64,000 bases of DNA from Geothrix terrae (GTDB taxonomy: Bacteria; Acidobacteriota; Holophagae; Holophagales; Holophagaceae), in the NCBI RefSeq assembly GCF_022808775.1, contig NZ_JAKZLA010000003.1, positions 248,001-312,000 on the forward strand, written 5' to 3'. The translations under genes and the position numbers were made by a program. The notes below the pieces were generated by a model. It saw nothing but the letters and a program-made list of their open reading frames with translations. It was not told the DNA's origin and did not search any database. Every line of letters starts with the position of its first letter. Positions within the stretch are counted from its first letter, which is position 1. This document shows positions 1-64,000 of this stretch, one piece after another.

Positions 1-135
1 TGGGGCTCCACCAAGGCGCTAGGTCAGTTATCGCACATTTCCATCGGATTGTGATCCTGGTCACGTAGACGGGAACCGAACGACCAGTACTTTACCGCGA
101 GGTTGGAATTTCGTCTGGCCAAATTCACATAGAAC

Positions 136-168
136 AAGGCCCCGGCGGCATCTGCCTACCGGGGCCTT
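136..168 (-). terminator. Terminator hairpin downstream of efp
   Basis: A perfect 10-bp stem (AAGGCCCCGG with CCGGGGCCTT) closes a 13-base loop. On the minus strand it lies 37 bases past the efp stop codon and is followed by a short U-rich run (TTGTTCTATG). It is probably the efp terminator. Nothing else is recognisable in bases 1-135. Confidence 0.6.
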
Positions 169-204
169 GGGTGTGCCGAACAAACCCAGTCGATGAGAAT
201 GCGT

Positions 205-771
205 CTACTTCACCCGCTCCATGAAGGTGCGGTCCACCGTGTTCACGCGGATCTTTTGGCCGGCTTCCATGTAGGGCGGCACGCCCACGGTGATGCCGTT
301 GTTCAGCTTGGCGGGCTTGTAGGAGCCGGTGGCATTGGCGTTCTTCATGACGGGATCGGTCTCGACGATCTCCAGCACCACGCTGGCCGGCAGGGTGGCG
401 CCCATGGGCTGGCCTTCGTAGAACTCGATCTCCACCTGCATGTTGGGCTCGAGGAAGACCAGGTCGTCGCCCAGGAGCTCCTTGCTCACGTCCATCTGCT
501 CGTAGGTCTCGTTGTTCATGAAGACGAGGTGGTCGCCGTCCTCGTAGAGGTACTCGAGCATGTGCTGCTCGAGGCTGGCCTTGTCCACCTTGTCGGCGCT
601 GCCGAAGCGGTTCTCGCGGTTGATGCCGTCCTTCAGGCGCTTCATCTTCACCACCACGCGGGCCGGCAGGTTGCCGGGCGTCTGGTGCTCGACGCTGATG
701 ACGCGGCAGAGCTCGTTCTCGAAGTTGACGATCATCCCGGCGCGGACCTGGGTGGCGTTGATGAAGGGCAT
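205..771 (-). CDS. efp: Translation elongation factor P
   Basis: This 188-residue protein has the usual EF-P length and layout: an N-terminal KOW-like domain (about 1-65) followed by two OB-fold domains. EF-P binds the ribosome next to the P-site tRNA and relieves stalling on polyproline. The start ATG has a GGAG ribosome-binding site 8 bases upstream. The tip of the domain I loop reads T-P-G-N-L-P-A at residues 31-37, so Asn34 sits where E. coli has the modified Lys34 and B. subtilis Lys32. The classical beta-lysyl or aminopentanol modification therefore cannot occur at that residue. The rest, such as the conserved Y-L-Y-x-D-G-D stretch, is typical. The family call is secure; how the Asn variant functions is not visible here. 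Confidence 0.97.
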   Translation of the reverse strand: MPFINATQVRAGMIVNFENELCRVISVEHQTPGNLPARVVVKMKRLKDGINRENRFGSADKVDKASLEQHMLEYLYEDGDHLVFMNNETYEQMDVSKELLGDDLVFLEPNMQVEIEFYEGQPMGATLPASVVLEIVETDPVMKNANATGSYKPAKLNNGITVGVPPYMEAGQKIRVNTVDRTFMERVK

Positions 772-815
772 GGGGGACTCCGTGAGGGAGGAAAGACGGG
801 TTCGGACTTCCGCTC

Positions 816-850
816 AAAAACCCCTCGCCGGGACCCCGGCGAGGGGTTTT
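816..850 (-). terminator. Bidirectional intrinsic terminator between tRNA-Val and efp
   Basis: An 11-bp GC-rich stem (821-831 with 836-846) and a 4-base loop are flanked by A5 on one side and T4-5 on the other. On the minus strand it ends the tRNA-Val transcript just before the efp leader. Confidence 0.85.
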
Positions 851-925
851 TGGTGGGCGTACCAGGATTCGAACCTGGGACTTCTACCGTGTGAAGGTAG
901 CACTCTACCGCTGAGTTATACGCCC
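851..925 (-). tRNA. tRNA-Val (anticodon CAC)
   Basis: The minus strand folds as a complete cloverleaf. The acceptor stem is GGGCGTA with TACGCCC, the anticodon stem CTACC/GGTAG closes the loop TTCACAC, and the T arm carries GGTTCGAATCC. The anticodon is CAC, reading the valine codon GUG. The 3' CCA is encoded at 851-853. Confidence 0.97.
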
Positions 926-935
926 GCGGTCGACC

Positions 936-964
936 AGGATAACCCAGGATCCGTCCGTTTCCAA
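936..964 (-). promoter_or_regulatory. Predicted promoter of tRNA-Val
   Basis: On the minus strand TTGGAA (959-964) and TATCCT (936-941) are separated by 17 bases. The predicted start falls about 4 bases before the mature tRNA 5' end. Spacing is ideal; each hexamer matches 4 of 6 consensus positions. Confidence 0.5.
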
Positions 965-982
965 GCCCGACGTCGGATCCCA

Positions 983-1000
983 GGCCACGTCTGCGTGGCC
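983..1000 (-). terminator. Hairpin after the aminotransferase gene
   Basis: A 7-bp perfect stem GGCCACG/CGTGGCC with a 4-base loop lies 8 bases past the stop of the minus-strand aminotransferase. There is no U-tract, so terminator function is only suggested. Confidence 0.35.
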
Positions 1001-1007
1001 GGGGAGA

Positions 1008-2222
1008 TCAGCGGACAGCCACCTTCCGCAGCGCGCGGGCGAGCCGGGAGGCCTCGTCCCTCCGCATGGAGCACAGGCCCACGCGCAGTCCTTCCGGCAG
1101 CGGAACCGTGAACACGCCCTCGGCCTTCAGGGCCCCACAAGCCGCCTCCGGATCCGCCGCGGGGGCCGTGACGAAGAACCCTCCGCTCCAGCGGAAGGCC
1201 GCCATGCCTTCGGCCTCCAGAGCCTCATCCAAAGCCAGGGCCCGGGCGGCCAACACCTCGGACCAGTGGCGGTGCTCCGCCGCCAGCCGCGCCTGGGCCT
1301 TGCCGTCCCGCGCGAGGCGCAGGAGCAGGGCCTGAGGGGCGCGGGCGCAGTTGGACCAGGTGCCCCGGCAGGCCTGGGTGAGGGCCGCCTGAAGGGCGGG
1401 ATCGTCACACCAGGGGAAGGCCAGGGCCCCGCCGCGGCCCCCATAGAGCGTCATGGCTTTGGAGAGGGACATGGCGGCCCCCACCAGCACCCGGCCTCCG
1501 GCCCCCAGGGCCGCATAGTCCCTCAGGGCCGCGGTCACGGCCTCGGGCTCGCAGGTGTAGTCCAGATAAGCCAGATCCAGGATCAGGGTGACGGGCCCCA
1601 GGACCGACGCGTCCCGCAGCAGGCCCGCGAGCGTCGCGCGATCCGCCGCGGAGAGGCTGCGACCCGAGGGGTTGTGGCAGGGATCGTTGAGCCAGACCAT
1701 GACCCGGCCCTGCGCCTTCATCTGGGCCCTCAGCGCCCGGTCCCAGGCCGCCGCGTCCAGCGCCTGTCCCGCCGCCGGCCAGGGGGCCGTCTCCACCCGC
1801 ATGCCGTTCTCGCCCGCCATGGTGGCGTAGGGGCCCCAGTAGGGCGCCGTGGTGAGGAGCGCCTGGCCTGGCTCGAGGAAGTTCCGCAGGGAGAGGGAAA
1901 GGGCCCCGCTGCCGCCGGGTGTGGCACAGGCCGCGCCCGCGCCATCCAGGGCGGGCCAGTGGCGCTGCACCAGGGCCTTCAGGAAGGCCGGATCCCCGGC
2001 GATGGGCGCGTAGGGGGCCACGTCCATGGCGCCCAGCTCCCGCCAGAGGTCCATCACCGTCTCGTGCACCACCAGCTGCCCGGCCTCGTCCAGCAGGACG
2101 CCCACGGTGGCGTTGAGGATGGATTCGCCCGCCGCCTTCCGGGCCTGGGCCTCGGTGTTCAAGGCGAAGATGGGATCGTCCGCGGGGAAGTCGCGCCGGG
2201 TGGGGATGAGCTGCTCGGTCAT
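1008..2222 (-). CDS. PLP-dependent class I/II aminotransferase (aspartate/aromatic type)
   Basis: The 404-residue protein is a fold-type I aminotransferase. Visible hallmarks are the substrate and cofactor motif N-D-P-C-H-N-P-S-G near residue 185, L-D-L-A-Y-L-D-Y following it, and S-L-S-K-A-M, whose Lys should form the Schiff base with pyridoxal phosphate. The C-terminal R-V-G-L-C-S-M holds the carboxylate-binding Arg. The N-terminal N-A-T-V-G-V-L-L-D segment resembles aspartate/aromatic aminotransferases rather than the HisC branch. It stands alone, ending before the tRNA-Val promoter and starting 8 bases after the LysR stop on the same strand, so the two may be co-transcribed. The amino acid substrate cannot be told from sequence. 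Confidence 0.85.
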   Translation of the reverse strand: MTEQLIPTRRDFPADDPIFALNTEAQARKAAGESILNATVGVLLDEAGQLVVHETVMDLWRELGAMDVAPYAPIAGDPAFLKALVQRHWPALDGAGAACATPGGSGALSLSLRNFLEPGQALLTTAPYWGPYATMAGENGMRVETAPWPAAGQALDAAAWDRALRAQMKAQGRVMVWLNDPCHNPSGRSLSAADRATLAGLLRDASVLGPVTLILDLAYLDYTCEPEAVTAALRDYAALGAGGRVLVGAAMSLSKAMTLYGGRGGALAFPWCDDPALQAALTQACRGTWSNCARAPQALLLRLARDGKAQARLAAEHRHWSEVLAARALALDEALEAEGMAAFRWSGGFFVTAPAADPEAACGALKAEGVFTVPLPEGLRVGLCSMRRDEASRLARALRKVAVR

Positions 2223-2230
2223 GCTCTAGC

Positions 2231-3154
2231 CTACCGTCCCAGCCCCCCGGACGGCGCGGGAGGATGCGCCAGGGCATGGCGCAGGAAGGCCGCAGGCTGG
2301 CCCGCGAGCCCCCCGCCGACTTGGGCCCATGAAAAAGTCCGGGGGATGCTCAGGTCCGGGAGGGGGATCAGCTCCAGGGTCCCCCGCTGCAGCTCCCGCT
2401 GGATGCTCCAGCGCGACAGGAAGCCGATGCCGAGCCCCAGCAGGACGCAGGACTTGATGGCCTCGGTATCCCCCACCACCAGGTCCGTGGCCCGGGGGCC
2501 CTGGATCCGCCGGGTCCTCCGCAGGACGCGTTCCACCACCACCCGCGTGCCCGAGCCCGGCTCGCGCCAGACGAGCGGGACCCCGGCCAGGTCCGCCGCC
2601 GTGCGCACGGCCTTCAGCGGATCCGGCGCCCGGGCCGCCCGGACGGCCACCAGCTCGTCCTTCAGGTAGGGCTGCAGGGACAGCCCCGGGGCCCGCGTGA
2701 GCCCCTCCACCAGGGCCAGGGGAACGCGCCCTTCCCGCACCCAGGCCAGCACCTCGTCCGTGTTGCCCACCTCCAGGACCAGCGGCGCGGGCCGGTGGCT
2801 GGCGGCGAAGGCCTGGAGCACCGGGGGCAGGATGTAGGCGGCGGCGGTGGTGCTCGCGCCCAGACGCAACTCCCCGGTGGGCTGCTCCTCCGCCTGAAGC
2901 CGCTCCACCGCCTCTTCCAGCAGGCGATGGACCCGCCGGGCGCAATCCAGCAGGAGGCGGCCCGTCCCGGTGAGCTGCACTCCGGAGGCGTGGCGGGTGA
3001 AGAGGGGGCGGCCCAGATCCGACTCCAGCTGCCGGATCTGGGCCGTCACGGCCGGCTGTGACAGGTTCAGGAGGTTGGCGGCCGCGGAGATCCGGCCCGC
3101 CTGGGCCACGACCCGGAACGTCTCCAGGCGGCGGGGATCGAGGTCATCACGCAT
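2231..3154 (-). CDS. LysR-family transcriptional regulator, divergent from yeiH
   Basis: With the start at 3154 the protein has 307 residues. An N-terminal winged helix-turn-helix (about 4-62, including S-A-A-N-L-L-N-L-S-Q-P-A-V-T) is followed by a periplasmic-binding-protein-like effector domain. The longer reading starting at 3184 has no ribosome-binding site and would place coding sequence over a perfect operator palindrome (3179-3195), so the shorter start is preferred. It is divergent from a YeiH-type exporter, the arrangement known for E. coli yeiE-yeiH, so it most likely controls that gene. The effector is unknown. Confidence 0.88.
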   Translation of the reverse strand: MRDDLDPRRLETFRVVAQAGRISAAANLLNLSQPAVTAQIRQLESDLGRPLFTRHASGVQLTGTGRLLLDCARRVHRLLEEAVERLQAEEQPTGELRLGASTTAAAYILPPVLQAFAASHRPAPLVLEVGNTDEVLAWVREGRVPLALVEGLTRAPGLSLQPYLKDELVAVRAARAPDPLKAVRTAADLAGVPLVWREPGSGTRVVVERVLRRTRRIQGPRATDLVVGDTEAIKSCVLLGLGIGFLSRWSIQRELQRGTLELIPLPDLSIPRTFSWAQVGGGLAGQPAAFLRHALAHPPAPSGGLGR

Positions 3155-3178
3155 CGGAATCCATCCATTTTTCTGATG

Positions 3179-3195
3179 AGTCATTCATTATGACT
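3179..3195. promoter_or_regulatory. LysR-type operator (T-N11-A palindrome)
   Basis: A perfect inverted repeat AGTCAT-N5-ATGACT fits the LysR consensus T-N11-A. It lies between the divergent LysR and yeiH genes, centred about 47 bases before the predicted yeiH start site, the usual place for an activator site. Confidence 0.65.
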
Positions 3196-3220
3196 ATTAT
3201 TTTTTCGGATCGAATCAACC

Positions 3221-3226
3221 TATCTT
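3221..3226 (+). promoter_or_regulatory. -10 box of yeiH
   Basis: TATCTT lies 8 bases before the ATG at 3235 in an AT-rich patch unlike its surroundings. There is no good -35 hexamer at 17-18 bases, as expected for an activator-dependent promoter. Confidence 0.5.
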
Positions 3227-3234
3227 CGATGTCC

Positions 3235-4188
3235 ATGAAGCGCCTCGCCTCCCTCCTCCTTCCCCTCGGCGCCCTCCTGGCCCTGGCTCCCTTCACCCCC
3301 GCCGCGGCGGCCCTGGTGGGTGGCGCCGCGCTGGCCCTCACCCTGGGCAATCCGGCCGCCAGCCTCACCCGCCGATGGACCCACCGGCTGCTGCCCCTGG
3401 CCGTCATCGGGCTGGGCGCGGACATGAACCTGCGGGCGGTGGCCAAGGCGGGCCTGCACGGGCTCGGCTACACGGCCCTGAGCCTCGTGCTCGTGCTCGC
3501 CCTGGGCCTCTGGCTGGCGCGGACGCTGAAGGTGGATCGCGAAGCCGGCCTGCTGATCTCCGTGGGCACCGCCATCTGCGGCGGCAGCGCCATCGCCGCG
3601 GTCGCCCCGGTGATCCGCGCCAAGGACCACGGCATCTCCGTGGCCCTGGCCACGGTCTTCCTGCTCAACGCTGCGGCCCTGGTGATCTTCCCCCCCCTGG
3701 GCCACGCCGCCGGGCTGGGCCAGGACGCCTTCGGCCTCTGGTCGGCCCTGGCCATCCACGACACCAGCTCCGTGGTGGGCGCCGGGCTCGCCTACGGCCC
3801 CAGGGCCCTGGAGGTGGCCACCACCGTGAAGCTGGCCCGGGCCCTGTGGATCGTGCCGCTCACCTTCGGCATCGGCTGGGTCATGTCCCGGCGCGAACCG
3901 GCCTCCGCCGACGCCGCGCCGGTGAAGAAGCCCTGGTTCATCGCCGGCTTCCTGGCCATGGCGGCCCTCGTCACCTTCGTGCCCGCCCTCCAGGTGCCGG
4001 GCCACCTGGTGGCCGCGGCCGCCCGGCGCGTCCTGGTGCTCACCCTCTTCCTCATCGGCGCCGGCCTCAGCCGCGAGGCCTTGCGCGGCGTGGGCCTGCG
4101 CCCCTTCCTCCAGGGACTGGCCCTCTGGCTGATCGTGGGATCCCTGGGCCTGGGCGCGGTGAAACTGGGCCTGCTGACGGTCGGCTAG
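3235..4188 (+). CDS. YeiH-family putative sulfate exporter (UPF0324)
   Basis: This integral membrane protein of 317 residues has about ten hydrophobic helices and the family signature region G-T-A-I-C-G-G-S-A-I-A-A, with H-D-T-S-S-V-V-G-A further on. The family is annotated as a conserved transporter or putative sulfate exporter; the substrate is poorly established. The start is set at 3235 (M-K-R-L-A-S) because the -10 box at 3221 leaves almost no room for an earlier start and upstream ATGs lack a ribosome-binding site. An ATG at 3229 adds two residues. The divergent LysR gene and the operator at 3179 suggest inducible expression. Confidence 0.85.
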   Translation: MKRLASLLLPLGALLALAPFTPAAAALVGGAALALTLGNPAASLTRRWTHRLLPLAVIGLGADMNLRAVAKAGLHGLGYTALSLVLVLALGLWLARTLKVDREAGLLISVGTAICGGSAIAAVAPVIRAKDHGISVALATVFLLNAAALVIFPPLGHAAGLGQDAFGLWSALAIHDTSSVVGAGLAYGPRALEVATTVKLARALWIVPLTFGIGWVMSRREPASADAAPVKKPWFIAGFLAMAALVTFVPALQVPGHLVAAAARRVLVLTLFLIGAGLSREALRGVGLRPFLQGLALWLIVGSLGLGAVKLGLLTVG

Positions 4189-4208
4189 ACTCAGCCTCTG
4201 GAGGCCGC

Positions 4209-4790
4209 ATGATCCGCCCCTTCCAAGGCATGGTTCCCAAGCTCGGCTCGCGCGTGTTCCTGGCGGACAGCGCGCTGGTGCTGGGCGATGTGGCCATCGG
4301 CGACGACGCCAGCATCTGGTTCAACTGCGCCATCCGCGGCGACGTGAACTGGATCCGCATCGGCGCCCGCACCAACATCCAGGATGCCTGCTGCCTGCAC
4401 GTCACCAATGGGAAGTGGCCCCTGCTCATCGAGGATGAGGTGAGCATCGCCCACAACGTGATGCTGCACGGCTGCACCATCCGGAAGGGCGCCCTCATCG
4501 GCATGAGCACGACGATCATGGACGGCGCCGAGATCGGCGAAGGCTGCCTCGTGGCCGCGGGCAGCCTCGTGCGCGAGGGCCTCCAGGCGCCCCCCCACAG
4601 CCTGGTGGCCGGCTGGCCCGCCAGGGTGAAGGGTCCCCTCAGCGAGAAGCAGCGCGAGCTCGTGGCCAGCGTCTGGACCCGCTACGTGCGGTACAAGGAG
4701 GCCTACTTCGCCGACGGCTGGCCCGTGGCGGAGGCTCCGTCGATCTCCGTCCCCCGGCCGGGATTCGCCGAGGGCCACCCCTTTCCTTGA
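4209..4790 (+). CDS. Gamma-class carbonic anhydrase-like hexapeptide-repeat protein
   Basis: The 193-residue protein is a left-handed beta-helix of hexapeptide repeats (about residues 15-140), with W-F-N-C-A-I-R-G-D near residue 37 and the metal-binding H-N-V-M-L-H-G segment typical of the gamma-carbonic anhydrase/YrdA/PaaY family. A further conserved His occurs at the C-L-H-V segment. The family hydrates CO2 or acts as an uncharacterised metal-dependent enzyme. A GGAG ribosome-binding site precedes the ATG. A TAGACT box (4186-4191), overlapping the upstream yeiH stop codon, is a candidate -10. A C-terminal tail of about 25 residues, rich in Pro and Arg, lies beyond the repeat domain. Confidence 0.85.
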   Translation: MIRPFQGMVPKLGSRVFLADSALVLGDVAIGDDASIWFNCAIRGDVNWIRIGARTNIQDACCLHVTNGKWPLLIEDEVSIAHNVMLHGCTIRKGALIGMSTTIMDGAEIGEGCLVAAGSLVREGLQAPPHSLVAGWPARVKGPLSEKQRELVASVWTRYVRYKEAYFADGWPVAEAPSISVPRPGFAEGHPFP

Positions 4791-4793
4791 CCC

Positions 4794-5519
4794 TCAGTTC
4801 TGGGCCGCCGGCGGGTTCACCACCTCCCAGCCATCCTCGGTGCGCCCTTGCACCTGCTCCTGGGCGTGGGTGACGACCTCGGCCGTCAGCACGCGCTGCT
4901 CGTTCCGTCGCGGGATCTCAGCCCGGAACTTCACGGACCAGGTGGTGACGCCCCCTTCCTCGCTGCGATCCGGATGGATCATCACCGCGCCGCCGGGGCC
5001 GGTCTCGCCGCCCAGAAAGGCTGGGCTCTTGGGATCGAAGGGATTCTTCAGGGCCGCCAGCTCCGGGTCCCGGAGGAGGTCCCGGATGAGGGTGTCCTGG
5101 GGCACGGGCTGGCCGGGGTTCCGGGCCTGCCAGGCCAGGACGGCGGCTTCGGCCTTGGCCCTCGCCTGGTCGAGGTGGTGCTGGACGGCCGCTTCCCGGG
5201 CCAGCTCCCGCTGGAGCATCACGGAGGGGATGGCGATGGCGGTCGCGATGCCCATGACGGGGAGCATCAGCGCGGCCAGCACGAGGCCGATGATACCGGT
5301 GACCAGGCCCGTGGAGGGGACGGGCGCGTAGCTCCGGGGGTCCGCCTTCGCCAGGCGCTTCGCCTTGGCCTGCTGCACCAGGGCCACGATGCCCAGGACG
5401 AGCGCCACGGGGAGGCCCACGCAGGTGAGGGCGAAGACGATGGAGAGGATGCCGCAGACCTTGGCGGCCTGGGCGCCGGGGGCCGGAACGGGGGTGGACG
5501 TCGGGGAGGCGTCGGACAT
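4794..5519 (-). CDS. Small membrane protein with two N-terminal helices (DUF4190-like)
   Basis: The 241-residue product has a Pro/Thr-rich start, two hydrophobic helices around residues 20-45 and 70-100 joined by a basic cytoplasmic loop, and a soluble C-terminal half. The N-terminal helix pair (G-I-L-S-I-V-F-A-L and G-I-I-G-L-V-L-A-A) resembles DUF4190. The C-terminal domain has a charged helix after the second segment, recalling pilin-like proteins, but no type IV prepilin cleavage site is seen. GGAG lies 6 bases before the ATG at 5519, favouring this start over a TTG further upstream. It converges with the carbonic anhydrase gene. No function can be assigned. Confidence 0.7.
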   Translation of the reverse strand: MSDASPTSTPVPAPGAQAAKVCGILSIVFALTCVGLPVALVLGIVALVQQAKAKRLAKADPRSYAPVPSTGLVTGIIGLVLAALMLPVMGIATAIAIPSVMLQRELAREAAVQHHLDQARAKAEAAVLAWQARNPGQPVPQDTLIRDLLRDPELAALKNPFDPKSPAFLGGETGPGGAVMIHPDRSEEGGVTTWSVKFRAEIPRRNEQRVLTAEVVTHAQEQVQGRTEDGWEVVNPPAAQN

Positions 5520-5622
5520 GGGCATCTCCAATGGGGATGCATCCAGCTTCCCAGAAGACGGGGCTTCCCAGAAGGCGGAGCGTTCCGGAAGATCGTCCCT
5601 CCCGCCGATTGACAGGCTGGGC

Positions 5623-5628
5623 TAGACT
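5623..5628 (+). promoter_or_regulatory. -10 box TAGACT, 9 bases before a start codon
   Basis: GGCTAGACTC lies directly upstream of the PseG-like gene. A TTGACA occurs 8 bases before it, too close to act as its -35. The spacing to ATG implies a leader of only a few bases and there is no strong ribosome-binding site. Confidence 0.4.
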
Positions 5629-5637
5629 CTCGGGATC

Positions 5638-6717
5638 ATGTCCCCCCTGCTGATCCTCCGCGTCCACGCCGATCTGCGCCTCGGGCTGGGGCACGTGGCC
5701 CGCGCCCTCGCCCTGCAGGAGGCTTGGCGCGCCCTCGGCGGCACGGCCTGCATCGCCGCCTCGGGGGATGATCGCGCCCGCCGGGTGGGCGGCGGCCGGC
5801 ACCCCTTCCTGGATCAGGCCCTGCCCTGCGAGGCGATCTACCTGGGCGAGGCGATCCACGCGCCCCTGCCGGCGGAGCTGAAGGCCCGCGCCGCCGTGGC
5901 GCTCGTGGACCAGTGGGATACCAGCACCGAGTTCCTCCAGGCCCTGCGCCCCCTGAGGGTGGCCGTCATGGAGGACGACACGGACGCCCATGAGGTGGCG
6001 GACCTGCTCTTCCAGCCCTTCCTGGAGGGCGTCCGCTGGCCGGACCACCCCGTGAAGGTGGTGGACGGGCGCAAGGTCCGGCCCTACGAGACCACGTCCG
6101 GCGCCTGCCGCGTGGTGCGCGGCGCCAACTTCATCGTGGTGGACAAGGCCGCGCTGGAGCTGCGTCCCAAGCGGGTGCCCCTCCAGCCTCTGGCCGTCCA
6201 CAAGCTGCTGGTCACCTTCGGCGGCAGCGACGGCCCCAACCTGGCGCAGAAGGCCTTCGACACCCTGGCCAGGCTGGCCTCCGAGGACCGCTGGCATGGC
6301 GCCTGCACGCTGCTGGCCCCCAACGGCATCCAGGGCGACCCCTTCCCGGGCTGCACCGTGGCCAGGAGCCTGCCGGCCCTCACCCGGCGCATCCAGGACC
6401 ACGACGCCATCTGGTGCTCCGCCGGCGTGACACTGGCCGAGGCCCTCTGCATGGGCGTCCCCGCCACGGTCTGGGGCCAGAACGACCGGCAGCACGGCAT
6501 CCTGGCGGATCTGGCCATGGCGAACGGCTGCTTCGACCTGGGCGTGGGCCCCGAGGCCGACCTCGGCATCGTGCGGGAAGCCCTGACGCAATGGCTGGGT
6601 CCCGAGGGCCAGGACAACCGCCAGGAGCAGGTGCGCGACGGCATGGCCCTGGTGGACGGCCTGGGCGCCTCGCGCATCGCGCAGGAGCTGTGGCGGTTGG
6701 CCGCGCCCCAGGGCTGA
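5638..6717 (+). CDS. PseG-like nucleotide-sugar hydrolase / GT-B fold protein
   Basis: The 359-residue protein begins R-V-H-A-D-L-R-L-G-L-G-H-V-A-R, matching the N-terminal G-x-G-H-xx-R motif of PseG, the UDP-sugar hydrolase of pseudaminic acid synthesis, a relative of MurG. The C-terminal half carries V-T-F-G-G-S-D and the donor-binding C-S-A-G-V-T-L-A-E-A-L-xx-G-V-P segment. PseG proper is usually shorter (about 280-340 residues) and none of the other pse genes is nearby, so a related sugar-nucleotide enzyme is equally possible. It probably has its own promoter (5623) and is followed immediately by the ribosomal protein promoter. Confidence 0.65.
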   Translation: MSPLLILRVHADLRLGLGHVARALALQEAWRALGGTACIAASGDDRARRVGGGRHPFLDQALPCEAIYLGEAIHAPLPAELKARAAVALVDQWDTSTEFLQALRPLRVAVMEDDTDAHEVADLLFQPFLEGVRWPDHPVKVVDGRKVRPYETTSGACRVVRGANFIVVDKAALELRPKRVPLQPLAVHKLLVTFGGSDGPNLAQKAFDTLARLASEDRWHGACTLLAPNGIQGDPFPGCTVARSLPALTRRIQDHDAIWCSAGVTLAEALCMGVPATVWGQNDRQHGILADLAMANGCFDLGVGPEADLGIVREALTQWLGPEGQDNRQEQVRDGMALVDGLGASRIAQELWRLAAPQG

Positions 6718-6726
6718 AATCCCGGC

Positions 6727-6755
6727 TTGACCCCACCGGCCTCCAACGATAAGCT
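6727..6755 (+). promoter_or_regulatory. Predicted promoter of rplM-rpsI
   Basis: TTGACC (6727-6732) and TAAGCT (6750-6755) are 17 bases apart and start 10 bases after the preceding stop codon. The transcript would have a leader of about 60 bases before rplM. The -35 is strong, the -10 weak. Confidence 0.5.
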
Positions 6756-6823
6756 TTCCCTTCTGTGGACTCGCCGCCCGTAGGGTGGTGTCTTCGCAGC
6801 CCGATGTGATCCCGGAGCAGGCC

Positions 6824-7258
6824 ATGAGCACGTACTTCCCGAAAGCCGATGATCTGAAGCGCCAGTGGTTCCTGGTGGATGCCACCGGCATTCCCGTGGG
6901 CCGCCTGAGCACCGCCGTGGCGGATGTCCTCTCCGGCAAGAACAAGCCGACCTGGACCCCCTTCCTCGACACCGGCGACCATGTCGTCGTCATCAACGCC
7001 GAGAAGGCCGTCCTGACCGGCAAGAAGGGCGTGCAGAAGTTCTATCGCCGCACCACCACCCAGCCTGGCTCCATGAAGGAAGTCAAGGCCGAGGTGATGA
7101 AGGCCACCTACCCCGAGCGCATCATCGAGAGCGCGGTCAAGGGCATGCTGCCCAAGGGCCCCCTCGGCCGGGCGATGTACCGCAAGCTGAAGGTCTATGC
7201 CGGCCCCGAGCACGAGCAGGCCGCCCAGCAGCCCCAGATCCTGACCATCCAGAAGTAG
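6824..7258 (+). CDS. rplM: 50S ribosomal protein L13
   Basis: The 144-residue product has the standard L13 length and motifs: W-x-L-V-D-A near the start, [13 protein letters not shown], and the C-terminal M-L-P-K-G-P-L-G-R segment followed by [10 protein letters not shown]13 binds 23S rRNA early in assembly of the large subunit. The ATG at 6824 has a GGAG site; in-frame starts upstream lack homology. rpsI follows after 13 bases, the universal bacterial pairing. Confidence 0.98.
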
Positions 7259-7271
7259 AGGCGAGGACCCC

Positions 7272-7664
7272 ATGGCCATTTCCCAGAACTACGGAACCGG
7301 TCGCCGCAAGAGCGCGGCCGCCCGCGCCTTCCTCCGCCCCGGCACCGGCAAGATCACCGTCAACGGCCGCAGCCTCGAGAGCTACTTCCCGAACGCCGTG
7401 CTCCGCATGATGGTCCACCAGCCCCTGGTGCTGGCCGACCTCGACGGCAAGTTCGACATGGTCATCAGCGTCGTCGGCGGCGGCCCCGCCGGCCAGGCCT
7501 CGGCCATCCGCATGGGCATCTCCCGCGCCCTACTGGGCTACAACGAGCAGCTGAAGTCCCTCCTGCGAGGCGCTGGTCTCCTGACCCGCGATCCCCGCAT
7601 GAAGGAGCGCAAGAAGCCCGGTCGCAAGGCCGCCCGTCGCCGCTTCCAGTTCAGCAAGCGCTAG
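7272..7664 (+). CDS. rpsI: 30S ribosomal protein S9
   Basis: The 130-residue protein matches S9 throughout: [12 protein letters not shown] at the N-terminus, G-G-G-x-x-G-Q-A-x-A-I-R in the middle, and the basic tail ending F-S-K-R whose last residues contact P-site tRNA. It is co-transcribed with rplM and followed by a strong intrinsic terminator. Confidence 0.98.
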
Positions 7665-7674
7665 TCGTTTCTCT

Positions 7675-7708
7675 GGAAGGGGGATCTTCGGGTCCCCCTT
7701 CCGTTTTT
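7675..7708 (+). terminator. Intrinsic terminator of rplM-rpsI with a UUCG tetraloop
   Basis: A 12-bp stem (7675-7686 with 7691-7702, one U-G pair) closes a UUCG loop and is followed by GTTTTT. It is a textbook Rho-independent terminator. Confidence 0.92.
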
Positions 7709-7817
7709 CCGGTCCACGGGATGCCGTGGGCGATTCGGGCGAAGGGATCCAACCCCGAGCCTTTCATCCCACCCGCGGCGCCTTCACCCATTCCGCCGCT
7801 TGACCAGGGAGGCCAGC

Positions 7818-8570
7818 ATGGCTGCCATCCAGATGAAGGAACTCCTCGAGGCCGGTGCCCACTTCGGGCACCAGACCAAGCGCTGGAACCCCAAGATGAA
7901 GAAGTACATCTTCGGGGCCCGCAACAGCATCTACATCATCGACCTCCAGAAGACCCTGCGCCTCTGGAACTCCGCCGCGAACTTCCTGACCAAGGCCGCC
8001 AGCGAGGGGAAGAACTTCCTCTTCGTGGCCACCAAGCCCCAGGCCCAGGAGCTCATCGCCGAGCAGGCCGCCCGCTGCGGCGCCTTCTACGTCAACAACC
8101 GCTGGCTGGGCGGCATGCTGACCAACTTCGCCACCATCAAGAAGAGCCTCGAGAAGTTCCGCGAGATCGAAGCCACCCTGGCGGATCCCGCCCGCACGGC
8201 CATGCTCTCCAAGAAGGAGCTGCTGAACCTCGACCGGCAGCGCCTCAAGCTGGAGGCCTCCTTCCACGGCATCCGCGACATGCGCTCGCTGCCCGACGTG
8301 CTCTTCGTCATCGATCCCCATCGCGAGGACATCGCCGTCACCGAAGCCAAGAAGCTGGGCATCAAGGTGGTGGGCATCGTGGACACCAACTGCGACCCCG
8401 ACATGGTCGATTACGTGATCCCCGCCAATGACGACGCCATCCGCTCCATCCTGCTCTTCTCCGAGCGCGTGGCCGACTCCATCCTCGAGGGCCGCCAGTC
8501 CTTCCGCGACAAGGGCGACAGCGACGAGATGAAGAAGATGATGGCCGAAAAGATGGAAGTCGAGGGCTAG
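7818..8570 (+). CDS. rpsB: 30S ribosomal protein S2
   Basis: The 250-residue product is a full-length S2. It carries [10 protein letters not shown] near the start, W-N-P-K-M-K-x-Y-I-F, the [11 protein letters not shown] motif, and I-P-A-N-D-D-A near the end. The ATG at 7818 follows an AGGGAGG ribosome-binding site; the in-frame TTG at 7800 is rejected. It is paired with tsf as in most bacteria, with a hairpin in the 88-base gap. Confidence 0.98.
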
Positions 8571-8589
8571 TCCCTCTCCGCCCCATTCG

Positions 8590-8623
8590 TCAGCCATCAG
8601 AGGGTCCGCCCGCTGATGGCTGA
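8590..8623 (+). promoter_or_regulatory. Stem-loop between rpsB and tsf
   Basis: A perfect 11-bp inverted repeat TCAGCCATCAG/CTGATGGCTGA with a 12-base loop lies in the rpsB-tsf gap. No U-tract follows. It may set the S2 to EF-Ts ratio or protect the rpsB message; neither is proven. Confidence 0.5.
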
Positions 8624-8658
8624 TGGTCTGAAGACCCCACCCGATTTCAGGAGATCCC

Positions 8659-9309
8659 ATGGCATTCACCGCCAATGATGTGAAGACGCTGCGCGAGAAG
8701 ACCGGCCTCGGCATGATGGACTGCAAGAAGGCCCTGGAAGAGAACAACGGCGACATGGAGCAGGCCATCGAGTGGCTGCGCAAGAAGGGCTTGGCCGCCT
8801 CCGCCAAGAAAGCCGACCGCATCGCCGCCGAAGGCATCGTGGAGGCCTACATCCATCCCGGCGGCCGCGTGGGCGTGCTGGTCGAAGTGAACTCCGAGAC
8901 CGACTTCGTGGCCCGCAACGAGGCCTTCCAGCGCCTGGTGAAGGAGATCGCGATGCACATCGCGGCCGCCGATCCCGCGCCCCGCTTCGTCACCAAGGAG
9001 GAGGTCACCCAGGACTTCCTCGACACCGAGAAGCGCATCGCCACCGAGCAGGCCCTGGCCACCGGCAAGCCCCAGAACATCGTCGAGAAGATCGTCGAGG
9101 GCAAGATGAACAGCATCTTCAAGGAGGTCTGCCTCCTGGAGCAGCCCTTCATCATGAACCCCGACCTCACCGTGCAGCAGTACCTGTCCCAGAAGACCGC
9201 CGAGATCGGCGAGAAGCTCAGCGTCCGCCGCTTCACGAAGTACATCATGGGCGAGGGCCTCGAGAAGCGCAGCGAGAACTTCGCCGCCGAAGTCGCCGCC
9301 GCCAAGTAG
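8659..9309 (+). CDS. tsf: Elongation factor Ts (short form)
   Basis: EF-Ts is the guanine nucleotide exchange factor for EF-Tu. The N-terminal UBA-like domain shows V-K[17 protein letters not shown] (about residues 8-26), and the core contains the conserved [13 protein letters not shown] (about residues 75-87), which contacts EF-Tu. At 216 residues it is the compact type known from Thermus, clearly shorter than the 283-residue E. coli protein, lacking most of the second core subdomain. The end is intact and followed by a strong hairpin, so this is a natural short form, not a truncation. Confidence 0.97.
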
Positions 9310-9321
9310 GTTCCTTTTCCT

Positions 9322-9362
9322 GCTACAAAAGGGGCGGCCGTTCCGGCCGCCCCTTTTGTAGC
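9322..9362 (+). terminator. 19-bp perfect hairpin between tsf and pyrH
   Basis: Bases 9322-9340 pair completely with 9344-9362, leaving only the loop TTC. The A4/T4 run lies inside the stem rather than after it. It probably ends the rpsB-tsf transcript. pyrH begins 28 bases later with its own GGAG site. Confidence 0.75.
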
Positions 9363-9389
9363 TGCGCCCCCACCCGGATCGGAGTCCCC

Positions 9390-10094
9390 ATGAAGTTCAA
9401 GCGCATCCTCCTCAAACTCTCCGGCGAAGCCCTCATGGGCGAGCAGAAGTACGGCATCGATCCCGCGGTGGTCAACATGATCGCCGACCAGGTGAAGGCC
9501 ATCCGGGAGCTGGGCGTGGAGGTGGGCCTCGTCATCGGGGGCGGCAACATCTTCCGCGGCGTGGCGGGCGCCACCAAGGGCATGGACCGCACCACCGCCG
9601 ACCACATGGGCATGCTGGCCACCATGATCAACGCCCTGGCCCTCCAGGACGCCCTGGAGCACAAGGGCGTGAACACCCGCACCCTGTCCGGCCTGGAGAT
9701 GCCCAAGGTGGCCGAGAGCTACATCCGCCGCCGGGCCACCCGCCACCTGGAGAAGGGCCGCGTGGTGATTTTCGGCGCCGGGACCGGCAACCCCTACTTC
9801 AGCACGGACACCGCCGCCGCCCTCCGCGGCAACGAGATCGCCGCCGAGGTGGTGATGAAGGCCACCAACGTGGACGGCATCTACACCGCCGACCCCAAGC
9901 AGGATCCCACCGCCACCCGCTTCGACCGCATCTGCTTCCAGGACGTCCTGGAGAAGGGCCTGCGGGTCATGGACGCCTCCGCCATCGCCCTGTGCATGGA
10001 AAACAGGCTGCCCATCCTCGTCTTCGACATGAACAAGCCCGGCAACCTCGTGGCCGCCGTGCAGGGCGAGCCCGTGGGCACGCTGGTCTCCTGA
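9390..10094 (+). CDS. pyrH: Uridylate kinase (UMP kinase)
   Basis: The 234-residue amino-acid-kinase-fold protein phosphorylates UMP to UDP in pyrimidine synthesis. It opens with the nucleotide-binding L-K-L-S-G-E-A-L motif and contains [29 protein letters not shown] and [13 protein letters not shown], all standard for bacterial hexameric PyrH. It follows rpsB-tsf, the usual genomic order. Confidence 0.98.
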
Positions 10095-10106
10095 TCCCCC
10101 AGGCCC

Positions 10107-11447
10107 ATGACCCGGTTTCCGGATCTCCCCGATGCCACGGTCCTCGCGGATCCGGAGGCTCTGGAACCCTATCGCCGGGATGAGTCCCACGTGCGGGGGA
10201 GCCTGCCCCTGGCCGTGGTGCTGCCCAAGGGCCCCGCGGCCCTGAAGGAGCTGGTGCGTCTGGCCAAGGCCGAGGGCTTCGGGCTGGTGCCCCGGGGCGC
10301 GGGCACGGGCAAGGCGGGCGGTTGCGTGCCCGCGGGCGGCCGGGCCGTCGTGGTGGATTTCTCAGCCTGGCGCGGCGAGCTGCGGCTGTCGCCCCAGGAT
10401 CTCTGCCTCAGCGCCCCCGTCAGCGCCCCCCTGCGGGAGGTGAAGGCGACGGCCGCAGCCGCAGGCCTCTTCTACCCGCCGGACCCCAACTCCTGGGAGA
10501 GCTGCGCCCTGGGCGGCACCCTCGCCACCAACGCCGGCGGCCCCAACGCCTGCAAGTACGGCATGACCCGCCACTGGGTGCTGTCCGTGGACGCGCTGCT
10601 GGAGGACGGCGAGGTGCACACCTTCGGCATCCACAGCGTGAAGGCCAATGCGGGCCCGGCCCTGGGCCAGCTGCTCATCGGCAGCGAGGGCATCTTCGGG
10701 TTCATCCTGGGCGCCACCCTGCGTCTCACCCCCCTGCCCCGGGAGTACGCCACCCTGCTGCTGCCCGTGAAGCGCTGGGAGGACCTGCTCGATCTGCCGG
10801 GCCGCCTCGTGGGCGCGGGCTACCTGCCCAGCGCCTTCGAGTTCTTCGATCCCGCCGTGCTGGCGGAGCTGCGGGCTCACGGCCCCGAGGAAGCGCGCCG
10901 CCTGCCGGGTGAGGCCCTGGCCATCCTGGAGTTCGACGACCGGGGCTGCACGTCCTCCGCCTTCCTCGAAGGCCTCATGGACCTGCTGGGCCCGGTGGCG
11001 GAGAACCTGGAGATCGCCTCGGACGCGCGCCAGCGGGCGGGCATCTGGGCCGTGCGCCGCATGACCAGCGCCTTCCTGAAGGAGCGCCACCCTGGAAAGG
11101 TGAGCGAGGACATCGTCGTGCCCCGCAGCCGCCTGCGCGAGTTCTTCGCGGGGCTGGAGCGCCTGGCCATTCCCAGCGTGACCTACGGCCACCTGGGCGA
11201 CGGCAACCTGCACGTGAACCTGCTGGGCGCCGGCGACGCCGATCCGGCCCAGCTGGAGCGCCAGCTCCTGGACCTCTTCCGCCTCGCCCTCAGCCTGGGT
11301 GGGACCCTCAGCGGGGAGCACGGCATCGGCCTCGCCAAGCGGGACGCCTTCCTGGCCCTGTCCGATCCCGGGCAGATCCGGGCCCTCCGCGCCCTCAAGC
11401 GGGCCCTGGATCCCAGCGGCCTCTTCAATCCGGGCAAGGTCATCTGA
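10107..11447 (+). CDS. FAD-linked oxidase, GlcD / D-lactate dehydrogenase type
   Basis: This 446-residue protein belongs to the VAO/PCMH flavoprotein superfamily. An N-terminal FAD-binding domain (about 1-215) includes P-R-G-A-G-T-G-K-A-G-G and G-G-T-L-A-T-N-A-G-G-P-N. A C-terminal substrate domain carries G-H-L-G-D-G-N-L-H-V-N and S-G-E-H-G-I-G-L-A-K, ending D-P-S-G-L-F-N-P-G-K-V. Members oxidise 2-hydroxy acids such as glycolate or D-lactate. No separate iron-sulfur subunit gene is adjacent and the protein has no Fe-S extension, so the electron acceptor is unknown. It starts 12 bases after pyrH and may be read through from it. Confidence 0.88.
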   Translation: MTRFPDLPDATVLADPEALEPYRRDESHVRGSLPLAVVLPKGPAALKELVRLAKAEGFGLVPRGAGTGKAGGCVPAGGRAVVVDFSAWRGELRLSPQDLCLSAPVSAPLREVKATAAAAGLFYPPDPNSWESCALGGTLATNAGGPNACKYGMTRHWVLSVDALLEDGEVHTFGIHSVKANAGPALGQLLIGSEGIFGFILGATLRLTPLPREYATLLLPVKRWEDLLDLPGRLVGAGYLPSAFEFFDPAVLAELRAHGPEEARRLPGEALAILEFDDRGCTSSAFLEGLMDLLGPVAENLEIASDARQRAGIWAVRRMTSAFLKERHPGKVSEDIVVPRSRLREFFAGLERLAIPSVTYGHLGDGNLHVNLLGAGDADPAQLERQLLDLFRLALSLGGTLSGEHGIGLAKRDAFLALSDPGQIRALRALKRALDPSGLFNPGKVI

Positions 11448-11464
11448 TCGAGAGGCCCCGGGAG

Positions 11465-11470
11465 TAGACT
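11465..11470 (+). promoter_or_regulatory. -10 box TAGACT placed for a leaderless mRNA
   Basis: TAGACT ends exactly 6 bases before the ATG at 11477, so the predicted first transcribed base is the start codon itself. No ribosome-binding site is present and no -35 hexamer is obvious. Confidence 0.45.
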
Positions 11471-11476
11471 CGCTCC

Positions 11477-12946
11477 ATGACCGCCTGGGACCCCGACCTG
11501 CTGGCCGCGCCGCCCCTGCTGGACGGAGAGGACCGGCTGCCGCCGGAGCACAAGCTCTTCGCCCTGCGCACCCTGCCTCTGGGCGAGATCAGGGCCATCG
11601 GCTTCGACATGGACCACACCCTGGCCCGCTACCGGGCGCCGGAGATCGACGAGCTGGCCTTCAAGAAGGCGGTGCGCCTGCTGGCGCGGGACCGCGGCTA
11701 CTCGCCGTGGCTCCTGGAGATGGGCTACGACCCGGCCTTCGCCGTACGCGGCCTGCTGCTGGACGGGCTGCGGGGCAACGTGCTCAAGCTCAACCGTGAG
11801 CGCCAGGTGGTCCGCGCCTGCCACGGCACCCGGATCCTGCCCCGGCCGGAGCTGGATGCCGTCTACGGCCGGCGCCGGCTATCCACCTCCGCCAAGGGCT
11901 TCCGCAACCTCGACACCTTGTTCGAGATCCCCGAGGGCTACCTCTACGCCCGGATGGTGGACGGCTTCGACCAGGGCACCCTCAAGGCCGAGAACTACCT
12001 CCAGATCTTCCATGACGTGCGCTGGGCCATCGACACCGCCCACCGGAACGGGGAGATGAAGGGGGAGATCCTGGAACACCGCGACTTCTTCATCCCGAGG
12101 GATCCCCAACTCGCCTTGGCCCTGGATCGGCTCAAGCGCGAGGGGAAGAAGCTCTTCCTCCTGACCAACAGCGAGTGGAGCTTCACCGCGGGCGTCCTGG
12201 GCCATCTGCTGGACGGCCAGGACGAAGCCCGGCCCCGCTGGACCGACTACTTCGACCTGATCGTGGTGAGCAGCCGGAAGCCGGATTTCTTCCTGGGCAC
12301 GCCGCTCCCCGCGGCCATCGAAGGGCAGCCCCGCTGCTTCACCGGTGGCCATGCCGCCTGGCTGGAGGCCCAGCTGGGGGCCGAGGGCGAGCAGATCCTC
12401 TACGTGGGCGACCACATCTACGGCGACGTGCTCCGGTCCAAGAAGAACGCCTCCTGGCGGACCCTGCTGCTGGTGCCGGAGCTGGAGCACGAGATCAAGC
12501 TGCTGGAGGCGAAGAACCACGACATGCGGGACATGCTCCGCCTGGAGACCATCCGCCGCCGCACGCTCCGCCGGGCCTCCGTGCTCATGGACCAGTGGAA
12601 GCGCAACCGGGTGCGGCGGCACGTGCTGGGCCCCCGCCTCAGCGCCGAGGCCACCGTCGCCCTGGACCATGAAGCCGCCCACCTGGCCAGCAGCGCAGAG
12701 GCGCTCCAGCGGCGGGCCGAGATCCACAGCCTCGAGCTGGACACCCTCACGAAGTCCGTGGAAGCGGCCTTCAATCCCACCTGGGGGCCCATGTTCCGGG
12801 ACCGGGACGAGCCGACCCGCTTCGCGGACCAGCTCCAGCAGTTCGCCTGCGCCTACACCGGCCGCGTGGCCAACCTCTACATGTACGACCCCCACATGAC
12901 GGTGTACGCCCCGGTGCCCACCCTGCCCCACGAGCGGCTGGGCTGA
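11477..12946 (+). CDS. HAD-superfamily 5'-nucleotidase (cytosolic purine nucleotidase-like, HAD-IG)
   Basis: The 489-residue protein has HAD motif I as G-F-D-M-D-H-T-L-A-R-Y (about residues 41-51; the first Asp is the nucleophile), motif II L-L-T-N-S near residue 230, and motif III/IV V-G-D-H-I-Y-G-D near residue 313. Length and layout match the HAD-IG family related to eukaryotic cytosolic IMP/GMP 5'-nucleotidase II, which dephosphorylates purine nucleotides. The C-terminal 150 residues form a long charged helical region. It is likely monocistronic; the next gene is convergent. Confidence 0.85.
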   Translation: MTAWDPDLLAAPPLLDGEDRLPPEHKLFALRTLPLGEIRAIGFDMDHTLARYRAPEIDELAFKKAVRLLARDRGYSPWLLEMGYDPAFAVRGLLLDGLRGNVLKLNRERQVVRACHGTRILPRPELDAVYGRRRLSTSAKGFRNLDTLFEIPEGYLYARMVDGFDQGTLKAENYLQIFHDVRWAIDTAHRNGEMKGEILEHRDFFIPRDPQLALALDRLKREGKKLFLLTNSEWSFTAGVLGHLLDGQDEARPRWTDYFDLIVVSSRKPDFFLGTPLPAAIEGQPRCFTGGHAAWLEAQLGAEGEQILYVGDHIYGDVLRSKKNASWRTLLLVPELEHEIKLLEAKNHDMRDMLRLETIRRRTLRRASVLMDQWKRNRVRRHVLGPRLSAEATVALDHEAAHLASSAEALQRRAEIHSLELDTLTKSVEAAFNPTWGPMFRDRDEPTRFADQLQQFACAYTGRVANLYMYDPHMTVYAPVPTLPHERLG

Positions 12947-12959
12947 CCCGGAGGACCGC

Positions 12960-14174
12960 TCACCGCGTGGCGCGGCTCCGGGCCCTGGCCTGGGCGATCA
13001 CGTGCTTGATGGCGCCCACGGTCTGGTCCTGATCGGCCTCGCTGAGGCCCGGCCACAGGGGCAGGCTCATGAGGCGCTCGCCGCTCCACTCGGTGTGCGG
13101 CAGGCCGTCCTGGGGCAGGTGCTGGGGGTGCGCGGCGTAGAAATCCCGGTACCAGGGGTGGATGTGGGCCGGACGGTAGTGGATGCCCGTGCCGATGTTC
13201 TCCTCCTTGAGGGCCGCCACGAAGGCATCGCGGTCCAGGCCGATCTTCTCGGGGTGGATGCGGAGCACGAAGAGGTGGAAGCAGTGGCCGTGATCGGCGT
13301 CGCCGGGCCAGGGGAGCATCACCTCCTCGATGTCCTTCATCAGCTCCAGGTAGCGGTGGAACAGCACGCCGCGCCGCTCGTTGAAGCCATCCAGCTTGTC
13401 GATCTGGTGCAGGCCCATGGCCGCCTGGAGGTCCATGAAGTTGGCTTTGCGGGCGGGCTCGTACACCTCCGTGTGGGGGCTGCCCTCCTTGGCGAAGCGC
13501 TTCCATGCGTCCCGGTCGATGCCGTGGAAACGCAGGCGCTTGATGCGGCTCTCGTACTCGTCGTTGAAGAAGGCGATGGCGCCGCCCTCGCCCGTGGTCA
13601 TGTTCTTGTTGGGGTGGAAGCTGTAGACGCTCATGATCGATCGCGGATCGCCGCCGATCTTGGTGCCCCTGTAGTGGGCGCCCATGGCCTGGGCGGCATC
13701 CTCGATGACCCAGAGGCCGTGCTTCTCGGCGATAGCCCAGATGGCGTCCATGGGGCACGGCAGGCCCGTGAGGTGCACAGGGATGATGCCCTTCGTGCGG
13801 GGCGTGATGGCGGCCTCGAGTTTCGCGGGATCGAGGTTCAGCGTCACCGGGTCGATGTCCACCAGCACCGGCACGCCACCCTGCAGCACCACGGTGCTGA
13901 GCGTGCTCACCCAGGTCAGCGAAGTAGTGATCACCTCGTCGCCCGGCTGCAGGTTCAGCACCTGCATGGTGATCTCCTGCGCCGTGGTGGCGCTGTTCAT
14001 GGCCAGGCAGTGGGGCACGCCGTTGTAGGCCTTCAGCTTCTCCTCGAAGGCCGCCGACTTGGGCCCCGTGGTGATCCATCCGCTGTGGATCGTGTCGATC
14101 ATCTCCGCGATCTCCTCGTCGCCGACCATGGGGCGGGTGAAGGGGAGGAAGTGCAGGCGGCGGACGTAGGACAT
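12960..14174 (-). CDS. DegT/DnrJ/EryC1/StrS sugar aminotransferase
   Basis: The 404-residue protein is a PLP-dependent sugar-nucleotide aminotransferase. Its signature is S-F-H-P-N-K-N-M-T-T-G-E-G-G (about residues 181-194), in which the Lys binds PLP. Upstream are N-S-A-T-T-A and I-E-D-A-A-Q-A-M-G-A, and the C-terminal Y-R-P-x-H-I-H-P-W-Y is typical. Such enzymes aminate keto-sugars for lipopolysaccharide, capsule or glycoprotein sugars. The ATG at 14174 follows a GGAG site. No other sugar-synthesis gene is adjacent, although a PseG-like enzyme lies about 6 kb away. Confidence 0.9.
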   Translation of the reverse strand: MSYVRRLHFLPFTRPMVGDEEIAEMIDTIHSGWITTGPKSAAFEEKLKAYNGVPHCLAMNSATTAQEITMQVLNLQPGDEVITTSLTWVSTLSTVVLQGGVPVLVDIDPVTLNLDPAKLEAAITPRTKGIIPVHLTGLPCPMDAIWAIAEKHGLWVIEDAAQAMGAHYRGTKIGGDPRSIMSVYSFHPNKNMTTGEGGAIAFFNDEYESRIKRLRFHGIDRDAWKRFAKEGSPHTEVYEPARKANFMDLQAAMGLHQIDKLDGFNERRGVLFHRYLELMKDIEEVMLPWPGDADHGHCFHLFVLRIHPEKIGLDRDAFVAALKEENIGTGIHYRPAHIHPWYRDFYAAHPQHLPQDGLPHTEWSGERLMSLPLWPGLSEADQDQTVGAIKHVIAQARARSRATR

Positions 14175-14258
14175 GGATGCTCCGTACACGAGCGATCATT
14201 TTCACACATCGCGGAGGGAAGCTCCGCGATCGACCACAGACCGCCAGTCCACCAGGTC

Positions 14259-15740
14259 CTAGGCGATCGGAATCGTGATCGTCAGGGTGCTGCCCTTGCC
14301 GAGGCCCTCGCTGTGGAGGTGGATGGTGCCGCTCATCATGCCCATGAGGTGCTTGCAGATGACGAGGCCGAGCCCCGTGCCGCCGTACTCGCGGGCGTGG
14401 CCGCCCTCGGCCTGGGCGAACTTCTGGAAGAGGCGCGCCTGGCCTTCGGGACTCACGCCGATGCCCGTGTCCACCACCATGAGGGCGATGACACCCGGGC
14501 GCCGCTCCACCTGGATGGCGACGCTGCCTTCCTTCGTGAACTTCAGGGCGTTCGAGAGCAGGTTGAGGAGCACCTGCTTCAGGCGGCTCGGATCCACCAT
14601 CACCTCGGGCAGGCTGGTGGCGTCGGGCCAGGCCAGCTCCACCCCGGGCTTGCGGGGGTAGGCCTCCGCGATGGGCTTCACCTCATCCAGCAGCCGGTCG
14701 AGGCCGAAGGGCTCGGGATGGACCTCCAGGCGCCCCGATTCGATCTTGGCGAGGTCGAGGATGTCGTTCAGCAGGGCCAGGAGGTGCTGCCCGGAGCTGT
14801 AGCTGTCCTGGAGCATGGACCGCATCTCCTCGGCGTCATCGTAGAGGCCGTCCATGACCAGGCGCGTGAAGCCCAGGATGCCCGTGAGCGGTGTGCGGAG
14901 CTCGTGGCTGGTGAGGGCCAGGAACTCGCTCTTGAGCTGGTCGGCCTCACGCAGGGCGTCGTTCACGCGCTCCAGCTCCAGGGTCTGGCTCTGCAGCGCG
15001 TCCCGCTGCTCGGACAGGTCCCGGAACAGCCAGGCGTTGTAGAGGGAGATGGCCGTCTGCCGCTGGAGGATGGAGATGGAATCCAGTTCCTCATCCTCCA
15101 CGCGACGGTCCGCCGGCACCGCCAGGATCACGAAGCCCATGAGGAGGAGCTGGTGCTCGAAGGGGACGAAGTAGAGGAGGGCGCCATCGGGCCCCCGGAG
15201 CGGCGCCAGGGTGGCCCCGCCACAGGGCTTGTCCAGCCACTGGCTCTGGAACAGCACGAGGGGCATCTCGGGAAAGGGGTTCGGGGCGGGGAGCCGCATC
15301 TCCGACCATTCGGTGCGGGTGAGCCCGGCGGCCTCCTTGGGCAGGTAGCTGGAGCCCCCGTCCTCCAGCGTCCACACCACGGCGCGGGGGCAGCGGAATT
15401 CCTGCACCAGCACATCGAGGACCACGCTGACCACCTGCCCTCCCTTGGAGGTGGCGGCCAGGATCTCGGACACGTGCTGGAGGACCTGCATCTGGTGCGA
15501 CCGGCGGTTCAGCTTGGCGCGCAGCTCCCGCACCTCGTGCATGGCGACGGTGAACTGCCGCTGGGCCTGCATCAGCTCCGCCAGCAGCTCCGCGCCCTGA
15601 GGCCGCGGGGCCTGGCTCGCGGGGGCATGCTTGGGTCCGGAACCCGCGGCCGAGCCGAGGGGCGTGGACTTGGCCCCCGAATCCGTCCTGGTGGGGGGCG
15701 GGGTCGGCTTGGGGCCGGAAGGCGGGGATGAGGAGGGCAT
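14259..15740 (-). CDS. Soluble sensor histidine kinase with GAF-like input domain
   Basis: With the start at 15740 the protein has 493 residues. A Pro/Ser-rich N-terminus (1-45) leads into a coiled coil (50-95), a GAF-like domain (about 95-235), a second coiled coil, and the kinase core. The H-box is L-T-S-H-E-L-R-T-P-L-T-G; the N-box L-L-N-L-L-S-N-A-L-K-F and G-boxes D-T-G-I-G-V and G-G-T-G-L-G-L are intact. No transmembrane segment is seen, so it senses a cytoplasmic signal. No response regulator is adjacent. The start is uncertain: the frame stays open into the neighbouring gene, but GGAG lies just before this ATG. Confidence 0.88.
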   Translation of the reverse strand: MPSSSPPSGPKPTPPPTRTDSGAKSTPLGSAAGSGPKHAPASQAPRPQGAELLAELMQAQRQFTVAMHEVRELRAKLNRRSHQMQVLQHVSEILAATSKGGQVVSVVLDVLVQEFRCPRAVVWTLEDGGSSYLPKEAAGLTRTEWSEMRLPAPNPFPEMPLVLFQSQWLDKPCGGATLAPLRGPDGALLYFVPFEHQLLLMGFVILAVPADRRVEDEELDSISILQRQTAISLYNAWLFRDLSEQRDALQSQTLELERVNDALREADQLKSEFLALTSHELRTPLTGILGFTRLVMDGLYDDAEEMRSMLQDSYSSGQHLLALLNDILDLAKIESGRLEVHPEPFGLDRLLDEVKPIAEAYPRKPGVELAWPDATSLPEVMVDPSRLKQVLLNLLSNALKFTKEGSVAIQVERRPGVIALMVVDTGIGVSPEGQARLFQKFAQAEGGHAREYGGTGLGLVICKHLMGMMSGTIHLHSEGLGKGSTLTITIPIA

Positions 15741-15786
15741 CGGACTCCAGGATGGCCTCATGGGGCGACACTGCCAAGATGGAGGC

Positions 15787-17010
15787 ATGGCCCCTCGTGC
15801 CCAGACCTTCCCTCTGCAACGGATCATCTTCCTGTCCGTGTCCGTGGTCCTGTGCCTCCAGGTGGGCTGGTGGATCCGCCTGCAGATCCGGGATTCCGGC
15901 CGGCTGCTGGAGGTGCGCACCCAGGGCCTGCAGGCCGCGCGGGCCCAGGCCTGGCAGATGGACACCCAGAAGATGCTCGACGTGCTCCACGCCCAGCGCG
16001 ATCCCGCCTCCCCGGGCGGCGCGGTGGTGGGGCAGCTCCCGGTCATGCCCAGCCTGGCCGAGCGCCGGCAGGCCATCCAGGCGGCCTACCCCCAGGTGGA
16101 GCTGGTCCCGCGCCCCATGGCCCAGGACGATCCCCTTCTCTTGGACGGGACCGCCTACCTCACGGTGCGCCCCGGCCCCATCCGGGAGCTGAAGGACCAG
16201 CGCTGGCACGCCGTCTTCCGGGCGAGCACCGAGGGCGCCTTCATGGTGTTCGCGGTGCTGTTCGGCTTCGTCCTCCTCTACCGGAAGCTCGCGGAGGAAC
16301 TGGATCTCAAGCTGCGCCAGCGGAACTTCACCTCCGCCGTCACCCACGAGCTGAAGACGCCCATCGCCTCCCTGCGGGTGTGGACGGAGACCCTCTTCAC
16401 CCGCGAGCTGGGCTCGGACCAGCGCCAGCGGATCCGCGGGCTCATGGAAAAGGACCTCGAGCGGCTGAACGAGCTGGTGGGCAACCTGCTGGACGTGGCG
16501 CGGGCCGAATCGGGAAGCCTGGTCCTCCACATGGGCCCTCTGGAGCTGGGGCCCTGGTTGCGGTCGGTCTGCGAGGGGATGGATCATCGACTGGGCCCCG
16601 GCGCCCTCGGCCTGACGCTGGAATGCACCCCCGAGACCCTGTGGGTGGAGGCGGACCCCAAGGCGCTGGGCACCGTGGTGGAAAACCTGCTGTCCAACGC
16701 CTACAAGTACTCGGCCGAGCCCCGGAAGACCACCGTCACCCTCGACGGCGACGGCGAGGACGCCCTCATCGTGGTGAGCGACCAGGGCCACGGCATCGCC
16801 GCCAAGGACCTTCCCCGGGTCTTCCACCGGTTCTTCCGGGTGGGTGATGAGATGACCCGGCAGGTGGCGGGCACGGGGCTCGGCCTCTTCCTGGTGAAGG
16901 AGATCGTGACCCGCCACGGGGGCGAGGTCCGCGTCGCCAGCCGCGGGCCCGGCTTCGGCTCGGCTTTCACCATCCGCCTGCCCCGCAGGACCCTCCCGGA
17001 GGCCCCATGA
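15787..17010 (+). CDS. Transmembrane sensor histidine kinase, first gene of a kinase-ECF-anti-sigma operon
   Basis: The 407-residue protein has a first membrane helix (about 10-30), a periplasmic domain of about 115 residues with a short coiled coil, and a second helix (about 152-170). The kinase core carries H-box V-T-H-E-L-K-T-P-I-A-S, N-box V-E-N-L-L-S-N-A-Y-K-Y, G1 D-Q-G-H-G-I and G2 G-T-G-L-G-L-F. The stop overlaps the ECF sigma start by 4 bases (ATGA), so the two are translationally coupled. There is no response regulator. An in-frame ATG at 15760 with AGGA upstream would add nine residues. Confidence 0.9.
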   Translation: MAPRAQTFPLQRIIFLSVSVVLCLQVGWWIRLQIRDSGRLLEVRTQGLQAARAQAWQMDTQKMLDVLHAQRDPASPGGAVVGQLPVMPSLAERRQAIQAAYPQVELVPRPMAQDDPLLLDGTAYLTVRPGPIRELKDQRWHAVFRASTEGAFMVFAVLFGFVLLYRKLAEELDLKLRQRNFTSAVTHELKTPIASLRVWTETLFTRELGSDQRQRIRGLMEKDLERLNELVGNLLDVARAESGSLVLHMGPLELGPWLRSVCEGMDHRLGPGALGLTLECTPETLWVEADPKALGTVVENLLSNAYKYSAEPRKTTVTLDGDGEDALIVVSDQGHGIAAKDLPRVFHRFFRVGDEMTRQVAGTGLGLFLVKEIVTRHGGEVRVASRGPGFGSAFTIRLPRRTLPEAP

Positions 17011-17627
17011 ACCCAGCCCCCGCCCCCCCCGAGGCGGTCCTGGTCCAAGCTGCCGCCGGAGGGGATCCCGAGGCCTTCGAGACCCTCGTCCGCCCGCACC
17101 TGGGCATGCTTTTCCGGGTCATCGACCGCATCCTGGGCAACGAGGCCGAGAGCCAGGACGCCCTGCAGGACGCCCTCCTCACCATCCTCCGGGAGCTGCC
17201 GGGCTTCCAGGGCGCCAGCAAGTTCAGCACCTGGGCCTACCGCATCTGCGTGAACCAGGCCCTCATGGCCCGGCGGAAGCGGATCCGGCGCCGGGAGGAT
17301 GCCATTGAGGATCTGATGCCACGTTTCGCCGACGACGGGCATCACAAGGACGTGGACCTGCTCCTCGAATGGAGCGAGGACGCGGAGGCATTGATGAAGG
17401 TCGAGCGGGATGAGCTGAAGGCCAGGGTCCGGATGGGCCTGGACCGGCTGTCCGACGACCAGCGCGCCGTCTTCGTCCTGCGGGACCTGGAGGGCTGGGA
17501 CACCGACGAGATCAGCCGGCACCTGGGCATCACGCGCGAGCTGGTGCGCCAGCGGGTCCACCGGGCCCGCTTGGCCCTGCGGGCCCTGCTGCCGGAATTC
17601 GCCCCCCGTCTGGCGGAGGACCGATGA
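17007..17627 (+). CDS. ECF-type RNA polymerase sigma factor
   Basis: The 206-residue protein contains sigma region 2 (about 23-95, with E-S-Q-D-A-L-Q-D-A-L-L-T and the K-F-S-T-W-A-Y-R-I stretch) and region 4 (about 145-195, with L-S-D-D-Q-R-A-V-F-V-L-R-D and the helix-turn-helix T-D-E-I-S-R-H-L-G-I). A linker of about 40 acidic and charged residues lies between them and is longer than usual. The gene overlaps the upstream kinase and the downstream anti-sigma gene by 4 bases each. It should direct RNA polymerase to a small stress or redox regulon, with the next product as its antagonist. Confidence 0.93.
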   Translation: MNPAPAPPEAVLVQAAAGGDPEAFETLVRPHLGMLFRVIDRILGNEAESQDALQDALLTILRELPGFQGASKFSTWAYRICVNQALMARRKRIRRREDAIEDLMPRFADDGHHKDVDLLLEWSEDAEALMKVERDELKARVRMGLDRLSDDQRAVFVLRDLEGWDTDEISRHLGITRELVRQRVHRARLALRALLPEFAPRLAEDR

Positions 17628-18415
17628 CGCTGCTCATGCCCACCTGCGCGGAAGTCGTCGGCCTGCTCACGGACTACGAAGAGGGGGCCCTGGGGCCCTT
17701 CGATTGGCTGGGCGTCAAACTGCACTTGAGTCTCTGCCCACCCTGCCGGGCCTTCCTGGACAGCTTCGAGCGCACCCCGGGCCTGCTCCGGCGCCTCTGG
17801 CCCGAGCCCCCCGTCCCCTCCGCCGAGCGCGCCCTGGATGGCGCCCTGGCCGCCCTGCGGCAGGGCCGGGTGCCCCGCGGCCCCGTGCATCACCCGGAGG
17901 AAGTGGCCTGGCAGGCGCTGGAGCCCGGCGGCGACCCCCTCACGGCGCTGCTGCTGAAGGTGCACCTGGGGCATTGCGACAGCTGCCGAAGCCAGCACCC
18001 CGCCAGCGAAGCCATCCCCGCCGCGGGCCCTTTCGGCCGGGATGTTCTCGGCCTCCTCCGGCCCCACCTCCCCGCCGAGGATCGCTGGCGCTGGACCCGG
18101 CGGGGCCTCGGCGGCGCCCAGGTGGCCCGGCTTCTGCAGGATCCCGCCACCGGCGCCACGCTGAACCTGGCGCGCATGCCCGGCGGCATGAGCATGCCCC
18201 GCCACAGCCATGGGGGAGCCGAGCTGTCCCTGGTCCTGTCCGGCGCCATGCAGGACGGCCCCGCCCACCTCCGCCCCGGGGACTGGCTGGCCTGCGGGCC
18301 AGGCCAGCAGCACGGCCCAAGCACGGAGCCGGGCCTTGAATGCTGGGCCCTCCTCCGCATCGAAGGCGGCATCCGCTTCACCGGCTGGCGGCGTGTCCTG
18401 GGGACCGTGGGCTGA
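17624..18415 (+). CDS. Zinc-binding cupin anti-sigma factor (ChrR-like) with two HxxxCxxC motifs
   Basis: The 263-residue protein reads as a ChrR-type anti-sigma factor. The N-terminal domain has a zinc-finger motif His34-x3-Cys38-x2-Cys41. A second copy, His114-x3-Cys118-x2-Cys121, occurs about 80 residues later. The C-terminal cupin (about 150-255) has putative metal ligands His194, His196, Glu200 and His230. In ChrR the N-terminal zinc domain holds the sigma factor and the cupin senses singlet oxygen or other oxidants; that role is inferred here from layout and from the overlap with the ECF gene. The duplicated finger is unusual. Confidence 0.82.
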   Translation: MTLLMPTCAEVVGLLTDYEEGALGPFDWLGVKLHLSLCPPCRAFLDSFERTPGLLRRLWPEPPVPSAERALDGALAALRQGRVPRGPVHHPEEVAWQALEPGGDPLTALLLKVHLGHCDSCRSQHPASEAIPAAGPFGRDVLGLLRPHLPAEDRWRWTRRGLGGAQVARLLQDPATGATLNLARMPGGMSMPRHSHGGAELSLVLSGAMQDGPAHLRPGDWLACGPGQQHGPSTEPGLECWALLRIEGGIRFTGWRRVLGTVG

Positions 18416-18444
18416 GGGATGCGGGGTCATGGTCCAATGGGCTC

Positions 18445-19317
18445 ATGACCGGACCTGCTGATCGGACGAAGGGCGCAGCCCTGGTGGCCCTGGCGGCGCT
18501 GTTGTGGAGCTCCAGCGGGCTCTTCATCAAGGTGCTGCCCCTGGGCGCCCTCCAGATCGCGTTCGCCCGGAGCCTGGTGGCGGCCCTCACCATCGCCCTG
18601 GTGGTGAAGCTCCGGGGCGGGCGGCCCTTTCCCCGGCCGGACGCCCTGGCCCTCGCCTGCGCCCTCTCGTACGCCGGGGTGCTGGTCTGCTTCGTGGCCG
18701 CCACCAAGCTCACCACCGCGGCGAACGCGATCTTCCTCCAGTTCTCGGCCCCCATCTACCTCGTCTTCCTCGAGCCGTTCCTCGCCGGCCGCCGGGTGGC
18801 GGGCCGTGACCTCACGGCGGTGATGATCTGCGTCGGAGCCATGGCGCTCTTCTTCGTGGGGCGCCTGGGCGCGGGCACCCTCTCCGGCAACCTCATCGGC
18901 ATGGCCGCGGGCCTCTGCCTGGCCCTCTTCTCCCTCACCCTCAAGCTGCAGCGGGAGCGCCGGCCGGAGGCGGATCCCATCAGCTCCATCATCCTCGGGA
19001 ACCTGCTGGTGGCGGCCCTCTGCGCCCCGGCAGCCCTGCGGGATTTCCATCCCTCTCCAGTCCACGCGGGCATCCTGCTCTACCTGGGCGTGTTCCAGAT
19101 CGGCGTGGCCTACCTCTTCTTCAACGCGGGCATGAAGCACCTCAGCGCCACCGCCGCCGTGGTGACCGGCACCCTGGAGGCCGTCCTCAACCCCATCTGG
19201 GTGTTCCTGGGCATCGGGGAACGCCCTTCCGGCTGGGCCCTGCTGGGGGGCGCGATGATCCTCGGCACCATCGCCTGGTACAGCCTTCCGCCAAGGCGCC
19301 GGCCGGCCCGGGCCTGA
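18445..19317 (+). CDS. EamA/DMT-family permease
   Basis: The 290-residue protein has ten predicted membrane helices arranged as two EamA repeats (about 10-145 and 155-285), the drug/metabolite transporter layout. The first repeat ends G-A-M-A-L-F-F-V-G and the second ends G-A-M-I-L-G-T-I-A-W-Y. The family exports small metabolites such as amino acids; the substrate is unknown. It begins 29 bases after the anti-sigma gene and could be in the sigma regulon or simply read through. Confidence 0.88.
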   Translation: MTGPADRTKGAALVALAALLWSSSGLFIKVLPLGALQIAFARSLVAALTIALVVKLRGGRPFPRPDALALACALSYAGVLVCFVAATKLTTAANAIFLQFSAPIYLVFLEPFLAGRRVAGRDLTAVMICVGAMALFFVGRLGAGTLSGNLIGMAAGLCLALFSLTLKLQRERRPEADPISSIILGNLLVAALCAPAALRDFHPSPVHAGILLYLGVFQIGVAYLFFNAGMKHLSATAAVVTGTLEAVLNPIWVFLGIGERPSGWALLGGAMILGTIAWYSLPPRRRPARA

Positions 19318-19352
19318 TCCGGGACCCCTCTCCGGATGGAGGAAGCCGGGGG

Positions 19353-19382
19353 GTGGCACAAAGATGACTTAAGGGTTATCTT
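19353..19382 (+). promoter_or_regulatory. Candidate promoter of hydGFE
   Basis: GTGGCA (19353-19358) and TATCTT (19377-19382) are 18 bases apart within a locally AT-richer stretch; each matches 4 of 6 consensus positions. The leader before hydG would be about 27 bases and includes GGAGG. Confidence 0.4.
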
Positions 19383-19415
19383 CTGGCCCAGGTCTCCCCG
19401 GCGGAGGTTCTTTCC

Positions 19416-20813
19416 ATGCGCGGTCCATCTGAAGCCTTCCCCCTGGACGAGGCATCCCTCCTCGCGGCCCTGGAGGGCGCGCCCGCGCCGGACGGACCAC
19501 GCATCCGCGACCTCCTCGCCAAGGCCCGGGAGCTGAAGGGCCTCGACGAGACCGACCTCCCGCCCCTCATGGCCCTGGAGGACCCGGAGCTGCTGCAGGA
19601 GCTCTTCGCCACGGCCCGTTGGGTGAAGGAGCAGATCTACGGCACCCGCATCGTGCTGTTCGCCCCGCTCTACGTCTCGAACCTCTGCGGGAACGAGTGC
19701 CTGTACTGCGCCTTCCGCGCCTCGAACCGCACCCTGCCCCGGCGGGCCCTCGGCCCGGCGGAGATCGCCGCCGAGGCGGCCCAGCTGCTCGCCCGGGGGC
19801 ACAAGCGGGTGCTCCTGGTGGCCGGCGAGGCCTATCCAGAAGACGGGCTCGACTACATCCTGAAGGCCATCCGCACCGTGTACGCCACCCGCCACGGGGG
19901 CGACCGCATCCGCCGGGTGAACGTCAACATCGCGCCTCTGGACCTGGGGGGTTTCCGCCGCCTGAAGGATGAGGGCATCGGGACCTACCAGCTGTTCCAG
20001 GAGACCTACCACCGCGGCACCTATGCCCGGATGCACCCCCGCGGCCTGAAGGCCGACTACGACTGGCGCCTGGGCTGCATGGACCGGGCCATGCAGGCGG
20101 GCATCGACGACGTGGGTCTCGGCGCCCTCTTCGGGCTCCATGACTGGCGCTTCGAGGTGCTGGCGCTGCTGCGCCATGCCCGGCACCTGGAGGACCGCTT
20201 CGGCTGCGGCCCGCACACCCTCAGCGTGCCGCGCCTCGAGCCCGCCGAGGGCTCGGCCACCAGCGCGGCCCCGCCCCAGGCCGTCAGCGACGCGGCATTC
20301 CGCAAGCTCATCGCCATCCTGCGCCTGGCCCTGCCTTATACGGGCCTCATCCTCAGCACCCGGGAGCGGCCCGAGATCCGGCGCGAGGCATTGGAGCTGG
20401 GCGTCAGCCAGATCAGCGCCGGCAGCCGCACCAACCCCGGCGGCTACGAGGAGGACGCTCCCGGGACCGGAGCCCAGTTCTCCCTCGGCGACCACCGGAG
20501 CCTCGACGAGGTGGTACGCGAGCTGGCCGGAAGCGGGTTCCTCCCGAGCTTCTGCACCGCCTGCTACCGCCTGGGCCGCACGGGCGCGGATTTCATGGAC
20601 CTCGCCAAGCCCGGGCAGATCAAGGCCCACTGCCTGCCCAACGCCCTGGCCACCCTGCAGGAGTACGCGGAGGACCACGCCAGCCCGGCCACCCGGAAGG
20701 CGGCGGAGCGATTGCTGGCCGCGACCCTCGGGGGCCTGGAGGGCCTGCCCCGGCGGAGGGCCGAGGGCCTGGTGGAGCTCGTCCGGAAGGGGGAACGCGA
20801 TGTGTTCTGCTGA
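19416..20813 (+). CDS. hydG: [FeFe]-hydrogenase H-cluster maturase HydG
   Basis: HydG is the radical-SAM tyrosine lyase that makes the CO and CN ligands of the H-cluster. The 465-residue protein has the radical-SAM cluster motif Cys91-x3-Cys95-x2-Cys98 (C-G-N-E-C-L-Y-C). Near the C-terminus is the CX2CX22C auxiliary-cluster motif (C-T-A-C ... K-A-H-C), which distinguishes HydG from the tyrosine lyase ThiH. Further support is S-A-G-S-R-T-N-P-G-G-Y before it. It starts the maturase group, and its 3' end overlaps hydF by 14 bases. Confidence 0.95.
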   Translation: MRGPSEAFPLDEASLLAALEGAPAPDGPRIRDLLAKARELKGLDETDLPPLMALEDPELLQELFATARWVKEQIYGTRIVLFAPLYVSNLCGNECLYCAFRASNRTLPRRALGPAEIAAEAAQLLARGHKRVLLVAGEAYPEDGLDYILKAIRTVYATRHGGDRIRRVNVNIAPLDLGGFRRLKDEGIGTYQLFQETYHRGTYARMHPRGLKADYDWRLGCMDRAMQAGIDDVGLGALFGLHDWRFEVLALLRHARHLEDRFGCGPHTLSVPRLEPAEGSATSAAPPQAVSDAAFRKLIAILRLALPYTGLILSTRERPEIRREALELGVSQISAGSRTNPGGYEEDAPGTGAQFSLGDHRSLDEVVRELAGSGFLPSFCTACYRLGRTGADFMDLAKPGQIKAHCLPNALATLQEYAEDHASPATRKAAERLLAATLGGLEGLPRRRAEGLVELVRKGERDVFC

Positions 20814-22032
20814 GCTGCCGCCCGCCCCCCGCGGGCTCCGCCTGCACATCGGGCTCTTCGGCCGGCGCAACGTCGGCAAGTCCTCGCTGCTGAACGCCCT
20901 CACCCGCCAGCAGGTGGCCCTCGTCTCGCCGCAGGCCGGCACCACCACGGACCCCGTGGAGAAGCCCATGGAGCTGCTCCCGCTGGGGCCCGTGCTCTTC
21001 GTGGACACCGCCGGACTGGACGACGAGGGCGACCTGGGCGCCGCGCGCACCGCCCGCTCCCGCAACGTGCTGGACCGCGTGGACCTCGGCATCCTGGTGG
21101 CCGAGCAGGGCGCCTGGGGCTCCTTCGAGCGCGGCCTGCTGGCCGAGCTGCGGGCTCGCGACATCCCCGTGGTGGTGGCCCTGAACAAGGCCGATCTCGT
21201 GCCGGGCGGCGCCCTTCCCGGCCTGGACGGGGCGACGGCCGTGGCGGTCTCGGCGCTGACCGGCGAGGGTCTGGAGGCGCTGAGGTCCGCCCTCCTCGCG
21301 GCGGCGCCTGACGATCCCCCGGCCAGCCAGCGCCTGATCGCGGACCTGGTGCCCCCTGGCGAGGTGGCGGTGCTCGTCATGCCCATCGATGCCTCGGCCC
21401 CCAAGGGGCGGCTGATCCTGCCCCAGGTCATGGCCATCCGCGACCTCCTGGACGGATCGGGCCTCGCGCTGGTGGTCCAGGCCCGGGAGCTGCCGGCGGC
21501 GCTTGCCTGCCTGCGCCGCCCGCCGGCCCTGGTGGTCACCGACTCCCAGGCCTTCCGCGCCGTGGCGGAGGCCGTGCCGGAGGCCATCCTCATGACCTCC
21601 TTCAGCATCCTCCTGAGCCGGCTCCAGGGGGACCTCCCGGCCCAGGCCCGGGGCGCCCTGGTGCTGGATGCGCTGCGCCCGGGCGACCGGGTGCTGGTGG
21701 CCGAGGGGTGCACCCACCACCCCACCGGGGAGGACATCGGCCGCGTGAAGCTGCCCCGGTGGCTGGCGCAGAAGGCTGGCGGCCCGCTGCGCTTCGACAC
21801 GGTCCAGGGCCGGGACTTCCCCGGCGACCTGTCGCCCTACCGTCTCGTCGTGCACTGCGGGAACTGCATGGGCAACCGGGGGGAGATGCGCTCCCGGATC
21901 CGCCGCTGCGAGGCCGCGGGCGTCCCCATCACCAACTACGGCCTGGCCATCGCGCACAGTCTCGGCATCCTCGAGCGCGCCCTGCGCCCCTTCCCCGGAG
22001 TCCTGGAGCCGGCCCATGCCCTGCAGCCCTGA
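20800..22032 (+). CDS. hydF: [FeFe]-hydrogenase maturation GTPase HydF
   Basis: HydF is the scaffold on which HydE and HydG assemble the di-iron subcluster before transfer to HydA. The 410-residue protein has an N-terminal GTPase domain with P-loop G-R-R-N-V-G-K-S-S, switch motif D-T-A-G-L-D and N-K-A-D, then a dimerisation domain, then a C-terminal cluster domain with C-T-H-H-P and the H-C-G-N-C motif about 50 residues later, the known 4Fe-4S site of HydF. The start ATG lies inside the end of hydG and the 3' end overlaps hydE by 17 bases, so the three are translationally linked. Confidence 0.95.
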   Translation: MCSAELPPAPRGLRLHIGLFGRRNVGKSSLLNALTRQQVALVSPQAGTTTDPVEKPMELLPLGPVLFVDTAGLDDEGDLGAARTARSRNVLDRVDLGILVAEQGAWGSFERGLLAELRARDIPVVVALNKADLVPGGALPGLDGATAVAVSALTGEGLEALRSALLAAAPDDPPASQRLIADLVPPGEVAVLVMPIDASAPKGRLILPQVMAIRDLLDGSGLALVVQARELPAALACLRRPPALVVTDSQAFRAVAEAVPEAILMTSFSILLSRLQGDLPAQARGALVLDALRPGDRVLVAEGCTHHPTGEDIGRVKLPRWLAQKAGGPLRFDTVQGRDFPGDLSPYRLVVHCGNCMGNRGEMRSRIRRCEAAGVPITNYGLAIAHSLGILERALRPFPGVLEPAHALQP

Positions 22033-23116
22033 ATTCCGCCTCGACCATGCGGGCCTCATGGCCTGGCTCCGGGAGGAGGATCCCGAGGCGCTGGACCGCC
22101 TGTGGGCCGAGGCGGACCGGGTCCGGCGCGAGCACGTCGGCGACGCGGTGCACCTCCGCGGCCTCATCGAGGTGTCCAGCCACTGCGTCCGGAGCTGCCT
22201 CTACTGTGGACTCCGGGCCCCGGAGGAGGACCTGGACCGCTACCGGCTGGAGGCCGGGGAGATCCTCGCCTGCGCCCGCGAGGCCGCAACTCTGGGCTAT
22301 GGCACCGTGGTGCTCCAGGGCGGCGAGGATCCCGGCCTCACCCAGACCTTCATCGCGGAGGTCATCCGGTCCATCAAGCGCCAGACGCGCCTGGCGGTCA
22401 CCCTGTCCCTCGGCGAGCGCGACGACGAGGACTTGCTCGCCTGGCGGGAGGCCGGCGCCGACCGCTACCTGCTCCGCTTCGAAACGGCGGACCGTGCGCT
22501 CTACCGGCGGGTCCATCCCAGCCTGCCGGGCCGCCTCAGCGACCGCCTCGGCCAGCTCCACCGGCTGCGGGCCATGGGCTACGAGACCGGCTCCGGTGTG
22601 ATGGTCGGCCTTCCGGGGCAGACCTGGGACACACTGGCCACCGATCTCCTCCGGTTCCGGGAGCTGGACCTGGACATGATCGGCGTGGGCCCCTTCCTGC
22701 CCAGCCCCCGCACACCCCTCGGCGGCCCCGGCGCCCTGGCCTTCCTCGCGCCCCCGGCGGTGCAGGTGCCGAACGACGGGCCGACCACGCTCAAGGCCGT
22801 GGCCCTGAGCCGCCTGCTCTGCCCCGACGCGAACATCCCCGGCACCACCGCCCTGGCCACGCTGGACCGCGCCCGGGGGCGGGAGTTGGCGCTCCTGCGC
22901 GGCGCCAACGTGGTGATGCCCAACGTGACGCCCCCGGTCTTCCGCGCGCGCTACGAGATCTATCCCGGCAAGGCCTGCGTGGGCGAGACGGCGGAGGCCT
23001 GCCAGGACTGCCTCGCGGAGCGCATCCAGGCCCTCGGACGCGCCATCGCCAAGGGACCCGGAGGGCGCCTTAGCACAGTTCGTCAAGAAAGGACGTTATC
23101 CGCATCCCATCGTTGA
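22016..23116 (+). CDS. hydE: [FeFe]-hydrogenase maturase HydE (radical SAM)
   Basis: The 366-residue radical-SAM enzyme has Cys57-x3-Cys61-x2-Cys64 (H-C-V-R-S-C-L-Y-C), the G-G-E-D segment for SAM binding, and G-S-G-V-M-V-G-L-P-G-Q-T typical of the HydE/BioB-like barrel. It acts on the iron/cysteine precursor of the H-cluster dithiolate. The order G-F-E with overlapping ends matches dedicated hydrogenase maturation rather than methylornithine synthase PylB, a close relative. The stop codon is embedded in an inverted repeat that may control hydB. Confidence 0.93.
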   Translation: MPCSPEFRLDHAGLMAWLREEDPEALDRLWAEADRVRREHVGDAVHLRGLIEVSSHCVRSCLYCGLRAPEEDLDRYRLEAGEILACAREAATLGYGTVVLQGGEDPGLTQTFIAEVIRSIKRQTRLAVTLSLGERDDEDLLAWREAGADRYLLRFETADRALYRRVHPSLPGRLSDRLGQLHRLRAMGYETGSGVMVGLPGQTWDTLATDLLRFRELDLDMIGVGPFLPSPRTPLGGPGALAFLAPPAVQVPNDGPTTLKAVALSRLLCPDANIPGTTALATLDRARGRELALLRGANVVMPNVTPPVFRARYEIYPGKACVGETAEACQDCLAERIQALGRAIAKGPGGRLSTVRQERTLSASHR

Positions 23117-23141
23117 CACGAAGGTTGTCAATGACCAGACT
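23113..23141 (+). promoter_or_regulatory. hydBAC promoter with overlapping operator-like inverted repeat
   Basis: TTGACA (23113-23118, perfect -35) and CAGACT (23136-23141) are 17 bases apart. The -35 is also the left arm of the exact inverted repeat TTGACA-N7-TGTCAA (23113-23131). A protein bound there would cover the -35 and spacer. The site overlaps the hydE stop codon, and about 90 bases of leader separate it from hydB. Confidence 0.5.
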
Positions 23142-23237
23142 CCCTGCAGCCGGCGCTGCCGCCTTCAGGATCCCAAGCCTGATCCGCCCGCGCCTTTGAC
23201 ATCCGCCCCGGTCTCGCGGCCGGGGGTAGGAGATTCC

Positions 23238-25418
23238 ATGCCGCAGCCCGTGCATGACTTCTATCAGGCCATGGCCGACCGTGTCGGCCGGACCCTCGCC
23301 GCCCGGGACGCCGAGCACCAGATCGTGGTGCAGGTCGGGTCCGCCACCTGCGAGCACGCGGCCGGCTCCCAGGCCGTGGCCGACGAGCTGGTCCGCCACA
23401 TCCGGGCCTCGGGCCGGAAGGACATCCTCCTGCACCGCACCGGCTGCACGGGCCGGTGCTCCCGCGAGCCCATCCTCGGCGTCCGTCTCCCCGGCCGGCT
23501 TCCGGTGAAGTACGAGCGGGTGAACCGCGACCTGGTCCATCGCATCTTCACCGAGCACATCCAGGGCGGCATCCCCGTGGCCCAGCATGTGCTCGACCAC
23601 GAGGCGGGCCCCCTGCCGGAGCGCGAGCTGCTGTTCTGCGAGGGCTCCCGCTGCCACGGCTCCGGCCCCGGCCTGCGGGAGCGCTTCGCGGCCATGCTCG
23701 CGGCGCGGGGCGTCTCCCGCGGGTCCGTCCGGATCGGCGCGGCGAGCTGTTTCGGCGCCTGCGGCCTGGCCTCCGGCGGCCCGGCCACCTATGTGCTGGC
23801 GCGCCCCGAGAAGGTGCTCTACCGGGTGACCGGGGAGGAGGACCTCACGGCCATCCTCGACGGCCACTTGATCGGCGGACAGGTCGTCGAGCGCCTGCGG
23901 GCCCAGGAGGAGCCCATCGCCCTGGCCTTCATGGAGCGCTACGGCGACGTGGCCTTCTTCAACCGCCAGAGCCGCGTCGCGCTCCGCAACGCCGGCGTGG
24001 TGGACCCGGAGAGCCTCGACGAGTACGTGGACATGGACGGCTTCAAGGCCCTGGCCGACGTGCTCGAGCGGCGCGACCCCGACTGGGTGATCGGCGAGCT
24101 GGCCAAGGCCCGCCTCCGGGGCCGGGGCGGCGGCGGCTACTCCACCGCGGCCAAGTGGACCCTGGCCCGGAGGCAGGCCGATGCCACCCGCTTCATCATC
24201 TGCAACGGCGACGAGGGCGATCCCGGGGCCTTCATGGACCGCTCCATGCTCGAGAGCGATCCCTTCAACATCGTCGAAGGCATGATCATCGGCGGCTTCG
24301 CCATCGGGGCCCAGAAGGGCTTCTTCTACATCCGCGCCGAGTACCCGCTGGCCATCCGGCGCATCCAGCAGGCCCTCGACACCTGCCGCGCCCACGGCCT
24401 CCTCGGCCGGAACATCATGGATTCCGGGTGGGACTTCGACCTGGAGATCCGGCTCGGCGCCGGCGCCTTCGTCTGCGGCGAGGAGACCGCCCTCATCCGC
24501 TCCATCGAGGGCGAGCGCGGGCAGCCCCGGGTCCGCCCGCCCTATCCCACGGACCGCGGGCTCTGGGGCCACCCCACCGTCATCAACAACGTGGAGACCT
24601 TCGCCAACATCTCCGCCATCCTCCGCTACAGCGGCGACTGGTACGCCCGCCTCGGGACGGAGAAGAGCGGCGGGACCAAGGTCTTCGCCCTGGCCGGGAA
24701 GGTGCGCCACACGGGCCTCGTGGAAGTGCCCCTGGGGACGCCCCTCGCGCGGGTGGTGAACGACATCGGCGGCGGCGTGACCGGCGGAAGGCAGCTCAAG
24801 GCCATCCAGACCGGCGGCCCGGCCGGCGGGTTCATCCCGGCTTCCATGCAGAACATGGAAGTGGACTTCGAGCCCCTGCAGAAGGCCGGCTCCATCATGG
24901 GTTCCGGCGGGATGATCGTCCTGAGCGAGGACGACTGCATGGTCGACATCGCCAAGTTCTACATCGCATTCAGCCAGGACGAGAGCTGCGGCAAGTGCAC
25001 ACCCTGCCGCGAGGGCACCACGCGCCTCCTGGAGATCCTGGAGCGCATCACCCAGGGCAAGGGGGAGCTCTCCGACCTGGACAAGCTCGAGCGCCTGGCC
25101 CGCCTGTGCCAGCGCACGAGCCTCTGCGGCCTGGGCCGCGCGGCGCCGAACCCCGTGCTGTCCAGCCTCAAGCACTTCCGCGGGGAGTTCCTGGCCCACA
25201 TCGTGGACAGGCACTGCCCGGCGAAGAAGTGCGTGGCCCTGATCCACTACGAGATCAACCCGGAGAAGTGCGTCGGGTGCACGATCTGCGCCCGGAACTG
25301 CCCCGTGGCGTGCATCGCCGGCGCCCGGAAGGAAGCCCACGTCATCGACCAGGCCGCCTGCGTGAAGTGCGGAAACTGCTTCGACGTCTGCAAGTTCGCC
25401 GCGGTCGACCGGGTGTAG
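23238..25418 (+). CDS. hydB: NADH-binding diaphorase subunit HydB of trimeric [FeFe]-hydrogenase, with tandem thioredoxin-like Fe-S domains
   Basis: The 726-residue protein is NuoF-like. Two thioredoxin-like ferredoxin domains come first: domain 1 (about 25-120) keeps Cys38, Cys70 and Cys74, and domain 2 (about 128-210) has the full Cys134-x4-Cys139 and Cys171-x3-Cys175 set. The NuoF core follows with G-R-G-G-G-G-Y for NAD, C-N-G-D-E-G-D-P-G and A-G-A-F-V-C-G-E-E-T for FMN, and the 4Fe-4S ligands E-S-C-G-K-C-T-P-C-R-E-G. The end is a ferredoxin domain with two CX2CX2CX3C/P motifs. It passes electrons between NAD(H) and the other subunits. It is about 100 residues longer than Thermotoga HydB because of the extra domain. 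Confidence 0.92.
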   Translation: MPQPVHDFYQAMADRVGRTLAARDAEHQIVVQVGSATCEHAAGSQAVADELVRHIRASGRKDILLHRTGCTGRCSREPILGVRLPGRLPVKYERVNRDLVHRIFTEHIQGGIPVAQHVLDHEAGPLPERELLFCEGSRCHGSGPGLRERFAAMLAARGVSRGSVRIGAASCFGACGLASGGPATYVLARPEKVLYRVTGEEDLTAILDGHLIGGQVVERLRAQEEPIALAFMERYGDVAFFNRQSRVALRNAGVVDPESLDEYVDMDGFKALADVLERRDPDWVIGELAKARLRGRGGGGYSTAAKWTLARRQADATRFIICNGDEGDPGAFMDRSMLESDPFNIVEGMIIGGFAIGAQKGFFYIRAEYPLAIRRIQQALDTCRAHGLLGRNIMDSGWDFDLEIRLGAGAFVCGEETALIRSIEGERGQPRVRPPYPTDRGLWGHPTVINNVETFANISAILRYSGDWYARLGTEKSGGTKVFALAGKVRHTGLVEVPLGTPLARVVNDIGGGVTGGRQLKAIQTGGPAGGFIPASMQNMEVDFEPLQKAGSIMGSGGMIVLSEDDCMVDIAKFYIAFSQDESCGKCTPCREGTTRLLEILERITQGKGELSDLDKLERLARLCQRTSLCGLGRAAPNPVLSSLKHFRGEFLAHIVDRHCPAKKCVALIHYEINPEKCVGCTICARNCPVACIAGARKEAHVIDQAACVKCGNCFDVCKFAAVDRV

Positions 25419-25427
25419 GAGCGCGCC

Positions 25428-27191
25428 ATGTCCGAGATGATCAACCTCACGATTGACGGCGAAACCATCCTGGTCCCCGCCGGCACCACGGTCATGGACG
25501 CGGCGGAGCGGCTCGGCATCCACATCCCGCGGCTGTGCTACCACCCGAACCTCAGCCTCGAAGGCAGCTGCCGCGTCTGCGTGGTGCAGGTGGAGGGATT
25601 CGACCACTGCCTGGCCTCCTGCGCCACCACGGCCTGGGAGGGCATGGAGGTTCAGACCAACAGCCCGGTCATCCGGCAGGCCCGGCGCGACATCGTGGAG
25701 CTGCTGCTGGACAACCACCCCAGGGACTGCCAGACCTGCGACCGCGACGGCGTCTGCGAGCTGCAGAACCTGGCCTACCGGCTGGGCGTGCGGGAGCGCC
25801 ACTTCGAGGGCCGGCGCAAGCAGTTTCCCGTCGACGACAGCGGCGCCTCGGTGGTGCGGAATGCCGAGAAGTGCATCCTCTGCGGCCGCTGCATCCGGGT
25901 CTGCGATGAGATCCAGGGCGTGGCCAACCTCAGCCAGCACGGCCGCGGCTTCACCACGGTGGTGGGTCCCGCGAACCTGGCCCCCATGGACGAGAGCGCC
26001 TGCATCCAGTGCGGCCAGTGCGTGAGCGTCTGCCCCACCGCCGCCTTCCTGGAGCAGGACCACACTGAGCGGGTCTGGGAGGCCCTGGGCCATCCCCGCA
26101 CGGAGAAGCACGTGGTGGCCACCACCGCGCCGGCCATCCGCGCGGCCCTGGGTGAGGCCTTCGGACTTCCGGTCGGAACCCCGGTCACGGGGAAGATGGT
26201 GACGGCCCTCCGCCGCATGGGCTTCGATGCGGTCTTCGACGTCAACTTCAGCGCGGATCTCACCGTCATGGAGGAGGCCCACGAGCTGCTGAAGCGGATG
26301 GAGGGCGGCGGCCCCCTGCCCCTGCTCACCTCCTGCAGCCCGGGCTGGGTCAGCTTCCTGGAGAAGTTCTACCCCGAGATGATTCCCCACATGTCGAGCT
26401 GCAAGAGCCCGATGCAGATGCAGTCCACCCTCATCAAGAGCTACTACGCCCAACAGAAGGGGCTCGACCCCAAGGACATCTACGTGGTCTCGGTCATGCC
26501 CTGCGTGGCCAAGAAGTTCGAGGCGGCCCGGCCCGAGCACACCCTCGACGGCCGCCCCACCACCGATGCCGTCGTCACCACCCGCGAGCTGGCCCAGATG
26601 ATCAAGTCCTACGGCATCGACTTCACCCGGCTTCCCGACGGCGAGTTCGACCATCCCCTGGGCACCTCGTCCGGGGCCGCCGACATCTTCGGGGCCACCG
26701 GCGGCGTCATGGAGGCGGCCCTGCGCACCGCGGCCTACAAGCTCACCGGCCGGAACCTCGGGAATCTCGAGCTGACCGAGGTGCGCGGCGCCGCCGGCGA
26801 GATCCGCGAGACCTCGGTGACCCTGGCCGGGAGGACGCTCAACGTGGCCGTGGCCAACGGCCTCCAGAACGCCAAGGTCCTTCTGGACGCGGTGAAGCGG
26901 GGCGAGAAGCAGTACCACCTCATCGAGATCATGGCCTGTCCCGGGGGTTGCATCTGCGGCGGCGGCCAGCCCTATCCTCCGATCGGCAGCTACACCATGA
27001 ACCGGGACCTGGCGAAGGGCCGCGCCCGCGCCCTCTACGGCATCGACTCGGGCAAGACCCTCCGCTGCAGTCACGACAATCCCGACGTGCAGAAGCTCTA
27101 CGAGGCGTTCCTGGGCGAGCCCCTCAGCCCCACCGCGCACGCCCTGCTCCACACGCACTACACCGCCCGCACCCCTAGGGGGATCCGATGA
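25428..27191 (+). CDS. hydA: Catalytic [FeFe]-hydrogenase subunit HydA (NAD-linked, HndD-like)
   Basis: The 587-residue protein carries a chain of clusters: a 2Fe-2S site (Cys37, 48, 51, 65), a His97/Cys101/Cys104/Cys110 4Fe-4S site, two ferredoxin 4Fe-4S sites (Cys149-159 and Cys192-202), then the H-cluster domain. The three H-cluster motifs are T-S-C-S-P-G-W (301), M-P-C-V-A-K-K (357) and E-I-M-A-C-P-G-G-C-I-C-G-G-G (500). This is the layout of trimeric or tetrameric NAD-dependent, often electron-bifurcating enzymes. With HydB and HydC it would couple H2 to NAD(H) and probably ferredoxin in the cytoplasm; bifurcation is inference. The 3' end overlaps hydC by 4 bases. Confidence 0.95.
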   Translation: MSEMINLTIDGETILVPAGTTVMDAAERLGIHIPRLCYHPNLSLEGSCRVCVVQVEGFDHCLASCATTAWEGMEVQTNSPVIRQARRDIVELLLDNHPRDCQTCDRDGVCELQNLAYRLGVRERHFEGRRKQFPVDDSGASVVRNAEKCILCGRCIRVCDEIQGVANLSQHGRGFTTVVGPANLAPMDESACIQCGQCVSVCPTAAFLEQDHTERVWEALGHPRTEKHVVATTAPAIRAALGEAFGLPVGTPVTGKMVTALRRMGFDAVFDVNFSADLTVMEEAHELLKRMEGGGPLPLLTSCSPGWVSFLEKFYPEMIPHMSSCKSPMQMQSTLIKSYYAQQKGLDPKDIYVVSVMPCVAKKFEAARPEHTLDGRPTTDAVVTTRELAQMIKSYGIDFTRLPDGEFDHPLGTSSGAADIFGATGGVMEAALRTAAYKLTGRNLGNLELTEVRGAAGEIRETSVTLAGRTLNVAVANGLQNAKVLLDAVKRGEKQYHLIEIMACPGGCICGGGQPYPPIGSYTMNRDLAKGRARALYGIDSGKTLRCSHDNPDVQKLYEAFLGEPLSPTAHALLHTHYTARTPRGIR

Positions 27192-27742
27192 CCGCCTGCC
27201 CGCACTGCCCCACCGACAACTGGCCCGAGCTGGAGCGGGGCTACCGCGCCATGCTCCCGGAGGACGTCCTCGCCTTCATCGACGCCCACCGGGGCGAACC
27301 GCACAGCGAGAGCCTGCTCATCGCCACGCTCCACATGGTCCAGGACCACCTCGGCCACCTGGGCCCCGGCCACCTCGAGGCCGTGGCCCAGCTCATGCAG
27401 ATCCCCTTGGCCAAGGTCACGGGCGTGGCCACCTTCTACCACTATTTCCGACTCCAGCCCCGGGGGAGGTACCTCATCAATGTCTGCCTCGGCACCGCCT
27501 GCTACGTGAAGGGCGCGGAGAAGGTGGCGCAGAAGCTCATGGACGAACTGGGCATCCACTTCGGCGAGACCAGCAAGGACGGCATCTTCAGCCTGGAGAG
27601 CACCCGCTGCGTGGGCACCTGCGGCCTGGCGCCGGTGGTGATGATCGGCGAGGAGGTCCACGGTCCACTCACCCCCGGCCAGGTCCCCGCCCTGCTGGAG
27701 AGCTACCTCGCCCGCGCCGCCGAGGAGATGGCGAAGGTCTGA
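27188..27742 (+). CDS. hydC: HydC, NuoE-like 2Fe-2S subunit of the trimeric hydrogenase
   Basis: The 184-residue protein is a thioredoxin-like ferredoxin with C-L-G-T-A-C and C-V-G-T-C-G, the CX4C...CX3C set of NuoE/HydC, after a helical N-terminal domain containing G-V-A-T-F-Y-H-Y-F. Its place directly after hydA, overlapping by 4 bases, identifies it as HydC rather than the complex I subunit, which is encoded separately at 49915. Confidence 0.93.
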   Translation: MTACPHCPTDNWPELERGYRAMLPEDVLAFIDAHRGEPHSESLLIATLHMVQDHLGHLGPGHLEAVAQLMQIPLAKVTGVATFYHYFRLQPRGRYLINVCLGTACYVKGAEKVAQKLMDELGIHFGETSKDGIFSLESTRCVGTCGLAPVVMIGEEVHGPLTPGQVPALLESYLARAAEEMAKV

Positions 27743-27746
27743 AGGG

Positions 27747-28907
27747 TCACGGCCTCCCCGAGGCCCGCATCTCCACGAGCCCGGTGCTCAGCGGCACCAG
27801 GAGCACGCCCGCCGCCAGGCCCACCACCCCGTGCCATCCCGCCAGGTGGTAGGCGTGGCCGCTGAGGGTGATGCCCGCGGCCCCGCCCAGGTAGTAGAAG
27901 AGCACGTAGAAGGCGTTGGCCCTTCCCCGGCCGGCGGCCAGCCTCCGGTTCAGGGCTCCGGCCGCCGAGGCGTGGATGGTGAAGAAGCCCGCGCAGACCA
28001 GGGCCAGGGCCAGAGCCATGGCCCAGCCCCGGGGCGCCAGGGTGACGGCGAGCCCCGCCCCGAAGACCAGCGACCCCACCACCATGGCCGTGCCATTGCC
28101 GATGCGGTTGCTGAGACGGCCCGCCAGGGGCCCGGCCACCACCCCCACGATGTAAGAGAGGTAGAGCAGCGTCACGGCGCGCGTGGACCAGTGGAAGGGC
28201 GCCCCGTGGAGGTAGAAGGGCATGTAGTTGAAGACCGAGGAGAACACGAAGAAGCCGCCGCCGCTCACGCAGTAGATGCGGAACAGGTCGTGGCGGAACA
28301 GCACGTCGCGGAAGCGCACGGTCTCCGCGCCATGGACCGCCCCGCGATCCTCCCTCGGCAGGCCCGCATGGGCCGCCAGGGTGGCGGCCAGCAGCAGGAT
28401 CGCCGCCACGAGGAAGGCCCAGCGCCAATGGGCGGGCGGCAGCACGAACCCACCCAGCAGGCGGCCTGACAGTCCACCCACCACGGTGGCGGAGACATAT
28501 GACCCCATCACCACGTTGAGCCGCTCCGCGGGCATCTCCCGGGCCAGGTAGGCGGCCAGGCAGGTGGTGAGGGCCGGCACGAAGAGCCCCTGGACGAACC
28601 GGGCGGCCACGAGCAGGGGCAGCGTCGGCGCCAGGGCCGACGCCACCCCGGCGGCAGCCACCACCAGGCCACCCGTGAGCAGGATGGGCCGGATGGCCAT
28701 GCGATCCGCCAGGGCGCCGAAGGGCAGGTTCGCCAGGGCGATGCCCAGCACCACGGCAGACACGGTGAGCGAGGCCGTGCCTTCGCCCACGCCGAAGGTC
28801 CGGCTCAGCACCGGCAGCACCGGCTGGGGGATGTAGACCGTGGTGAACACCGCGCTGACCAGGGCGAAGACCAGCCACTGGAGCCTGGAGAACGGGTCGC
28901 GGGACAT
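27747..28907 (-). CDS. MFS permease (YnfM-like)
   Basis: The 386-residue protein has twelve predicted helices. The MFS loop motif between helices 2 and 3 reads P-F-G-A-L-A-D-R-M-A. It resembles the YnfM/arabinose-efflux type of major facilitator. The ATG has GGGAGG directly against it, too close to act as a ribosome-binding site, but TATGCT lies exactly 6 bases upstream, consistent with a leaderless message. It ends 4 bases from the end of hydC on the opposite strand. The substrate is unknown. Confidence 0.85.
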   Translation of the reverse strand: MSRDPFSRLQWLVFALVSAVFTTVYIPQPVLPVLSRTFGVGEGTASLTVSAVVLGIALANLPFGALADRMAIRPILLTGGLVVAAAGVASALAPTLPLLVAARFVQGLFVPALTTCLAAYLAREMPAERLNVVMGSYVSATVVGGLSGRLLGGFVLPPAHWRWAFLVAAILLLAATLAAHAGLPREDRGAVHGAETVRFRDVLFRHDLFRIYCVSGGGFFVFSSVFNYMPFYLHGAPFHWSTRAVTLLYLSYIVGVVAGPLAGRLSNRIGNGTAMVVGSLVFGAGLAVTLAPRGWAMALALALVCAGFFTIHASAAGALNRRLAAGRGRANAFYVLFYYLGGAAGITLSGHAYHLAGWHGVVGLAAGVLLVPLSTGLVEMRASGRP

Positions 28908-28910
28908 CCT

Positions 28911-28969
28911 CCCAGCATAGCCCTCCCCGCTCGGCGGGCGGCGGGCTTGCGCGGCTCCGCTATGCTGGG
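28911..28969. promoter_or_regulatory. Symmetric divergent promoter region
   Basis: CCCAGCATAG (28911-28920) and CTATGCTGGG (28960-28969) are a perfect 10-bp inverted repeat 39 bases apart. Each arm contains TATGCT reading outward, one towards the MFS gene and one towards the phosphodiesterase. Neither has a recognisable -35. Confidence 0.45.
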
Positions 28970-28988
28970 TCCGTCCTCTGGAGTCGCC

Positions 28989-29663
28989 ATGGCCGCGCCA
29001 CGTTCTTCCACTCTCGGCCCCCTCATCCTCGGTCACCGCGGGCTCTCCTCGAAGCACCTGGAGAACAGCCTGGAGGCATTCCGAGCGGCCCTGGCCGCGG
29101 GCATGGACGGCTTCGAGCTGGACGTGCAGCCCACCCGCGACGGCGTCTGCGCCATCCTCCACGATGACGACCTGGCGCGCACCGCGAACGGCTCGGGGAC
29201 CCTGCGGAAGATGAGGGCCGCCGAGCTGCCCGCCCTGAAGAACGGCGAGCCCGTGCCCCGCCTGGCGGACGCGCTGGAGCTGCCCGCGAAGCTCATCAAC
29301 GTGGAGCTGAAGGGAGAGCCCGGCTGGCAGCAGGCCCTGGCCACGGTGGAGGCCGCCGAGGCCCTGGACCGCGTACTCTTCAGCAGCTTCGAGCACAGCG
29401 AGGTGCTCCAGCTCTGGGCCGCCTGCGAGACCGCCCGCTGCGGCTTCCTGTGGGAGGCGGACGAGGCCATGGATCTCACACCCGAGGAACTGGCCGATCT
29501 GCCGGAGGCCCTCTGGCTGCACCCGCCCCTCAAGGCCGTGAAGGCCCAGCCCCGCCTCTGGCAGCCCTACGCCGAGCGCCTGGCGATCTGGGGCATGAAG
29601 ACCCCCGCCGAGGCGAAGGACCTGCCCTTCATGCCGGCCGTGCTCATCACCGATGGCGTCTGA
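28989..29663 (+). CDS. Glycerophosphodiester phosphodiesterase-family protein
   Basis: The 224-residue protein has the GDPD signature G-H-R-G at residues 17-20, the F-E-L-D-V-Q-P-T-R-D-G metal-binding segment, H-D-D-D-L-A-R-T, and V-E-L-K-G near residue 105. These are the catalytic His pair and acidic metal ligands of glycerophosphodiesterases, which release glycerol-3-phosphate from lipid head groups. No signal peptide is seen, so it is cytoplasmic. A GGAG site precedes the ATG. The 3' end overlaps the next gene by 11 bases. Confidence 0.9.
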   Translation: MAAPRSSTLGPLILGHRGLSSKHLENSLEAFRAALAAGMDGFELDVQPTRDGVCAILHDDDLARTANGSGTLRKMRAAELPALKNGEPVPRLADALELPAKLINVELKGEPGWQQALATVEAAEALDRVLFSSFEHSEVLQLWAACETARCGFLWEADEAMDLTPEELADLPEALWLHPPLKAVKAQPRLWQPYAERLAIWGMKTPAEAKDLPFMPAVLITDGV

Positions 29664-30135
29664 AGCTGGTTTCCGCGTCGTCGAGGGCGGTCAGGGCCTG
29701 CGCTCGCTCTGGCGGAGCCTGGCGGATCTCTGGCTTTTCGGCTGGCTGGGGAACCTCTGGTTCTCCACCCTGGCCGACACCGAGGCCGGCCGCAGCCAAG
29801 TCAAACAGGCCATGGCGGATCATGAGGCTCTGAAGGCCACGCGGCCCTATGCCCAAGTGCTCCAGGCCATCCTCGACGACCCCCAGTACCGGCTGGTGGA
29901 TCAAGACCCGGCCCTGGGGGAACAGGTGCTGGTCCACGCTGCGTGCTTCGACAAGACCTGGATCCTGATGCGCGGGGCAGCCCTGGCCCGGGCCCGCTAC
30001 CTGCGCCTCTACTGCACGAGCCGCTTCCAGCCCTTCCGGCAGGCCTACACGTTCGATCTGGCCTCCCACGAGATCACGCGTCACGGCCTCCCCGGCGGCC
30101 AGTGGCACCGCGAGGTCCCCTACGCTCTCTGGTGA
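29653..30135 (+). CDS. Hypothetical protein coupled to the phosphodiesterase
   Basis: This 160-residue product is not recognised. It overlaps the end of the phosphodiesterase gene, so translation is probably coupled. It has an amphipathic Trp/Leu-rich N-terminal third (L-W-L-F-G-W-L-G-N-L-W), no clear membrane anchor, and a C-terminal part rich in Arg and aromatic residues. No catalytic motif stands out. Confidence 0.6.
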   Translation: MASEAGFRVVEGGQGLRSLWRSLADLWLFGWLGNLWFSTLADTEAGRSQVKQAMADHEALKATRPYAQVLQAILDDPQYRLVDQDPALGEQVLVHAACFDKTWILMRGAALARARYLRLYCTSRFQPFRQAYTFDLASHEITRHGLPGGQWHREVPYALW

Positions 30136-30211
30136 AGCCCGTCGGACTTGACGCTTTGTGAGCCTGACCTCGGGTACGGCCGCCCTTCCCGTCGAACATG
30201 ATCCAAAGGTC

Positions 30212-30239
30212 TTGTTTGAATCATCCCGGGGTCTATCTT
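30212..30239 (+). promoter_or_regulatory. Predicted promoter of the cytochrome c gene
   Basis: TTGTTT (30212-30217) and TATCTT (30234-30239) are 16 bases apart in an AT-richer part of the 198-base gap before the cytochrome gene. The leader would be about 90 bases and ends with AGGAGA 9 bases before ATG. Confidence 0.45.
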
Positions 30240-30333
30240 CATGCCTGGCCTGGGCCGCGGCTGCAGCCGAGTGCCCGCTCCGCCCCGAAGGGCGGACGCA
30301 TGTCCCGTTCCACCCAAGCTCCAGGAGAAGCCC

Positions 30334-30756
30334 ATGCTCTCTCGCGCCGCCTCGTTCATCTGCGTCGCCACCCTCGCCCTGCCCGCCCTGGCCCAAGAAC
30401 CGGCCATCCAAAGCGTCCCCGCGCGCTACACCTCACCCGCCTCGGGGCCCGAGATGTACCGGGCCTACTGCGCCAGCTGCCACGGATCCAAGGGCCTGGG
30501 TGACGGGCCCGCGGCGGTCCATCTCAAGCACCCCGTCCCCGACCTGACCACCCTGAACCAACGGAACCAGGGGACCTTCCCCAAGGACCACGTGTCCCAG
30601 GTCATCTGCGGCGAAGAGAGCGCCGGGACCCATGGCCTCCAGAACATGCCCGTGTGGGGCCCCGTCTTCCGAAGCCTGAACAACAGCCAGGAACCGGTCG
30701 TCCGCATGCGCGTGGCCAACCTGGCCCGGCACATCGAGAGCCTTCAGGCCAAGTGA
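30334..30756 (+). CDS. Secreted monohaem cytochrome c
   Basis: The 140-residue protein starts with a signal peptide (cleavage probably after A-L-A near residue 21). The haem attachment motif C-A-S-C-H follows M-Y-R-A-Y, as in class I cytochromes c, and the likely axial Met is in N-M-P-V-W-G-P-V-F about 60 residues later. It should be a periplasmic electron carrier. A signal peptide but no membrane anchor is seen. No oxidase or reductase gene is adjacent. Confidence 0.9.
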   Translation: MLSRAASFICVATLALPALAQEPAIQSVPARYTSPASGPEMYRAYCASCHGSKGLGDGPAAVHLKHPVPDLTTLNQRNQGTFPKDHVSQVICGEESAGTHGLQNMPVWGPVFRSLNNSQEPVVRMRVANLARHIESLQAK

Positions 30757-30771
30757 CCTCGCGCAGGTCGC

Positions 30772-32064
30772 TCAGCCCAGCCGCCGCTTGAGCGCCGCCT
30801 GGTCCGCGGCCAGGGGCTCGTTGAGCAGGGGCTTCTCCAGCAGGTCACGGAGGACCTTGGGCAGCGGGATCTCCCGGCCCAGGGTGGGCTCCAGGGACTC
30901 GCGGAACTTCGCGGGGTGCGCGGTGGCGAGGAAGATGCCCTGCTCTCCCGCGCGCAGCCGCGCCTGGAGCACGCCGCAGGCCACGGCGCCGTGGGGATCC
31001 GCCAGGTAGCCTTCGCGGTCGAGGTCGAGGACCATCTGCCGCGTCTCCGCGTCCGTGCGGCTGCCCCAGCGCAGGGCCGCGGCCATGGCGTCGTGGTCGC
31101 CGCGGAACAGCGCGTGGATGCGCTCCCAGTTGCTGGGCGCGCCCACGTCCATGGCGTTGGAGAGCGTGGCCACGGAGGGCCGTGGGCGGTACTCGCCCGT
31201 ATCCAGGTAGTCCGGCACCACGCGGTTGGCGTTGGTGGCCACCACGAAGCGGGCGATGGGCGCGCCCGTGGCCTGGGCCAGGAGCCCCGCATAGAGGTTG
31301 CCGAAGTTGCCGCTGGGCACGGCCACCACGAGGGGGCCACCCCCTTGAGCCTGGACCGGCGCCTGGACCAGCGCCTGGGCCGCGGCCTCGTAGTAGTACA
31401 GCAGCTGCGCCAGGAGCCGGGCGATGTTGATGCTGTTGGCGGACGTGAGGCCCAGGCCCTCGACCAGATCAGGATCCTCGAAGGCTCCCTTCACCAGGCG
31501 CTGGCAGTCGTCGAAGGCGCCGTCCACGGCCAGGGCCAGCACGTTGCCGCCGCAGGTGGCGAACTGGCGTTCCTGCAGGGGTGACACGCGACCCGCGGGG
31601 TAGAGCACCACGGCCCGGACGCCAGGCACGCCGAGGAAGGCGCTGGCCACGGCCGCGCCCGTGTCGCCGGAGGTGGCCGTCAGCACGGTGCGCGGCTTCG
31701 CCTCCGCATCGAGGGCCAGCACCCGGGCCAGGAAGCGGGCGCCGAAATCCTTGAAGGCCAGGGTGGGGCCATGGAACAGCTCCAGGGCGGAAATGCCGGG
31801 CCGCACGGGCACCAGGGGCGCGGGGAAGGTGAAGGCGGCGCGCGCCAGGCCCTCCACCTCGGCGCGGGACAGCTCCTCGCGCAGGAACCGGTGGAGGATC
31901 TCCACGGACCGCGTCTGGAAGTCCAGCTCCAGCAGATCCGCCACGTCGGCGAAGCGCGGGATCTCGACCGGGGCGAAGAGGCCGCCGTCCGGGGCCAGCC
32001 CCTGGTGGGCGGCCTCCAGGAACGTGGCTTGGATGGCGGCAGTCCGGGTGCTGGCGAGCTTCAT
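30772..32064 (-). CDS. thrC: Threonine synthase
   Basis: The 430-residue PLP enzyme converts O-phosphohomoserine to threonine. It begins M-K-L-A-S-T-R and has G-L-A-P-D-G-G-L-F near residue 23. The PLP Lys lies in P-T-L-A-F-K-D-F-G-A, followed by T-A-T-S-G-D-T-G-A-A and the phosphate-binding P-S-G-N-F-G-N. This is the long ThrC type found in E. coli and yeast, matching the operon. The start overlaps the thrB stop (ATGA). It is the last gene of thrLABC. Confidence 0.96.
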   Translation of the reverse strand: MKLASTRTAAIQATFLEAAHQGLAPDGGLFAPVEIPRFADVADLLELDFQTRSVEILHRFLREELSRAEVEGLARAAFTFPAPLVPVRPGISALELFHGPTLAFKDFGARFLARVLALDAEAKPRTVLTATSGDTGAAVASAFLGVPGVRAVVLYPAGRVSPLQERQFATCGGNVLALAVDGAFDDCQRLVKGAFEDPDLVEGLGLTSANSINIARLLAQLLYYYEAAAQALVQAPVQAQGGGPLVVAVPSGNFGNLYAGLLAQATGAPIARFVVATNANRVVPDYLDTGEYRPRPSVATLSNAMDVGAPSNWERIHALFRGDHDAMAAALRWGSRTDAETRQMVLDLDREGYLADPHGAVACGVLQARLRAGEQGIFLATAHPAKFRESLEPTLGREIPLPKVLRDLLEKPLLNEPLAADQAALKRRLG

Positions 32065-33074
32065 GGCTGGGCCTCGAGGAAGAGGGGGCGGGGCACGGGC
32101 GAGAGGAGGCGGGCGCCTTCCAGGTCCAGGGCGCAGATCCAGGCGCGGCTGGGCAGGCCGGCCTGGGCGAAGCCATGCTGGAGGGCCGCCCCCACGGCGC
32201 CCGCATCCGCCTCGTCCCCGGCCACGGCAAAGACGGACGGCCCGGAGCCCGACAGGGTGCAGCCCACGGCCCCGGCGGCCAGGGCCCCGGTCTGGGCGGC
32301 CCGGAAGCCCGGCACCAGGGGGGCGCGGTGGGCCTCCACCAGGGGATCGCGCAGGCAGCGGGCCAGCAGGGCCCGATCGCCGGTGTGCAGGGCGTGCACG
32401 AGGCCCGCGAGGTTGCCCGCGAAATCCACGGTGTCGGCCCAGGCCGGGCGCGGCGGCAGGGCCGCCCGGCTTTGCGCCGTGGGCAGCTGGAACTCCGGAT
32501 GGGCCACCACCAGGAGCAGGTCGGTGGGCCAAGGCAGGCGCCGGGCCGCGGGCTTCCCGTCCCGGCCCGGAACAGTCAGCTGGAGGCCGCCCAGCAGGGA
32601 GGGCGCCACATTGTCCAGGTGGATGCCGCCGCTGGTGCTGCCCTCGGCCCGCCCCGCCAGCTCCAGCAGCTCGGGCACGCCGAGGGGATCGCCGCAGAGG
32701 GCCTGGAGAGCCGCCAGGGTGGCCACGATGGAGCTGGCGCTGGAGCCCAGGCCGCTGGCCACGGGCAGCCGCTTCTCCAGGCGCAGGGCGAAGGGGCCCG
32801 TCGGACGGCCCAGGGCCTTGAGCGCCTCCTGGTAGAGGCCCGCGGCCCGCAAGACCAGGTTGGGGCGGGCATCGCCGGCCAGGGCCGCCGCGAAGGGGCC
32901 CTCCAGCCGGAAGGAGGCCTCGGCCGCCGGGGCCGCGTGCACGAGATCGCCCAGGAGGCTGCCGTCCAGGGGCGCGAGGGCCGCGCCCAGCAGGTCGAAG
33001 CCCGCGGCGAAGTTGCCGATGCTGGCGGGGGCGTAGGCGGTCACGCCGTTCGAGCTGAAGCCGGGCTCCGTCAT
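32061..33074 (-). CDS. thrB: Homoserine kinase (GHMP family)
   Basis: The 337-residue protein phosphorylates homoserine. It has the GHMP ATP-binding motif [13 protein letters not shown] (about residues 106-118), an N-terminal [13 protein letters not shown], and the C-terminal S-G-S-G-P-S-V-F loop. It overlaps thrA upstream and thrC downstream by 4 bases each, so the three are translated as a unit. Confidence 0.95.
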
Positions 33075-35554
33075 GAGGACCTCCGCCGCGACGGCCGGGC
33101 GCCGCCGGGCACCAGGCGCAGCACGTCCGCCAGCACGCCGGCGGCGGTCACCTCCGCGCCCGCGCCGTAGCCCCGGATGACCATGGGGTGCGGCTGGTAG
33201 CGCTCTGTGAGCAGGGCCAGGGCGTTCTCGCCGCCCTTGATGGCCATGAAGGGATGCTCCCCGTCCACCGGCAGCAGCCCCACGCGACAGCCACTGTCCG
33301 AAAGGCTGCCCACGTAGCGCAGGGTCTTCCCCTCGGCCTTCAGGGCCGCCAGGCGCTCGCGGAAGGGCGCGTCCAGCTCCGGCAGCCGCGCCATGAAGGC
33401 GGGGATGTCGCCGGTGGCGTCGAAGTCCGCGGGGAGCAGGCCCTCCACCACCACATCCGACAGCTCCAGCTCCATGCCCAGCTCCCGGGCCAGGATGAGG
33501 AGCTTGCGGGCCACGTCCATGCCGCTGAGGTCGTCCCGGGGATCCGGCTCGGTGAAGCCGCTCTCCTTGGCGGCGCGCACGGCCTCGGACAGCGGCACGC
33601 CGTCTCCCAACAGTCCCAGGATGTACGACATGGACCCCGAGAGGATGCCCTCGGCGCGCAGCACGCGGTCGCCGGTGAGCACCAGGTTCTTCACGGTGTC
33701 GATGATGGGCAGGCCCGCACCCACGTTGGCCTCGTAGAGGAAGCGGAGGCCGCGGCGCGACGAGCGTTCCCGCAGCTCGCGGTAGAAGGCCTGGGAGGCG
33801 CTGTTGGCCTTCTTGTTGGCCGTGACCACGTGGAAGCCCGCATCGAAGAGCTCCGGATAGCGGGCGGCCAGCTCGCCGCTGGTGGTGCAGTCCACCAGCA
33901 CGGAGAGGGCCGGCGGGCCGTTGCGGACCACCGCCATCAGACGGTCCAGGTCCATGGGCTCGCCCTGGGCCAGGTCCTCGCGCCAGTGGTCCAGGTCCAG
34001 GCCCTTGGCGTCCAGGCGCATGCGGCGGCTGGTGGCGATGGTGGTCACCCGCAGATCCAGGCCCTGTGCCGCGAGCTTGCCCTGCTGCCGCTGGATCTGG
34101 CCCAGGAGGCTGCCCCCCACGTTGCCGGCCCCCAGCAGGTGCACGTCCACCACCACCTGGGTCCGGAAGAAGCGGCGGTGGATGTGCGGCAGGGCGCGGG
34201 CGCCCTCGGCCTCCTCCACCACGGCGGAGATGATGCGCTCGCTGGCCCCCTGGGCGATGGCCACCACGTTGCAGCCCACCTCCGCCAGCGCGTCGAAGAA
34301 GGTGCCCGCCACGCCCGCCCGAGTGCGCATGCCGTCGCCCACGATGCTGAGGACCGATAGGCCGTCGCGCAGGTCCAGGGGGTCCAGGAAGCCCGCCGCC
34401 AGCTCCGCGGGGAAGGCCTCCTGGATGGCGGCCACGGCGCCGGGCCCGTCCGCCTGGCGCACGGCGAAGCAGATGGACAGCTCCGACGAGCTCTGGGTGA
34501 TGAGCACCACGGAGATGCCCTTGCGCGCCAGGGCGCCGAACACGCGGCCCGCGATGCCCGGCACGCCCAGCATGCCCGGCCCCGTGAGGTTCACCACCGA
34601 CAGGCCCCGCAGGAAGGAGATGCCCCGCACGCCGCTCGGCGGCGGCGGCACGGCCTCGCGGATCACGGTGCCGGGGTGGGCGGGATCGAAGCTGCTGCAC
34701 ACCCGCACGGGGATGCCCCGCTCGCGCACGGGGGGGATGGTCTTCGGATGAAGCACCTTGGCGCCGAAGAAGGAGAGCTCCATGGCCTCCTCGAAGCTGG
34801 CCTCAGGCAGGGGGAAGGCCTCGGGCACCAGCTTGGGATCGGCGCTGTAGAGGCCCACCACGTCGGTCCAGATCTCCAGCAGGTCCGCCTCCAGGGCGGC
34901 GGCGGCGAGCGCCGCACTGTGGTCGGAGCCGCCCCGGCCCAGGGACAGGATGCGCCCCTGCTCGTCACCGCCGAAGAAGCCCGGCAGCACCCAGAGGCCG
35001 CCCTCCCCCGCCTTCACCGCGGCGAAGCGGGTGCCGGTCTCCGCCAGGCAGGGCCGGGCCTGGAGGGGGTCGCCCTCCACACGGACGTACTCCACCGGAT
35101 CCAGGTAGCGGGGCTCCAGCCCCCGGGCCCTCAGCAGGGCCACGAGGATGGCGCAGGCCGCCCGCTCGCCCAGACTGGACACCTGGGCCCGCACCGAGGG
35201 CGGCCCCTCCTCCAGCAGGGCCATGCCGTGGAGCAGGCGGCGGCCCAGGACCTCCAGCTCGTCCAGCTCCGCGCGGAGGCTCGCCGCGCCGGCGCCGAGC
35301 TCCCCCGCCAGGGCCTCCACCACCTCGGTGTGGAGGGCCCGGAAGGTGTCCATGAGGCGGTCCGCGGCGGCGGGGTCCGGCACGCGCCCCTCGTTCACCA
35401 GCAGGTTCGTCACCCCGGCCATGGCGGAGGCCACGACGCAGACGCGGTGGGTGGTCCGGGCGGCGGCCACCAGGTCCGCCACGGTGCGGAGCCGCGCGGC
35501 GCCGGCGACGCTGGTGCCGCCGAATTTCATGACGCGGATGGGGGTGGGCTGCAT
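33071..35554 (-). CDS. thrA: Bifunctional aspartokinase / homoserine dehydrogenase I
   Basis: The 827-residue fusion catalyses the first and third steps of the threonine branch. The aspartokinase part (1 to about 290) starts [10 protein letters not shown] and includes the G-R-G-G-S-D-H-S-A segment. Two ACT-type regulatory domains follow (about 310-460), probably binding threonine. The homoserine dehydrogenase part (about 465-820) has [10 protein letters not shown] for NADP and T-A-N-K-K-A-N-S. The length matches E. coli ThrA. The ATG lies 17 bases after the attenuator U-rich tract, with GGAG upstream. Confidence 0.96.
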
Positions 35555-35571
35555 GGGGGGCTCCGTCGGTT

Positions 35572-35603
35572 CAAAACAGAAAGCCCCGCGGGGTGCGCGG
35601 GGC
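35572..35603 (-). terminator. Attenuator terminator of the thr operon
   Basis: On the minus strand GCCCCGCG (35596-35603) pairs perfectly with CGCGGGGC (35583-35590) around a CACCC loop, followed by TTTCTGTTTT. It lies between the leader peptide stop and thrA. Its 3' arm can instead pair with 35633-35640 in the leader peptide coding end. Confidence 0.9.
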
Positions 35604-35625
35604 CGAATCTGAAGAAAGGGTCAGG

Positions 35626-35772
35626 TCAGGCGCCGCGGGGGTCCGGGTGCGTAATGGTACCGTTGGTGGTGGTCATAAAGCTGGACATGCCGATGCCCAT
35701 CGCGCCAACGCGCGAAGCGCCCATCGCGGAAACCCGCGAGGCACTCAGGAGCTGTTCAGACACTCGAACCAT
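35626..35772 (-). CDS. thrL: thr operon leader peptide
   Basis: A short frame of 48 codons runs from the ATG at 35772 to the TGA at 35626 and ends with a regulatory run, M-T-T-T-N-G-T-I-T-H-P. Five of the eight codons after the last Met are Thr and one is Ile, echoing E. coli thrL, which is rich in the same two amino acids. The -10 box at 35780 lies 7 bases before the first ATG, so translation could begin at the transcript 5' end; internal ATGs at 35700 and 35688 are alternatives. Stalling at Thr codons leaves 35633-35640 free to form the antiterminator. Translation to the stop would cover it. Confidence 0.8.
   Translation of the reverse strand: MVRVSEQLLSASRVSAMGASRVGAMGIGMSSFMTTTNGTITHPDPRGA
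35633..35640 (-). promoter_or_regulatory. Antiterminator arm of the thr attenuator
   Basis: CCCCGCGG, in the last codons of the leader peptide, is the exact complement of CCGCGGGG (35584-35591) in the terminator 3' arm. Pairing would block terminator formation. It sits within ribosome reach of the stop codon and 10-33 bases after the Thr/Ile codons. Confidence 0.75.
35695..35742 (-). repeat. Two tandem 24-base stem-loop repeats in the thr leader
   Basis: Two adjacent 24-base units encode A-S-R-V-S-A-M-G and A-S-R-V-G-A-M-G. Each forms a 5-bp hairpin with a 4-base loop: CGCGG-GTTT-CCGCG and CGCGC-GTTG-GCGCG. Two of the four differences between the units are a compensatory G-C to C-G change that preserves the stem. 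Confidence 0.75.
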
Positions 35773-35779
35773 GTCCGAC

Positions 35780-35807
35780 ATCATCCGGGAAGATGGTGGA
35801 AAGTCAA
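35780..35807 (-). promoter_or_regulatory. Promoter of thrLABC
   Basis: On the minus strand TTGACT (35802-35807) and GATGAT (35780-35785) are 16 bases apart. The -35 overlaps the stop codon of the upstream transporter gene. The predicted start site coincides with the leader peptide ATG. Confidence 0.6.
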
Positions 35808-37078
35808 CCAAATTGCTTCACACGGCGGCCCAGCGCCACGCTGCTGCCCAGCCACAACCCTGAGCAGCCCACCGCCGCCAGGCCCACCGGAATCGCCAGG
35901 GCCGCGAAGGCCGTGGGGGCCCACACGCCCAGCAGGTCGCCGCCGCGGTAGATGAAGGTGTCGATGAAGGGCTTCGACTTGTAGCGCTCCTCGGGGCCCA
36001 GCGGGATGTAGAGGATCTCGCGGGCCGGGCGGTCCACGGCGTAGTGCAGGCCCCGGCGCAGCACCTGGAACAGGGCCATGACACCGAAGGTGGGCCAGGC
36101 CCACAAGGCGCCGAAGCCCGCCAGGCTCAGCACCGGGAGGATGGATAGCACCACCGGGACGCCCAGGGCCGTGATGAGGCGGCCCGTGAAGAACACTTGG
36201 GTGACCAGGGTGAGGACGTTCACCCAGAGGTCGATGCGGGCGAAGGCCGCTGTGCGCGCCGCCGTGCCGTGGAAGGTGCGCTCGACGATGGCGCCCTGCT
36301 GAAGGTAGAGGAAAGTGCTGGTGATGGTGAAGAGCAGGATGTAGGCGCAGATGAGCTGGAGGTAGCGGGAGGTGGCGATGAGGCGCAAGCCCGCCAGCAG
36401 GCCCGGCCCCGGCTCCCGCGCCCCGTGGGCCACGTCGCCCAGGGCGAAGATCGCCGCCAGCCGCTTCACGCACTGCACGGCCAGTTCCAGTGTCAGCGCG
36501 GAGAGCAGCAGCAGGGAGAGGGGATCCATCTTCACCTGGAGGCCGCCCAGGGCGGCCCCCTTCGTGAGGGCCCCCGTCACCGCGGCGCCGGCGATGGCCC
36601 CCAGGCTCCCGCCCATGGCGATGACGCCGAAGAGCCGCTTGCCCTGGGGCTCGGACCACACATCGGACATGAGGCCCCAGAACACGGACACCACGAAGAG
36701 GTTGAAGACGCTGAGCCAGATGTAGAAGGCGTAGCCCAGCGCTGCGCCCCCATGGCCCGGCAGCAGGCGGAAGGCCAGGAAGAAGGCCGCCATGTTCAAT
36801 GCGAAGAAGCGGTAGGCCCAGGGGATGAAGCGCCGCCGCGGCAGCTTCGACACCAGGGCGGCGAAGGCCGGGTTCGCCAGGGCCATGGCCAGCAGAGTGC
36901 CCGTCATGAGCCAGGGCAGCTTGTCCGCGCCCCGGGCGATGCCCATGGCCTCGCGCACGGGCCGCAGCAGGTAGTAGCCGAAGAGCAGCAGGAAGAAGTA
37001 CAGGGCGGACCAGGCCAGGGCCGGGGCCTCGCCCTCCTCCAGCATCACGAGACGACGGAGCAGGCGGGTGGGCGTCAT
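35804..37078 (-). CDS. MFS-fold transporter related to NTP/NDP (ADP/ATP) translocases
   Basis: The 424-residue protein has about twelve membrane helices. The start (Y-F-F-L-L-L-F-G-Y-Y-L-L-R-P-V-R-E-A-M-G) and the W-G-L-M-S-D-V-W segment resemble the family of bacterial proteins annotated as Npt1/Npt2-like nucleotide transporters. In free-living bacteria the substrate is not established and nucleotide uptake should not be assumed. A GGAG site precedes the ATG. It is followed on the same strand by the thr promoter, which overlaps its stop codon. Confidence 0.75.
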   Translation of the reverse strand: MTPTRLLRRLVMLEEGEAPALAWSALYFFLLLFGYYLLRPVREAMGIARGADKLPWLMTGTLLAMALANPAFAALVSKLPRRRFIPWAYRFFALNMAAFFLAFRLLPGHGGAALGYAFYIWLSVFNLFVVSVFWGLMSDVWSEPQGKRLFGVIAMGGSLGAIAGAAVTGALTKGAALGGLQVKMDPLSLLLLSALTLELAVQCVKRLAAIFALGDVAHGAREPGPGLLAGLRLIATSRYLQLICAYILLFTITSTFLYLQQGAIVERTFHGTAARTAAFARIDLWVNVLTLVTQVFFTGRLITALGVPVVLSILPVLSLAGFGALWAWPTFGVMALFQVLRRGLHYAVDRPAREILYIPLGPEERYKSKPFIDTFIYRGGDLLGVWAPTAFAALAIPVGLAAVGCSGLWLGSSVALGRRVKQFG

Positions 37079-37169
37079 GGGACTCCGGAAAAGATGTTGC
37101 GGATGCGAATGAGAGGAGTATATATCGATTCACGATGCATCAACCCCAGTCCCATCGCCGGAGGTTCCC

Positions 37170-38300
37170 ATGACCGTCTCCCGCCGCGAGTTCCTCCAGT
37201 GGTCCGCCGCCGCCTCGGCCCTGGCGGCCACTGGCCTCGACCTGTCCGCAAAACCAGCGGTGAAGACCGCTCCCAAGAAGATCCTCATTCTGGGCGGCAC
37301 GGGCTTCCTGGGCCCCGCCACCATCGAGATCGCCCAGAGCCGCGGCCACCACGTGACCATGTTCAACCGCGGCAAGACGCGGCCCGACCTCTTCCCCGGC
37401 GTGGAGAAGCTGCACGGCGACCGCGACCCCAAGAAAGGCGAGGGCCTGAAGGCCCTGGAGACGGGCACCTGGGACGCCGTCATCGACAACAGCGCCTACT
37501 ACCCCCGCATGGTGGCCGCCTCCGCGGGCCTGCTGGCCCCGCGGGTGAAGCAGTACCTGATCATCTCCAGCATCAGCGCCTACAAGGAGCCCAATCCGGA
37601 GAACGGCACCGAGGACGCGCCCCTGGCCACCCTGACCGATCCCGCCGTCGAGGAGATGGGGAAGGAATACCAGAACTACGGCGGCCTCAAGGCCCTCTGC
37701 GAGCAGGCGGCCCAGAAGGCCCTGCCCGGCCGCACGGCGGTGATCCGCCCCGGCTACATCGTGGGCCCCGATGATCCCTCGGGCCGCTTCACCTACTGGC
37801 CCGTGCGCTTCGACAAGGGCGGCGAGCTCGCCGTGCCCGGCGGCGCCTCGGATCCCGTGCAGATCATCGATGTCCGCGACCTGGCGGCCTGGTTGGTGCA
37901 TCTCGTCGAGCAGGGCACCGTGGGCACCTTCAACGCCTGCGGCCCAGACAAGCGCCTGGCCTGGGGCAGCCTGGTGGACGCCTTCCAGAAGGCCGGAAAC
38001 GCGAACGCCAAGCCCGTCTGGATCCCCACGGACTTCCTCGCCAAGCAGAAGGACATCGAGTTCCCCATCTGGGCCCCCTACGCGGGCGAGACCAAGGGCT
38101 TCCACACCTGGCGCAACGACCGCGCCGTGAAGGCCGGCCTGCGGTTCCGCCCCGCCCTCGAGACCGTGAAGGACACCCTGGCCTGGTACAAGACGCAGGA
38201 GAAGGTGGAGAAGGGCCGCACCAAGCTCGCCGGTCCCAGTGCCGAGGCCGAGGCCAGGCTCATCGCCGCCTGGCGAGAGGCCTCCAAACCCCGGGGCTGA
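37170..38300 (+). CDS. Exported NAD-dependent epimerase/dehydratase-family protein (Tat-type signal)
   Basis: The 376-residue protein begins with a twin-arginine-like signal (S-R-R-E-F-L-Q-W-S-A-A-A-S) and then a Rossmann domain starting I-L-I-L-G-G-T-G-F-L-G-P-A-T. An extended-SDR active-site Tyr and Lys may be represented by the E-Y-Q-N-Y-G-G-L-K segment. Family members act on nucleotide sugars or related carbonyls; the Tat signal implies a folded, cofactor-loaded periplasmic enzyme. The AT-rich 91-base gap upstream holds TATATA boxes for both divergent genes. The substrate is unknown. Confidence 0.75.
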   Translation: MTVSRREFLQWSAAASALAATGLDLSAKPAVKTAPKKILILGGTGFLGPATIEIAQSRGHHVTMFNRGKTRPDLFPGVEKLHGDRDPKKGEGLKALETGTWDAVIDNSAYYPRMVAASAGLLAPRVKQYLIISSISAYKEPNPENGTEDAPLATLTDPAVEEMGKEYQNYGGLKALCEQAAQKALPGRTAVIRPGYIVGPDDPSGRFTYWPVRFDKGGELAVPGGASDPVQIIDVRDLAAWLVHLVEQGTVGTFNACGPDKRLAWGSLVDAFQKAGNANAKPVWIPTDFLAKQKDIEFPIWAPYAGETKGFHTWRNDRAVKAGLRFRPALETVKDTLAWYKTQEKVEKGRTKLAGPSAEAEARLIAAWREASKPRG

Positions 38301-38313
38301 CCGGATCCGCCCC

Positions 38314-38357
38314 GCCGTGGATGCAGGCCCCATGCGACAATGGCCTCCATCCACGGC
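38314..38357 (+). promoter_or_regulatory. Long imperfect hairpin between two genes
   Basis: GCCGTGGATG (38314-38323) pairs with CATCCACGGC (38348-38357); after one mismatch AGGCC pairs with GGCCT inside. It starts 13 bases after a stop codon and ends 17 bases before the next ATG. No U-tract follows, so terminator or message-protection roles are both possible. Confidence 0.5.
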
Positions 38358-38374
38358 GAGCGACAAGGATCCCC

Positions 38375-38941
38375 ATGACCTCCCAGCCCGATAAAGCGCC
38401 CAAGAAGGACAAGCCGAAGAAGCAGACGCCGGAGCAGCGCCTTGAGGCCATGCGCTACAACCGCATGATGTACGGCCCCACGGCGAAGGAGATGAAGCCC
38501 GCCGTGAAGAAGGTCAACTACGGCGCCGCCTACCTGAACCACCCCAAGTTCCAGAGCCTGATGACCGCCTTCAAGAAGGGCACGGCCTTCAAGTTCGAGG
38601 TCACGGACAAGGGCAAGACCTACACCATCGCCACAGACGGGTCCGACATCCTGTTCAACGGGAAGACCATCTTCTATTCCCGCCCCATGAACAAGTACGA
38701 GGACCACCTGCTCATGGACCGGGTCTCCATGACCCAGTACCAGACGACGGACGCGCTGATCCACCTGGCCTTCGCCGTGCTGCGCAGCCTCCCGGAGCTT
38801 GCCGGACATTCGCTGGTGTACATGCAGCACCAGTTCTACTACGGCGCAGAGCCCCTGGAGGACGGTGTGGCCCAGCAGGGGCCCAACCTCCTGATCGGCT
38901 CCTACCGGCACAGCAAGGTCCCGGAGAAGACCCGGGGCTAG
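38375..38941 (+). CDS. Hypothetical protein with Lys-rich N-terminus
   Basis: The 188-residue protein is not recognised. The first 20 residues are strongly basic (P-K-K-D-K-P-K-K), followed by a soluble domain of mixed helix and strand with no signal peptide or membrane segment. The AAGGAT site upstream and codon use like the neighbours support it as a real gene. It converges with the CBS gene. Confidence 0.6.
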   Translation: MTSQPDKAPKKDKPKKQTPEQRLEAMRYNRMMYGPTAKEMKPAVKKVNYGAAYLNHPKFQSLMTAFKKGTAFKFEVTDKGKTYTIATDGSDILFNGKTIFYSRPMNKYEDHLLMDRVSMTQYQTTDALIHLAFAVLRSLPELAGHSLVYMQHQFYYGAEPLEDGVAQQGPNLLIGSYRHSKVPEKTRG

Positions 38942-38957
38942 ACGCGGGCCGGGCGGC

Positions 38958-39386
38958 TCAGTTCTGGATGTAGTGCACCAGTTGCTCGATGGTGAACTGC
39001 TGGTCGGAGATGGTCTCCTTCACCAGATCGCCGATGGAGAGGATGCCCAGCACCTCGTTGTCCTCCCCCAGCACGGGCAGGTGGCGGATGTGCTTGCCTG
39101 TCATGAGGGCCATGCACTCCTCCACGGTCTCGCCCAGGGTCACGCAGCTCACCCGCTCGCTCATGATCTCCCGCACGAGGGTGTCCTTCGAGGACTTGCC
39201 CTTGAGGATGATCTTCCGGGCGTAGTCCCGCTCCGAGAAGATCCCCACCAGGCGGCCCCCCTCCAGCACCAGCAGGGCGCCGATGTCGTGCTGGGCCAGC
39301 AGGGTCAGCGCTGTGAACACGGTGTCGTCGGGGCCTACCGATACCAGGGCCTTCTTGCCTTGGATCAACTGGGCGAGTGGTCGCAT
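38958..39386 (-). CDS. CBS-domain pair protein
   Basis: The 142-residue protein consists of two CBS domains (about 5-65 and 72-135), each with a core of the type I-G-A-L-L-V-L-E-G-G-R-L-V-G-I-F-S-E-R-D or H-L-P-V-L-G-E-D-N-E-V-L-G-I-L-S-I-G-D-L. Stand-alone CBS pairs bind adenosine nucleotides or NADH and regulate partner proteins. GGGAGG lies 5 bases before the ATG, and TATAGT (39430-39435, minus strand) is a likely -10. The partner is unknown. Confidence 0.9.
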   Translation of the reverse strand: MRPLAQLIQGKKALVSVGPDDTVFTALTLLAQHDIGALLVLEGGRLVGIFSERDYARKIILKGKSSKDTLVREIMSERVSCVTLGETVEECMALMTGKHIRHLPVLGEDNEVLGILSIGDLVKETISDQQFTIEQLVHYIQN

Positions 39387-39592
39387 GCGTGCCTCCCGGG
39401 CGCCGGGTTGGATGGAGTGGGTGGCCCTGACTATACGGCCAAGGGCGGCGCAGCGGGACCCTCCGGTTCTGAGAATTCGTGATCCATGGCGTGGATTTCC
39501 CTGGGCCAACACATTTATGATACATGGGTCAGCTTTTTGAAAGCCCGCCCGGACCTGCGCCCAGGGCCGCGGAATGCCTCGAAGGATCGCCC

Positions 39593-41134
<1,542 letters not shown>

Positions 41135-41176
41135 GGCGGCGAGCTCCGACGACCTCCCATCGATCCGCGAGGCCCC

Positions 41177-41512
41177 ATGACTCACTCAGCGACCCATCCA
41201 TCCAAGCCGGTCCGGCAGTCCATCGCCCTTGACGGTACCGTGTACGAAACCACGCTCACGAAGAAGTACGCCCAGCGGAAGCCCTTCGCGCCGAAGGATC
41301 CCAGCCGGCTGACAGCCATCATCCCGGGCCTCATCCTTGATCTCCTTGTGAAGCCCGGCGACCAGGTGCGCAGCGGCCAGAGCCTGCTGGTCCTCGAAGC
41401 CATGAAAATGCAGAACCACATTGCCGCCCACGACGCGGGGACCATCAAGGCCATCCACGTGGCCTCGGGCGACACGGTCACCAAGGGGCAGCTGCTGCTG
41501 GAATTCCAGTAG
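41177..41512 (+). CDS. Biotin carrier (biotinyl-domain) protein
   Basis: The 111-residue protein has a C-terminal biotinyl domain (about 42-111) with the biotinylation motif E-A-M-K-M, whose Lys carries biotin. The preceding 40 residues form a short linker-like segment. It is the mobile carrier partner of the carboxyltransferase encoded just upstream. Such free-standing carriers occur in methylmalonyl-CoA decarboxylases and transcarboxylases as well as in carboxylases. Confidence 0.93.
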   Translation: MTHSATHPSKPVRQSIALDGTVYETTLTKKYAQRKPFAPKDPSRLTAIIPGLILDLLVKPGDQVRSGQSLLVLEAMKMQNHIAAHDAGTIKAIHVASGDTVTKGQLLLEFQ

Positions 41513-41541
41513 GCGGCCCAGGAGCGCGACGGTCGGCCGGG

Positions 41542-41569
41542 TTGCGAAAAGTACACAGCTTTGTATACT
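41542..41569 (+). promoter_or_regulatory. Promoter of the polysaccharide deacetylase gene
   Basis: TTGCGA (41542-41547) and TATACT (41564-41569) are 16 bases apart in a locally AT-rich patch. The -10 matches 5 of 6 consensus positions. The ATG follows 22 bases later. Confidence 0.6.
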
Positions 41570-41591
41570 TCGACCCTTCCCCGAGGTTCCC

Positions 41592-42527
41592 ATGCTCCCC
41601 TCCTGCTCCTTCCGCGCCTTTGGTCTGGCCTTGGCCCTGACGCCTGCGGCCATGGCCCAGACCGTGGCCTTCACGTTCGACGACGGTCCCAAGCTGGAAG
41701 CCACGCCCCGCCTGAGTCCCACCCAGCGCAACGCGGCGCTGCTGGCGGCCCTGAAGCAGCACCAGGTGCAGGCGGCCCTCTTCGTGACCCTGGGCAACGG
41801 AGCGGACAGGCCCGAGGGCCTGGCCCTGGCCCGGGCTTGGGGCGAGGCGGGCCACCTGATCGGCAACCACACCGTCACCCACCTGGATCTCGACGCCGCC
41901 GCCACCACCTTGGCCAGCTACGAGGGCGAAATCCAGTCCTGCGACCGGGTGATCAGGACCCTGCCGGGCTACCGTCCCTGGTTCCGCTTCACCTTTCTCC
42001 GGGAAGGCAACACGCCCGAGAAGCGGGACGGCATGCGGACCTTCCTCCAGGCCACCGGCTACCGCAACGCCTACGTGAGCCTCGACACCTCCGACTGGCG
42101 CCTGGACGAAGCCATGCGCAAGCACCTGGCCCGGCACCCCGACGCGGATCTCGCCCCCTTCCGGACCGCGTACCTGGCCCACCTGCGGCAGCGGTCCGAA
42201 GCCTACCGCGACCTCTCGCGGAAGCTGTTCGGCCGGGACATCCCCCAGGTGGTGCTGCTGCACCACAACCTGATCAACGCCCTCTTCCTGGGAGACGCCC
42301 TGCAGCAGTTCAAGGCCATGGGCTGGACCTTCGTGTCCCCCGAGACCGCCTTCCAGGATTTCATCTACACCCTGACGCCCCAGCGCCCGGCCCCCGGCCA
42401 GAGCCTGCTGCTCTCGGCCGCCCGCAGCCTGGGCTACCGGCCCGTGGGCTGGGAGCGGCTGGTGGACGACGGCGAGGCCGACATCCAGGCCCTGGTGAAG
42501 CAGGGTGTGCTGCCCGCCGCGCCTTGA
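41592..42527 (+). CDS. Exported polysaccharide deacetylase-family protein
   Basis: The 311-residue protein has a signal peptide (cleavage probably after A-M-A near residue 21) and then the NodB-homology motif 1 F-T-F-D-D-G, with the metal-binding H-T-V-T-H-L-D-L about 70 residues later and a V-L-L-H-H-N-L near residue 220. These are the catalytic Asp, metal His pair and late His of carbohydrate esterase family 4, which removes N-acetyl groups from peptidoglycan, chitin or exopolysaccharide in the periplasm. The exact polymer is unknown. Confidence 0.88.
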
Positions 42528-42654
42528 TCGCCCGCGCGCGGACTCCGGCCTTCGGGACTTACACAGTGTCAATGGCCCTGGGCTTGTGACGCCGATTTCT
42601 TGTGGATTTCTCGGGCTCCTGGTTACCCTTCGTCCTTACCAATTGGAGGCTCCC

Positions 42655-43647
42655 ATGGCCGTCAACCTCAAGGGACGAAGCTTTCTCACGCTGATGGACT
42701 TCACCCCCCTGGAGGTGCGCTACCTGCTGGACCTCTCGCGGGACCTGAAGGCCAAGAAGCGCATGGGCCTCCATGGCGAGGCGCTGAAGGGCAAGAACAT
42801 CGTGCTGCTCTTCGAGAAGACCAGCACCCGCACCCGCTGCGCCTTCGAGGTCGGCGCCCTGGAGGAAGGCGCGCACGTCACCTTCCTGGATTCCGCCAGC
42901 TCCCAGGTGGGCAAGAAGGAATCCATCGAGGACAGCGCCAAGGTGCTGGGCCGGTTCTACGACGGCATCGAGTACCGCGGCTACAAGCAGGAAGTGGTGG
43001 AGGCCCTCGCCAAGCACAGTGGCGTGCCGGTGTGGAACGGTCTCACGGATGTCGACCACCCCACCCAGATCCTGGCGGACTTCCTCACCATCGAAGAGCA
43101 CGTGGCCAAGCCCCTGAACAAGGTGAAGCTGGTCTTCTGCGGCGACATCCGCAACAACATGAGCTACGCCCTGATGTACGGCGCCGCCAAGACCGGCATG
43201 CACATGGTGGCCCTGGGGCCCAAGGACCTCGCTCCCGATCCCGCCGTGCTGGCCGCCGCCCGCAAGGCCGCCGAGGAGACCGGCGCCACCATCGAGGTCA
43301 CCGATGACGTCGCCGCCGCCGTGAAGGGCGCCGACGTGCTCTACACCGATGTCTGGGCCAGCATGGGCGAGGAGGACCAGATCCCCCAGCGCGTGAAGCT
43401 GCTCACGCCCTTCAAGGTCACCATGGAGATGGTCCAGAAGACCGGCAACCCCGACGTGAAGTTCCTCCACTGCCTGCCCGCCTTCCATGACTTCGAGACC
43501 AAGCTGGCCAAGGAGATGAAGGAGAAGGGCCACGACATCCGCGAGGTGACGGACGAGGTCTTCCGCAGCCGCCACAGCGTGGTCTTCGACGAGGCCGAGA
43601 ACCGCATGCACACCATCAAGGCCGTCATGGTGGCGACCATCGGGTAG
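42655..43647 (+). CDS. argF: Ornithine carbamoyltransferase
   Basis: The 330-residue protein makes citrulline from ornithine and carbamoyl phosphate in arginine synthesis. The carbamoyl phosphate motif is F-E-K-T-S-T-R-T-R (about residues 53-61), followed by D-H-P-T-Q-I-L-A-D, the ornithine-binding D-V-W-A-S-M-G segment and the catalytic H-C-L-P-A-F-H. The D-V-W-A-S-M-G motif resembles the longer E. coli ArgF/ArgI type; a catabolic (ArcB) role cannot be excluded from sequence, but no arc genes are adjacent. GGAGG precedes the ATG. A 16-bp hairpin follows. Confidence 0.93.
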
Positions 43648-43669
43648 GTTTCCGTCAGATCCTTTCATC

Positions 43670-43705
43670 AGGGAGAATCGGCCCCGTTCGGGGCCGATTC
43701 TCCCT
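43670..43705 (+). terminator. 16-bp perfect hairpin after argF
   Basis: Bases 43670-43685 pair completely with 43690-43705 around GTTC. There is no U-tract. TATGGT (43715-43720), a likely -10 for the next gene, lies 9 bases beyond. Confidence 0.65.
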
Positions 43706-43747
43706 GTGAAGTGCTATGGTGGGACCACCCATCCCACGGAGGTTCCC

Positions 43748-44245
43748 ATGCGCGCAGCCCAGCTGTTTCTCGTTCCTGTACTCGCGGCCCTGTCCCTGGC
43801 GGCCCAGGAGCCTTCCCTCTCCGGCGCCTGGGCCCAGACCAGGGCCGATGACATCGCCGCGGCCATCGACGCGACTGTGAAGGACATGAACTTCATCAAG
43901 CGGCCCATCGCCCGCGGGCGGCTCAAGAAGCTGAACCCTGCCTACCGGAAGGTCACCATCACGATCACCGACAAGGGCGTGGCCGTGAAGCTGGACGACC
44001 GGGCCCCCATCCTCATGCCCGCCGGCGGCAAGGCCGCGCCCTGGACTCGCGAGGACGGCGAGAAGTTCATGGTGGCCGCCCAGGTGGGCAAGGACCAGCT
44101 CGTCCAGACCTTCAAGAACGAGGACGGCGAGCGCACCAACCTCTTCAAGCTGAGCCCCGACGGCAAGTCCCTGACCCTCACCGCCACGGTGAAGAGCCCC
44201 CAGCTGCCGAAGCCGCTGACCTATTCGATCCATTTCGGCCGCTAG
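43748..44245 (+). CDS. Secreted hypothetical protein
   Basis: The 165-residue protein begins with a signal peptide (cleavage likely after S-L-A-A near residue 17). The mature part is a soluble domain of alternating strands (K-V-T-I-T-I-T-D-K-G-V-A-V-K-L, L-F-K-L-S-P-D-G-K-S-L-T-L-T-A-T-V) suggesting a small beta-barrel, lipocalin-like or YceI-like fold. No family is recognised. GGAGG lies upstream of the ATG. Confidence 0.7.
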   Translation: MRAAQLFLVPVLAALSLAAQEPSLSGAWAQTRADDIAAAIDATVKDMNFIKRPIARGRLKKLNPAYRKVTITITDKGVAVKLDDRAPILMPAGGKAAPWTREDGEKFMVAAQVGKDQLVQTFKNEDGERTNLFKLSPDGKSLTLTATVKSPQLPKPLTYSIHFGR

Positions 44246-44284
44246 GAGCCGTTCGACGGCCCGGGCGGCTTCGGGAGGTGGCGC

Positions 44285-44698
44285 ATGAGACACCCCGCGC
44301 CGTTCGCCGTGGCTTCCGTGATCATCCTCCTGGCCTCGTGCCGTCCGGCGGCGCTGGCCCCATCCGCCCCGGACACGCCGGATACCCGGACGGTGCTCAG
44401 CTTCCTGGAAGCCTATGGTCGTAGGGACCTCGACGGGATGATGCGGTGCCTGACCGAGGACGCCGTCTTCCAGGGATCCGGCGGGACCCTCGCGAAGCCA
44501 CAGATCCGGGCCTTCTTCCAGGCCACCTTCCGCAAGCACCCCGACCTCCGCGTGGAGGTCGGGGCGCTGACGGTGGTCCAGGGCGCGATCCAGGCCCGCG
44601 TCAAGGTCCAGACCGATGCCATCTGGGCGGACACCTGGATCTTCGAGATGCGGGACCATAGGATCCACGCCTATTCGCTCGCCTCGGGGAAACGCTAG
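44285..44698 (+). CDS. SnoaL-like / NTF2-fold lipoprotein
   Basis: The 137-residue protein has a lipoprotein signal ending L-L-A-S-C, with Cys19 as the lipidated residue. The rest has the SnoaL/NTF2 pattern: T-V-L-S-F-L-E-A-Y-G-R-R-D-L-D-G-M-M then L-T-E-D-A-V-F and a conical barrel of strands. Such domains bind small hydrophobic ligands or act as polyketide-cyclase-like enzymes. No function is assigned. Confidence 0.75.
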   Translation: MRHPAPFAVASVIILLASCRPAALAPSAPDTPDTRTVLSFLEAYGRRDLDGMMRCLTEDAVFQGSGGTLAKPQIRAFFQATFRKHPDLRVEVGALTVVQGAIQARVKVQTDAIWADTWIFEMRDHRIHAYSLASGKR

Positions 44699-44743
44699 GC
44701 CGGCGGGCCGGGCAAAGCCCGAACCGGAGGCCGAAGGGGGTCC

Positions 44744-46213
44744 ATGGACGCGATGACCGAGGGGGACCGGGAACTCCGGGAGCGTCGCTGGGCTCTCCTG
44801 GCCCTCACGAGCGTGGGGGCCTTCATGACGCCCCTGGACGGCTCCATCGTGTCGGTGGCGCTCCCCCGGATGGGGCCTCTGCTGAACCTCAGCTTCGCGG
44901 CCTCGCTGTGGGTGCAGGCCGCTTATCTGCTCACCATCGCCGTGCTGCTCATCCCGGTGGGGCGCCTGGCGGACCAGCGCGGCCGCGTGCCCTTCTACCT
45001 GGCCGGCACGGTCTGCTTCACCCTGGGCTCGCTCATGGCCGCCCTCAGCCGCAATGACGTGACGCTGATCCTCGCAAGGATCGTCCAGGGCGCGGGAGGC
45101 GCCCTCCTGTCGGCCACCTCCGCGGCCATCGTCACCGCGGCGTTCCCCCCCGAAGAACGCGGCCGGGCCCTGGGCCTCAACGTGATGGCCGTCTACCTCG
45201 GCCTCAGCGTGGGGCCGCCCCTCGGCGGCCTCCTCGTGGACCGGTTCGGCTGGCCCTGGATCTTCCTGGTGAACCTGCCCATCGGCGCCGTGGTCTTCCT
45301 GTGGGGCTGGCGTCTCCTTCCGCGGCGCGCCGTCCATCCCCCGCGCGGGTCTGTGGCGAGGCTGGACGTGGCGGGGGCGGCCCTGCTGGCCGTGGCCCTG
45401 GCCGGGCTGCTGGTGCCGCTCACCTTCGCGGCGGAATGGGGTTGGCGCGCCCTCCGGACCTGGGGCCTGCTCGGCCTCGCGCTGCTGGCCATGGCCGCCT
45501 TCATCACCCGGGAGCGGAAGGCTCCAGCCCCCCTGGTGGACCCGGGCCTCCTGCGGCGGAACCGGCTCTTCGCGGCGGCCAATCTCGCCGCGCTGCTTAA
45601 CTACATGGCCCTCTATGCCATCGCCATCCTCACCGCCGCCGAGCTCCAGCTGGTGCAGGGGCGTTCCGCCCGGTCGGCAGGCTGGATCATGCTGGGACAG
45701 CCCCTCATGCAGGCCGTCCTGAGCCCGCTGGCCGGGCGCCTCAGCGACCGCTTCGGCTCCCGGCTCCTGAGCACCGTGGGCATGCTGCTCACAGCCCTGG
45801 GCATGGGCCTGCTCGCCCTCCTGGGGCGGCGGCCGGAGGTCTTCCCCATCGTCGCGGCCCTGGCCGTGGTGGGCGTGGGGCTGGCGGCCTTCAGCGCGCC
45901 GAACACCAGCGCGATCATGGGCAGCGTGAGCCGGGACCAGCTGGGCATGGCCAGCGCCTTCGTGAGCACCATGCGGGTGACGGGGCAGGCCCTCAGCGTC
46001 GCCATCCTCGGCGGCATCGCCGCCAGCCACCTGGGCCCCGGCGGCTGGCGGCTGCTGCTCCGCGCGGGCGGATCACCGGAAGCGGCGGCCGCCTTCGCCT
46101 CCGGCTATGCCGCGGCCATGGCCACGGGCGCCGGGCTGGCGCTCCTGGGGGCCTGGGCCTCCCTGGTGCGCGGACCGGCCCGCGAGCGGCAGGCTGGAAC
46201 CCAGGGTGCCTAA
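44744..46213 (+). CDS. DHA2-family (EmrB/QacA-type) MFS multidrug exporter
   Basis: The 489-residue protein has about fourteen helices, the DHA2 number. Motif D1 appears as L-D-G-S-I-V-S-V-A-L-P, motif A as G-R-L-A-D-Q-R-G-R, and motif C as G-L-S-V-G-P-P-L-G-G. These proteins export drugs or bile-acid-like compounds with proton exchange. No EmrA-type adaptor or TetR repressor is adjacent, so it may act alone in the inner membrane. Confidence 0.9.
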   Translation: MDAMTEGDRELRERRWALLALTSVGAFMTPLDGSIVSVALPRMGPLLNLSFAASLWVQAAYLLTIAVLLIPVGRLADQRGRVPFYLAGTVCFTLGSLMAALSRNDVTLILARIVQGAGGALLSATSAAIVTAAFPPEERGRALGLNVMAVYLGLSVGPPLGGLLVDRFGWPWIFLVNLPIGAVVFLWGWRLLPRRAVHPPRGSVARLDVAGAALLAVALAGLLVPLTFAAEWGWRALRTWGLLGLALLAMAAFITRERKAPAPLVDPGLLRRNRLFAAANLAALLNYMALYAIAILTAAELQLVQGRSARSAGWIMLGQPLMQAVLSPLAGRLSDRFGSRLLSTVGMLLTALGMGLLALLGRRPEVFPIVAALAVVGVGLAAFSAPNTSAIMGSVSRDQLGMASAFVSTMRVTGQALSVAILGGIAASHLGPGGWRLLLRAGGSPEAAAAFASGYAAAMATGAGLALLGAWASLVRGPARERQAGTQGA

Positions 46214-46242
46214 GCGTGCCTAGCAAAACCCGGTGGCAGGAC

Positions 46243-47583
46243 TCACTTGGTCAGCATGACCGTGTCCAGCTCCCGCCCCTCGGCGTCGAGCTGCCTCAGC
46301 TTCAGCCTGCGTCCGTCCACGTCCAGCACCGTGAAGGAATGCCGGTCGGAGACGAAGGCGCGGGTCCAGGGCTGCCAGCTGGCGCGGACATCCGTCTGCC
46401 AGCGATCGTAGAGCTCGGCCCCGCCGGCGCCCGTGACGACGTGGATGACACCCTTCGCTCGGGTGATCGTCTTCCCATCGAAGGCCTCGTCGACGGTGAA
46501 CGTGCCCTCCACCGGCCTGCCCCGGGGTCCCACCTTCGTGGGCGTGAAGCGGAGTGGGGCCGTGCGCTGGTAGTTGTGGACGTGGCCGGCCAGCACCAGG
46601 TCCACACCGTACTTCTCGAGGAGGGGGCTGATGGGGCGCATCCACTGGTCATCCATGTGGCTGCGGGAGCTCTGGAACAGGGGGTGGTGGAGGGCCACGA
46701 TGCGCCAGGTGGCGGCCTTCGCGGCCTTCAGGTCGGCCTCCAGCCAGGCCCTCAGGACTGGGCTCGCCCAATCCGCATAGACGTTGGAATCGAACACGGT
46801 CCAGTGGACGCGGCCGTAGTCGAAGCTGTAGCTGGCCATGCGCGGAAAGGCCGGGCCCGCGGCGGCCACCATGGCGTCATGCACGCCGGCCACGACGGGG
46901 GCGGCGCCTGGCCCGCCGGGCTCCAGGGCGGGCCCGTTCAGAGGCAGGGACCAGTAGGCGAAATAAGCGGCCGCATCCGGAGCGCGGCGGAACGGCACAT
47001 CGTGGTTCCCGGGCACGCCCAGGAAGGGCACCTGCGCCATGAGCGGGCGGGGGCCGCCGTTGTAGACCGGGAAGAAGCGCTGGCGGTACTCGGAGGCCAG
47101 GCCCATGCCATAGACCAGGTCCCCGACAAGGAGGACCGCATCCGGATGCGCTCCCGCCACGGCCTGCGCGATAGCCGCCTGTTCCCTCGACCCGTCCGCC
47201 GCATCCCCGAACACCACCATCCGATGGGCGCCCGGCTTGCGCACCTGCGCCTGCGCCTCGAACACCACCGCGCCATCCCGCGTCACCCGGTAGGGCACGC
47301 GGGCCCCCGGTGGGAGGTCCCTCAGGGTGGCCCGGTAGATGCGGTGGGCCGGCAAGGGGGGCGCGTCCAGCCGCCGAAAGGCCGGCGCCTGGGGCTTCCA
47401 CCGGCCTCCGGCCTTCACCTCCACGCTCCAGGCGGCGTCGCGGTCCTCCGTCTGCCACAGCAGGTCCAGCCGGTCCGCGGCGGCCGCTGTCGGGGCATCA
47501 CCCAGCTGCAGGTAGGGCTGCACCAGGAAGGCTTCCTGAGCCCGGAGGAGCGAGACAAGCAGGAGGGGGATCGGGAGGCGCAT
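46243..47583 (-). CDS. Exported purple acid phosphatase-like metallophosphoesterase
   Basis: The 446-residue protein starts with a signal peptide (about residues 1-18). A fibronectin-like N-terminal domain (25-130) precedes the calcineurin-fold core: F-G-D-A near residue 137, V-G-D-L-V-Y-G, G-N-H-D, A-L-H-H-P and G-H-V-H-N-Y, the metal-ligand motifs of purple acid phosphatases. It probably releases phosphate in the periplasm. GGAGGG directly touches the ATG and a TACCCT box lies 6 bases upstream, fitting a leaderless transcript. It converges with the DHA2 exporter. Confidence 0.88.
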   Translation of the reverse strand: MRLPIPLLLVSLLRAQEAFLVQPYLQLGDAPTAAAADRLDLLWQTEDRDAAWSVEVKAGGRWKPQAPAFRRLDAPPLPAHRIYRATLRDLPPGARVPYRVTRDGAVVFEAQAQVRKPGAHRMVVFGDAADGSREQAAIAQAVAGAHPDAVLLVGDLVYGMGLASEYRQRFFPVYNGGPRPLMAQVPFLGVPGNHDVPFRRAPDAAAYFAYWSLPLNGPALEPGGPGAAPVVAGVHDAMVAAAGPAFPRMASYSFDYGRVHWTVFDSNVYADWASPVLRAWLEADLKAAKAATWRIVALHHPLFQSSRSHMDDQWMRPISPLLEKYGVDLVLAGHVHNYQRTAPLRFTPTKVGPRGRPVEGTFTVDEAFDGKTITRAKGVIHVVTGAGGAELYDRWQTDVRASWQPWTRAFVSDRHSFTVLDVDGRRLKLRQLDAEGRELDTVMLTK

Positions 47584-47706
47584 CCCTCCAGGGTAGAAGG
47601 TCCCCAAAGGAGGCTCCAGGCGATCCGGGCCTTGCCTGCGCCCAGGAAGGCCTTATGATCCAAGCGCCGGCCGTCCTCGCCTGGCTGTCCCGCCACTGGA
47701 GGTCGT

Positions 47707-48456
47707 ATGCCCAAGCCCTTGGCCTCCCTCGTCCCGAGCATCGAGAAGCGGGAATGCACGTGGACCGAACTGCAGGAGCGACTCGCCCGCGCCCACCAGC
47801 GGCGGATCCTGCCCACCGTCACCATCTCCAGGGAGTTCGGCTGCCAGGGCTATCCCCTGGCCCTCCACCTGAAGACCCTCCTCGACGACGTGACGGGCCT
47901 GCCCTGGACCATCTTCGACAAGGCGCTGGTGGATCAGGTGGCCTCCGACGAAAAGCTCTCCCGGGAGCTCCTGGGCCACCTCGGAAACGAGAGCCACGCC
48001 CAGGACGTCCTCCGGACCCATTTCGGCTTCCTCACCCACGACGACGCCTACGCCAAGGTGGTGCAGCACCTGGTCCCCATCGCCATGGCCGGCGGCGCGA
48101 TCATCGTCGGGCGGGGCGGGGCCGTCGTCTGCCAGGACCTGAAGAACTGCTTCCATTTCCGCCTGGTGGGCAGCTTCGACTTCCGGGTCCGGTCCATCGC
48201 GCGCCGCCTCGAGATGCCCATGGAGGACGCTGCGGAAGTGGTCCGGATCCAGTCCAAGCTCCGGGAAAAGTTCATCAGCGAATGCCTGCACACGGACATC
48301 ACCTCCTTCCACTGGTACGACGCCGTCTTCAACAACGGACGACAGCGGGTGGAAAGCATCGCCCAGGCCTGCCTCCGCCTCGTGGAATGCGGCTGGCCCG
48401 ATCTGAAGGGCGGCTACAAGGCCGGTCCCGCCCACCCGACCCTGGTCGGCTCCTGA
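47707..48456 (+). CDS. Cytidylate kinase-like family protein
   Basis: The 249-residue protein belongs to the cytidylate kinase-like family (Cmk-related P-loop kinases). It has T-I-S-R-E-F-G-C-Q-G in the P-loop position and I-I-V-G-R-G-G-A-V-V, with a basic lid segment F-R-V-R-S-I-A-R-R-L. The P-loop departs from the classical GxxxxGK pattern, as in this family, so substrate and activity are uncertain. True Cmk is usually near rpsA, which is not present here. Confidence 0.8.
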   Translation: MPKPLASLVPSIEKRECTWTELQERLARAHQRRILPTVTISREFGCQGYPLALHLKTLLDDVTGLPWTIFDKALVDQVASDEKLSRELLGHLGNESHAQDVLRTHFGFLTHDDAYAKVVQHLVPIAMAGGAIIVGRGGAVVCQDLKNCFHFRLVGSFDFRVRSIARRLEMPMEDAAEVVRIQSKLREKFISECLHTDITSFHWYDAVFNNGRQRVESIAQACLRLVECGWPDLKGGYKAGPAHPTLVGS

Positions 48457-48486
48457 ACCCGCTGTGACGGGCCTCCTCCGGACATG

Positions 48487-48513
48487 GAACCGGGCGCCGA
48501 CGGCGCCCGGTTC
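48487..48513. terminator. Hairpin between convergent genes
   Basis: A perfect 12-bp stem (48487-48498 with 48502-48513) with loop GAC lies between the kinase-like gene and nuoF. It could stop transcription from both sides, though neither side has a clear U-tract. Confidence 0.6.
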
Positions 48514-48534
48514 TGCAGGGGGGAAGATTCGAGG

Positions 48535-49905
48535 CTAGTGCGCGCCCACCGCGGACAGCAGCCGCGAGCCCTGGGCGTAGCAGGTCTTGTGGGTGATGTG
48601 ATGTTCGAACTCATGGCGGAACTTCTGCAGCGCCGAGTCCATGGGGCCGCAGGCGGCGTCGCCCAGAGGGCAGAGGGTGCGGAGGGCGATGCGGGGGGTG
48701 AGGCCGGCCAGCAGGTCCAGGTCCTCCATGCGGCCCTCGCCATGCTCGATGCGGTAGAGGACCATCTCCATCCAGTTGCAGCCCTCGCGGCAGGGCGTGC
48801 ACTGGCCGCAGCTCTCGTGGGCGTAGAAGCGGATGAGGCGCAGCGTGGCCTGCACCATGCAGGTGTCCTCGTCCATGCAGATGAGGCCGCCGGAGCCGGC
48901 CATGGAGCCGCGGGCCTTCACGGTGTCGAAGTCCAGCGGGCAGTCGAAGTCCTTCTCGTCGAACATGGGAGCGCTGGCGCCGCCGGGGATGATCGCCTTG
49001 ATCTTCTTGCCGGTGCTGGAGCCGCCCGCAAGCTCGTTCACGACGAAGTCCATGGGCGTGCCCAGGGGCAGCTCGAAGAGGCCCGGGCGCTTCACGTGGC
49101 CGCTGACGCCGAAGATGCGGGTGCCCGTGTTCTTGGGGGTGCCCAGCTTGGCGTACTCGGCGCCGCCCATGCGGAGGATGGGCGGCACGGCCGCGAGCGT
49201 CTCCACGTTGTTCACGGTGGTGGGCTGGCCGAAGGCGCCCTTGGCCGCCGGGAAGGGCGGCTTCACGCGGGGCTCGCCGCGGCGGCCTTCCAGCGAATTC
49301 AATAAGGCCGTCTCCTCGCCGCAGATGTAGGCGCCGGCGCCGCGGTAGACGAGGATGTCGTAGTCCCAGCCCGTGCCCAGGATGTTCTTGCCGAGGTAGC
49401 CGGCGTCGCGGGCCTGCTGGAGCGCGGCCTCCAGCTTCTCGATGAGCCAGAGGAACTCGCCGCGGATGTAGACGAAGCCCAGCTTGCACTGCATGGCCCA
49501 GCCGCCGATGATCATGCCCTCGATGAGCTGGTGCGGGTTGTATTCGAGGATGGCGCGGTCCTTGAAGGTGCCGGGTTCGCCCTCGTCGCCGTTGCAGACC
49601 AGGTAGCGGGTGAACTTGCGCTCAGGCGTGTCCTTGGGCATGAAGGACCACTTCAGGCCGCAGGGGAAGCCCGCGCCGCCGCGTCCGCGGATGCCGGAGG
49701 TCTTCATCTCCTCGACCACGGCCACGGGCTCCAGCTTCAGCGCGGCCTTCAGGGCCACGTAGCCCTCGTGCTTCTGCTCGTAGACCTTGAGGTGCCAGTT
49801 GTCCAGATCCCCCGCGCCACGGAGCATCAGGTTCGGGAACTTGTCCGTGCCGAAGCCGGGGAAGGTGTAGATCTGGGGATCGGGCTTGGTTCGGATGGCG
49901 GCCAT
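48535..49905 (-). CDS. nuoF: NADH-quinone oxidoreductase subunit F
   Basis: The 456-residue protein is the NADH- and FMN-binding subunit of complex I. It has R-G-R-G-G-A-G-F-P for NADH, C-N-G-D-E-G-E-P-G, A-G-A-Y-I-C-G-E-E-T-A-L, and the 4Fe-4S ligands E-S-C-G-Q-C-T-P-C-R-E-G with a distal Cys. There is no ferredoxin extension, which separates it from HydB. It follows nuoE by 9 bases. No nuoG or membrane-arm gene follows; the next gene is convergent. Confidence 0.95.
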   Translation of the reverse strand: MAAIRTKPDPQIYTFPGFGTDKFPNLMLRGAGDLDNWHLKVYEQKHEGYVALKAALKLEPVAVVEEMKTSGIRGRGGAGFPCGLKWSFMPKDTPERKFTRYLVCNGDEGEPGTFKDRAILEYNPHQLIEGMIIGGWAMQCKLGFVYIRGEFLWLIEKLEAALQQARDAGYLGKNILGTGWDYDILVYRGAGAYICGEETALLNSLEGRRGEPRVKPPFPAAKGAFGQPTTVNNVETLAAVPPILRMGGAEYAKLGTPKNTGTRIFGVSGHVKRPGLFELPLGTPMDFVVNELAGGSSTGKKIKAIIPGGASAPMFDEKDFDCPLDFDTVKARGSMAGSGGLICMDEDTCMVQATLRLIRFYAHESCGQCTPCREGCNWMEMVLYRIEHGEGRMEDLDLLAGLTPRIALRTLCPLGDAACGPMDSALQKFRHEFEHHITHKTCYAQGSRLLSAVGAH

Positions 49906-49914
49906 GGATTCCCC

Positions 49915-50490
49915 CTACTTCGCCCAGGGGCGGTAGTCGCCCCGCTTGCAGGCTTCCATCACATCGAGGAGCTTCTTCTCGTCGACGAACTCATCGTAGA
50001 CGTCGTGGTTCACCTGCACGCAGGGGCCGCTGCCACAGCCGGCGAGGCACTCGACCTCCTCCACGCTCCACATCCCGTCGGCGCTGGGACCCTGGCCGGG
50101 CTTCACCCCGGTCTTCTCGCAGACCTTCTCCAGCAGCTGGGCGGCGCCGCGCAGCGCGCAGCTGATGTTGGTGCAGACCTGGAGGTGGAACTGACCCACC
50201 GGGGCCTTCTGGTACATCGTGTAGAACGTGGCGACACCGAAGACGTGGCCCTCGGGAATGCCGATGGCCTTGGCCACAGCCTTCATGGCCGACAGGCTCA
50301 CGAAGCCGAACTCGCGCTGGGCGATGTGCAGGGCCGGCAGCGTGGCCGCGAGCTTGTCCGGGAACTTGACCATGAGGGCCTGGATCTCCGCCAGGGCCTC
50401 GGGGCTGAATTCCTTCCGTTCGGATTCCGGCAGCCGCTGGCCCGGGGCCAGGGGCTCGTTCGAGGTCTCAGGAGGCAGAGGATGGTTCAT
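49915..50490 (-). CDS. nuoE: NADH-quinone oxidoreductase subunit E
   Basis: The 191-residue thioredoxin-like protein holds the N1a 2Fe-2S cluster. The ligands are C-T-N-I-S-C and, about 40 residues later, C-L-A-G-C, after the helical G-V-A-T-F-Y-T-M-Y motif. A Pro/Glu-rich N-terminal extension of about 25 residues is present. The start at 50490 is chosen because the longer frame shows no homology; its ribosome-binding site is weak. A hairpin separates it from yceI upstream. Confidence 0.94.
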   Translation of the reverse strand: MNHPLPPETSNEPLAPGQRLPESERKEFSPEALAEIQALMVKFPDKLAATLPALHIAQREFGFVSLSAMKAVAKAIGIPEGHVFGVATFYTMYQKAPVGQFHLQVCTNISCALRGAAQLLEKVCEKTGVKPGQGPSADGMWSVEEVECLAGCGSGPCVQVNHDVYDEFVDEKKLLDVMEACKRGDYRPWAK

Positions 50491-50530
50491 GGGCGCGCTC
50501 GCATGAAGGGCCAGTTTAGCCCAAAGACGC

Positions 50531-50564
50531 TGGGGGGCACCGGGGTAAACCCCTGTGCCCCCCA
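50531..50564 (-). terminator. Hairpin between yceI and nuoE
   Basis: A 10-bp outer stem and 4-bp inner stem with one mismatch close a TTTA loop. The hairpin follows the yceI stop on the minus strand. No U-tract follows. Confidence 0.6.
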
Positions 50565-50584
50565 TCACGAAACGGGATGTCTGG

Positions 50585-51178
50585 TTACTTCTTGGCGGCC
50601 GGAGCGACCTTGCCGGCTTCGGCGTTCAGGCTGACGGCGACGGTCTCGCCGATGACGCCGGGGAAGGTCTTGATGCCGTACTCGTTCCGGTTGAGGCTGA
50701 GGGCGCCGTCGATGAAGCCTGCCACCACGCTGCCGGGCGCCATGCCGGGCTGGGTCCCCGCGTTGGTGATGGGGAAGGTGATCCGCTTGGTCACGCCGTG
50801 CAGGGTGAAGTCGCCGGTGATCTCCAGCTTGCCCTTGGCCACTTCCTTCACCGCCGTGCTCTTGAAGGTGATGGTGGGGTACTTCGCCACGTCGAAGAAG
50901 TCGGGGGACTTGAGGTGCTTGTCCCGGGCCTCGTTGTCCGTGGTCAGGCTGGCGGCGTCGATGGTGACATCCACGCTGGACTTGCTGATGTCGGCGGTGT
51001 CCACCTGGATGGTGCCTTCGAACTTCGTGAAGCGGCCGCTGACCTTGGCGAGCAGGTGGCTGACCTTGAAGCTCACCTCGCTGTGGACGGGGTCGATCTT
51101 GTAGGTGTCCTGACCGGCCAGGGCGGGCACGGCCGCCAGGGCGAGGGTGGCGAGCAGGGTGCGGAAGGGGTGTCGCAT
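50585..51178 (-). CDS. Secreted YceI-family protein
   Basis: The 197-residue protein has a signal peptide (cleavage after A-L-A near residue 21) and a YceI lipocalin-like barrel: Y-K-I-D-P-V-H-S-E-V-S-F-K-V-S-H near the start, G-D-F-T-L-H-G-V-T-K-R-I in the middle and R-N-E-Y-G-I-K towards the end. YceI proteins bind polyisoprenoids in the periplasm. GGAGG lies 4 bases before the ATG. The divergent marR gene and the palindrome within its promoter indicate control by that regulator. Confidence 0.92.
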   Translation of the reverse strand: MRHPFRTLLATLALAAVPALAGQDTYKIDPVHSEVSFKVSHLLAKVSGRFTKFEGTIQVDTADISKSSVDVTIDAASLTTDNEARDKHLKSPDFFDVAKYPTITFKSTAVKEVAKGKLEITGDFTLHGVTKRITFPITNAGTQPGMAPGSVVAGFIDGALSLNRNEYGIKTFPGVIGETVAVSLNAEAGKVAPAAKK

Positions 51179-51215
51179 GGAGCCTCCAGGGATTAGGTGT
51201 TTCACCATGCAATTC

Positions 51216-51243
51216 AGTCTAGGCACTTCTAATGAAGTTGCAA
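51216..51243 (-). promoter_or_regulatory. yceI promoter with MarR operator in the spacer
   Basis: On the minus strand TTGCAA (51238-51243) and TAGACT (51216-51221) are 16 bases apart. The spacer holds the palindrome ACTTC-TAAT-GAAGT (51225-51238), which overlaps the -35 by one base. A regulator bound there would block RNA polymerase. Confidence 0.6.
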
Positions 51244-51293
51244 CACCTTTTTTGAAAAAATCATGTCAATCTTGGAGCAGCCGGAGCAGGACC

Positions 51294-51782
51294 ATGCACA
51301 TCCAGGAAGAACTCCAGATCACCAAGCCCCTCGAGCCGGGCCACGAGGTGGCCCTGGCGATCCTCCTGACCCGGGAATACGTGGCGCGCCTCTTCGACCA
51401 GGCGCTCTACGAGCCGGAGGACCTCTCCGACCAGCAGTTCAACGTGCTGCGCATCCTCAAGGGCGGCGGGAAGGACGGCTACCTGGTGAAGGACATCCGC
51501 TGCCGGATGATCTACCGGTTCGCGGACGTGCCGCGCCTCGTGAACCGCCTGGAGGCCCGGGGCCTGGTGAAACGCTGCGAGAACCCGGCCGACCGGCGGG
51601 GCAGCCGGGTCCAGATCACGGCCAAGGGCCTGGCCCTGGAGGCCCGCATGCACGACCGCCACCAGGCCCTCAGCCAGCAGGTGGACCGCTGCCTCTCCGT
51701 GGAGGAGCGCAACCAGCTCCTGACGATGCTGGAGCGCCTGCGGGACGACTATCGGACCCAGCTGGAGAGCCTGGGCAAGTAA
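51294..51782 (+). CDS. MarR-family transcriptional regulator
   Basis: The 162-residue protein has the MarR winged helix (about 45-115): L-S-D-Q-Q-F-N-V-L-R-I-L, the recognition helix region V-P-R-L-V-N-R-L-E-A-R-G-L-V-K-R and the wing N-P-A-D-R-R-G-S-R-V. It is transcribed away from yceI and should bind the palindrome between them. AGGA lies 6 bases before the ATG. The ligand is unknown. Confidence 0.92.
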   Translation: MHIQEELQITKPLEPGHEVALAILLTREYVARLFDQALYEPEDLSDQQFNVLRILKGGGKDGYLVKDIRCRMIYRFADVPRLVNRLEARGLVKRCENPADRRGSRVQITAKGLALEARMHDRHQALSQQVDRCLSVEERNQLLTMLERLRDDYRTQLESLGK

Positions 51783-51790
51783 TCGGCAGG

Positions 51791-51980
51791 CGGCGCGTCA
51801 GCGGTCGAGCTCGCCTGCGATGACGCTCACTCGGCGCGCCGCGCCTCGCCCTCCGGGCGGTGCCTGCGGCACCGCGGGACTCGCTGCGCTCGTCCTCATG
51901 GCCCCCAGTCCGGCACCGGGCTGCGCCCGGTCGCCGTCCTCGGCGCGTCAGCGGTCGAGCTCACCTGCGATGACGTTCAT
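51791..51980 (-). repeat. nuoD 3'-end duplication with hairpin-rich spacer
   Basis: Bases 51941-51980 (end of nuoD, stop and 7 bases beyond) are repeated at 51791-51830 with 3 mismatches in 40, exactly 150 bases away. The 110-base spacer contains GGTGCC-GCA-GGCACC and other small hairpins. In the nuoD frame the region after the stop is fully open and ends V-S-V-I-A-G-E-L-D-R-stop, mirroring M-N-V-I-A-G-E-L-D-R-stop of nuoD. A 17-bp exact inverted repeat (51930-51946 with 51982-51998) surrounds the true nuoD end. Confidence 0.85.
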
Positions 51981-53153
51981 GGCGCCGAGGACGGCGACGG
52001 CGTCGGCGATCAGGCAGCCCTTCACCTGCTCCTCGAAGCTGCTGAAGATGGGCAGGCAGGGGGGGCGGACCCGGATGCGGTAGGGGTTCTTGCCGCCGTC
52101 GCTCACGATGTAGAAGCCCAGCTCACCATTGGCGGCCTCGGTGGCGCTGTAGATCTCGCCCACCGGCATGTCGATGCCGTGCATGATGAGCTTGAAGTGG
52201 TGGATGAGGCTCTCCATCCGCGTGTAGACCTTCTCCTTGGGCGGCAGGGCCACCTTGTAGTCGTCCACGATGACCGGGCCGGGCTCGAGGCGGTCCAGCA
52301 CCTGGCGGATGATGCGCAGGCTCTGACGCATCTCCTCGATGCGCACGAGGTAGCGGTCGAACACATCGCCGGTGGTGCCCACGGGGATGTCGAAGTCGTA
52401 GGTCTCGTAGCCCAGGTAGGGCTGGGCCTTGCGGAGGTCCTGGGGCACGCCGGCGGCGCGCAGGCAGGGGCCCGTGTAGCCGCTGTTCACGGCATCCTCG
52501 GGGCTGATGGCGCCGATGCCCTTGGTGCGGTCGTACCAGATGGGGTTGTGGGTCAGCAGGCGCTCGCACTCGTCCACGGCCGCTTCGCACTCCACCAGGA
52601 AGCGCTCGGTCAGGGGTGCGAACTCCGGGGGAATGTCGCGGAAGAGGCCGCCGATGCGGGTGAAGCTGGTGTGCAGGCGCTGGCCCGCCGCCATCTCGAA
52701 CAGGTCGTAGACGGTCTCGCGCTGCTTGAAGAGGTAGAGGAAGGCGGTGAAGGCGCCGATGTCCACGGCGTTCACGCCCACGCAGACGATGTGGTCGGCG
52801 ATGCGGGCCAGCTCGGAGACCAGCACCCGGATCTGCTGGGCCCGCTTGGGGATCTCGATGCCCAGCAGCTTCTCCACGGCGCAGGCGTAGCCCACGTTGT
52901 TCATGATGGAGCTGCAGTAGTTCAGGCGGTCGGTGAGCGGGATGAACTGCTGGTAGCTGAGGCTCTCGCCCAGCTTCTCGACGCCGCGGTGCAGGTAGCC
53001 CATCTCCGGGGTGGCCCGGATGATGGTCTCGCCCTCGAGCTCGAGGACGATGCGCAGGGTGCCGTGCGTGGTGGGGTGCGAGGGGCCGAAGTTGACGATC
53101 ATGTGATCGCCGTCGAGCTGCTGCCGGGAAAGGGCGATGGAATCCATGGTCAT
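51948..53153 (-). CDS. nuoD: NADH-quinone oxidoreductase subunit D
   Basis: The 401-residue protein is the 49-kDa-type subunit that forms the quinone site. It starts near N-F-G-P-S-H-P-T-T-H-G-T, then shows E-M-G-Y-L-H-R-G-V-E-K and the R-T-K-G-I-G-A-I stretch, ending C-L-I-A-D-A-V-A-V-L-G-A-M-N-V-I-A-G-E-L-D-R. The start at 53153 has AGGA upstream and lies 7 bases after nuoC. The last 11 codons and stop are repeated downstream (51791-51830). Fourth gene of nuoABCD. Confidence 0.96.
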   Translation of the reverse strand: MTMDSIALSRQQLDGDHMIVNFGPSHPTTHGTLRIVLELEGETIIRATPEMGYLHRGVEKLGESLSYQQFIPLTDRLNYCSSIMNNVGYACAVEKLLGIEIPKRAQQIRVLVSELARIADHIVCVGVNAVDIGAFTAFLYLFKQRETVYDLFEMAAGQRLHTSFTRIGGLFRDIPPEFAPLTERFLVECEAAVDECERLLTHNPIWYDRTKGIGAISPEDAVNSGYTGPCLRAAGVPQDLRKAQPYLGYETYDFDIPVGTTGDVFDRYLVRIEEMRQSLRIIRQVLDRLEPGPVIVDDYKVALPPKEKVYTRMESLIHHFKLIMHGIDMPVGEIYSATEAANGELGFYIVSDGGKNPYRIRVRPPCLPIFSSFEEQVKGCLIADAVAVLGAMNVIAGELDR

Positions 53154-53160
53154 AAAGTCC

Positions 53161-53670
53161 TCAGCCCCGGGCCCGTTCGCCGTTGTTGTAGGGAGCCGTA
53201 CAGCCTTCCATGCAGAAGGGATCGCCGCCATCCAGGGGGAAGTCCTTGCGCAGGGCATGCCCCTGGAAGTCGTCCCAGGTGAGCAGGCGCTTCAGGTTGG
53301 GGTGGCCTTCGAAGCGGATGCCGAAGAGGTCGAAGACCTCGCGCTCGAACCAGTCGGCGGTCTTGAAGCGGCCGGTCAGGGTGGGCATGGTCTCGCCGTC
53401 GGCCACGGGCACCTTCACCCGCAGGCGCTCCTGGCTGGCGAGGTTGAGCCAGTGGTAGACCACGTCGAAGCGCCCCACGCCCTGGGTCCCCGGCCGCTCG
53501 GGCCAGTCCACGGCCGTGATGTCCACCAGGAGCTGGAAGCCCTCGCGGTGGAGCAGGTCCACCAGGGCGAGGAGGTTCCCCTTCGCCACCACGATGGTCT
53601 GGTCGCCCCGGAAGTCGTGGCGGTCGGTGATGGCGCCCGGCAGCTGTGCGTCGATGTGCTCGATGATCAT
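53161..53670 (-). CDS. nuoC: NADH-quinone oxidoreductase subunit C
   Basis: The 169-residue hydrophilic subunit has the family core F-D-V-V-Y-H-W-L-N-L near residue 68, then W-F-E-R-E-V-F-D-L-F-G-I-R-F-E-G-H-P-N-L-K-R-L-L, the NuoC signature, and ends with the D-F-P-L-D-G-G segment. It is a separate NuoC, not the NuoCD fusion of enterobacteria. It lies 12 bases after nuoB. Confidence 0.96.
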   Translation of the reverse strand: MIIEHIDAQLPGAITDRHDFRGDQTIVVAKGNLLALVDLLHREGFQLLVDITAVDWPERPGTQGVGRFDVVYHWLNLASQERLRVKVPVADGETMPTLTGRFKTADWFEREVFDLFGIRFEGHPNLKRLLTWDDFQGHALRKDFPLDGGDPFCMEGCTAPYNNGERARG

Positions 53671-53682
53671 GGTCCGTCCCGC

Positions 53683-54291
53683 CTAGAAGATCGTGCCCGC
53701 GCCGTGTTCGGCCGCGTCCAGCAGCATCTCGCGGATGGTCTGCTGGCCCGTGAGGCCCTTTTCGGCCTGGAGCGCGTCCTGCCGGGCCAGGCTCTCGTAG
53801 AACCGCGCGATGTGGTCCTTGCGCATGGAGAGGGATTCCTTCTCGATCTTCTCCTGCAGCTTCATCACGCCGTAGAGCATGCTCTCGGGCCGGGGCGGGC
53901 AGCCGGGGACGTAGACGTCCACGGGGATCACCCGGTCCACGCCCTGGAGGGTGGCGTAGGTGCGGTACATGCCGCCGGAGCTGGCGCAGACGCCGAAGGA
54001 GATCACCCACTTGGGCTCGGCCATCTGGGCGTAGATGGTGCGCAGCACGGGCGCCATCTTGTTGGTGACGGTGCCCAGGATCATCATCATGTCGCTCTGG
54101 CGGGGACTGAAGCGCATGGCCTCGGCGCCGAAGCGGCTCATGTCGTACTTGGACGCCTGCATGCTCATGAACTCGATGGCGCAGCAGGCGGTGCCGAAGG
54201 GCATGGGCCAGAGGCTGTTCTTGCGGCCCCAGTTGACCACCGCATCCAGGCGGGTGGTCACCACCGCGTCGTTGATGTTCATCTCGGCCAT
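53683..54291 (-). CDS. nuoB: NADH-quinone oxidoreductase subunit B
   Basis: The 202-residue subunit holds cluster N2, which reduces quinone. Ligand motifs are G-T-A-C-C-A-I-E-F, F-G-V-C-A-S-S-G-G and Y-V-P-G-C-P-P-R-P. A C-terminal tail of about 45 residues, mostly charged helix, follows the core. The gene lies 2 bases after nuoA. Confidence 0.96.
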   Translation of the reverse strand: MAEMNINDAVVTTRLDAVVNWGRKNSLWPMPFGTACCAIEFMSMQASKYDMSRFGAEAMRFSPRQSDMMMILGTVTNKMAPVLRTIYAQMAEPKWVISFGVCASSGGMYRTYATLQGVDRVIPVDVYVPGCPPRPESMLYGVMKLQEKIEKESLSMRKDHIARFYESLARQDALQAEKGLTGQQTIREMLLDAAEHGAGTIF

Positions 54292-54293
54292 GG

Positions 54294-54674
54294 TCAGTGC
54301 TCCCACTCGAAGGCGCCCTTGCCCCAGGCGTAGATGAAGCCCACGAGCAGGGTGGCCATGAAGCTCAGCATGGCCGCGAAGGTCCACAGGGCATGCTTGA
54401 AGGTCACGGCCCAGGGCAGGAGGAAGGCGGCTTCCACGTCGAACAGGATGAACAGCATGGCCGTCAGGTAGAACCGCACCGAATACTTGTGCCGCGCTCC
54501 GGGCTGCTGGATCGGCACGCCGCACTCGTAGGGCCGCAGCTTGGCCTCCTGCGGGTTGGCGGGCTTGAGCAGGGCCAGCGCCTTGCCCGACAGGAAGAGG
54601 ATGGCGATGGCCGTCACGGCGGCGACCAGCAGCAGGATCAGGACCGGCAGGAAGGGCGATGCGGGATGGGCCAT
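54294..54674 (-). CDS. nuoA: NADH-quinone oxidoreductase subunit A
   Basis: The 126-residue membrane subunit has three helices. The conserved loop K-L-R-P-Y-E-C-G-V-P between helices 1 and 2 carries the Cys used in active/deactive studies of complex I, and F-D-V-E-A-A-F-L-L-P-W follows in helix 2. It is the first gene of nuoABCD and lies divergent from the ACP gene. Confidence 0.96.
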   Translation of the reverse strand: MAHPASPFLPVLILLLVAAVTAIAILFLSGKALALLKPANPQEAKLRPYECGVPIQQPGARHKYSVRFYLTAMLFILFDVEAAFLLPWAVTFKHALWTFAAMLSFMATLLVGFIYAWGKGAFEWEH

Positions 54675-54777
54675 GGCGCTCTCGGGCGGAGGGTTCCGCG
54701 AGGATCCAGCTTAGCGCCCTTTGCGGATCCCGAAACCGTGCCAATATCACAACCCCACCGGGCCCCCGGGTTGAGGA

Positions 54778-54783
54778 TAGAAT
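54778..54783 (+). promoter_or_regulatory. -10 box of the ACP-ketosynthase operon
   Basis: GGATAGAATC contains TAGAAT (5 of 6 matches) 30 bases before the ACP start. No convincing -35 is found at 16-18 bases. Confidence 0.45.
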
Positions 54784-54813
54784 CACCACTTCCACTGATC
54801 TGCCGGGATTGTC

Positions 54814-55071
54814 ATGAGCGACCTCAAGCTGCGCGTCAAAGAGATGATCATCGAGCGCCTGAAGCTTGAGGGCCTGGCCCCGGACCAGATCGAGGATCAG
54901 GCCCCCCTCTTCGGAGACGGGCTGGGGCTCGACTCCATCGACGCCCTGGAGCTGGTGCTGGGCATCGAGCAGGTCTTCGGCGTGAAGATCGAGGACGAGG
55001 CGGCGGGGATGAAGGCCTTCAAGTCCGTCCAGGCCCTCACGGACTTCATCGCCGAGCACGCCAAAGCCTGA
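54814..55071 (+). CDS. Acyl carrier protein of a dedicated fatty acid/polyene-type pathway
   Basis: The 85-residue protein has the phosphopantetheine site G-L-D-S-I-D-A-L-E-L, with Ser about 42 as attachment residue. The sequence around it (L-G-L-D-S-I-D-A-L-E-L) resembles carriers of aryl polyene and dialkylresorcinol clusters more than the housekeeping AcpP motif A-D-S-L-D-T-V-E. It starts a tightly packed operon of ACP, dehydratase, ketosynthase, chain-length factor and SPOR protein. Confidence 0.9.
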   Translation: MSDLKLRVKEMIIERLKLEGLAPDQIEDQAPLFGDGLGLDSIDALELVLGIEQVFGVKIEDEAAGMKAFKSVQALTDFIAEHAKA

Positions 55072-55081
55072 AGTCCCGCCC

Positions 55082-55486
55082 ATGGACATCCTGGCCCACC
55101 TCCCGCACCGCGCGCCCCTGCTCCTCGTGGACCGGCTGCTGGAGCGGGAGCCGGGCCTGCGGGTGGTGGCCGAAAAGCTCGTCACGGCCGGAGAACCTTT
55201 CTTCCAGGGCCATCCCGCCGGCCGCGCCCAGGTCCCCGGGCCCCTGCTGCTCGAGATGCTGGCCCAGGCCGGCGGCTTCCTGGAGGCCGGAACCCTCCAC
55301 GGGGCTTCCATCTTCCTGGCGGGCGTGCGGGACGCACGGTTCCACGCCCCAGCCTTTCCCGGAGACCGGCTGCGCCTGGAGGTGGCCGCTGAGGGCGCCT
55401 TCGCCGGGCTGATGCGCCTGCAGGGCACCGCGAGTTGCGAAGGGCGCGATCTCTGCACGGCGACCCTGCTGGTGAAGCGCCTATGA
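55082..55486 (+). CDS. FabZ/ApeP-like hot-dog dehydratase
   Basis: The 134-residue protein has the hot-dog dehydratase layout: L-P-H-R-A-P-L-L-L-V-D-R near residue 7, where FabZ has its catalytic His, and G-H-P-A-G-R-A-Q-V-P-G-P-L-L-L-E-M-L-A-Q, where the Glu is catalytic. It should dehydrate 3-hydroxyacyl-ACP. The insertion in the G-H-x-P-G segment differs from housekeeping FabZ and suggests the specialised ApeI/ApeP type. It overlaps the ketosynthase by 4 bases. Confidence 0.82.
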   Translation: MDILAHLPHRAPLLLVDRLLEREPGLRVVAEKLVTAGEPFFQGHPAGRAQVPGPLLLEMLAQAGGFLEAGTLHGASIFLAGVRDARFHAPAFPGDRLRLEVAAEGAFAGLMRLQGTASCEGRDLCTATLLVKRL

Positions 55487-56661
55487 ACCGGGTGGTCGTG
55501 ACGGGCCTGGGCATCGTGAGTTCGCTGGCCCTGGACCGCGAAGGCACCTGGTCCGCCATGCTTGACGGGCGGGACGGCCTGGGGCCCCTCACCCGCCTGG
55601 ATCTGCCGGCGGAACCGGCCCAGGTCGCGGGCCAGGTGGCCCTGGAACCCCTTCGGCACCAGACCCTGTGCGAGGCCGCCGCCCTGCGGGCCCTGGCGGA
55701 GGTGCTCAGCAGCTTCCAGTCCGGGGGCGATCCGGCCCGCATCGGCGTCTTCCAGGGCGCGGGCACCAGCGGCCTGCCTGTGGCCGAGGCCTATCTGGAA
55801 GACCGCCTGGCCGGGCGTCGCGGCCGGGCCGCGGAGCCCGCCTACCAGAGCCCCTGCACCGTCACGGACGCCCTGGCCCGGATGCTCGGCGCCGAAGGCC
55901 CCCGGAGCACCCTCATGAACGCCTGCTCCTCCAGCCTGCTGGCCCTGGGCCAGGCCTGGGAGCGTCTGGCCGCCGGCGAGCTGGACCTGGCCGTGGCCGG
56001 AGGCGCCGAGGGCCTCTGCCGTACCACCTATGCCGGGTTCTCCTGCCTCAAGGCCGTGGATGCCCGGAAATGCCGCCCCTTCAGCCGGGACCGGGCGGGC
56101 CTCAACCTGGGCGAGGGCGCCGTGCAGATCCTGCTGGAACCCCTGGACCGGGCCCTGGCCCGGGGGGCGACGATCTATGCCGAAGTGCTGGGCTACGGCG
56201 CCAGCATGGACGCCCACCACGCCACGGCGCCCCACCCCGAGGGCGAGGGGGCCGCCCGGGCCATGGCCATGGCCCTCCGCACAGGCCGGCTGGATCCCGC
56301 CGAGGTGGACCTCGTGTCCGCCCACGGCACGGCCACCCCGGCCAACGACGGCGCCGAGTGCCTGGCCATCCGCCGGGCCCTGGGCGCGGCCGCCGACGCC
56401 GTCTCCGTCACCAGCACCAAGAGCCAGTTCGGCCACACCCTGGGGGCTGCGGGCGCCTTCGGGGCCGCCGCCGCCATCCTGGCCCTGCGGGATCAGGTGG
56501 TGAGCCCCACCCTGCGCCTGGAGGACCCCGACTCCGCCTGCGACCTGGACTGCACGCCCCTGGTGGCCAGAGAGCGGCCGCTGCGGGCTGCCCTCGTGAA
56601 CGCCTTCGCCTTCGGCGGCAACAACGTGAGCTTGGCGCTGCGCCGCTGGAGCGGAGCATGA
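55483..56661 (+). CDS. Beta-ketoacyl-ACP synthase (FabF-like, active)
   Basis: The 392-residue condensing enzyme has an intact Cys-His-His triad: Cys148 in N-A-C-S-S-S-L, His281 in S-A-H-G-T-A-T-P and His318 in S-Q-F-G-H-T-L-G-A-A-G. It opens V-V-V-T-G-L-G-I-V-S and ends A-F-G-G-N-N-V-S-L. It elongates an acyl or polyene chain on the neighbouring ACP, probably together with the non-catalytic partner encoded next, with which it overlaps by 4 bases. Confidence 0.93.
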   Translation: MNRVVVTGLGIVSSLALDREGTWSAMLDGRDGLGPLTRLDLPAEPAQVAGQVALEPLRHQTLCEAAALRALAEVLSSFQSGGDPARIGVFQGAGTSGLPVAEAYLEDRLAGRRGRAAEPAYQSPCTVTDALARMLGAEGPRSTLMNACSSSLLALGQAWERLAAGELDLAVAGGAEGLCRTTYAGFSCLKAVDARKCRPFSRDRAGLNLGEGAVQILLEPLDRALARGATIYAEVLGYGASMDAHHATAPHPEGEGAARAMAMALRTGRLDPAEVDLVSAHGTATPANDGAECLAIRRALGAAADAVSVTSTKSQFGHTLGAAGAFGAAAAILALRDQVVSPTLRLEDPDSACDLDCTPLVARERPLRAALVNAFAFGGNNVSLALRRWSGA

Positions 56662-57740
56662 GCGGCGATCTCGTCTTCACGGGCCTGGGCCTGGTGCTGC
56701 CCTGCGGGGACGGCGTCGAGACCGCGGGGGTCGGCCTGGCCTCGGGGCAGCCCTGCTTCGCGGACCTGCCGGAGACGCTGGGCCTGGGCCAGGGGGCCGC
56801 CTGCGCCGCGTTCAACCCGGCTGGCATCATCCCGCCCATGCAGCTGCGGCGCCTGGACCGGACCTCGCGGTTCGCCTGGGCGGCGGCGCACCAGGCCTTC
56901 CGCGACGCGGGCCTGGATCCGAAGCCAGTGGGAGACCGCATCGCCGTGGCCGTGGGCACCATGACCGGCGGCAGCGAGGCCAGCGAGGCCTTCATGCGGC
57001 CCTACCTCCAGCGGGGGCCCGAAGGGGCCTCGCCCCTGCTCTTCCCCAACACCGTGGCCAACGCCGCCAGCGGCCACCTGGCCCTGGCCTTCGGCCTGAA
57101 GGGCCCCAGCGCCACCTTCGTGGACCGGGAGAACGCCGCCCTCTCCGCCCTGGAGCAGGCGGCCCGCTGGCTGCGCGCCGGCCTGGCGGACGCCGCGCTG
57201 GTCCTGGGGGCGGACGGCCTCTTCCCCCTGCTCCTCGACATCTGCCGCGGCGCCCGCCTGCTGGCCCGCCACGGCCATCCCGAGATCGGCTCCGGCCGGG
57301 GCTTCCTGCCGGGCGAAGGGGCCCAGGCCCTCCTGCTGGAGCGGCGCGACCGGGCCGAGGCCCGGGGCGCCCGCCCCCGGGCCGTCCTGCGGGCTCTGGC
57401 CTCCCGGTCCACGCCCGGAGACGGGATCGAGGCCCGGACCCGGGCCCTGGCCGAGGCATCGACCCAGGCCCTCGGTGAGGCCCCCCCGACGCGCTGGATC
57501 GGCGGCAGCAACGGGCTGCGCCGGCTCGACGCCCTGGAGGCCCATCTGGCCGCCGCCCATCCGGACTGGCCCGCGGCCCGCTTTCCCAAGGCCCTCTGGG
57601 GCGAGTTCGGCGGCTCCGGCGGCCAGCTGCTGGCGGCGGCCCTGCTGGAACCCGCGGATCGCACCCTCGTCACCGCCCCCGCCAGTTCGGGCGCCCAGTT
57701 CGCGGCGCTGCTCGAAGGCGTTAGGCTGGAACGACGATGA
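56658..57740 (+). CDS. Chain-length-factor-like ketosynthase homologue (no active-site Cys)
   Basis: The 360-residue protein has the thiolase fold and begins D-L-V-F-T-G-L-G-L-V-L-P, but the nucleophile region reads D-R-E-N-A-A-L-S-A-L, with no Cys. The two His motifs of ketosynthases are also lost: the late motif reads G-E-F-G-G-S-G-G instead of G-H-T-L-G-A-A-G. It therefore resembles the chain-length factor of type II polyketide and aryl polyene systems, which forms a heterodimer with the active synthase. It overlaps both neighbours by 4 bases. Confidence 0.82.
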   Translation: MSGDLVFTGLGLVLPCGDGVETAGVGLASGQPCFADLPETLGLGQGAACAAFNPAGIIPPMQLRRLDRTSRFAWAAAHQAFRDAGLDPKPVGDRIAVAVGTMTGGSEASEAFMRPYLQRGPEGASPLLFPNTVANAASGHLALAFGLKGPSATFVDRENAALSALEQAARWLRAGLADAALVLGADGLFPLLLDICRGARLLARHGHPEIGSGRGFLPGEGAQALLLERRDRAEARGARPRAVLRALASRSTPGDGIEARTRALAEASTQALGEAPPTRWIGGSNGLRRLDALEAHLAAAHPDWPAARFPKALWGEFGGSGGQLLAAALLEPADRTLVTAPASSGAQFAALLEGVRLERR

Positions 57741-58267
57741 CCCAGCGCGACCAGATCAGCATCGGCAGCCAGTCCATCCTGTGGGTGGCGGGTGTGGGCG
57801 TGGGCCTGGTCACCCTGGCCTTCGTCCTGGGCGTGCAGGTCGGCAAGCAGGGCGCCGCCTTGCGCCGCCCCGCCCAGAAAGGCGTGGAGGAGGAGCTCAA
57901 GGACCTTCCCGAGCCGCTGGTGGACCAGCTCAAGATCTTCGAGGGCGACGGTCCGGACAAGTTCGTGGCGGCCCCGCGGGTGGACGCCACGGCTCCCAGG
58001 CCGGAGCCCAAGACTGAGCCCAGGGCCGAGGCCGCGCCAAGCGGAGGCGGCACCTGGACCCTCCAGCTCGTGGCCACCTCCGATGCGGCCGAGGCCAAGC
58101 GCGTGGCCGACAAGGCCAAGGCCGCCGGCTTCGCCACCACCACCCTCAAGGAGAAGGGCCAGCTGAAGGTGCGCCTCGTCAAATCGGCGGATCGCGCCGT
58201 CATCGACAAGACCGCCGAGAAGCTCAAGAAGGCGGGCTTCAAGCCCTTCGCGGTGAAGGCGGAGTAG
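57737..58267 (+). CDS. SPOR-domain membrane protein
   Basis: The 176-residue protein has a short cytoplasmic N-terminus, one membrane helix (about 14-35), a Pro/Glu-rich periplasmic linker, and a C-terminal SPOR domain (about 105-175; W-T-L-Q-L-V-A-T-S-D-A-A-E-A ... K-V-R-L-V). SPOR domains bind denuded glycan strands at division sites. It is translationally coupled to the chain-length factor, an unexpected pairing with a lipid or polyene operon. Confidence 0.88.
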   Translation: MTQRDQISIGSQSILWVAGVGVGLVTLAFVLGVQVGKQGAALRRPAQKGVEEELKDLPEPLVDQLKIFEGDGPDKFVAAPRVDATAPRPEPKTEPRAEAAPSGGGTWTLQLVATSDAAEAKRVADKAKAAGFATTTLKEKGQLKVRLVKSADRAVIDKTAEKLKKAGFKPFAVKAE

Positions 58268-58300
58268 CCCTCACGGCTTGGGCCCTCAAAGTTCAGGCCC

Positions 58301-58441
58301 TCACGGTTTGGGATAGACGCGGATACCCACCCACTTCTTCTCGGTATCGCCTGCGGCGATACGCGAGACACCGCTCGCGCCCCAATTACCCGTCTTCGGT
58401 TCAGGTCACGGTTTGGGATAGACGCGGATACCCACCCACTT
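58301..58441 (-). repeat. NFACT gene 3'-end duplication with hairpin-rich spacer
   Basis: The last 36 bases of the NFACT gene including the stop (58406-58441) recur without mismatch at 58301-58336, 105 bases away. Similarity continues past the stop (CCTGAAC after TGA, with GGG inserted in the distal copy). The spacer contains GTATCGCC-GCA-GGCGATAC and a GCGAG/CTCGC hairpin. The frame after the true stop is open and ends K-K-W-V-G-I-R-V-Y-P-K-P-stop again. Confidence 0.88.
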
Positions 58442-59854
58442 TTTGAGAATCACCTTGCCCGGCGCGAAGCCGCGGGGCTTGCTGATGTCGGCGATGCGGG
58501 CGAGGTGGACCTCCACCTTGCCTCCGTCGCGGGCCTTGCTGTGGTAGGCGGCCAGCTCGGCGGCGCGCTCCAGCACATGGCGCGGCAGCTCGCTCAGCTT
58601 GTCGGGGTTGCGGATGACCACGTGGCTGCCCGGCACGCTGGCCACGTGCAGCCAGAAATCCGTGTTGTCGGCCACCTTGAAGGTGAGCTGGTCGTTCTCC
58701 GCGTCGCCCTTGCCGATGAGCACCTCGAAGCCGTCCACCATGACGCTGCGGAAGGCCGTGCCTTTGCCATCCTTGCGTTTCGCCTCCGCTCCGCCCATCC
58801 GCTTCGTCCCCTTGCCCTTCGCCGAATCCTTCGCGTTCTTTTGTCTCGCGAGGGGCGGCTCCGGCGCAAGGCCCGCGGCCTCGGCTTCCATCCGCTTCGC
58901 CCACGCGGCCCGCTCGCGGGCCAGCTCCGCCTCCAGTTCCCGCACCCGCGCCAGGCCGCGCTCCGCCTTCTTGGCCGCGGCGAACCAGGTCTGGATGGCC
59001 GCTTCGGCGGGACGTCCCTCCGGCAGCGGGATGCGCGTCCCGTCCAGGAGCACGGCCTCGCCGGTGGCCCCCTTGAGGCGATAGAGCTCCGCGGCCAGGC
59101 GCTGGGCCTGGGCCTTGAGGGGCAGGATGGCCTCGTGCTTCGCCCGGTCCCGGGCCAGGGCCTGGCCCAGGCGGTCCATGCGCGCGACCTCCGCCTGGCG
59201 CTTCCGCTCCGCCGCCGCCTGGGCCGGCGCCAGGATCAGCGCCTCGGCCCTGGCCGCGGACCAGGCGCGGTGCCGGTCCAACAGGCCCCCTTCGCCCTCG
59301 AGGACCTCGGGGATCTCCCCGGCCACGGCCCGTTCCAGGTCCGCGCCCCAGCGCTCCCGCCAGCGGCGGAGGGGGGGCGGATCCTCGGAGGGTTCCGGCG
59401 GGGCGGCGGGAAAGGGGGTGCCAAGGCCCAGGCGCGGAATCGGCACGTCCAGACCGTCCGCCCGGATGCCGGCCCGGCCGGGAATGGCCTGGAAGGCCAG
59501 GCGCAGGGTCTCCAGGCGTCCGGTGATGGCCCGCCGCTGGAAGACGAGGCCCAGCCAGCGTTCCCGGGGATCCCCCTCCACGGCCTTCAGCCTCGCCCCC
59601 TGGAGCCAGGGGCCCCAGAGCTTCCCGCTGTCCTTCGGGGCCTCGGCCTGGAGGCGCGTCCAGGCGGGATGGCCCGTGTCCAGCAGCCAGAGTTCGGGCC
59701 TGGGCTGAAGCAGCAGCACCCACCCCTCGGCGGCCTTCCTGCCCGCCCAGCGCAGGCCCAGGGCCCGGCTTGAAGCCCAGACGGCCTCCACAGGCAGCTC
59801 GCCCCGTTCCCGGAGCCACGTCCGGCCCAGGGCCAGGATCAGGGGTGCATCCAC
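58406..59854 (-). CDS. NFACT-family protein (RqcH/FbpA-like)
   Basis: The 482-residue protein starts at a GTG preceded by AGGTGAG. An N-terminal NFACT-N-like domain and a long Arg/Ala-rich helical coiled-coil region (about 200-340) are followed by a C-terminal NFACT-R domain (about 375-482): N-D-Q-L-T-F-K-V, D-F-W-L-H-V, P-G-S-H-V-V-I and the ending W-V-G-I-R-V-Y-P. Bacterial NFACT proteins such as RqcH recruit tRNA-Ala to stalled 50S subunits and add Ala tails. Whether this member does so is inference; the N-terminal half is divergent. The 3' end is duplicated downstream. Confidence 0.85.
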   Translation of the reverse strand: MDAPLILALGRTWLRERGELPVEAVWASSRALGLRWAGRKAAEGWVLLLQPRPELWLLDTGHPAWTRLQAEAPKDSGKLWGPWLQGARLKAVEGDPRERWLGLVFQRRAITGRLETLRLAFQAIPGRAGIRADGLDVPIPRLGLGTPFPAAPPEPSEDPPPLRRWRERWGADLERAVAGEIPEVLEGEGGLLDRHRAWSAARAEALILAPAQAAAERKRQAEVARMDRLGQALARDRAKHEAILPLKAQAQRLAAELYRLKGATGEAVLLDGTRIPLPEGRPAEAAIQTWFAAAKKAERGLARVRELEAELARERAAWAKRMEAEAAGLAPEPPLARQKNAKDSAKGKGTKRMGGAEAKRKDGKGTAFRSVMVDGFEVLIGKGDAENDQLTFKVADNTDFWLHVASVPGSHVVIRNPDKLSELPRHVLERAAELAAYHSKARDGGKVEVHLARIADISKPRGFAPGKVILKKWVGIRVYPKP

Positions 59855-59994
59855 GGACTCACCTTTCTCTGTTCTTTCCACCCGACGGTGGCCATCATGG
59901 GGCAGCCTCCCCGTCCAGCATCCCATGTCTGGCCCCAGGAAGGTCCCTACCTCCGCCCTCATCCGGCTTTCCTCCACAACCTGACGCTGGACCC

Positions 59995-61452
59995 ATGACG
60001 ATTGCCGCTGCCAAGGCCGCCAAGACGCTCCAGGTGCTCCTGGTGGACGACAATCCCATCCAGCTGAGCCTCCTGCATCACCTCTTCCAACGGCACGGAC
60101 ACACCACCCTCGAGGCCAAGAACGGCGCCGAGGCCCTCATCGTCCTCGCCACGGAATGCCCGGACGTGGTGGTGAGCGACTGCGTCATGCCCCTCCTGGA
60201 CGGCTACCAGCTCTGCCGCCTGCTGAAGGACGACCGGGCCACGCGCAACCTGCCCGTGCTCCTGCTGACGGCCCAGGGCGTGGGCCTGGCGCGCTTCTGG
60301 GCCAAGACCTGCGGGGCCGACCGCTTCCTGGTGAAGGGGCGGGACCTTGACCATGTGGTGGAGGCGGCCACCTCCCTGGTGGAGCAGACCGACCGGCTGC
60401 GGCCCCTCCCGGGGACGCCCCGGCTCGCCCAGGAGAACTTCGGCGTGGATGCCATCCAGCGCCGCCTGGCCATGGCGCTGGAGCAGCGCGTGGTGGAGAC
60501 GGCCCTGCGCGACTCGATCTCCCGCCTCTACACCGTGGAGCACGACACCCTGCGGCTCATCCGCGGGTTCATCGAGATCCTCCAGGAGCTGGTGCTGCCC
60601 GGAGCCCTCCTGGTGTCCTACATGGGCGAAGAGGGGACCGTCTGCCACGGGGCCCACGGCACCTCCGCCAGCGAGGAGGACCGCCGGGCCCTCGAGACCG
60701 CCGTCCTTCAGTTCTCGCCCTCCGGGGTCCCGGCCGAGTGCCACTGGCACCCCGTGGATGATGGGGAGGAGCGCCGCCGCACCCTCCGGGACCCGGTGAT
60801 GCGCGTGATGCCCGCCCTCATGCCCGGCTATCCGGCCGTGGGTGCCCTGGGCTTCTTCGCCGAGCGCCGTTCTGTCGAGGAGTACGAGCGGCTGTTCGAG
60901 ATCGCCAACGAGGAGCTGGGCCGCCTCCTCACCCTGGAGGACTCCCGCCTCCGCCTCTACCACCAGGCCATCCGCGACCCGCTGACGGGCCTGTTCAACC
61001 GGCGCCACATCCTCGACATGCTCAAGATCGAGGTGGATCAGTGCGGCCGGTTCGGACAGAGCCTGTCCGTGATGCTCATCGACCTGGACCACTTCAAGGC
61101 CGTGAACGACCGCTTCGGCCATGCCACCGGCGATCAGGTGCTCAGCGTCATGGCCCAGCGCATGTCCTTCGCCCTGCGCAAGGTGGACCAGCTGGGCCGC
61201 ATCGGCGGCGAGGAGTTCCTGGCCTATGGGCCCCAGACGGAGCTGGAGGGCATCCGCGCCCTGGCGGAGCGGCTCCGGGAGCAGGTGACCCTCGAGCCCC
61301 TTCCGGGCCTTCCCAAGAACGACCGCGTGACGTTGAGCATCGGCCTGGCCACCTGGGAGGGTTCCGCGGACACCCTGGAGCGCCTGCTGGCCCGGGCCGA
61401 CAAGGCCCTCTACAAGGCCAAGGCCGCGGGCCGGGACCGCGTCATCGGCTGA
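59995..61452 (+). CDS. Response regulator diguanylate cyclase (REC-sensor-GGDEF)
   Basis: The 485-residue protein has an N-terminal receiver domain (about 11-135) with Asp18-Asp19 and phospho-acceptor Asp62 (V-V-S-D-C-V-M-P). A middle domain of about 170 residues, possibly GAF-like, follows. The C-terminal GGDEF domain (about 320-485) has the active motif G-G-E-E-F and an intact inhibitory site R-K-V-D five residues before it. It should make cyclic di-GMP when phosphorylated. No partner kinase is adjacent. The 140-base divergent gap upstream shows no strong promoter match. Confidence 0.92.
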   Translation: MTIAAAKAAKTLQVLLVDDNPIQLSLLHHLFQRHGHTTLEAKNGAEALIVLATECPDVVVSDCVMPLLDGYQLCRLLKDDRATRNLPVLLLTAQGVGLARFWAKTCGADRFLVKGRDLDHVVEAATSLVEQTDRLRPLPGTPRLAQENFGVDAIQRRLAMALEQRVVETALRDSISRLYTVEHDTLRLIRGFIEILQELVLPGALLVSYMGEEGTVCHGAHGTSASEEDRRALETAVLQFSPSGVPAECHWHPVDDGEERRRTLRDPVMRVMPALMPGYPAVGALGFFAERRSVEEYERLFEIANEELGRLLTLEDSRLRLYHQAIRDPLTGLFNRRHILDMLKIEVDQCGRFGQSLSVMLIDLDHFKAVNDRFGHATGDQVLSVMAQRMSFALRKVDQLGRIGGEEFLAYGPQTELEGIRALAERLREQVTLEPLPGLPKNDRVTLSIGLATWEGSADTLERLLARADKALYKAKAAGRDRVIG

Positions 61453-61530
61453 CCCGCCGAGCAAATCGGCCCGCTTGACAGCGCCGGAATCGCCATTCCA
61501 TGATTCCATACGCTTCCGTATGGAGATCTC

Positions 61531-63252
61531 ATGGCCGAGCTTCCGCAGGACCAGTCCGCCTCACCGGATCTCACCGAGCGGGTGGCCCGCCTGGAGGCCC
61601 AGGTGGCCTGGCTCCTCCAGCGCCAGCAGGCGCCCGTGCCGCCGCCCGCCGCGCCCAGGCCCCGCAAAGCACCCGCCGCCGCGCCCCGCAAGCCGCTTTC
61701 CCCGGTGGTCTGGATCGCCGGCGCGGCAGCTTCCATCTTCCTCGTGGGGGCCATCTTCTTCTTCCACTGGGCGATCCAGCAGGGATGGCTCGGGGCCGAG
61801 CTGCGCTTCGCCCTGGGGCTCCTGGTCGGCGCCGCCATCGCCGGCGTCGCGGGGAAGCTCATCCTCGGCGAGGGGCGCCGCCTGGGCGTGGCCCTGCTCC
61901 TGGCGGGCCTGGGCACCCTGCAGTTCACCTTCCGGGCCGGGGCCATGGCCTACCACTTCTACCCTGCCACCCTGGGCCTGGTGGCCGCGGCCCTGGTCAC
62001 GCTGGTGGCCGGCGGCCTGGCGGCACGGGGCCGCAGCGGGGGCGCCCTGACCGTGGCCCTGGTCTCCGGCCTCGCCGCGCCGCTGGTCTTCAGCCAGGGC
62101 GGCCACCACGAGGTGGCCCTGGCGATCTACCTGGCCGTGCTCATGGCCGCGGCGCTGGCGGTGCCCTACCTCGCCAAGGCCGGGGAAACCTGGCACGGCG
62201 CCCGCTGGACGGCGCTCATCGGCACCTGGCTCCTGCTGCTCTCCGCCTGCGCCGAGGTGCTGAAGGCCGATGCTCCGGCCCTGGCGGGCCTGCTGGCCCT
62301 CCATCTGGCCCTGGCCGGAGGCTGGGCCTGGCTGCCGGGACGGGAGGAGAAGCCGGGCACGCCGACCGTGCTCTGGCTGGTCGCCTCGATCCTGGCCACC
62401 ACGTACGGCGGCCTGGTGTGGAAGCGCCTGGACCTCGCGCCCGAAGCCTTCGCCGCGCCGGTGCTCGTCCTCGCCGCCCTGAACCTGGCCCTCGTGAAGC
62501 CGCTGCGCCGCCGCCTGGGCGGCCGTCAGGCGGATTGGGGCCTGTTGGCGCTGGCGGCGGGGCACCTCGCCCTGGCGGTGCCCGTGGCCCTGGCCTGGCG
62601 CTGGGTGGGCCCCCTCTGGGGCGTCTTCGCCCTGGGTCTGGCCTGGGCCTCCCGGAAGGCCGAGGAGGGCGAGTTCGCGCAGGAGGCCACCGCCCTGCGC
62701 TGGCTGGCGGCGGGCATGGCGCTGCTCACCACCTTCCGCTGGGCGTTCCACGGCCTGGACAGCCTGTTCTTCCACGGCAGCGGGTCGGTGCCCTTCCTCC
62801 ATGCCGCCTTCTTCGAAGGAGCCCTGGTCTCCGCCGCCTGGTTCCTGCTCACGCGGCGCGGCGGCCCCCTGGGCATGGTCTCGTTCCTCGCCCTGGAGGT
62901 GACGGCCAACGTGACCCTGGCCTTCGAGGCGGCCCGGCTGGTGCAGTGGCTCCAGACCCCCGCCCCGGCCGGCTGGGGCCCCTCCCGCGCCGCCTCCATC
63001 GCCATGACGCTGGTGTGGGCCCTGTCCGGCGCCTGGCAGTGGATGCGCGGCCTGGGCCAGCGCGACACGGCCCGCCGCGCCCTGCTCGCCGCCGGCTACG
63101 CCTGGATGGGGATCGCCAGTTTCAAGCTCATCGTGTCGGATCTCGACCGCGCCGACACCCCTCTGCGCGCCCTGGCCTTCCTGGGGGTGGGGGCCATCGG
63201 CATGGCGGCCGCCATCCTCGCCCACCGGCACCATCCCGAGGGGAACGCATGA
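61531..63252 (+). CDS. DUF2339 multi-pass membrane protein
   Basis: The 573-residue protein has a soluble start with a coiled coil (L-T-E-R-V-A-R-L-E-A-Q-V-A-W-L), a Pro/Ala linker, then some 15-17 membrane helices filling the rest. This is the DUF2339 layout, whose function is unknown. Its stop overlaps the start of the next gene (ATGA), a DUF3999-like partner, a pairing often seen for this family. Confidence 0.85.
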   Translation: MAELPQDQSASPDLTERVARLEAQVAWLLQRQQAPVPPPAAPRPRKAPAAAPRKPLSPVVWIAGAAASIFLVGAIFFFHWAIQQGWLGAELRFALGLLVGAAIAGVAGKLILGEGRRLGVALLLAGLGTLQFTFRAGAMAYHFYPATLGLVAAALVTLVAGGLAARGRSGGALTVALVSGLAAPLVFSQGGHHEVALAIYLAVLMAAALAVPYLAKAGETWHGARWTALIGTWLLLLSACAEVLKADAPALAGLLALHLALAGGWAWLPGREEKPGTPTVLWLVASILATTYGGLVWKRLDLAPEAFAAPVLVLAALNLALVKPLRRRLGGRQADWGLLALAAGHLALAVPVALAWRWVGPLWGVFALGLAWASRKAEEGEFAQEATALRWLAAGMALLTTFRWAFHGLDSLFFHGSGSVPFLHAAFFEGALVSAAWFLLTRRGGPLGMVSFLALEVTANVTLAFEAARLVQWLQTPAPAGWGPSRAASIAMTLVWALSGAWQWMRGLGQRDTARRALLAAGYAWMGIASFKLIVSDLDRADTPLRALAFLGVGAIGMAAAILAHRHHPEGNA

Positions 63253-64000
63253 GATCCATTCGCCTGATCGCTCCCTTGGGTCTCCTCCTGCTCGGCCTCG
63301 CCTGCGCCCGCGAAGACGCCGGAGCCCTGCGCCGCAGGCCCATCCCGGCGCCATCCGCCAGCGGGTGGGCGCGCCTGCCCCTGGACGCGGACGCCCAGCG
63401 CCAGATGAAGGGCGCCTGGATCGGTGATGCGGAGGGGCGGAGCGTCCCCTTCCTGGAGGCCCGCGAGGGGCTCTGGGAATCCCGCACCCTAGCCCTGGAC
63501 CACCTGCTGACCGGGCGGGACGCGGAAGGCCGGCCCACGGCCGAATTCTCCCTGAAGCTCCCCGAGGGCTGGCGGGTGGGCGAGCGGGAGACGCTGGAAC
63601 TCGACTTCGACCTCGATGGACGCGCTCCCTGGGTGGCCCAGGTGAAGGCTGAGCGGCGACGCGAGGACGAGGGCGACGGCGGCGCCTTCATCGCCTACGA
63701 CGCCTCCGCCTCCATGCACCTCTACGACCTGTCGCCCTCGGGCCACCGGCACACCCTCCACCTCCCCTGGGACGGCCAGCGCTACCGCATGACGCTGCTG
63801 GCCTCGCAGGGAGAGGCCCCGCGCATCCGCGGCCTCTCGGTGCGGGCGGAGACCCGGCCTGAAGCCCTGGAAGCGGAGCTGGCCCTCGAGGGCGCCCTCG
63901 CCCCGCAGCCGGACCGGCCGCGAACCTGGCGGCTGACGCTGCCCGACACGGAGCGCATCGTCGGGCTCGACCTGGTGCTGGCGCCGCCCGCCGCGCCCCT
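63249..64000 (+). CDS. DUF3999-like lipoprotein, truncated by the window end
   Basis: An open frame begins at the ATG at 63249 and runs off the end with about 250 codons and no stop. It starts with a lipoprotein signal (L-L-L-L-G-L-A-C, Cys19 lipidated), followed by a strand-rich periplasmic domain. The 4-base overlap with the DUF2339 gene and the general layout suggest DUF3999, but the diagnostic C-terminus is missing. Confidence 0.7.
   Translation, partial: MRSIRLIAPLGLLLLGLACAREDAGALRRRPIPAPSASGWARLPLDADAQRQMKGAWIGDAEGRSVPFLEAREGLWESRTLALDHLLTGRDAEGRPTAEFSLKLPEGWRVGERETLELDFDLDGRAPWVAQVKAERRREDEGDGGAFIAYDASASMHLYDLSPSGHRHTLHLPWDGQRYRMTLLASQGEAPRIRGLSVRAETRPEALEAELALEGALAPQPDRPRTWRLTLPDTERIVGLDLVLAPPAAP

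Follow-up and report, generated by a model that had tools for sequence, protein, structure and literature searches.

The end of the NFACT gene of Geothrix terrae was found to be present twice, the two copies being separated by a short palindromic hairpin of a genus-wide family, and about 20 unrelated genes show the same plan, with the functional gene end or start (copy A) on one side of the hairpin and its duplicate (copy B) on the other. Accounts of how this arrangement arises in Geothrix are proposals only; the one that we favour, on balance, is a palindromic mini-element of long standing whose target duplication is unusually long and whose copies would be kept homogeneous by recombination.

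In the window (the whole stretch of 64,000 nucleotides that was analysed), positions 58301-58336 and 58406-58441 were identical over 36 nt and matched at 97% over 39 nt, with the final 13 codons of NFACT (39 nt, 36 exact) occurring again 105 bp downstream, start to start. In a search for exact direct and inverted repeats of at least 16 nt this pair was the longest in the window, the runners-up reaching 22 nt, and the gene-end duplication claimed in the original prediction was confirmed. Read in the direction of the gene, the gene body is followed by copy A, a 36-nt linker, a 30-nt hairpin with the formula GTCTCGCGTAT-N11-ATACCGAG, copy B and then the end of the SPOR-domain gene (Table 1). Minus-strand translation gave KKWVGIRVYPKP-stop, PEPKTGNWGASGVSRIAAGDTE, KKWVGIRVYPKP-stop, confirming that the frame is open between both stops, and the seven related bases described past the stop proved to be CCTGAAC, present beyond both copies with a shift of 3 nt between them. 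The same order, with the same hairpin, was also found at NFACT in nine other Geothrix genomes, with a linker of 36 nt in nine of the ten insert-bearing genomes (35 nt in L218). The in-frame spacing noted earlier is thus usual at NFACT but not general, as the linker of NFACT copy L223 is interrupted by an in-frame stop and copies at other genes lie 103, 104, 106 or 107 bp apart. Chance or an assembly artefact is a vanishingly improbable source of the longest repeat of the window, which was seen in independent genomes including the named isolates G. rubra, G. campi and G. fuzhouensis; an artefact is excluded because the arrangement, hairpin included, recurs at NFACT in nine other genomes and at about 20 other genes.

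Table 1. Features of the NFACT and nuoD gene ends in the window
Feature	Position	Strand	Basis
NFACT (RqcH-like) gene, functional end formed by copy A	58406..59977	-	Pfam NFACT-R_1 E=5e-11; ORF
NFACT copy A, functional last 13 codons including stop (KKWVGIRVYPKP-stop)	58406..58444	-	repeat comparison, translation
NFACT linker, 36 nt, from copy A stop to hairpin	58370..58405	-	comparison across species
NFACT hairpin GTCTCGCGTATCGCCGCAGGCGATACCGAG, palindromic with a bulge, belonging to the Geothrix family	58340..58369	-	family pattern search, stem covariation
NFACT copy B, second gene end, 105 bp away from A	58301..58339	-	repeat comparison
SPOR-domain gene, convergent with NFACT	57737..58267	+	domain match
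nuoD copy A, functional end	51941..51978	-	approximate bounds
nuoD insert, different hairpin mosaic outside the GTCTCGCG family	51829..51940	-	sequence comparison
nuoD copy B	51791..51828	-	approximate bounds

The parallel drawn in the original prediction with nuoD held for the architecture, a second nuoD end being present in most Geothrix genomes (none was found in G018 and G028 within the stretch read), but not for the insert, which at nuoD is a longer mosaic palindrome; nuoD follows the same plan as NFACT with a different repeat family. At 51791-51985 of the window, the nuoD insert opens with a 17-nt inverted copy of nuoD's own sequence (51930/51982).

The NFACT hairpin is one of 11 copies in this genome, and the family was found in all 37 Geothrix genomes searched (this genome and 36 others) at 3-30 copies each, these counts being the results of pattern searches. 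Outside Geothrix, matches were sparse, with chance-like counts in other families, and in a scan of GTDB species the named records with the hairpin were almost all Geothrix or Holophagaceae. Rare matches beyond the Holophagaceae were observed in Motilimonas (L107), a Rhizobiales MAG (L136) and a Bacillota MAG (L138), of which the two MAG matches may be mis-binned contigs. No Rfam family matched the hairpin, and no match to it was found in viral contigs. Copies are short bulged palindromes, several to many per genome and mostly outside genes, with the foot GTCTCG preceded by G, A, T or C. Stem bases vary from site to site with complementarity kept, as 97% of cells were paired versus 88% after shuffling and double changes numbered 73 versus a shuffle maximum of 36, in shuffles that do not preserve relatedness among sites. 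The insert is not a one-off; the repeated unit consists of target copy, linker and hairpin, the hairpin belonging to a genus-wide palindromic family.

The hairpin was also seen in other settings. At two loci of this genome (L002 and L003; contig C11 at ~194.4 kb and contig C8 at ~316.5 kb) it lies inside a MITE-like repeat, at least ~200 bp long and bearing the terminal inverted repeats CTAACAAAACCCC, which occurs in many Geothrix genomes. For a partner transposon with matching ends, one unpaired left end was seen among the fetched loci, a right end not being within reach. A second set of copies takes a 42-nt AGATATCAGTTT-hairpin form, which lies inside other repeats and is placed exactly before AAG or AGG (L077 compared with L090; L069, L146, L155 and L163). 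As these copies sit in repeats without a target duplication, duplication is not obligatory on insertion.

To compare the hairpin sites, the right flank of each of 158 unique copies was aligned with its left flank and a direct repeat was called at a score of at least 12, the 95th percentile of the flank-repeat control being 10. A flanking direct repeat above control was present in 74 of the 158 copies, with an offset of 72-77 nt in 56 of these; other duplication offsets were 38-39 and 127-148 nt, with few and weaker cases at 176-198 nt, some of which run across a second hairpin. Copies and array units lie 103-107 nt apart because the hairpin mostly begins 72-77 nt after the start of copy A, and in the tandem arrays that were present the hairpin-to-hairpin distance peaked at 102-108 nt. 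Recurrence at about 20 unrelated genes upholds the earlier argument that chance duplication is unlikely. Gene ends are duplicated at rpsT, rpsU, efp, nuoJ, thiC, biotin carrier proteins and adenosine deaminase, and the description as a duplication of gene ends had to be widened, since gene starts are duplicated too (polA, uppS, manC, folP, a macB-like permease, an amino-acid kinase and a DUF502 protein; some affected genes are named by sequence resemblance alone). Young copies (L059, L063, L161 and L171) showed full-length duplication, the non-coding part included. At differing biotin carrier proteins (L117, L175, L057, L110 and L143) the biotinylation motif (AMK|M) marks the exact start of the copy, and the offsets, ~124-140 nt, extend to the gene end.

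At duplicated starts, the upstream region that the gene first had stays with copy B, from which a short leader ORF runs across the hairpin. In 8 of the 8 genes examined these leader ORFs stop no more than ~12 nt from the real start, and linker shuffling predicts that 5 of the 8 would do so anyway; their ending at the real start codon was accordingly rejected as a striking signal. Translational coupling at these starts is plausible, and the stop positions argue for it weakly because of the five cases expected from shuffled linkers.

Precise empty sites with a single gene end, for which a search in related genomes had been proposed, were found. At NFACT they were present in the closest relatives (L198 in G025 and L199 in G006), and G013 has a single NFACT end too, all three sharing the SPOR neighbour. 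At rpsT, G032 carries copy A, hairpin and copy B with 1 mismatch over ~64 nt, terminator included, and its sister G002 has an empty site (L264) at which a single copy is followed by the flank of copy B. Direct repeats containing a gene end, and empty sites, are hallmarks of integration by integrase-borne elements, which restore the 3' end of the gene that they target, and both are present here. That the sites are remnant attachment sites of such elements is nevertheless very unlikely, as the inserts are ~66 nt long and gene-free and recur with one and the same hairpin at about 20 different genes, starts included, at a fixed spacing.

In a tree built from the NFACT gene body minus the duplicated codons, presence and absence of the insert required at least five state changes. 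The simplest reading is that the insert was ancestral in an 11-genome clade and was lost in G024, in G008 and in the G025/G006 pair, with the insert being present in the G012/G061 pair. A fresh insertion in this genome is most likely not what is seen, because within the clade the insert goes far back and has been homogenised and repeatedly lost. Among nine NFACT inserts, copy B differed from its own copy A at 2.8 of 36 positions and from copy A of other species at 5.9 (permutation P=5e-5), while the linker differed between species at 11.6 of 36 positions on average (32%). As copy B stays near its own copy A while the linker has diverged, these data point to an old insert with copies that have repeatedly been made alike. 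The linker and the flank of copy B were essentially unrelated at NFACT, rpsU, nuoJ and efp, and non-coding positions of A and B at gene-end sites differed at 264 of 388 positions, with rpsT and the young arrays as exceptions. This divergence counts against the favoured account in its simple form, being larger than expected from duplication followed by neutral decay, so that repeated refreshing of the coding part has to be assumed.

Horizontal transfer, in which copy A, linker and hairpin would have come from another species and copy B would be the resident gene end, finds some favour at L193, L117 and L159, where A and B differ mostly at third positions as orthologues do. We consider it improbable, since NFACT A and B carry common species-specific states, rpsT A and B of G032 share derived changes relative to sister G002, and the excess at third positions is largely expected when A is constrained and B is free. 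Over 37 copies, A/B differences at codon positions 1, 2 and 3 numbered 28, 30 and 79 (one locus being mis-framed), near the pattern expected if A is under constraint and B is not, in which half of the differences would fall at position 3; constraint on copy B is thus at most weak, and protein-level selection on it was rejected, the excess being mostly explained by the constrained A. At gene ends copy B is probably functionless. A windowed gene comparison of NFACT copy A in this genome gave no clear donor signal, and a horizontal origin for it was rejected.

Under the preferred and most economical account, the 30-nt hairpin element would have settled long ago at Geothrix gene boundaries, the first step being an insertion with a long direct target duplication, usually of 72-77 bp and occasionally of ~38 or 124-148 bp. 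Insertion close to the boundary of an essential gene, among its final or initial ~75 bp, would be survived since copy A, joined to the gene body, restores the full end or start, with copy B displaced past the hairpin. The direct copies could then recombine or slip, so that units would multiply into arrays of 103-107 bp, arrays would contract with copy B being re-copied from copy A, and precise deletion between copies would leave an empty site. Homologous recombination or slippage, and no dedicated enzyme, would keep A and B alike. In favour of the account are the genus-wide hairpin family with its covarying stems, the offset of 72-77 nt, the full-length duplications in young copies, the empty sites at rpsT and NFACT, the spacing in arrays, the closeness of each copy B to its own copy A and the codon-position pattern.

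The polarity of the sites was one-sided. The gene body lies on the A side in every case, and the mirror arrangement (right-anchored, with the gene on the B side) was nowhere clearly above control, which counts against plain insertion with target duplication, from which both orientations would be expected. The constancy of the linker length and the duplication-free AGATATCAGTTT-hairpin copies likewise count against the simple insertion version, and together with the polarity these observations leave room for a putative activity on a fixed-length unit. An alternative that we regard as possible rather than likely is that the unit of target copy, linker and hairpin (103-107 bp) itself moves, with an enzyme that cuts at the hairpin foot on its right and, on its left, at a site resembling A(A/G)(A/G)ANG. 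Re-insertion would take place ahead of this site, either in alleles lacking the insert, as in homing, or in tandem. The constant 72-77 nt offset over unrelated genes, a linker of precisely 36 nt in all but one of 10 species in spite of 32% divergence, the gene polarity without exception and the start of copy B, always directly after CCGAG and mostly with AAG, AAA, AGA or AGG, are all consistent with such a unit. Against it, NFACT copy B in this genome resembles copy A rather than the gene end at the empty site of its closest relative, and the enzymes sought were absent from this genome and none was genus-wide: PF01797 (RAYT/Y1_Tnp) was missing here and from 36 of 41 Geothrix genomes (present in 5 of 41), the IS1634-family transposase NF033559 was missing here and above cut-off in 4 of 41, and reverse transcriptase and Y2/IS91 genes were likewise missing here. 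All four were rejected as genus-wide mobilisers, and that no mobilising enzyme was found also weighs against the preferred account. An uncharacterised Geothrix activity might recognise the hairpin and a target ~7 helical turns away and duplicate or re-insert the ~75 bp between them, a suggestion that we make tentatively; if true, the mobile unit would carry a copy of the gene end that it interrupts and hence be able to live inside essential genes.

The arrangement shows how a repeat can reside harmlessly at the ends of essential genes, and empty, single, array and decayed states form a natural series at the same genes across dozens of species, so that ideas on how very long target duplications originate can be tested in culturable Geothrix. 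The arrangement was not described in the literature searched, which is not proof of absence, and several known systems resemble it in part. Homing elements with a copy of the terminal part of their host gene, as in fungal mitochondria, place a functional end at the gene body and the old end beyond; Geothrix shares the functional end beside the body and the displaced end past the element, but its insert is without an endonuclease gene and its A and B copies are usually homogenised within a species. Filled and empty sites in relatives, as at NFACT and rpsT, are shared with MITEs. CRISPR-like arrays consist of regular repeats with unrelated spacers of foreign origin and are accompanied by cas genes; in the Geothrix arrays the spacing was regular and the stretch between hairpins is a copy of the host gene end.

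REP/REPIN sequences with their RAYT are also short bulged hairpins, genus-specific, mostly at gene borders and with covarying stems. The Geothrix hairpin differs from them in having no cognate RAYT in this genome, in its duplicated gene ends at a fixed distance, which were not met in the REP papers searched, and in its foot GTCTCG, REP hairpins having the foot tag GTAG or CGTC (PMC3733652). RPE, NEMIS, ERIC and YPAL are non-autonomous palindromic repeats of <200 bp near or in genes, with RPEs inserted inside reading frames and YPAL showing 3-26 bp target duplications and both empty and filled sites (PMC2229807); the Geothrix duplication is longer, measuring at least 72-77 bp, and restores the ends of genes. 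Target duplications of similar size occur in the IS1549/IS1634 family, whose long variable direct repeats of 8-514 bp were reported with no model proposed (PMC2266710). These are full insertion sequences and the Geothrix element is a 30-nt hairpin, but its duplications are comparably long and variable in length, and the Geothrix series thus bears on the origin of such very long target duplications.
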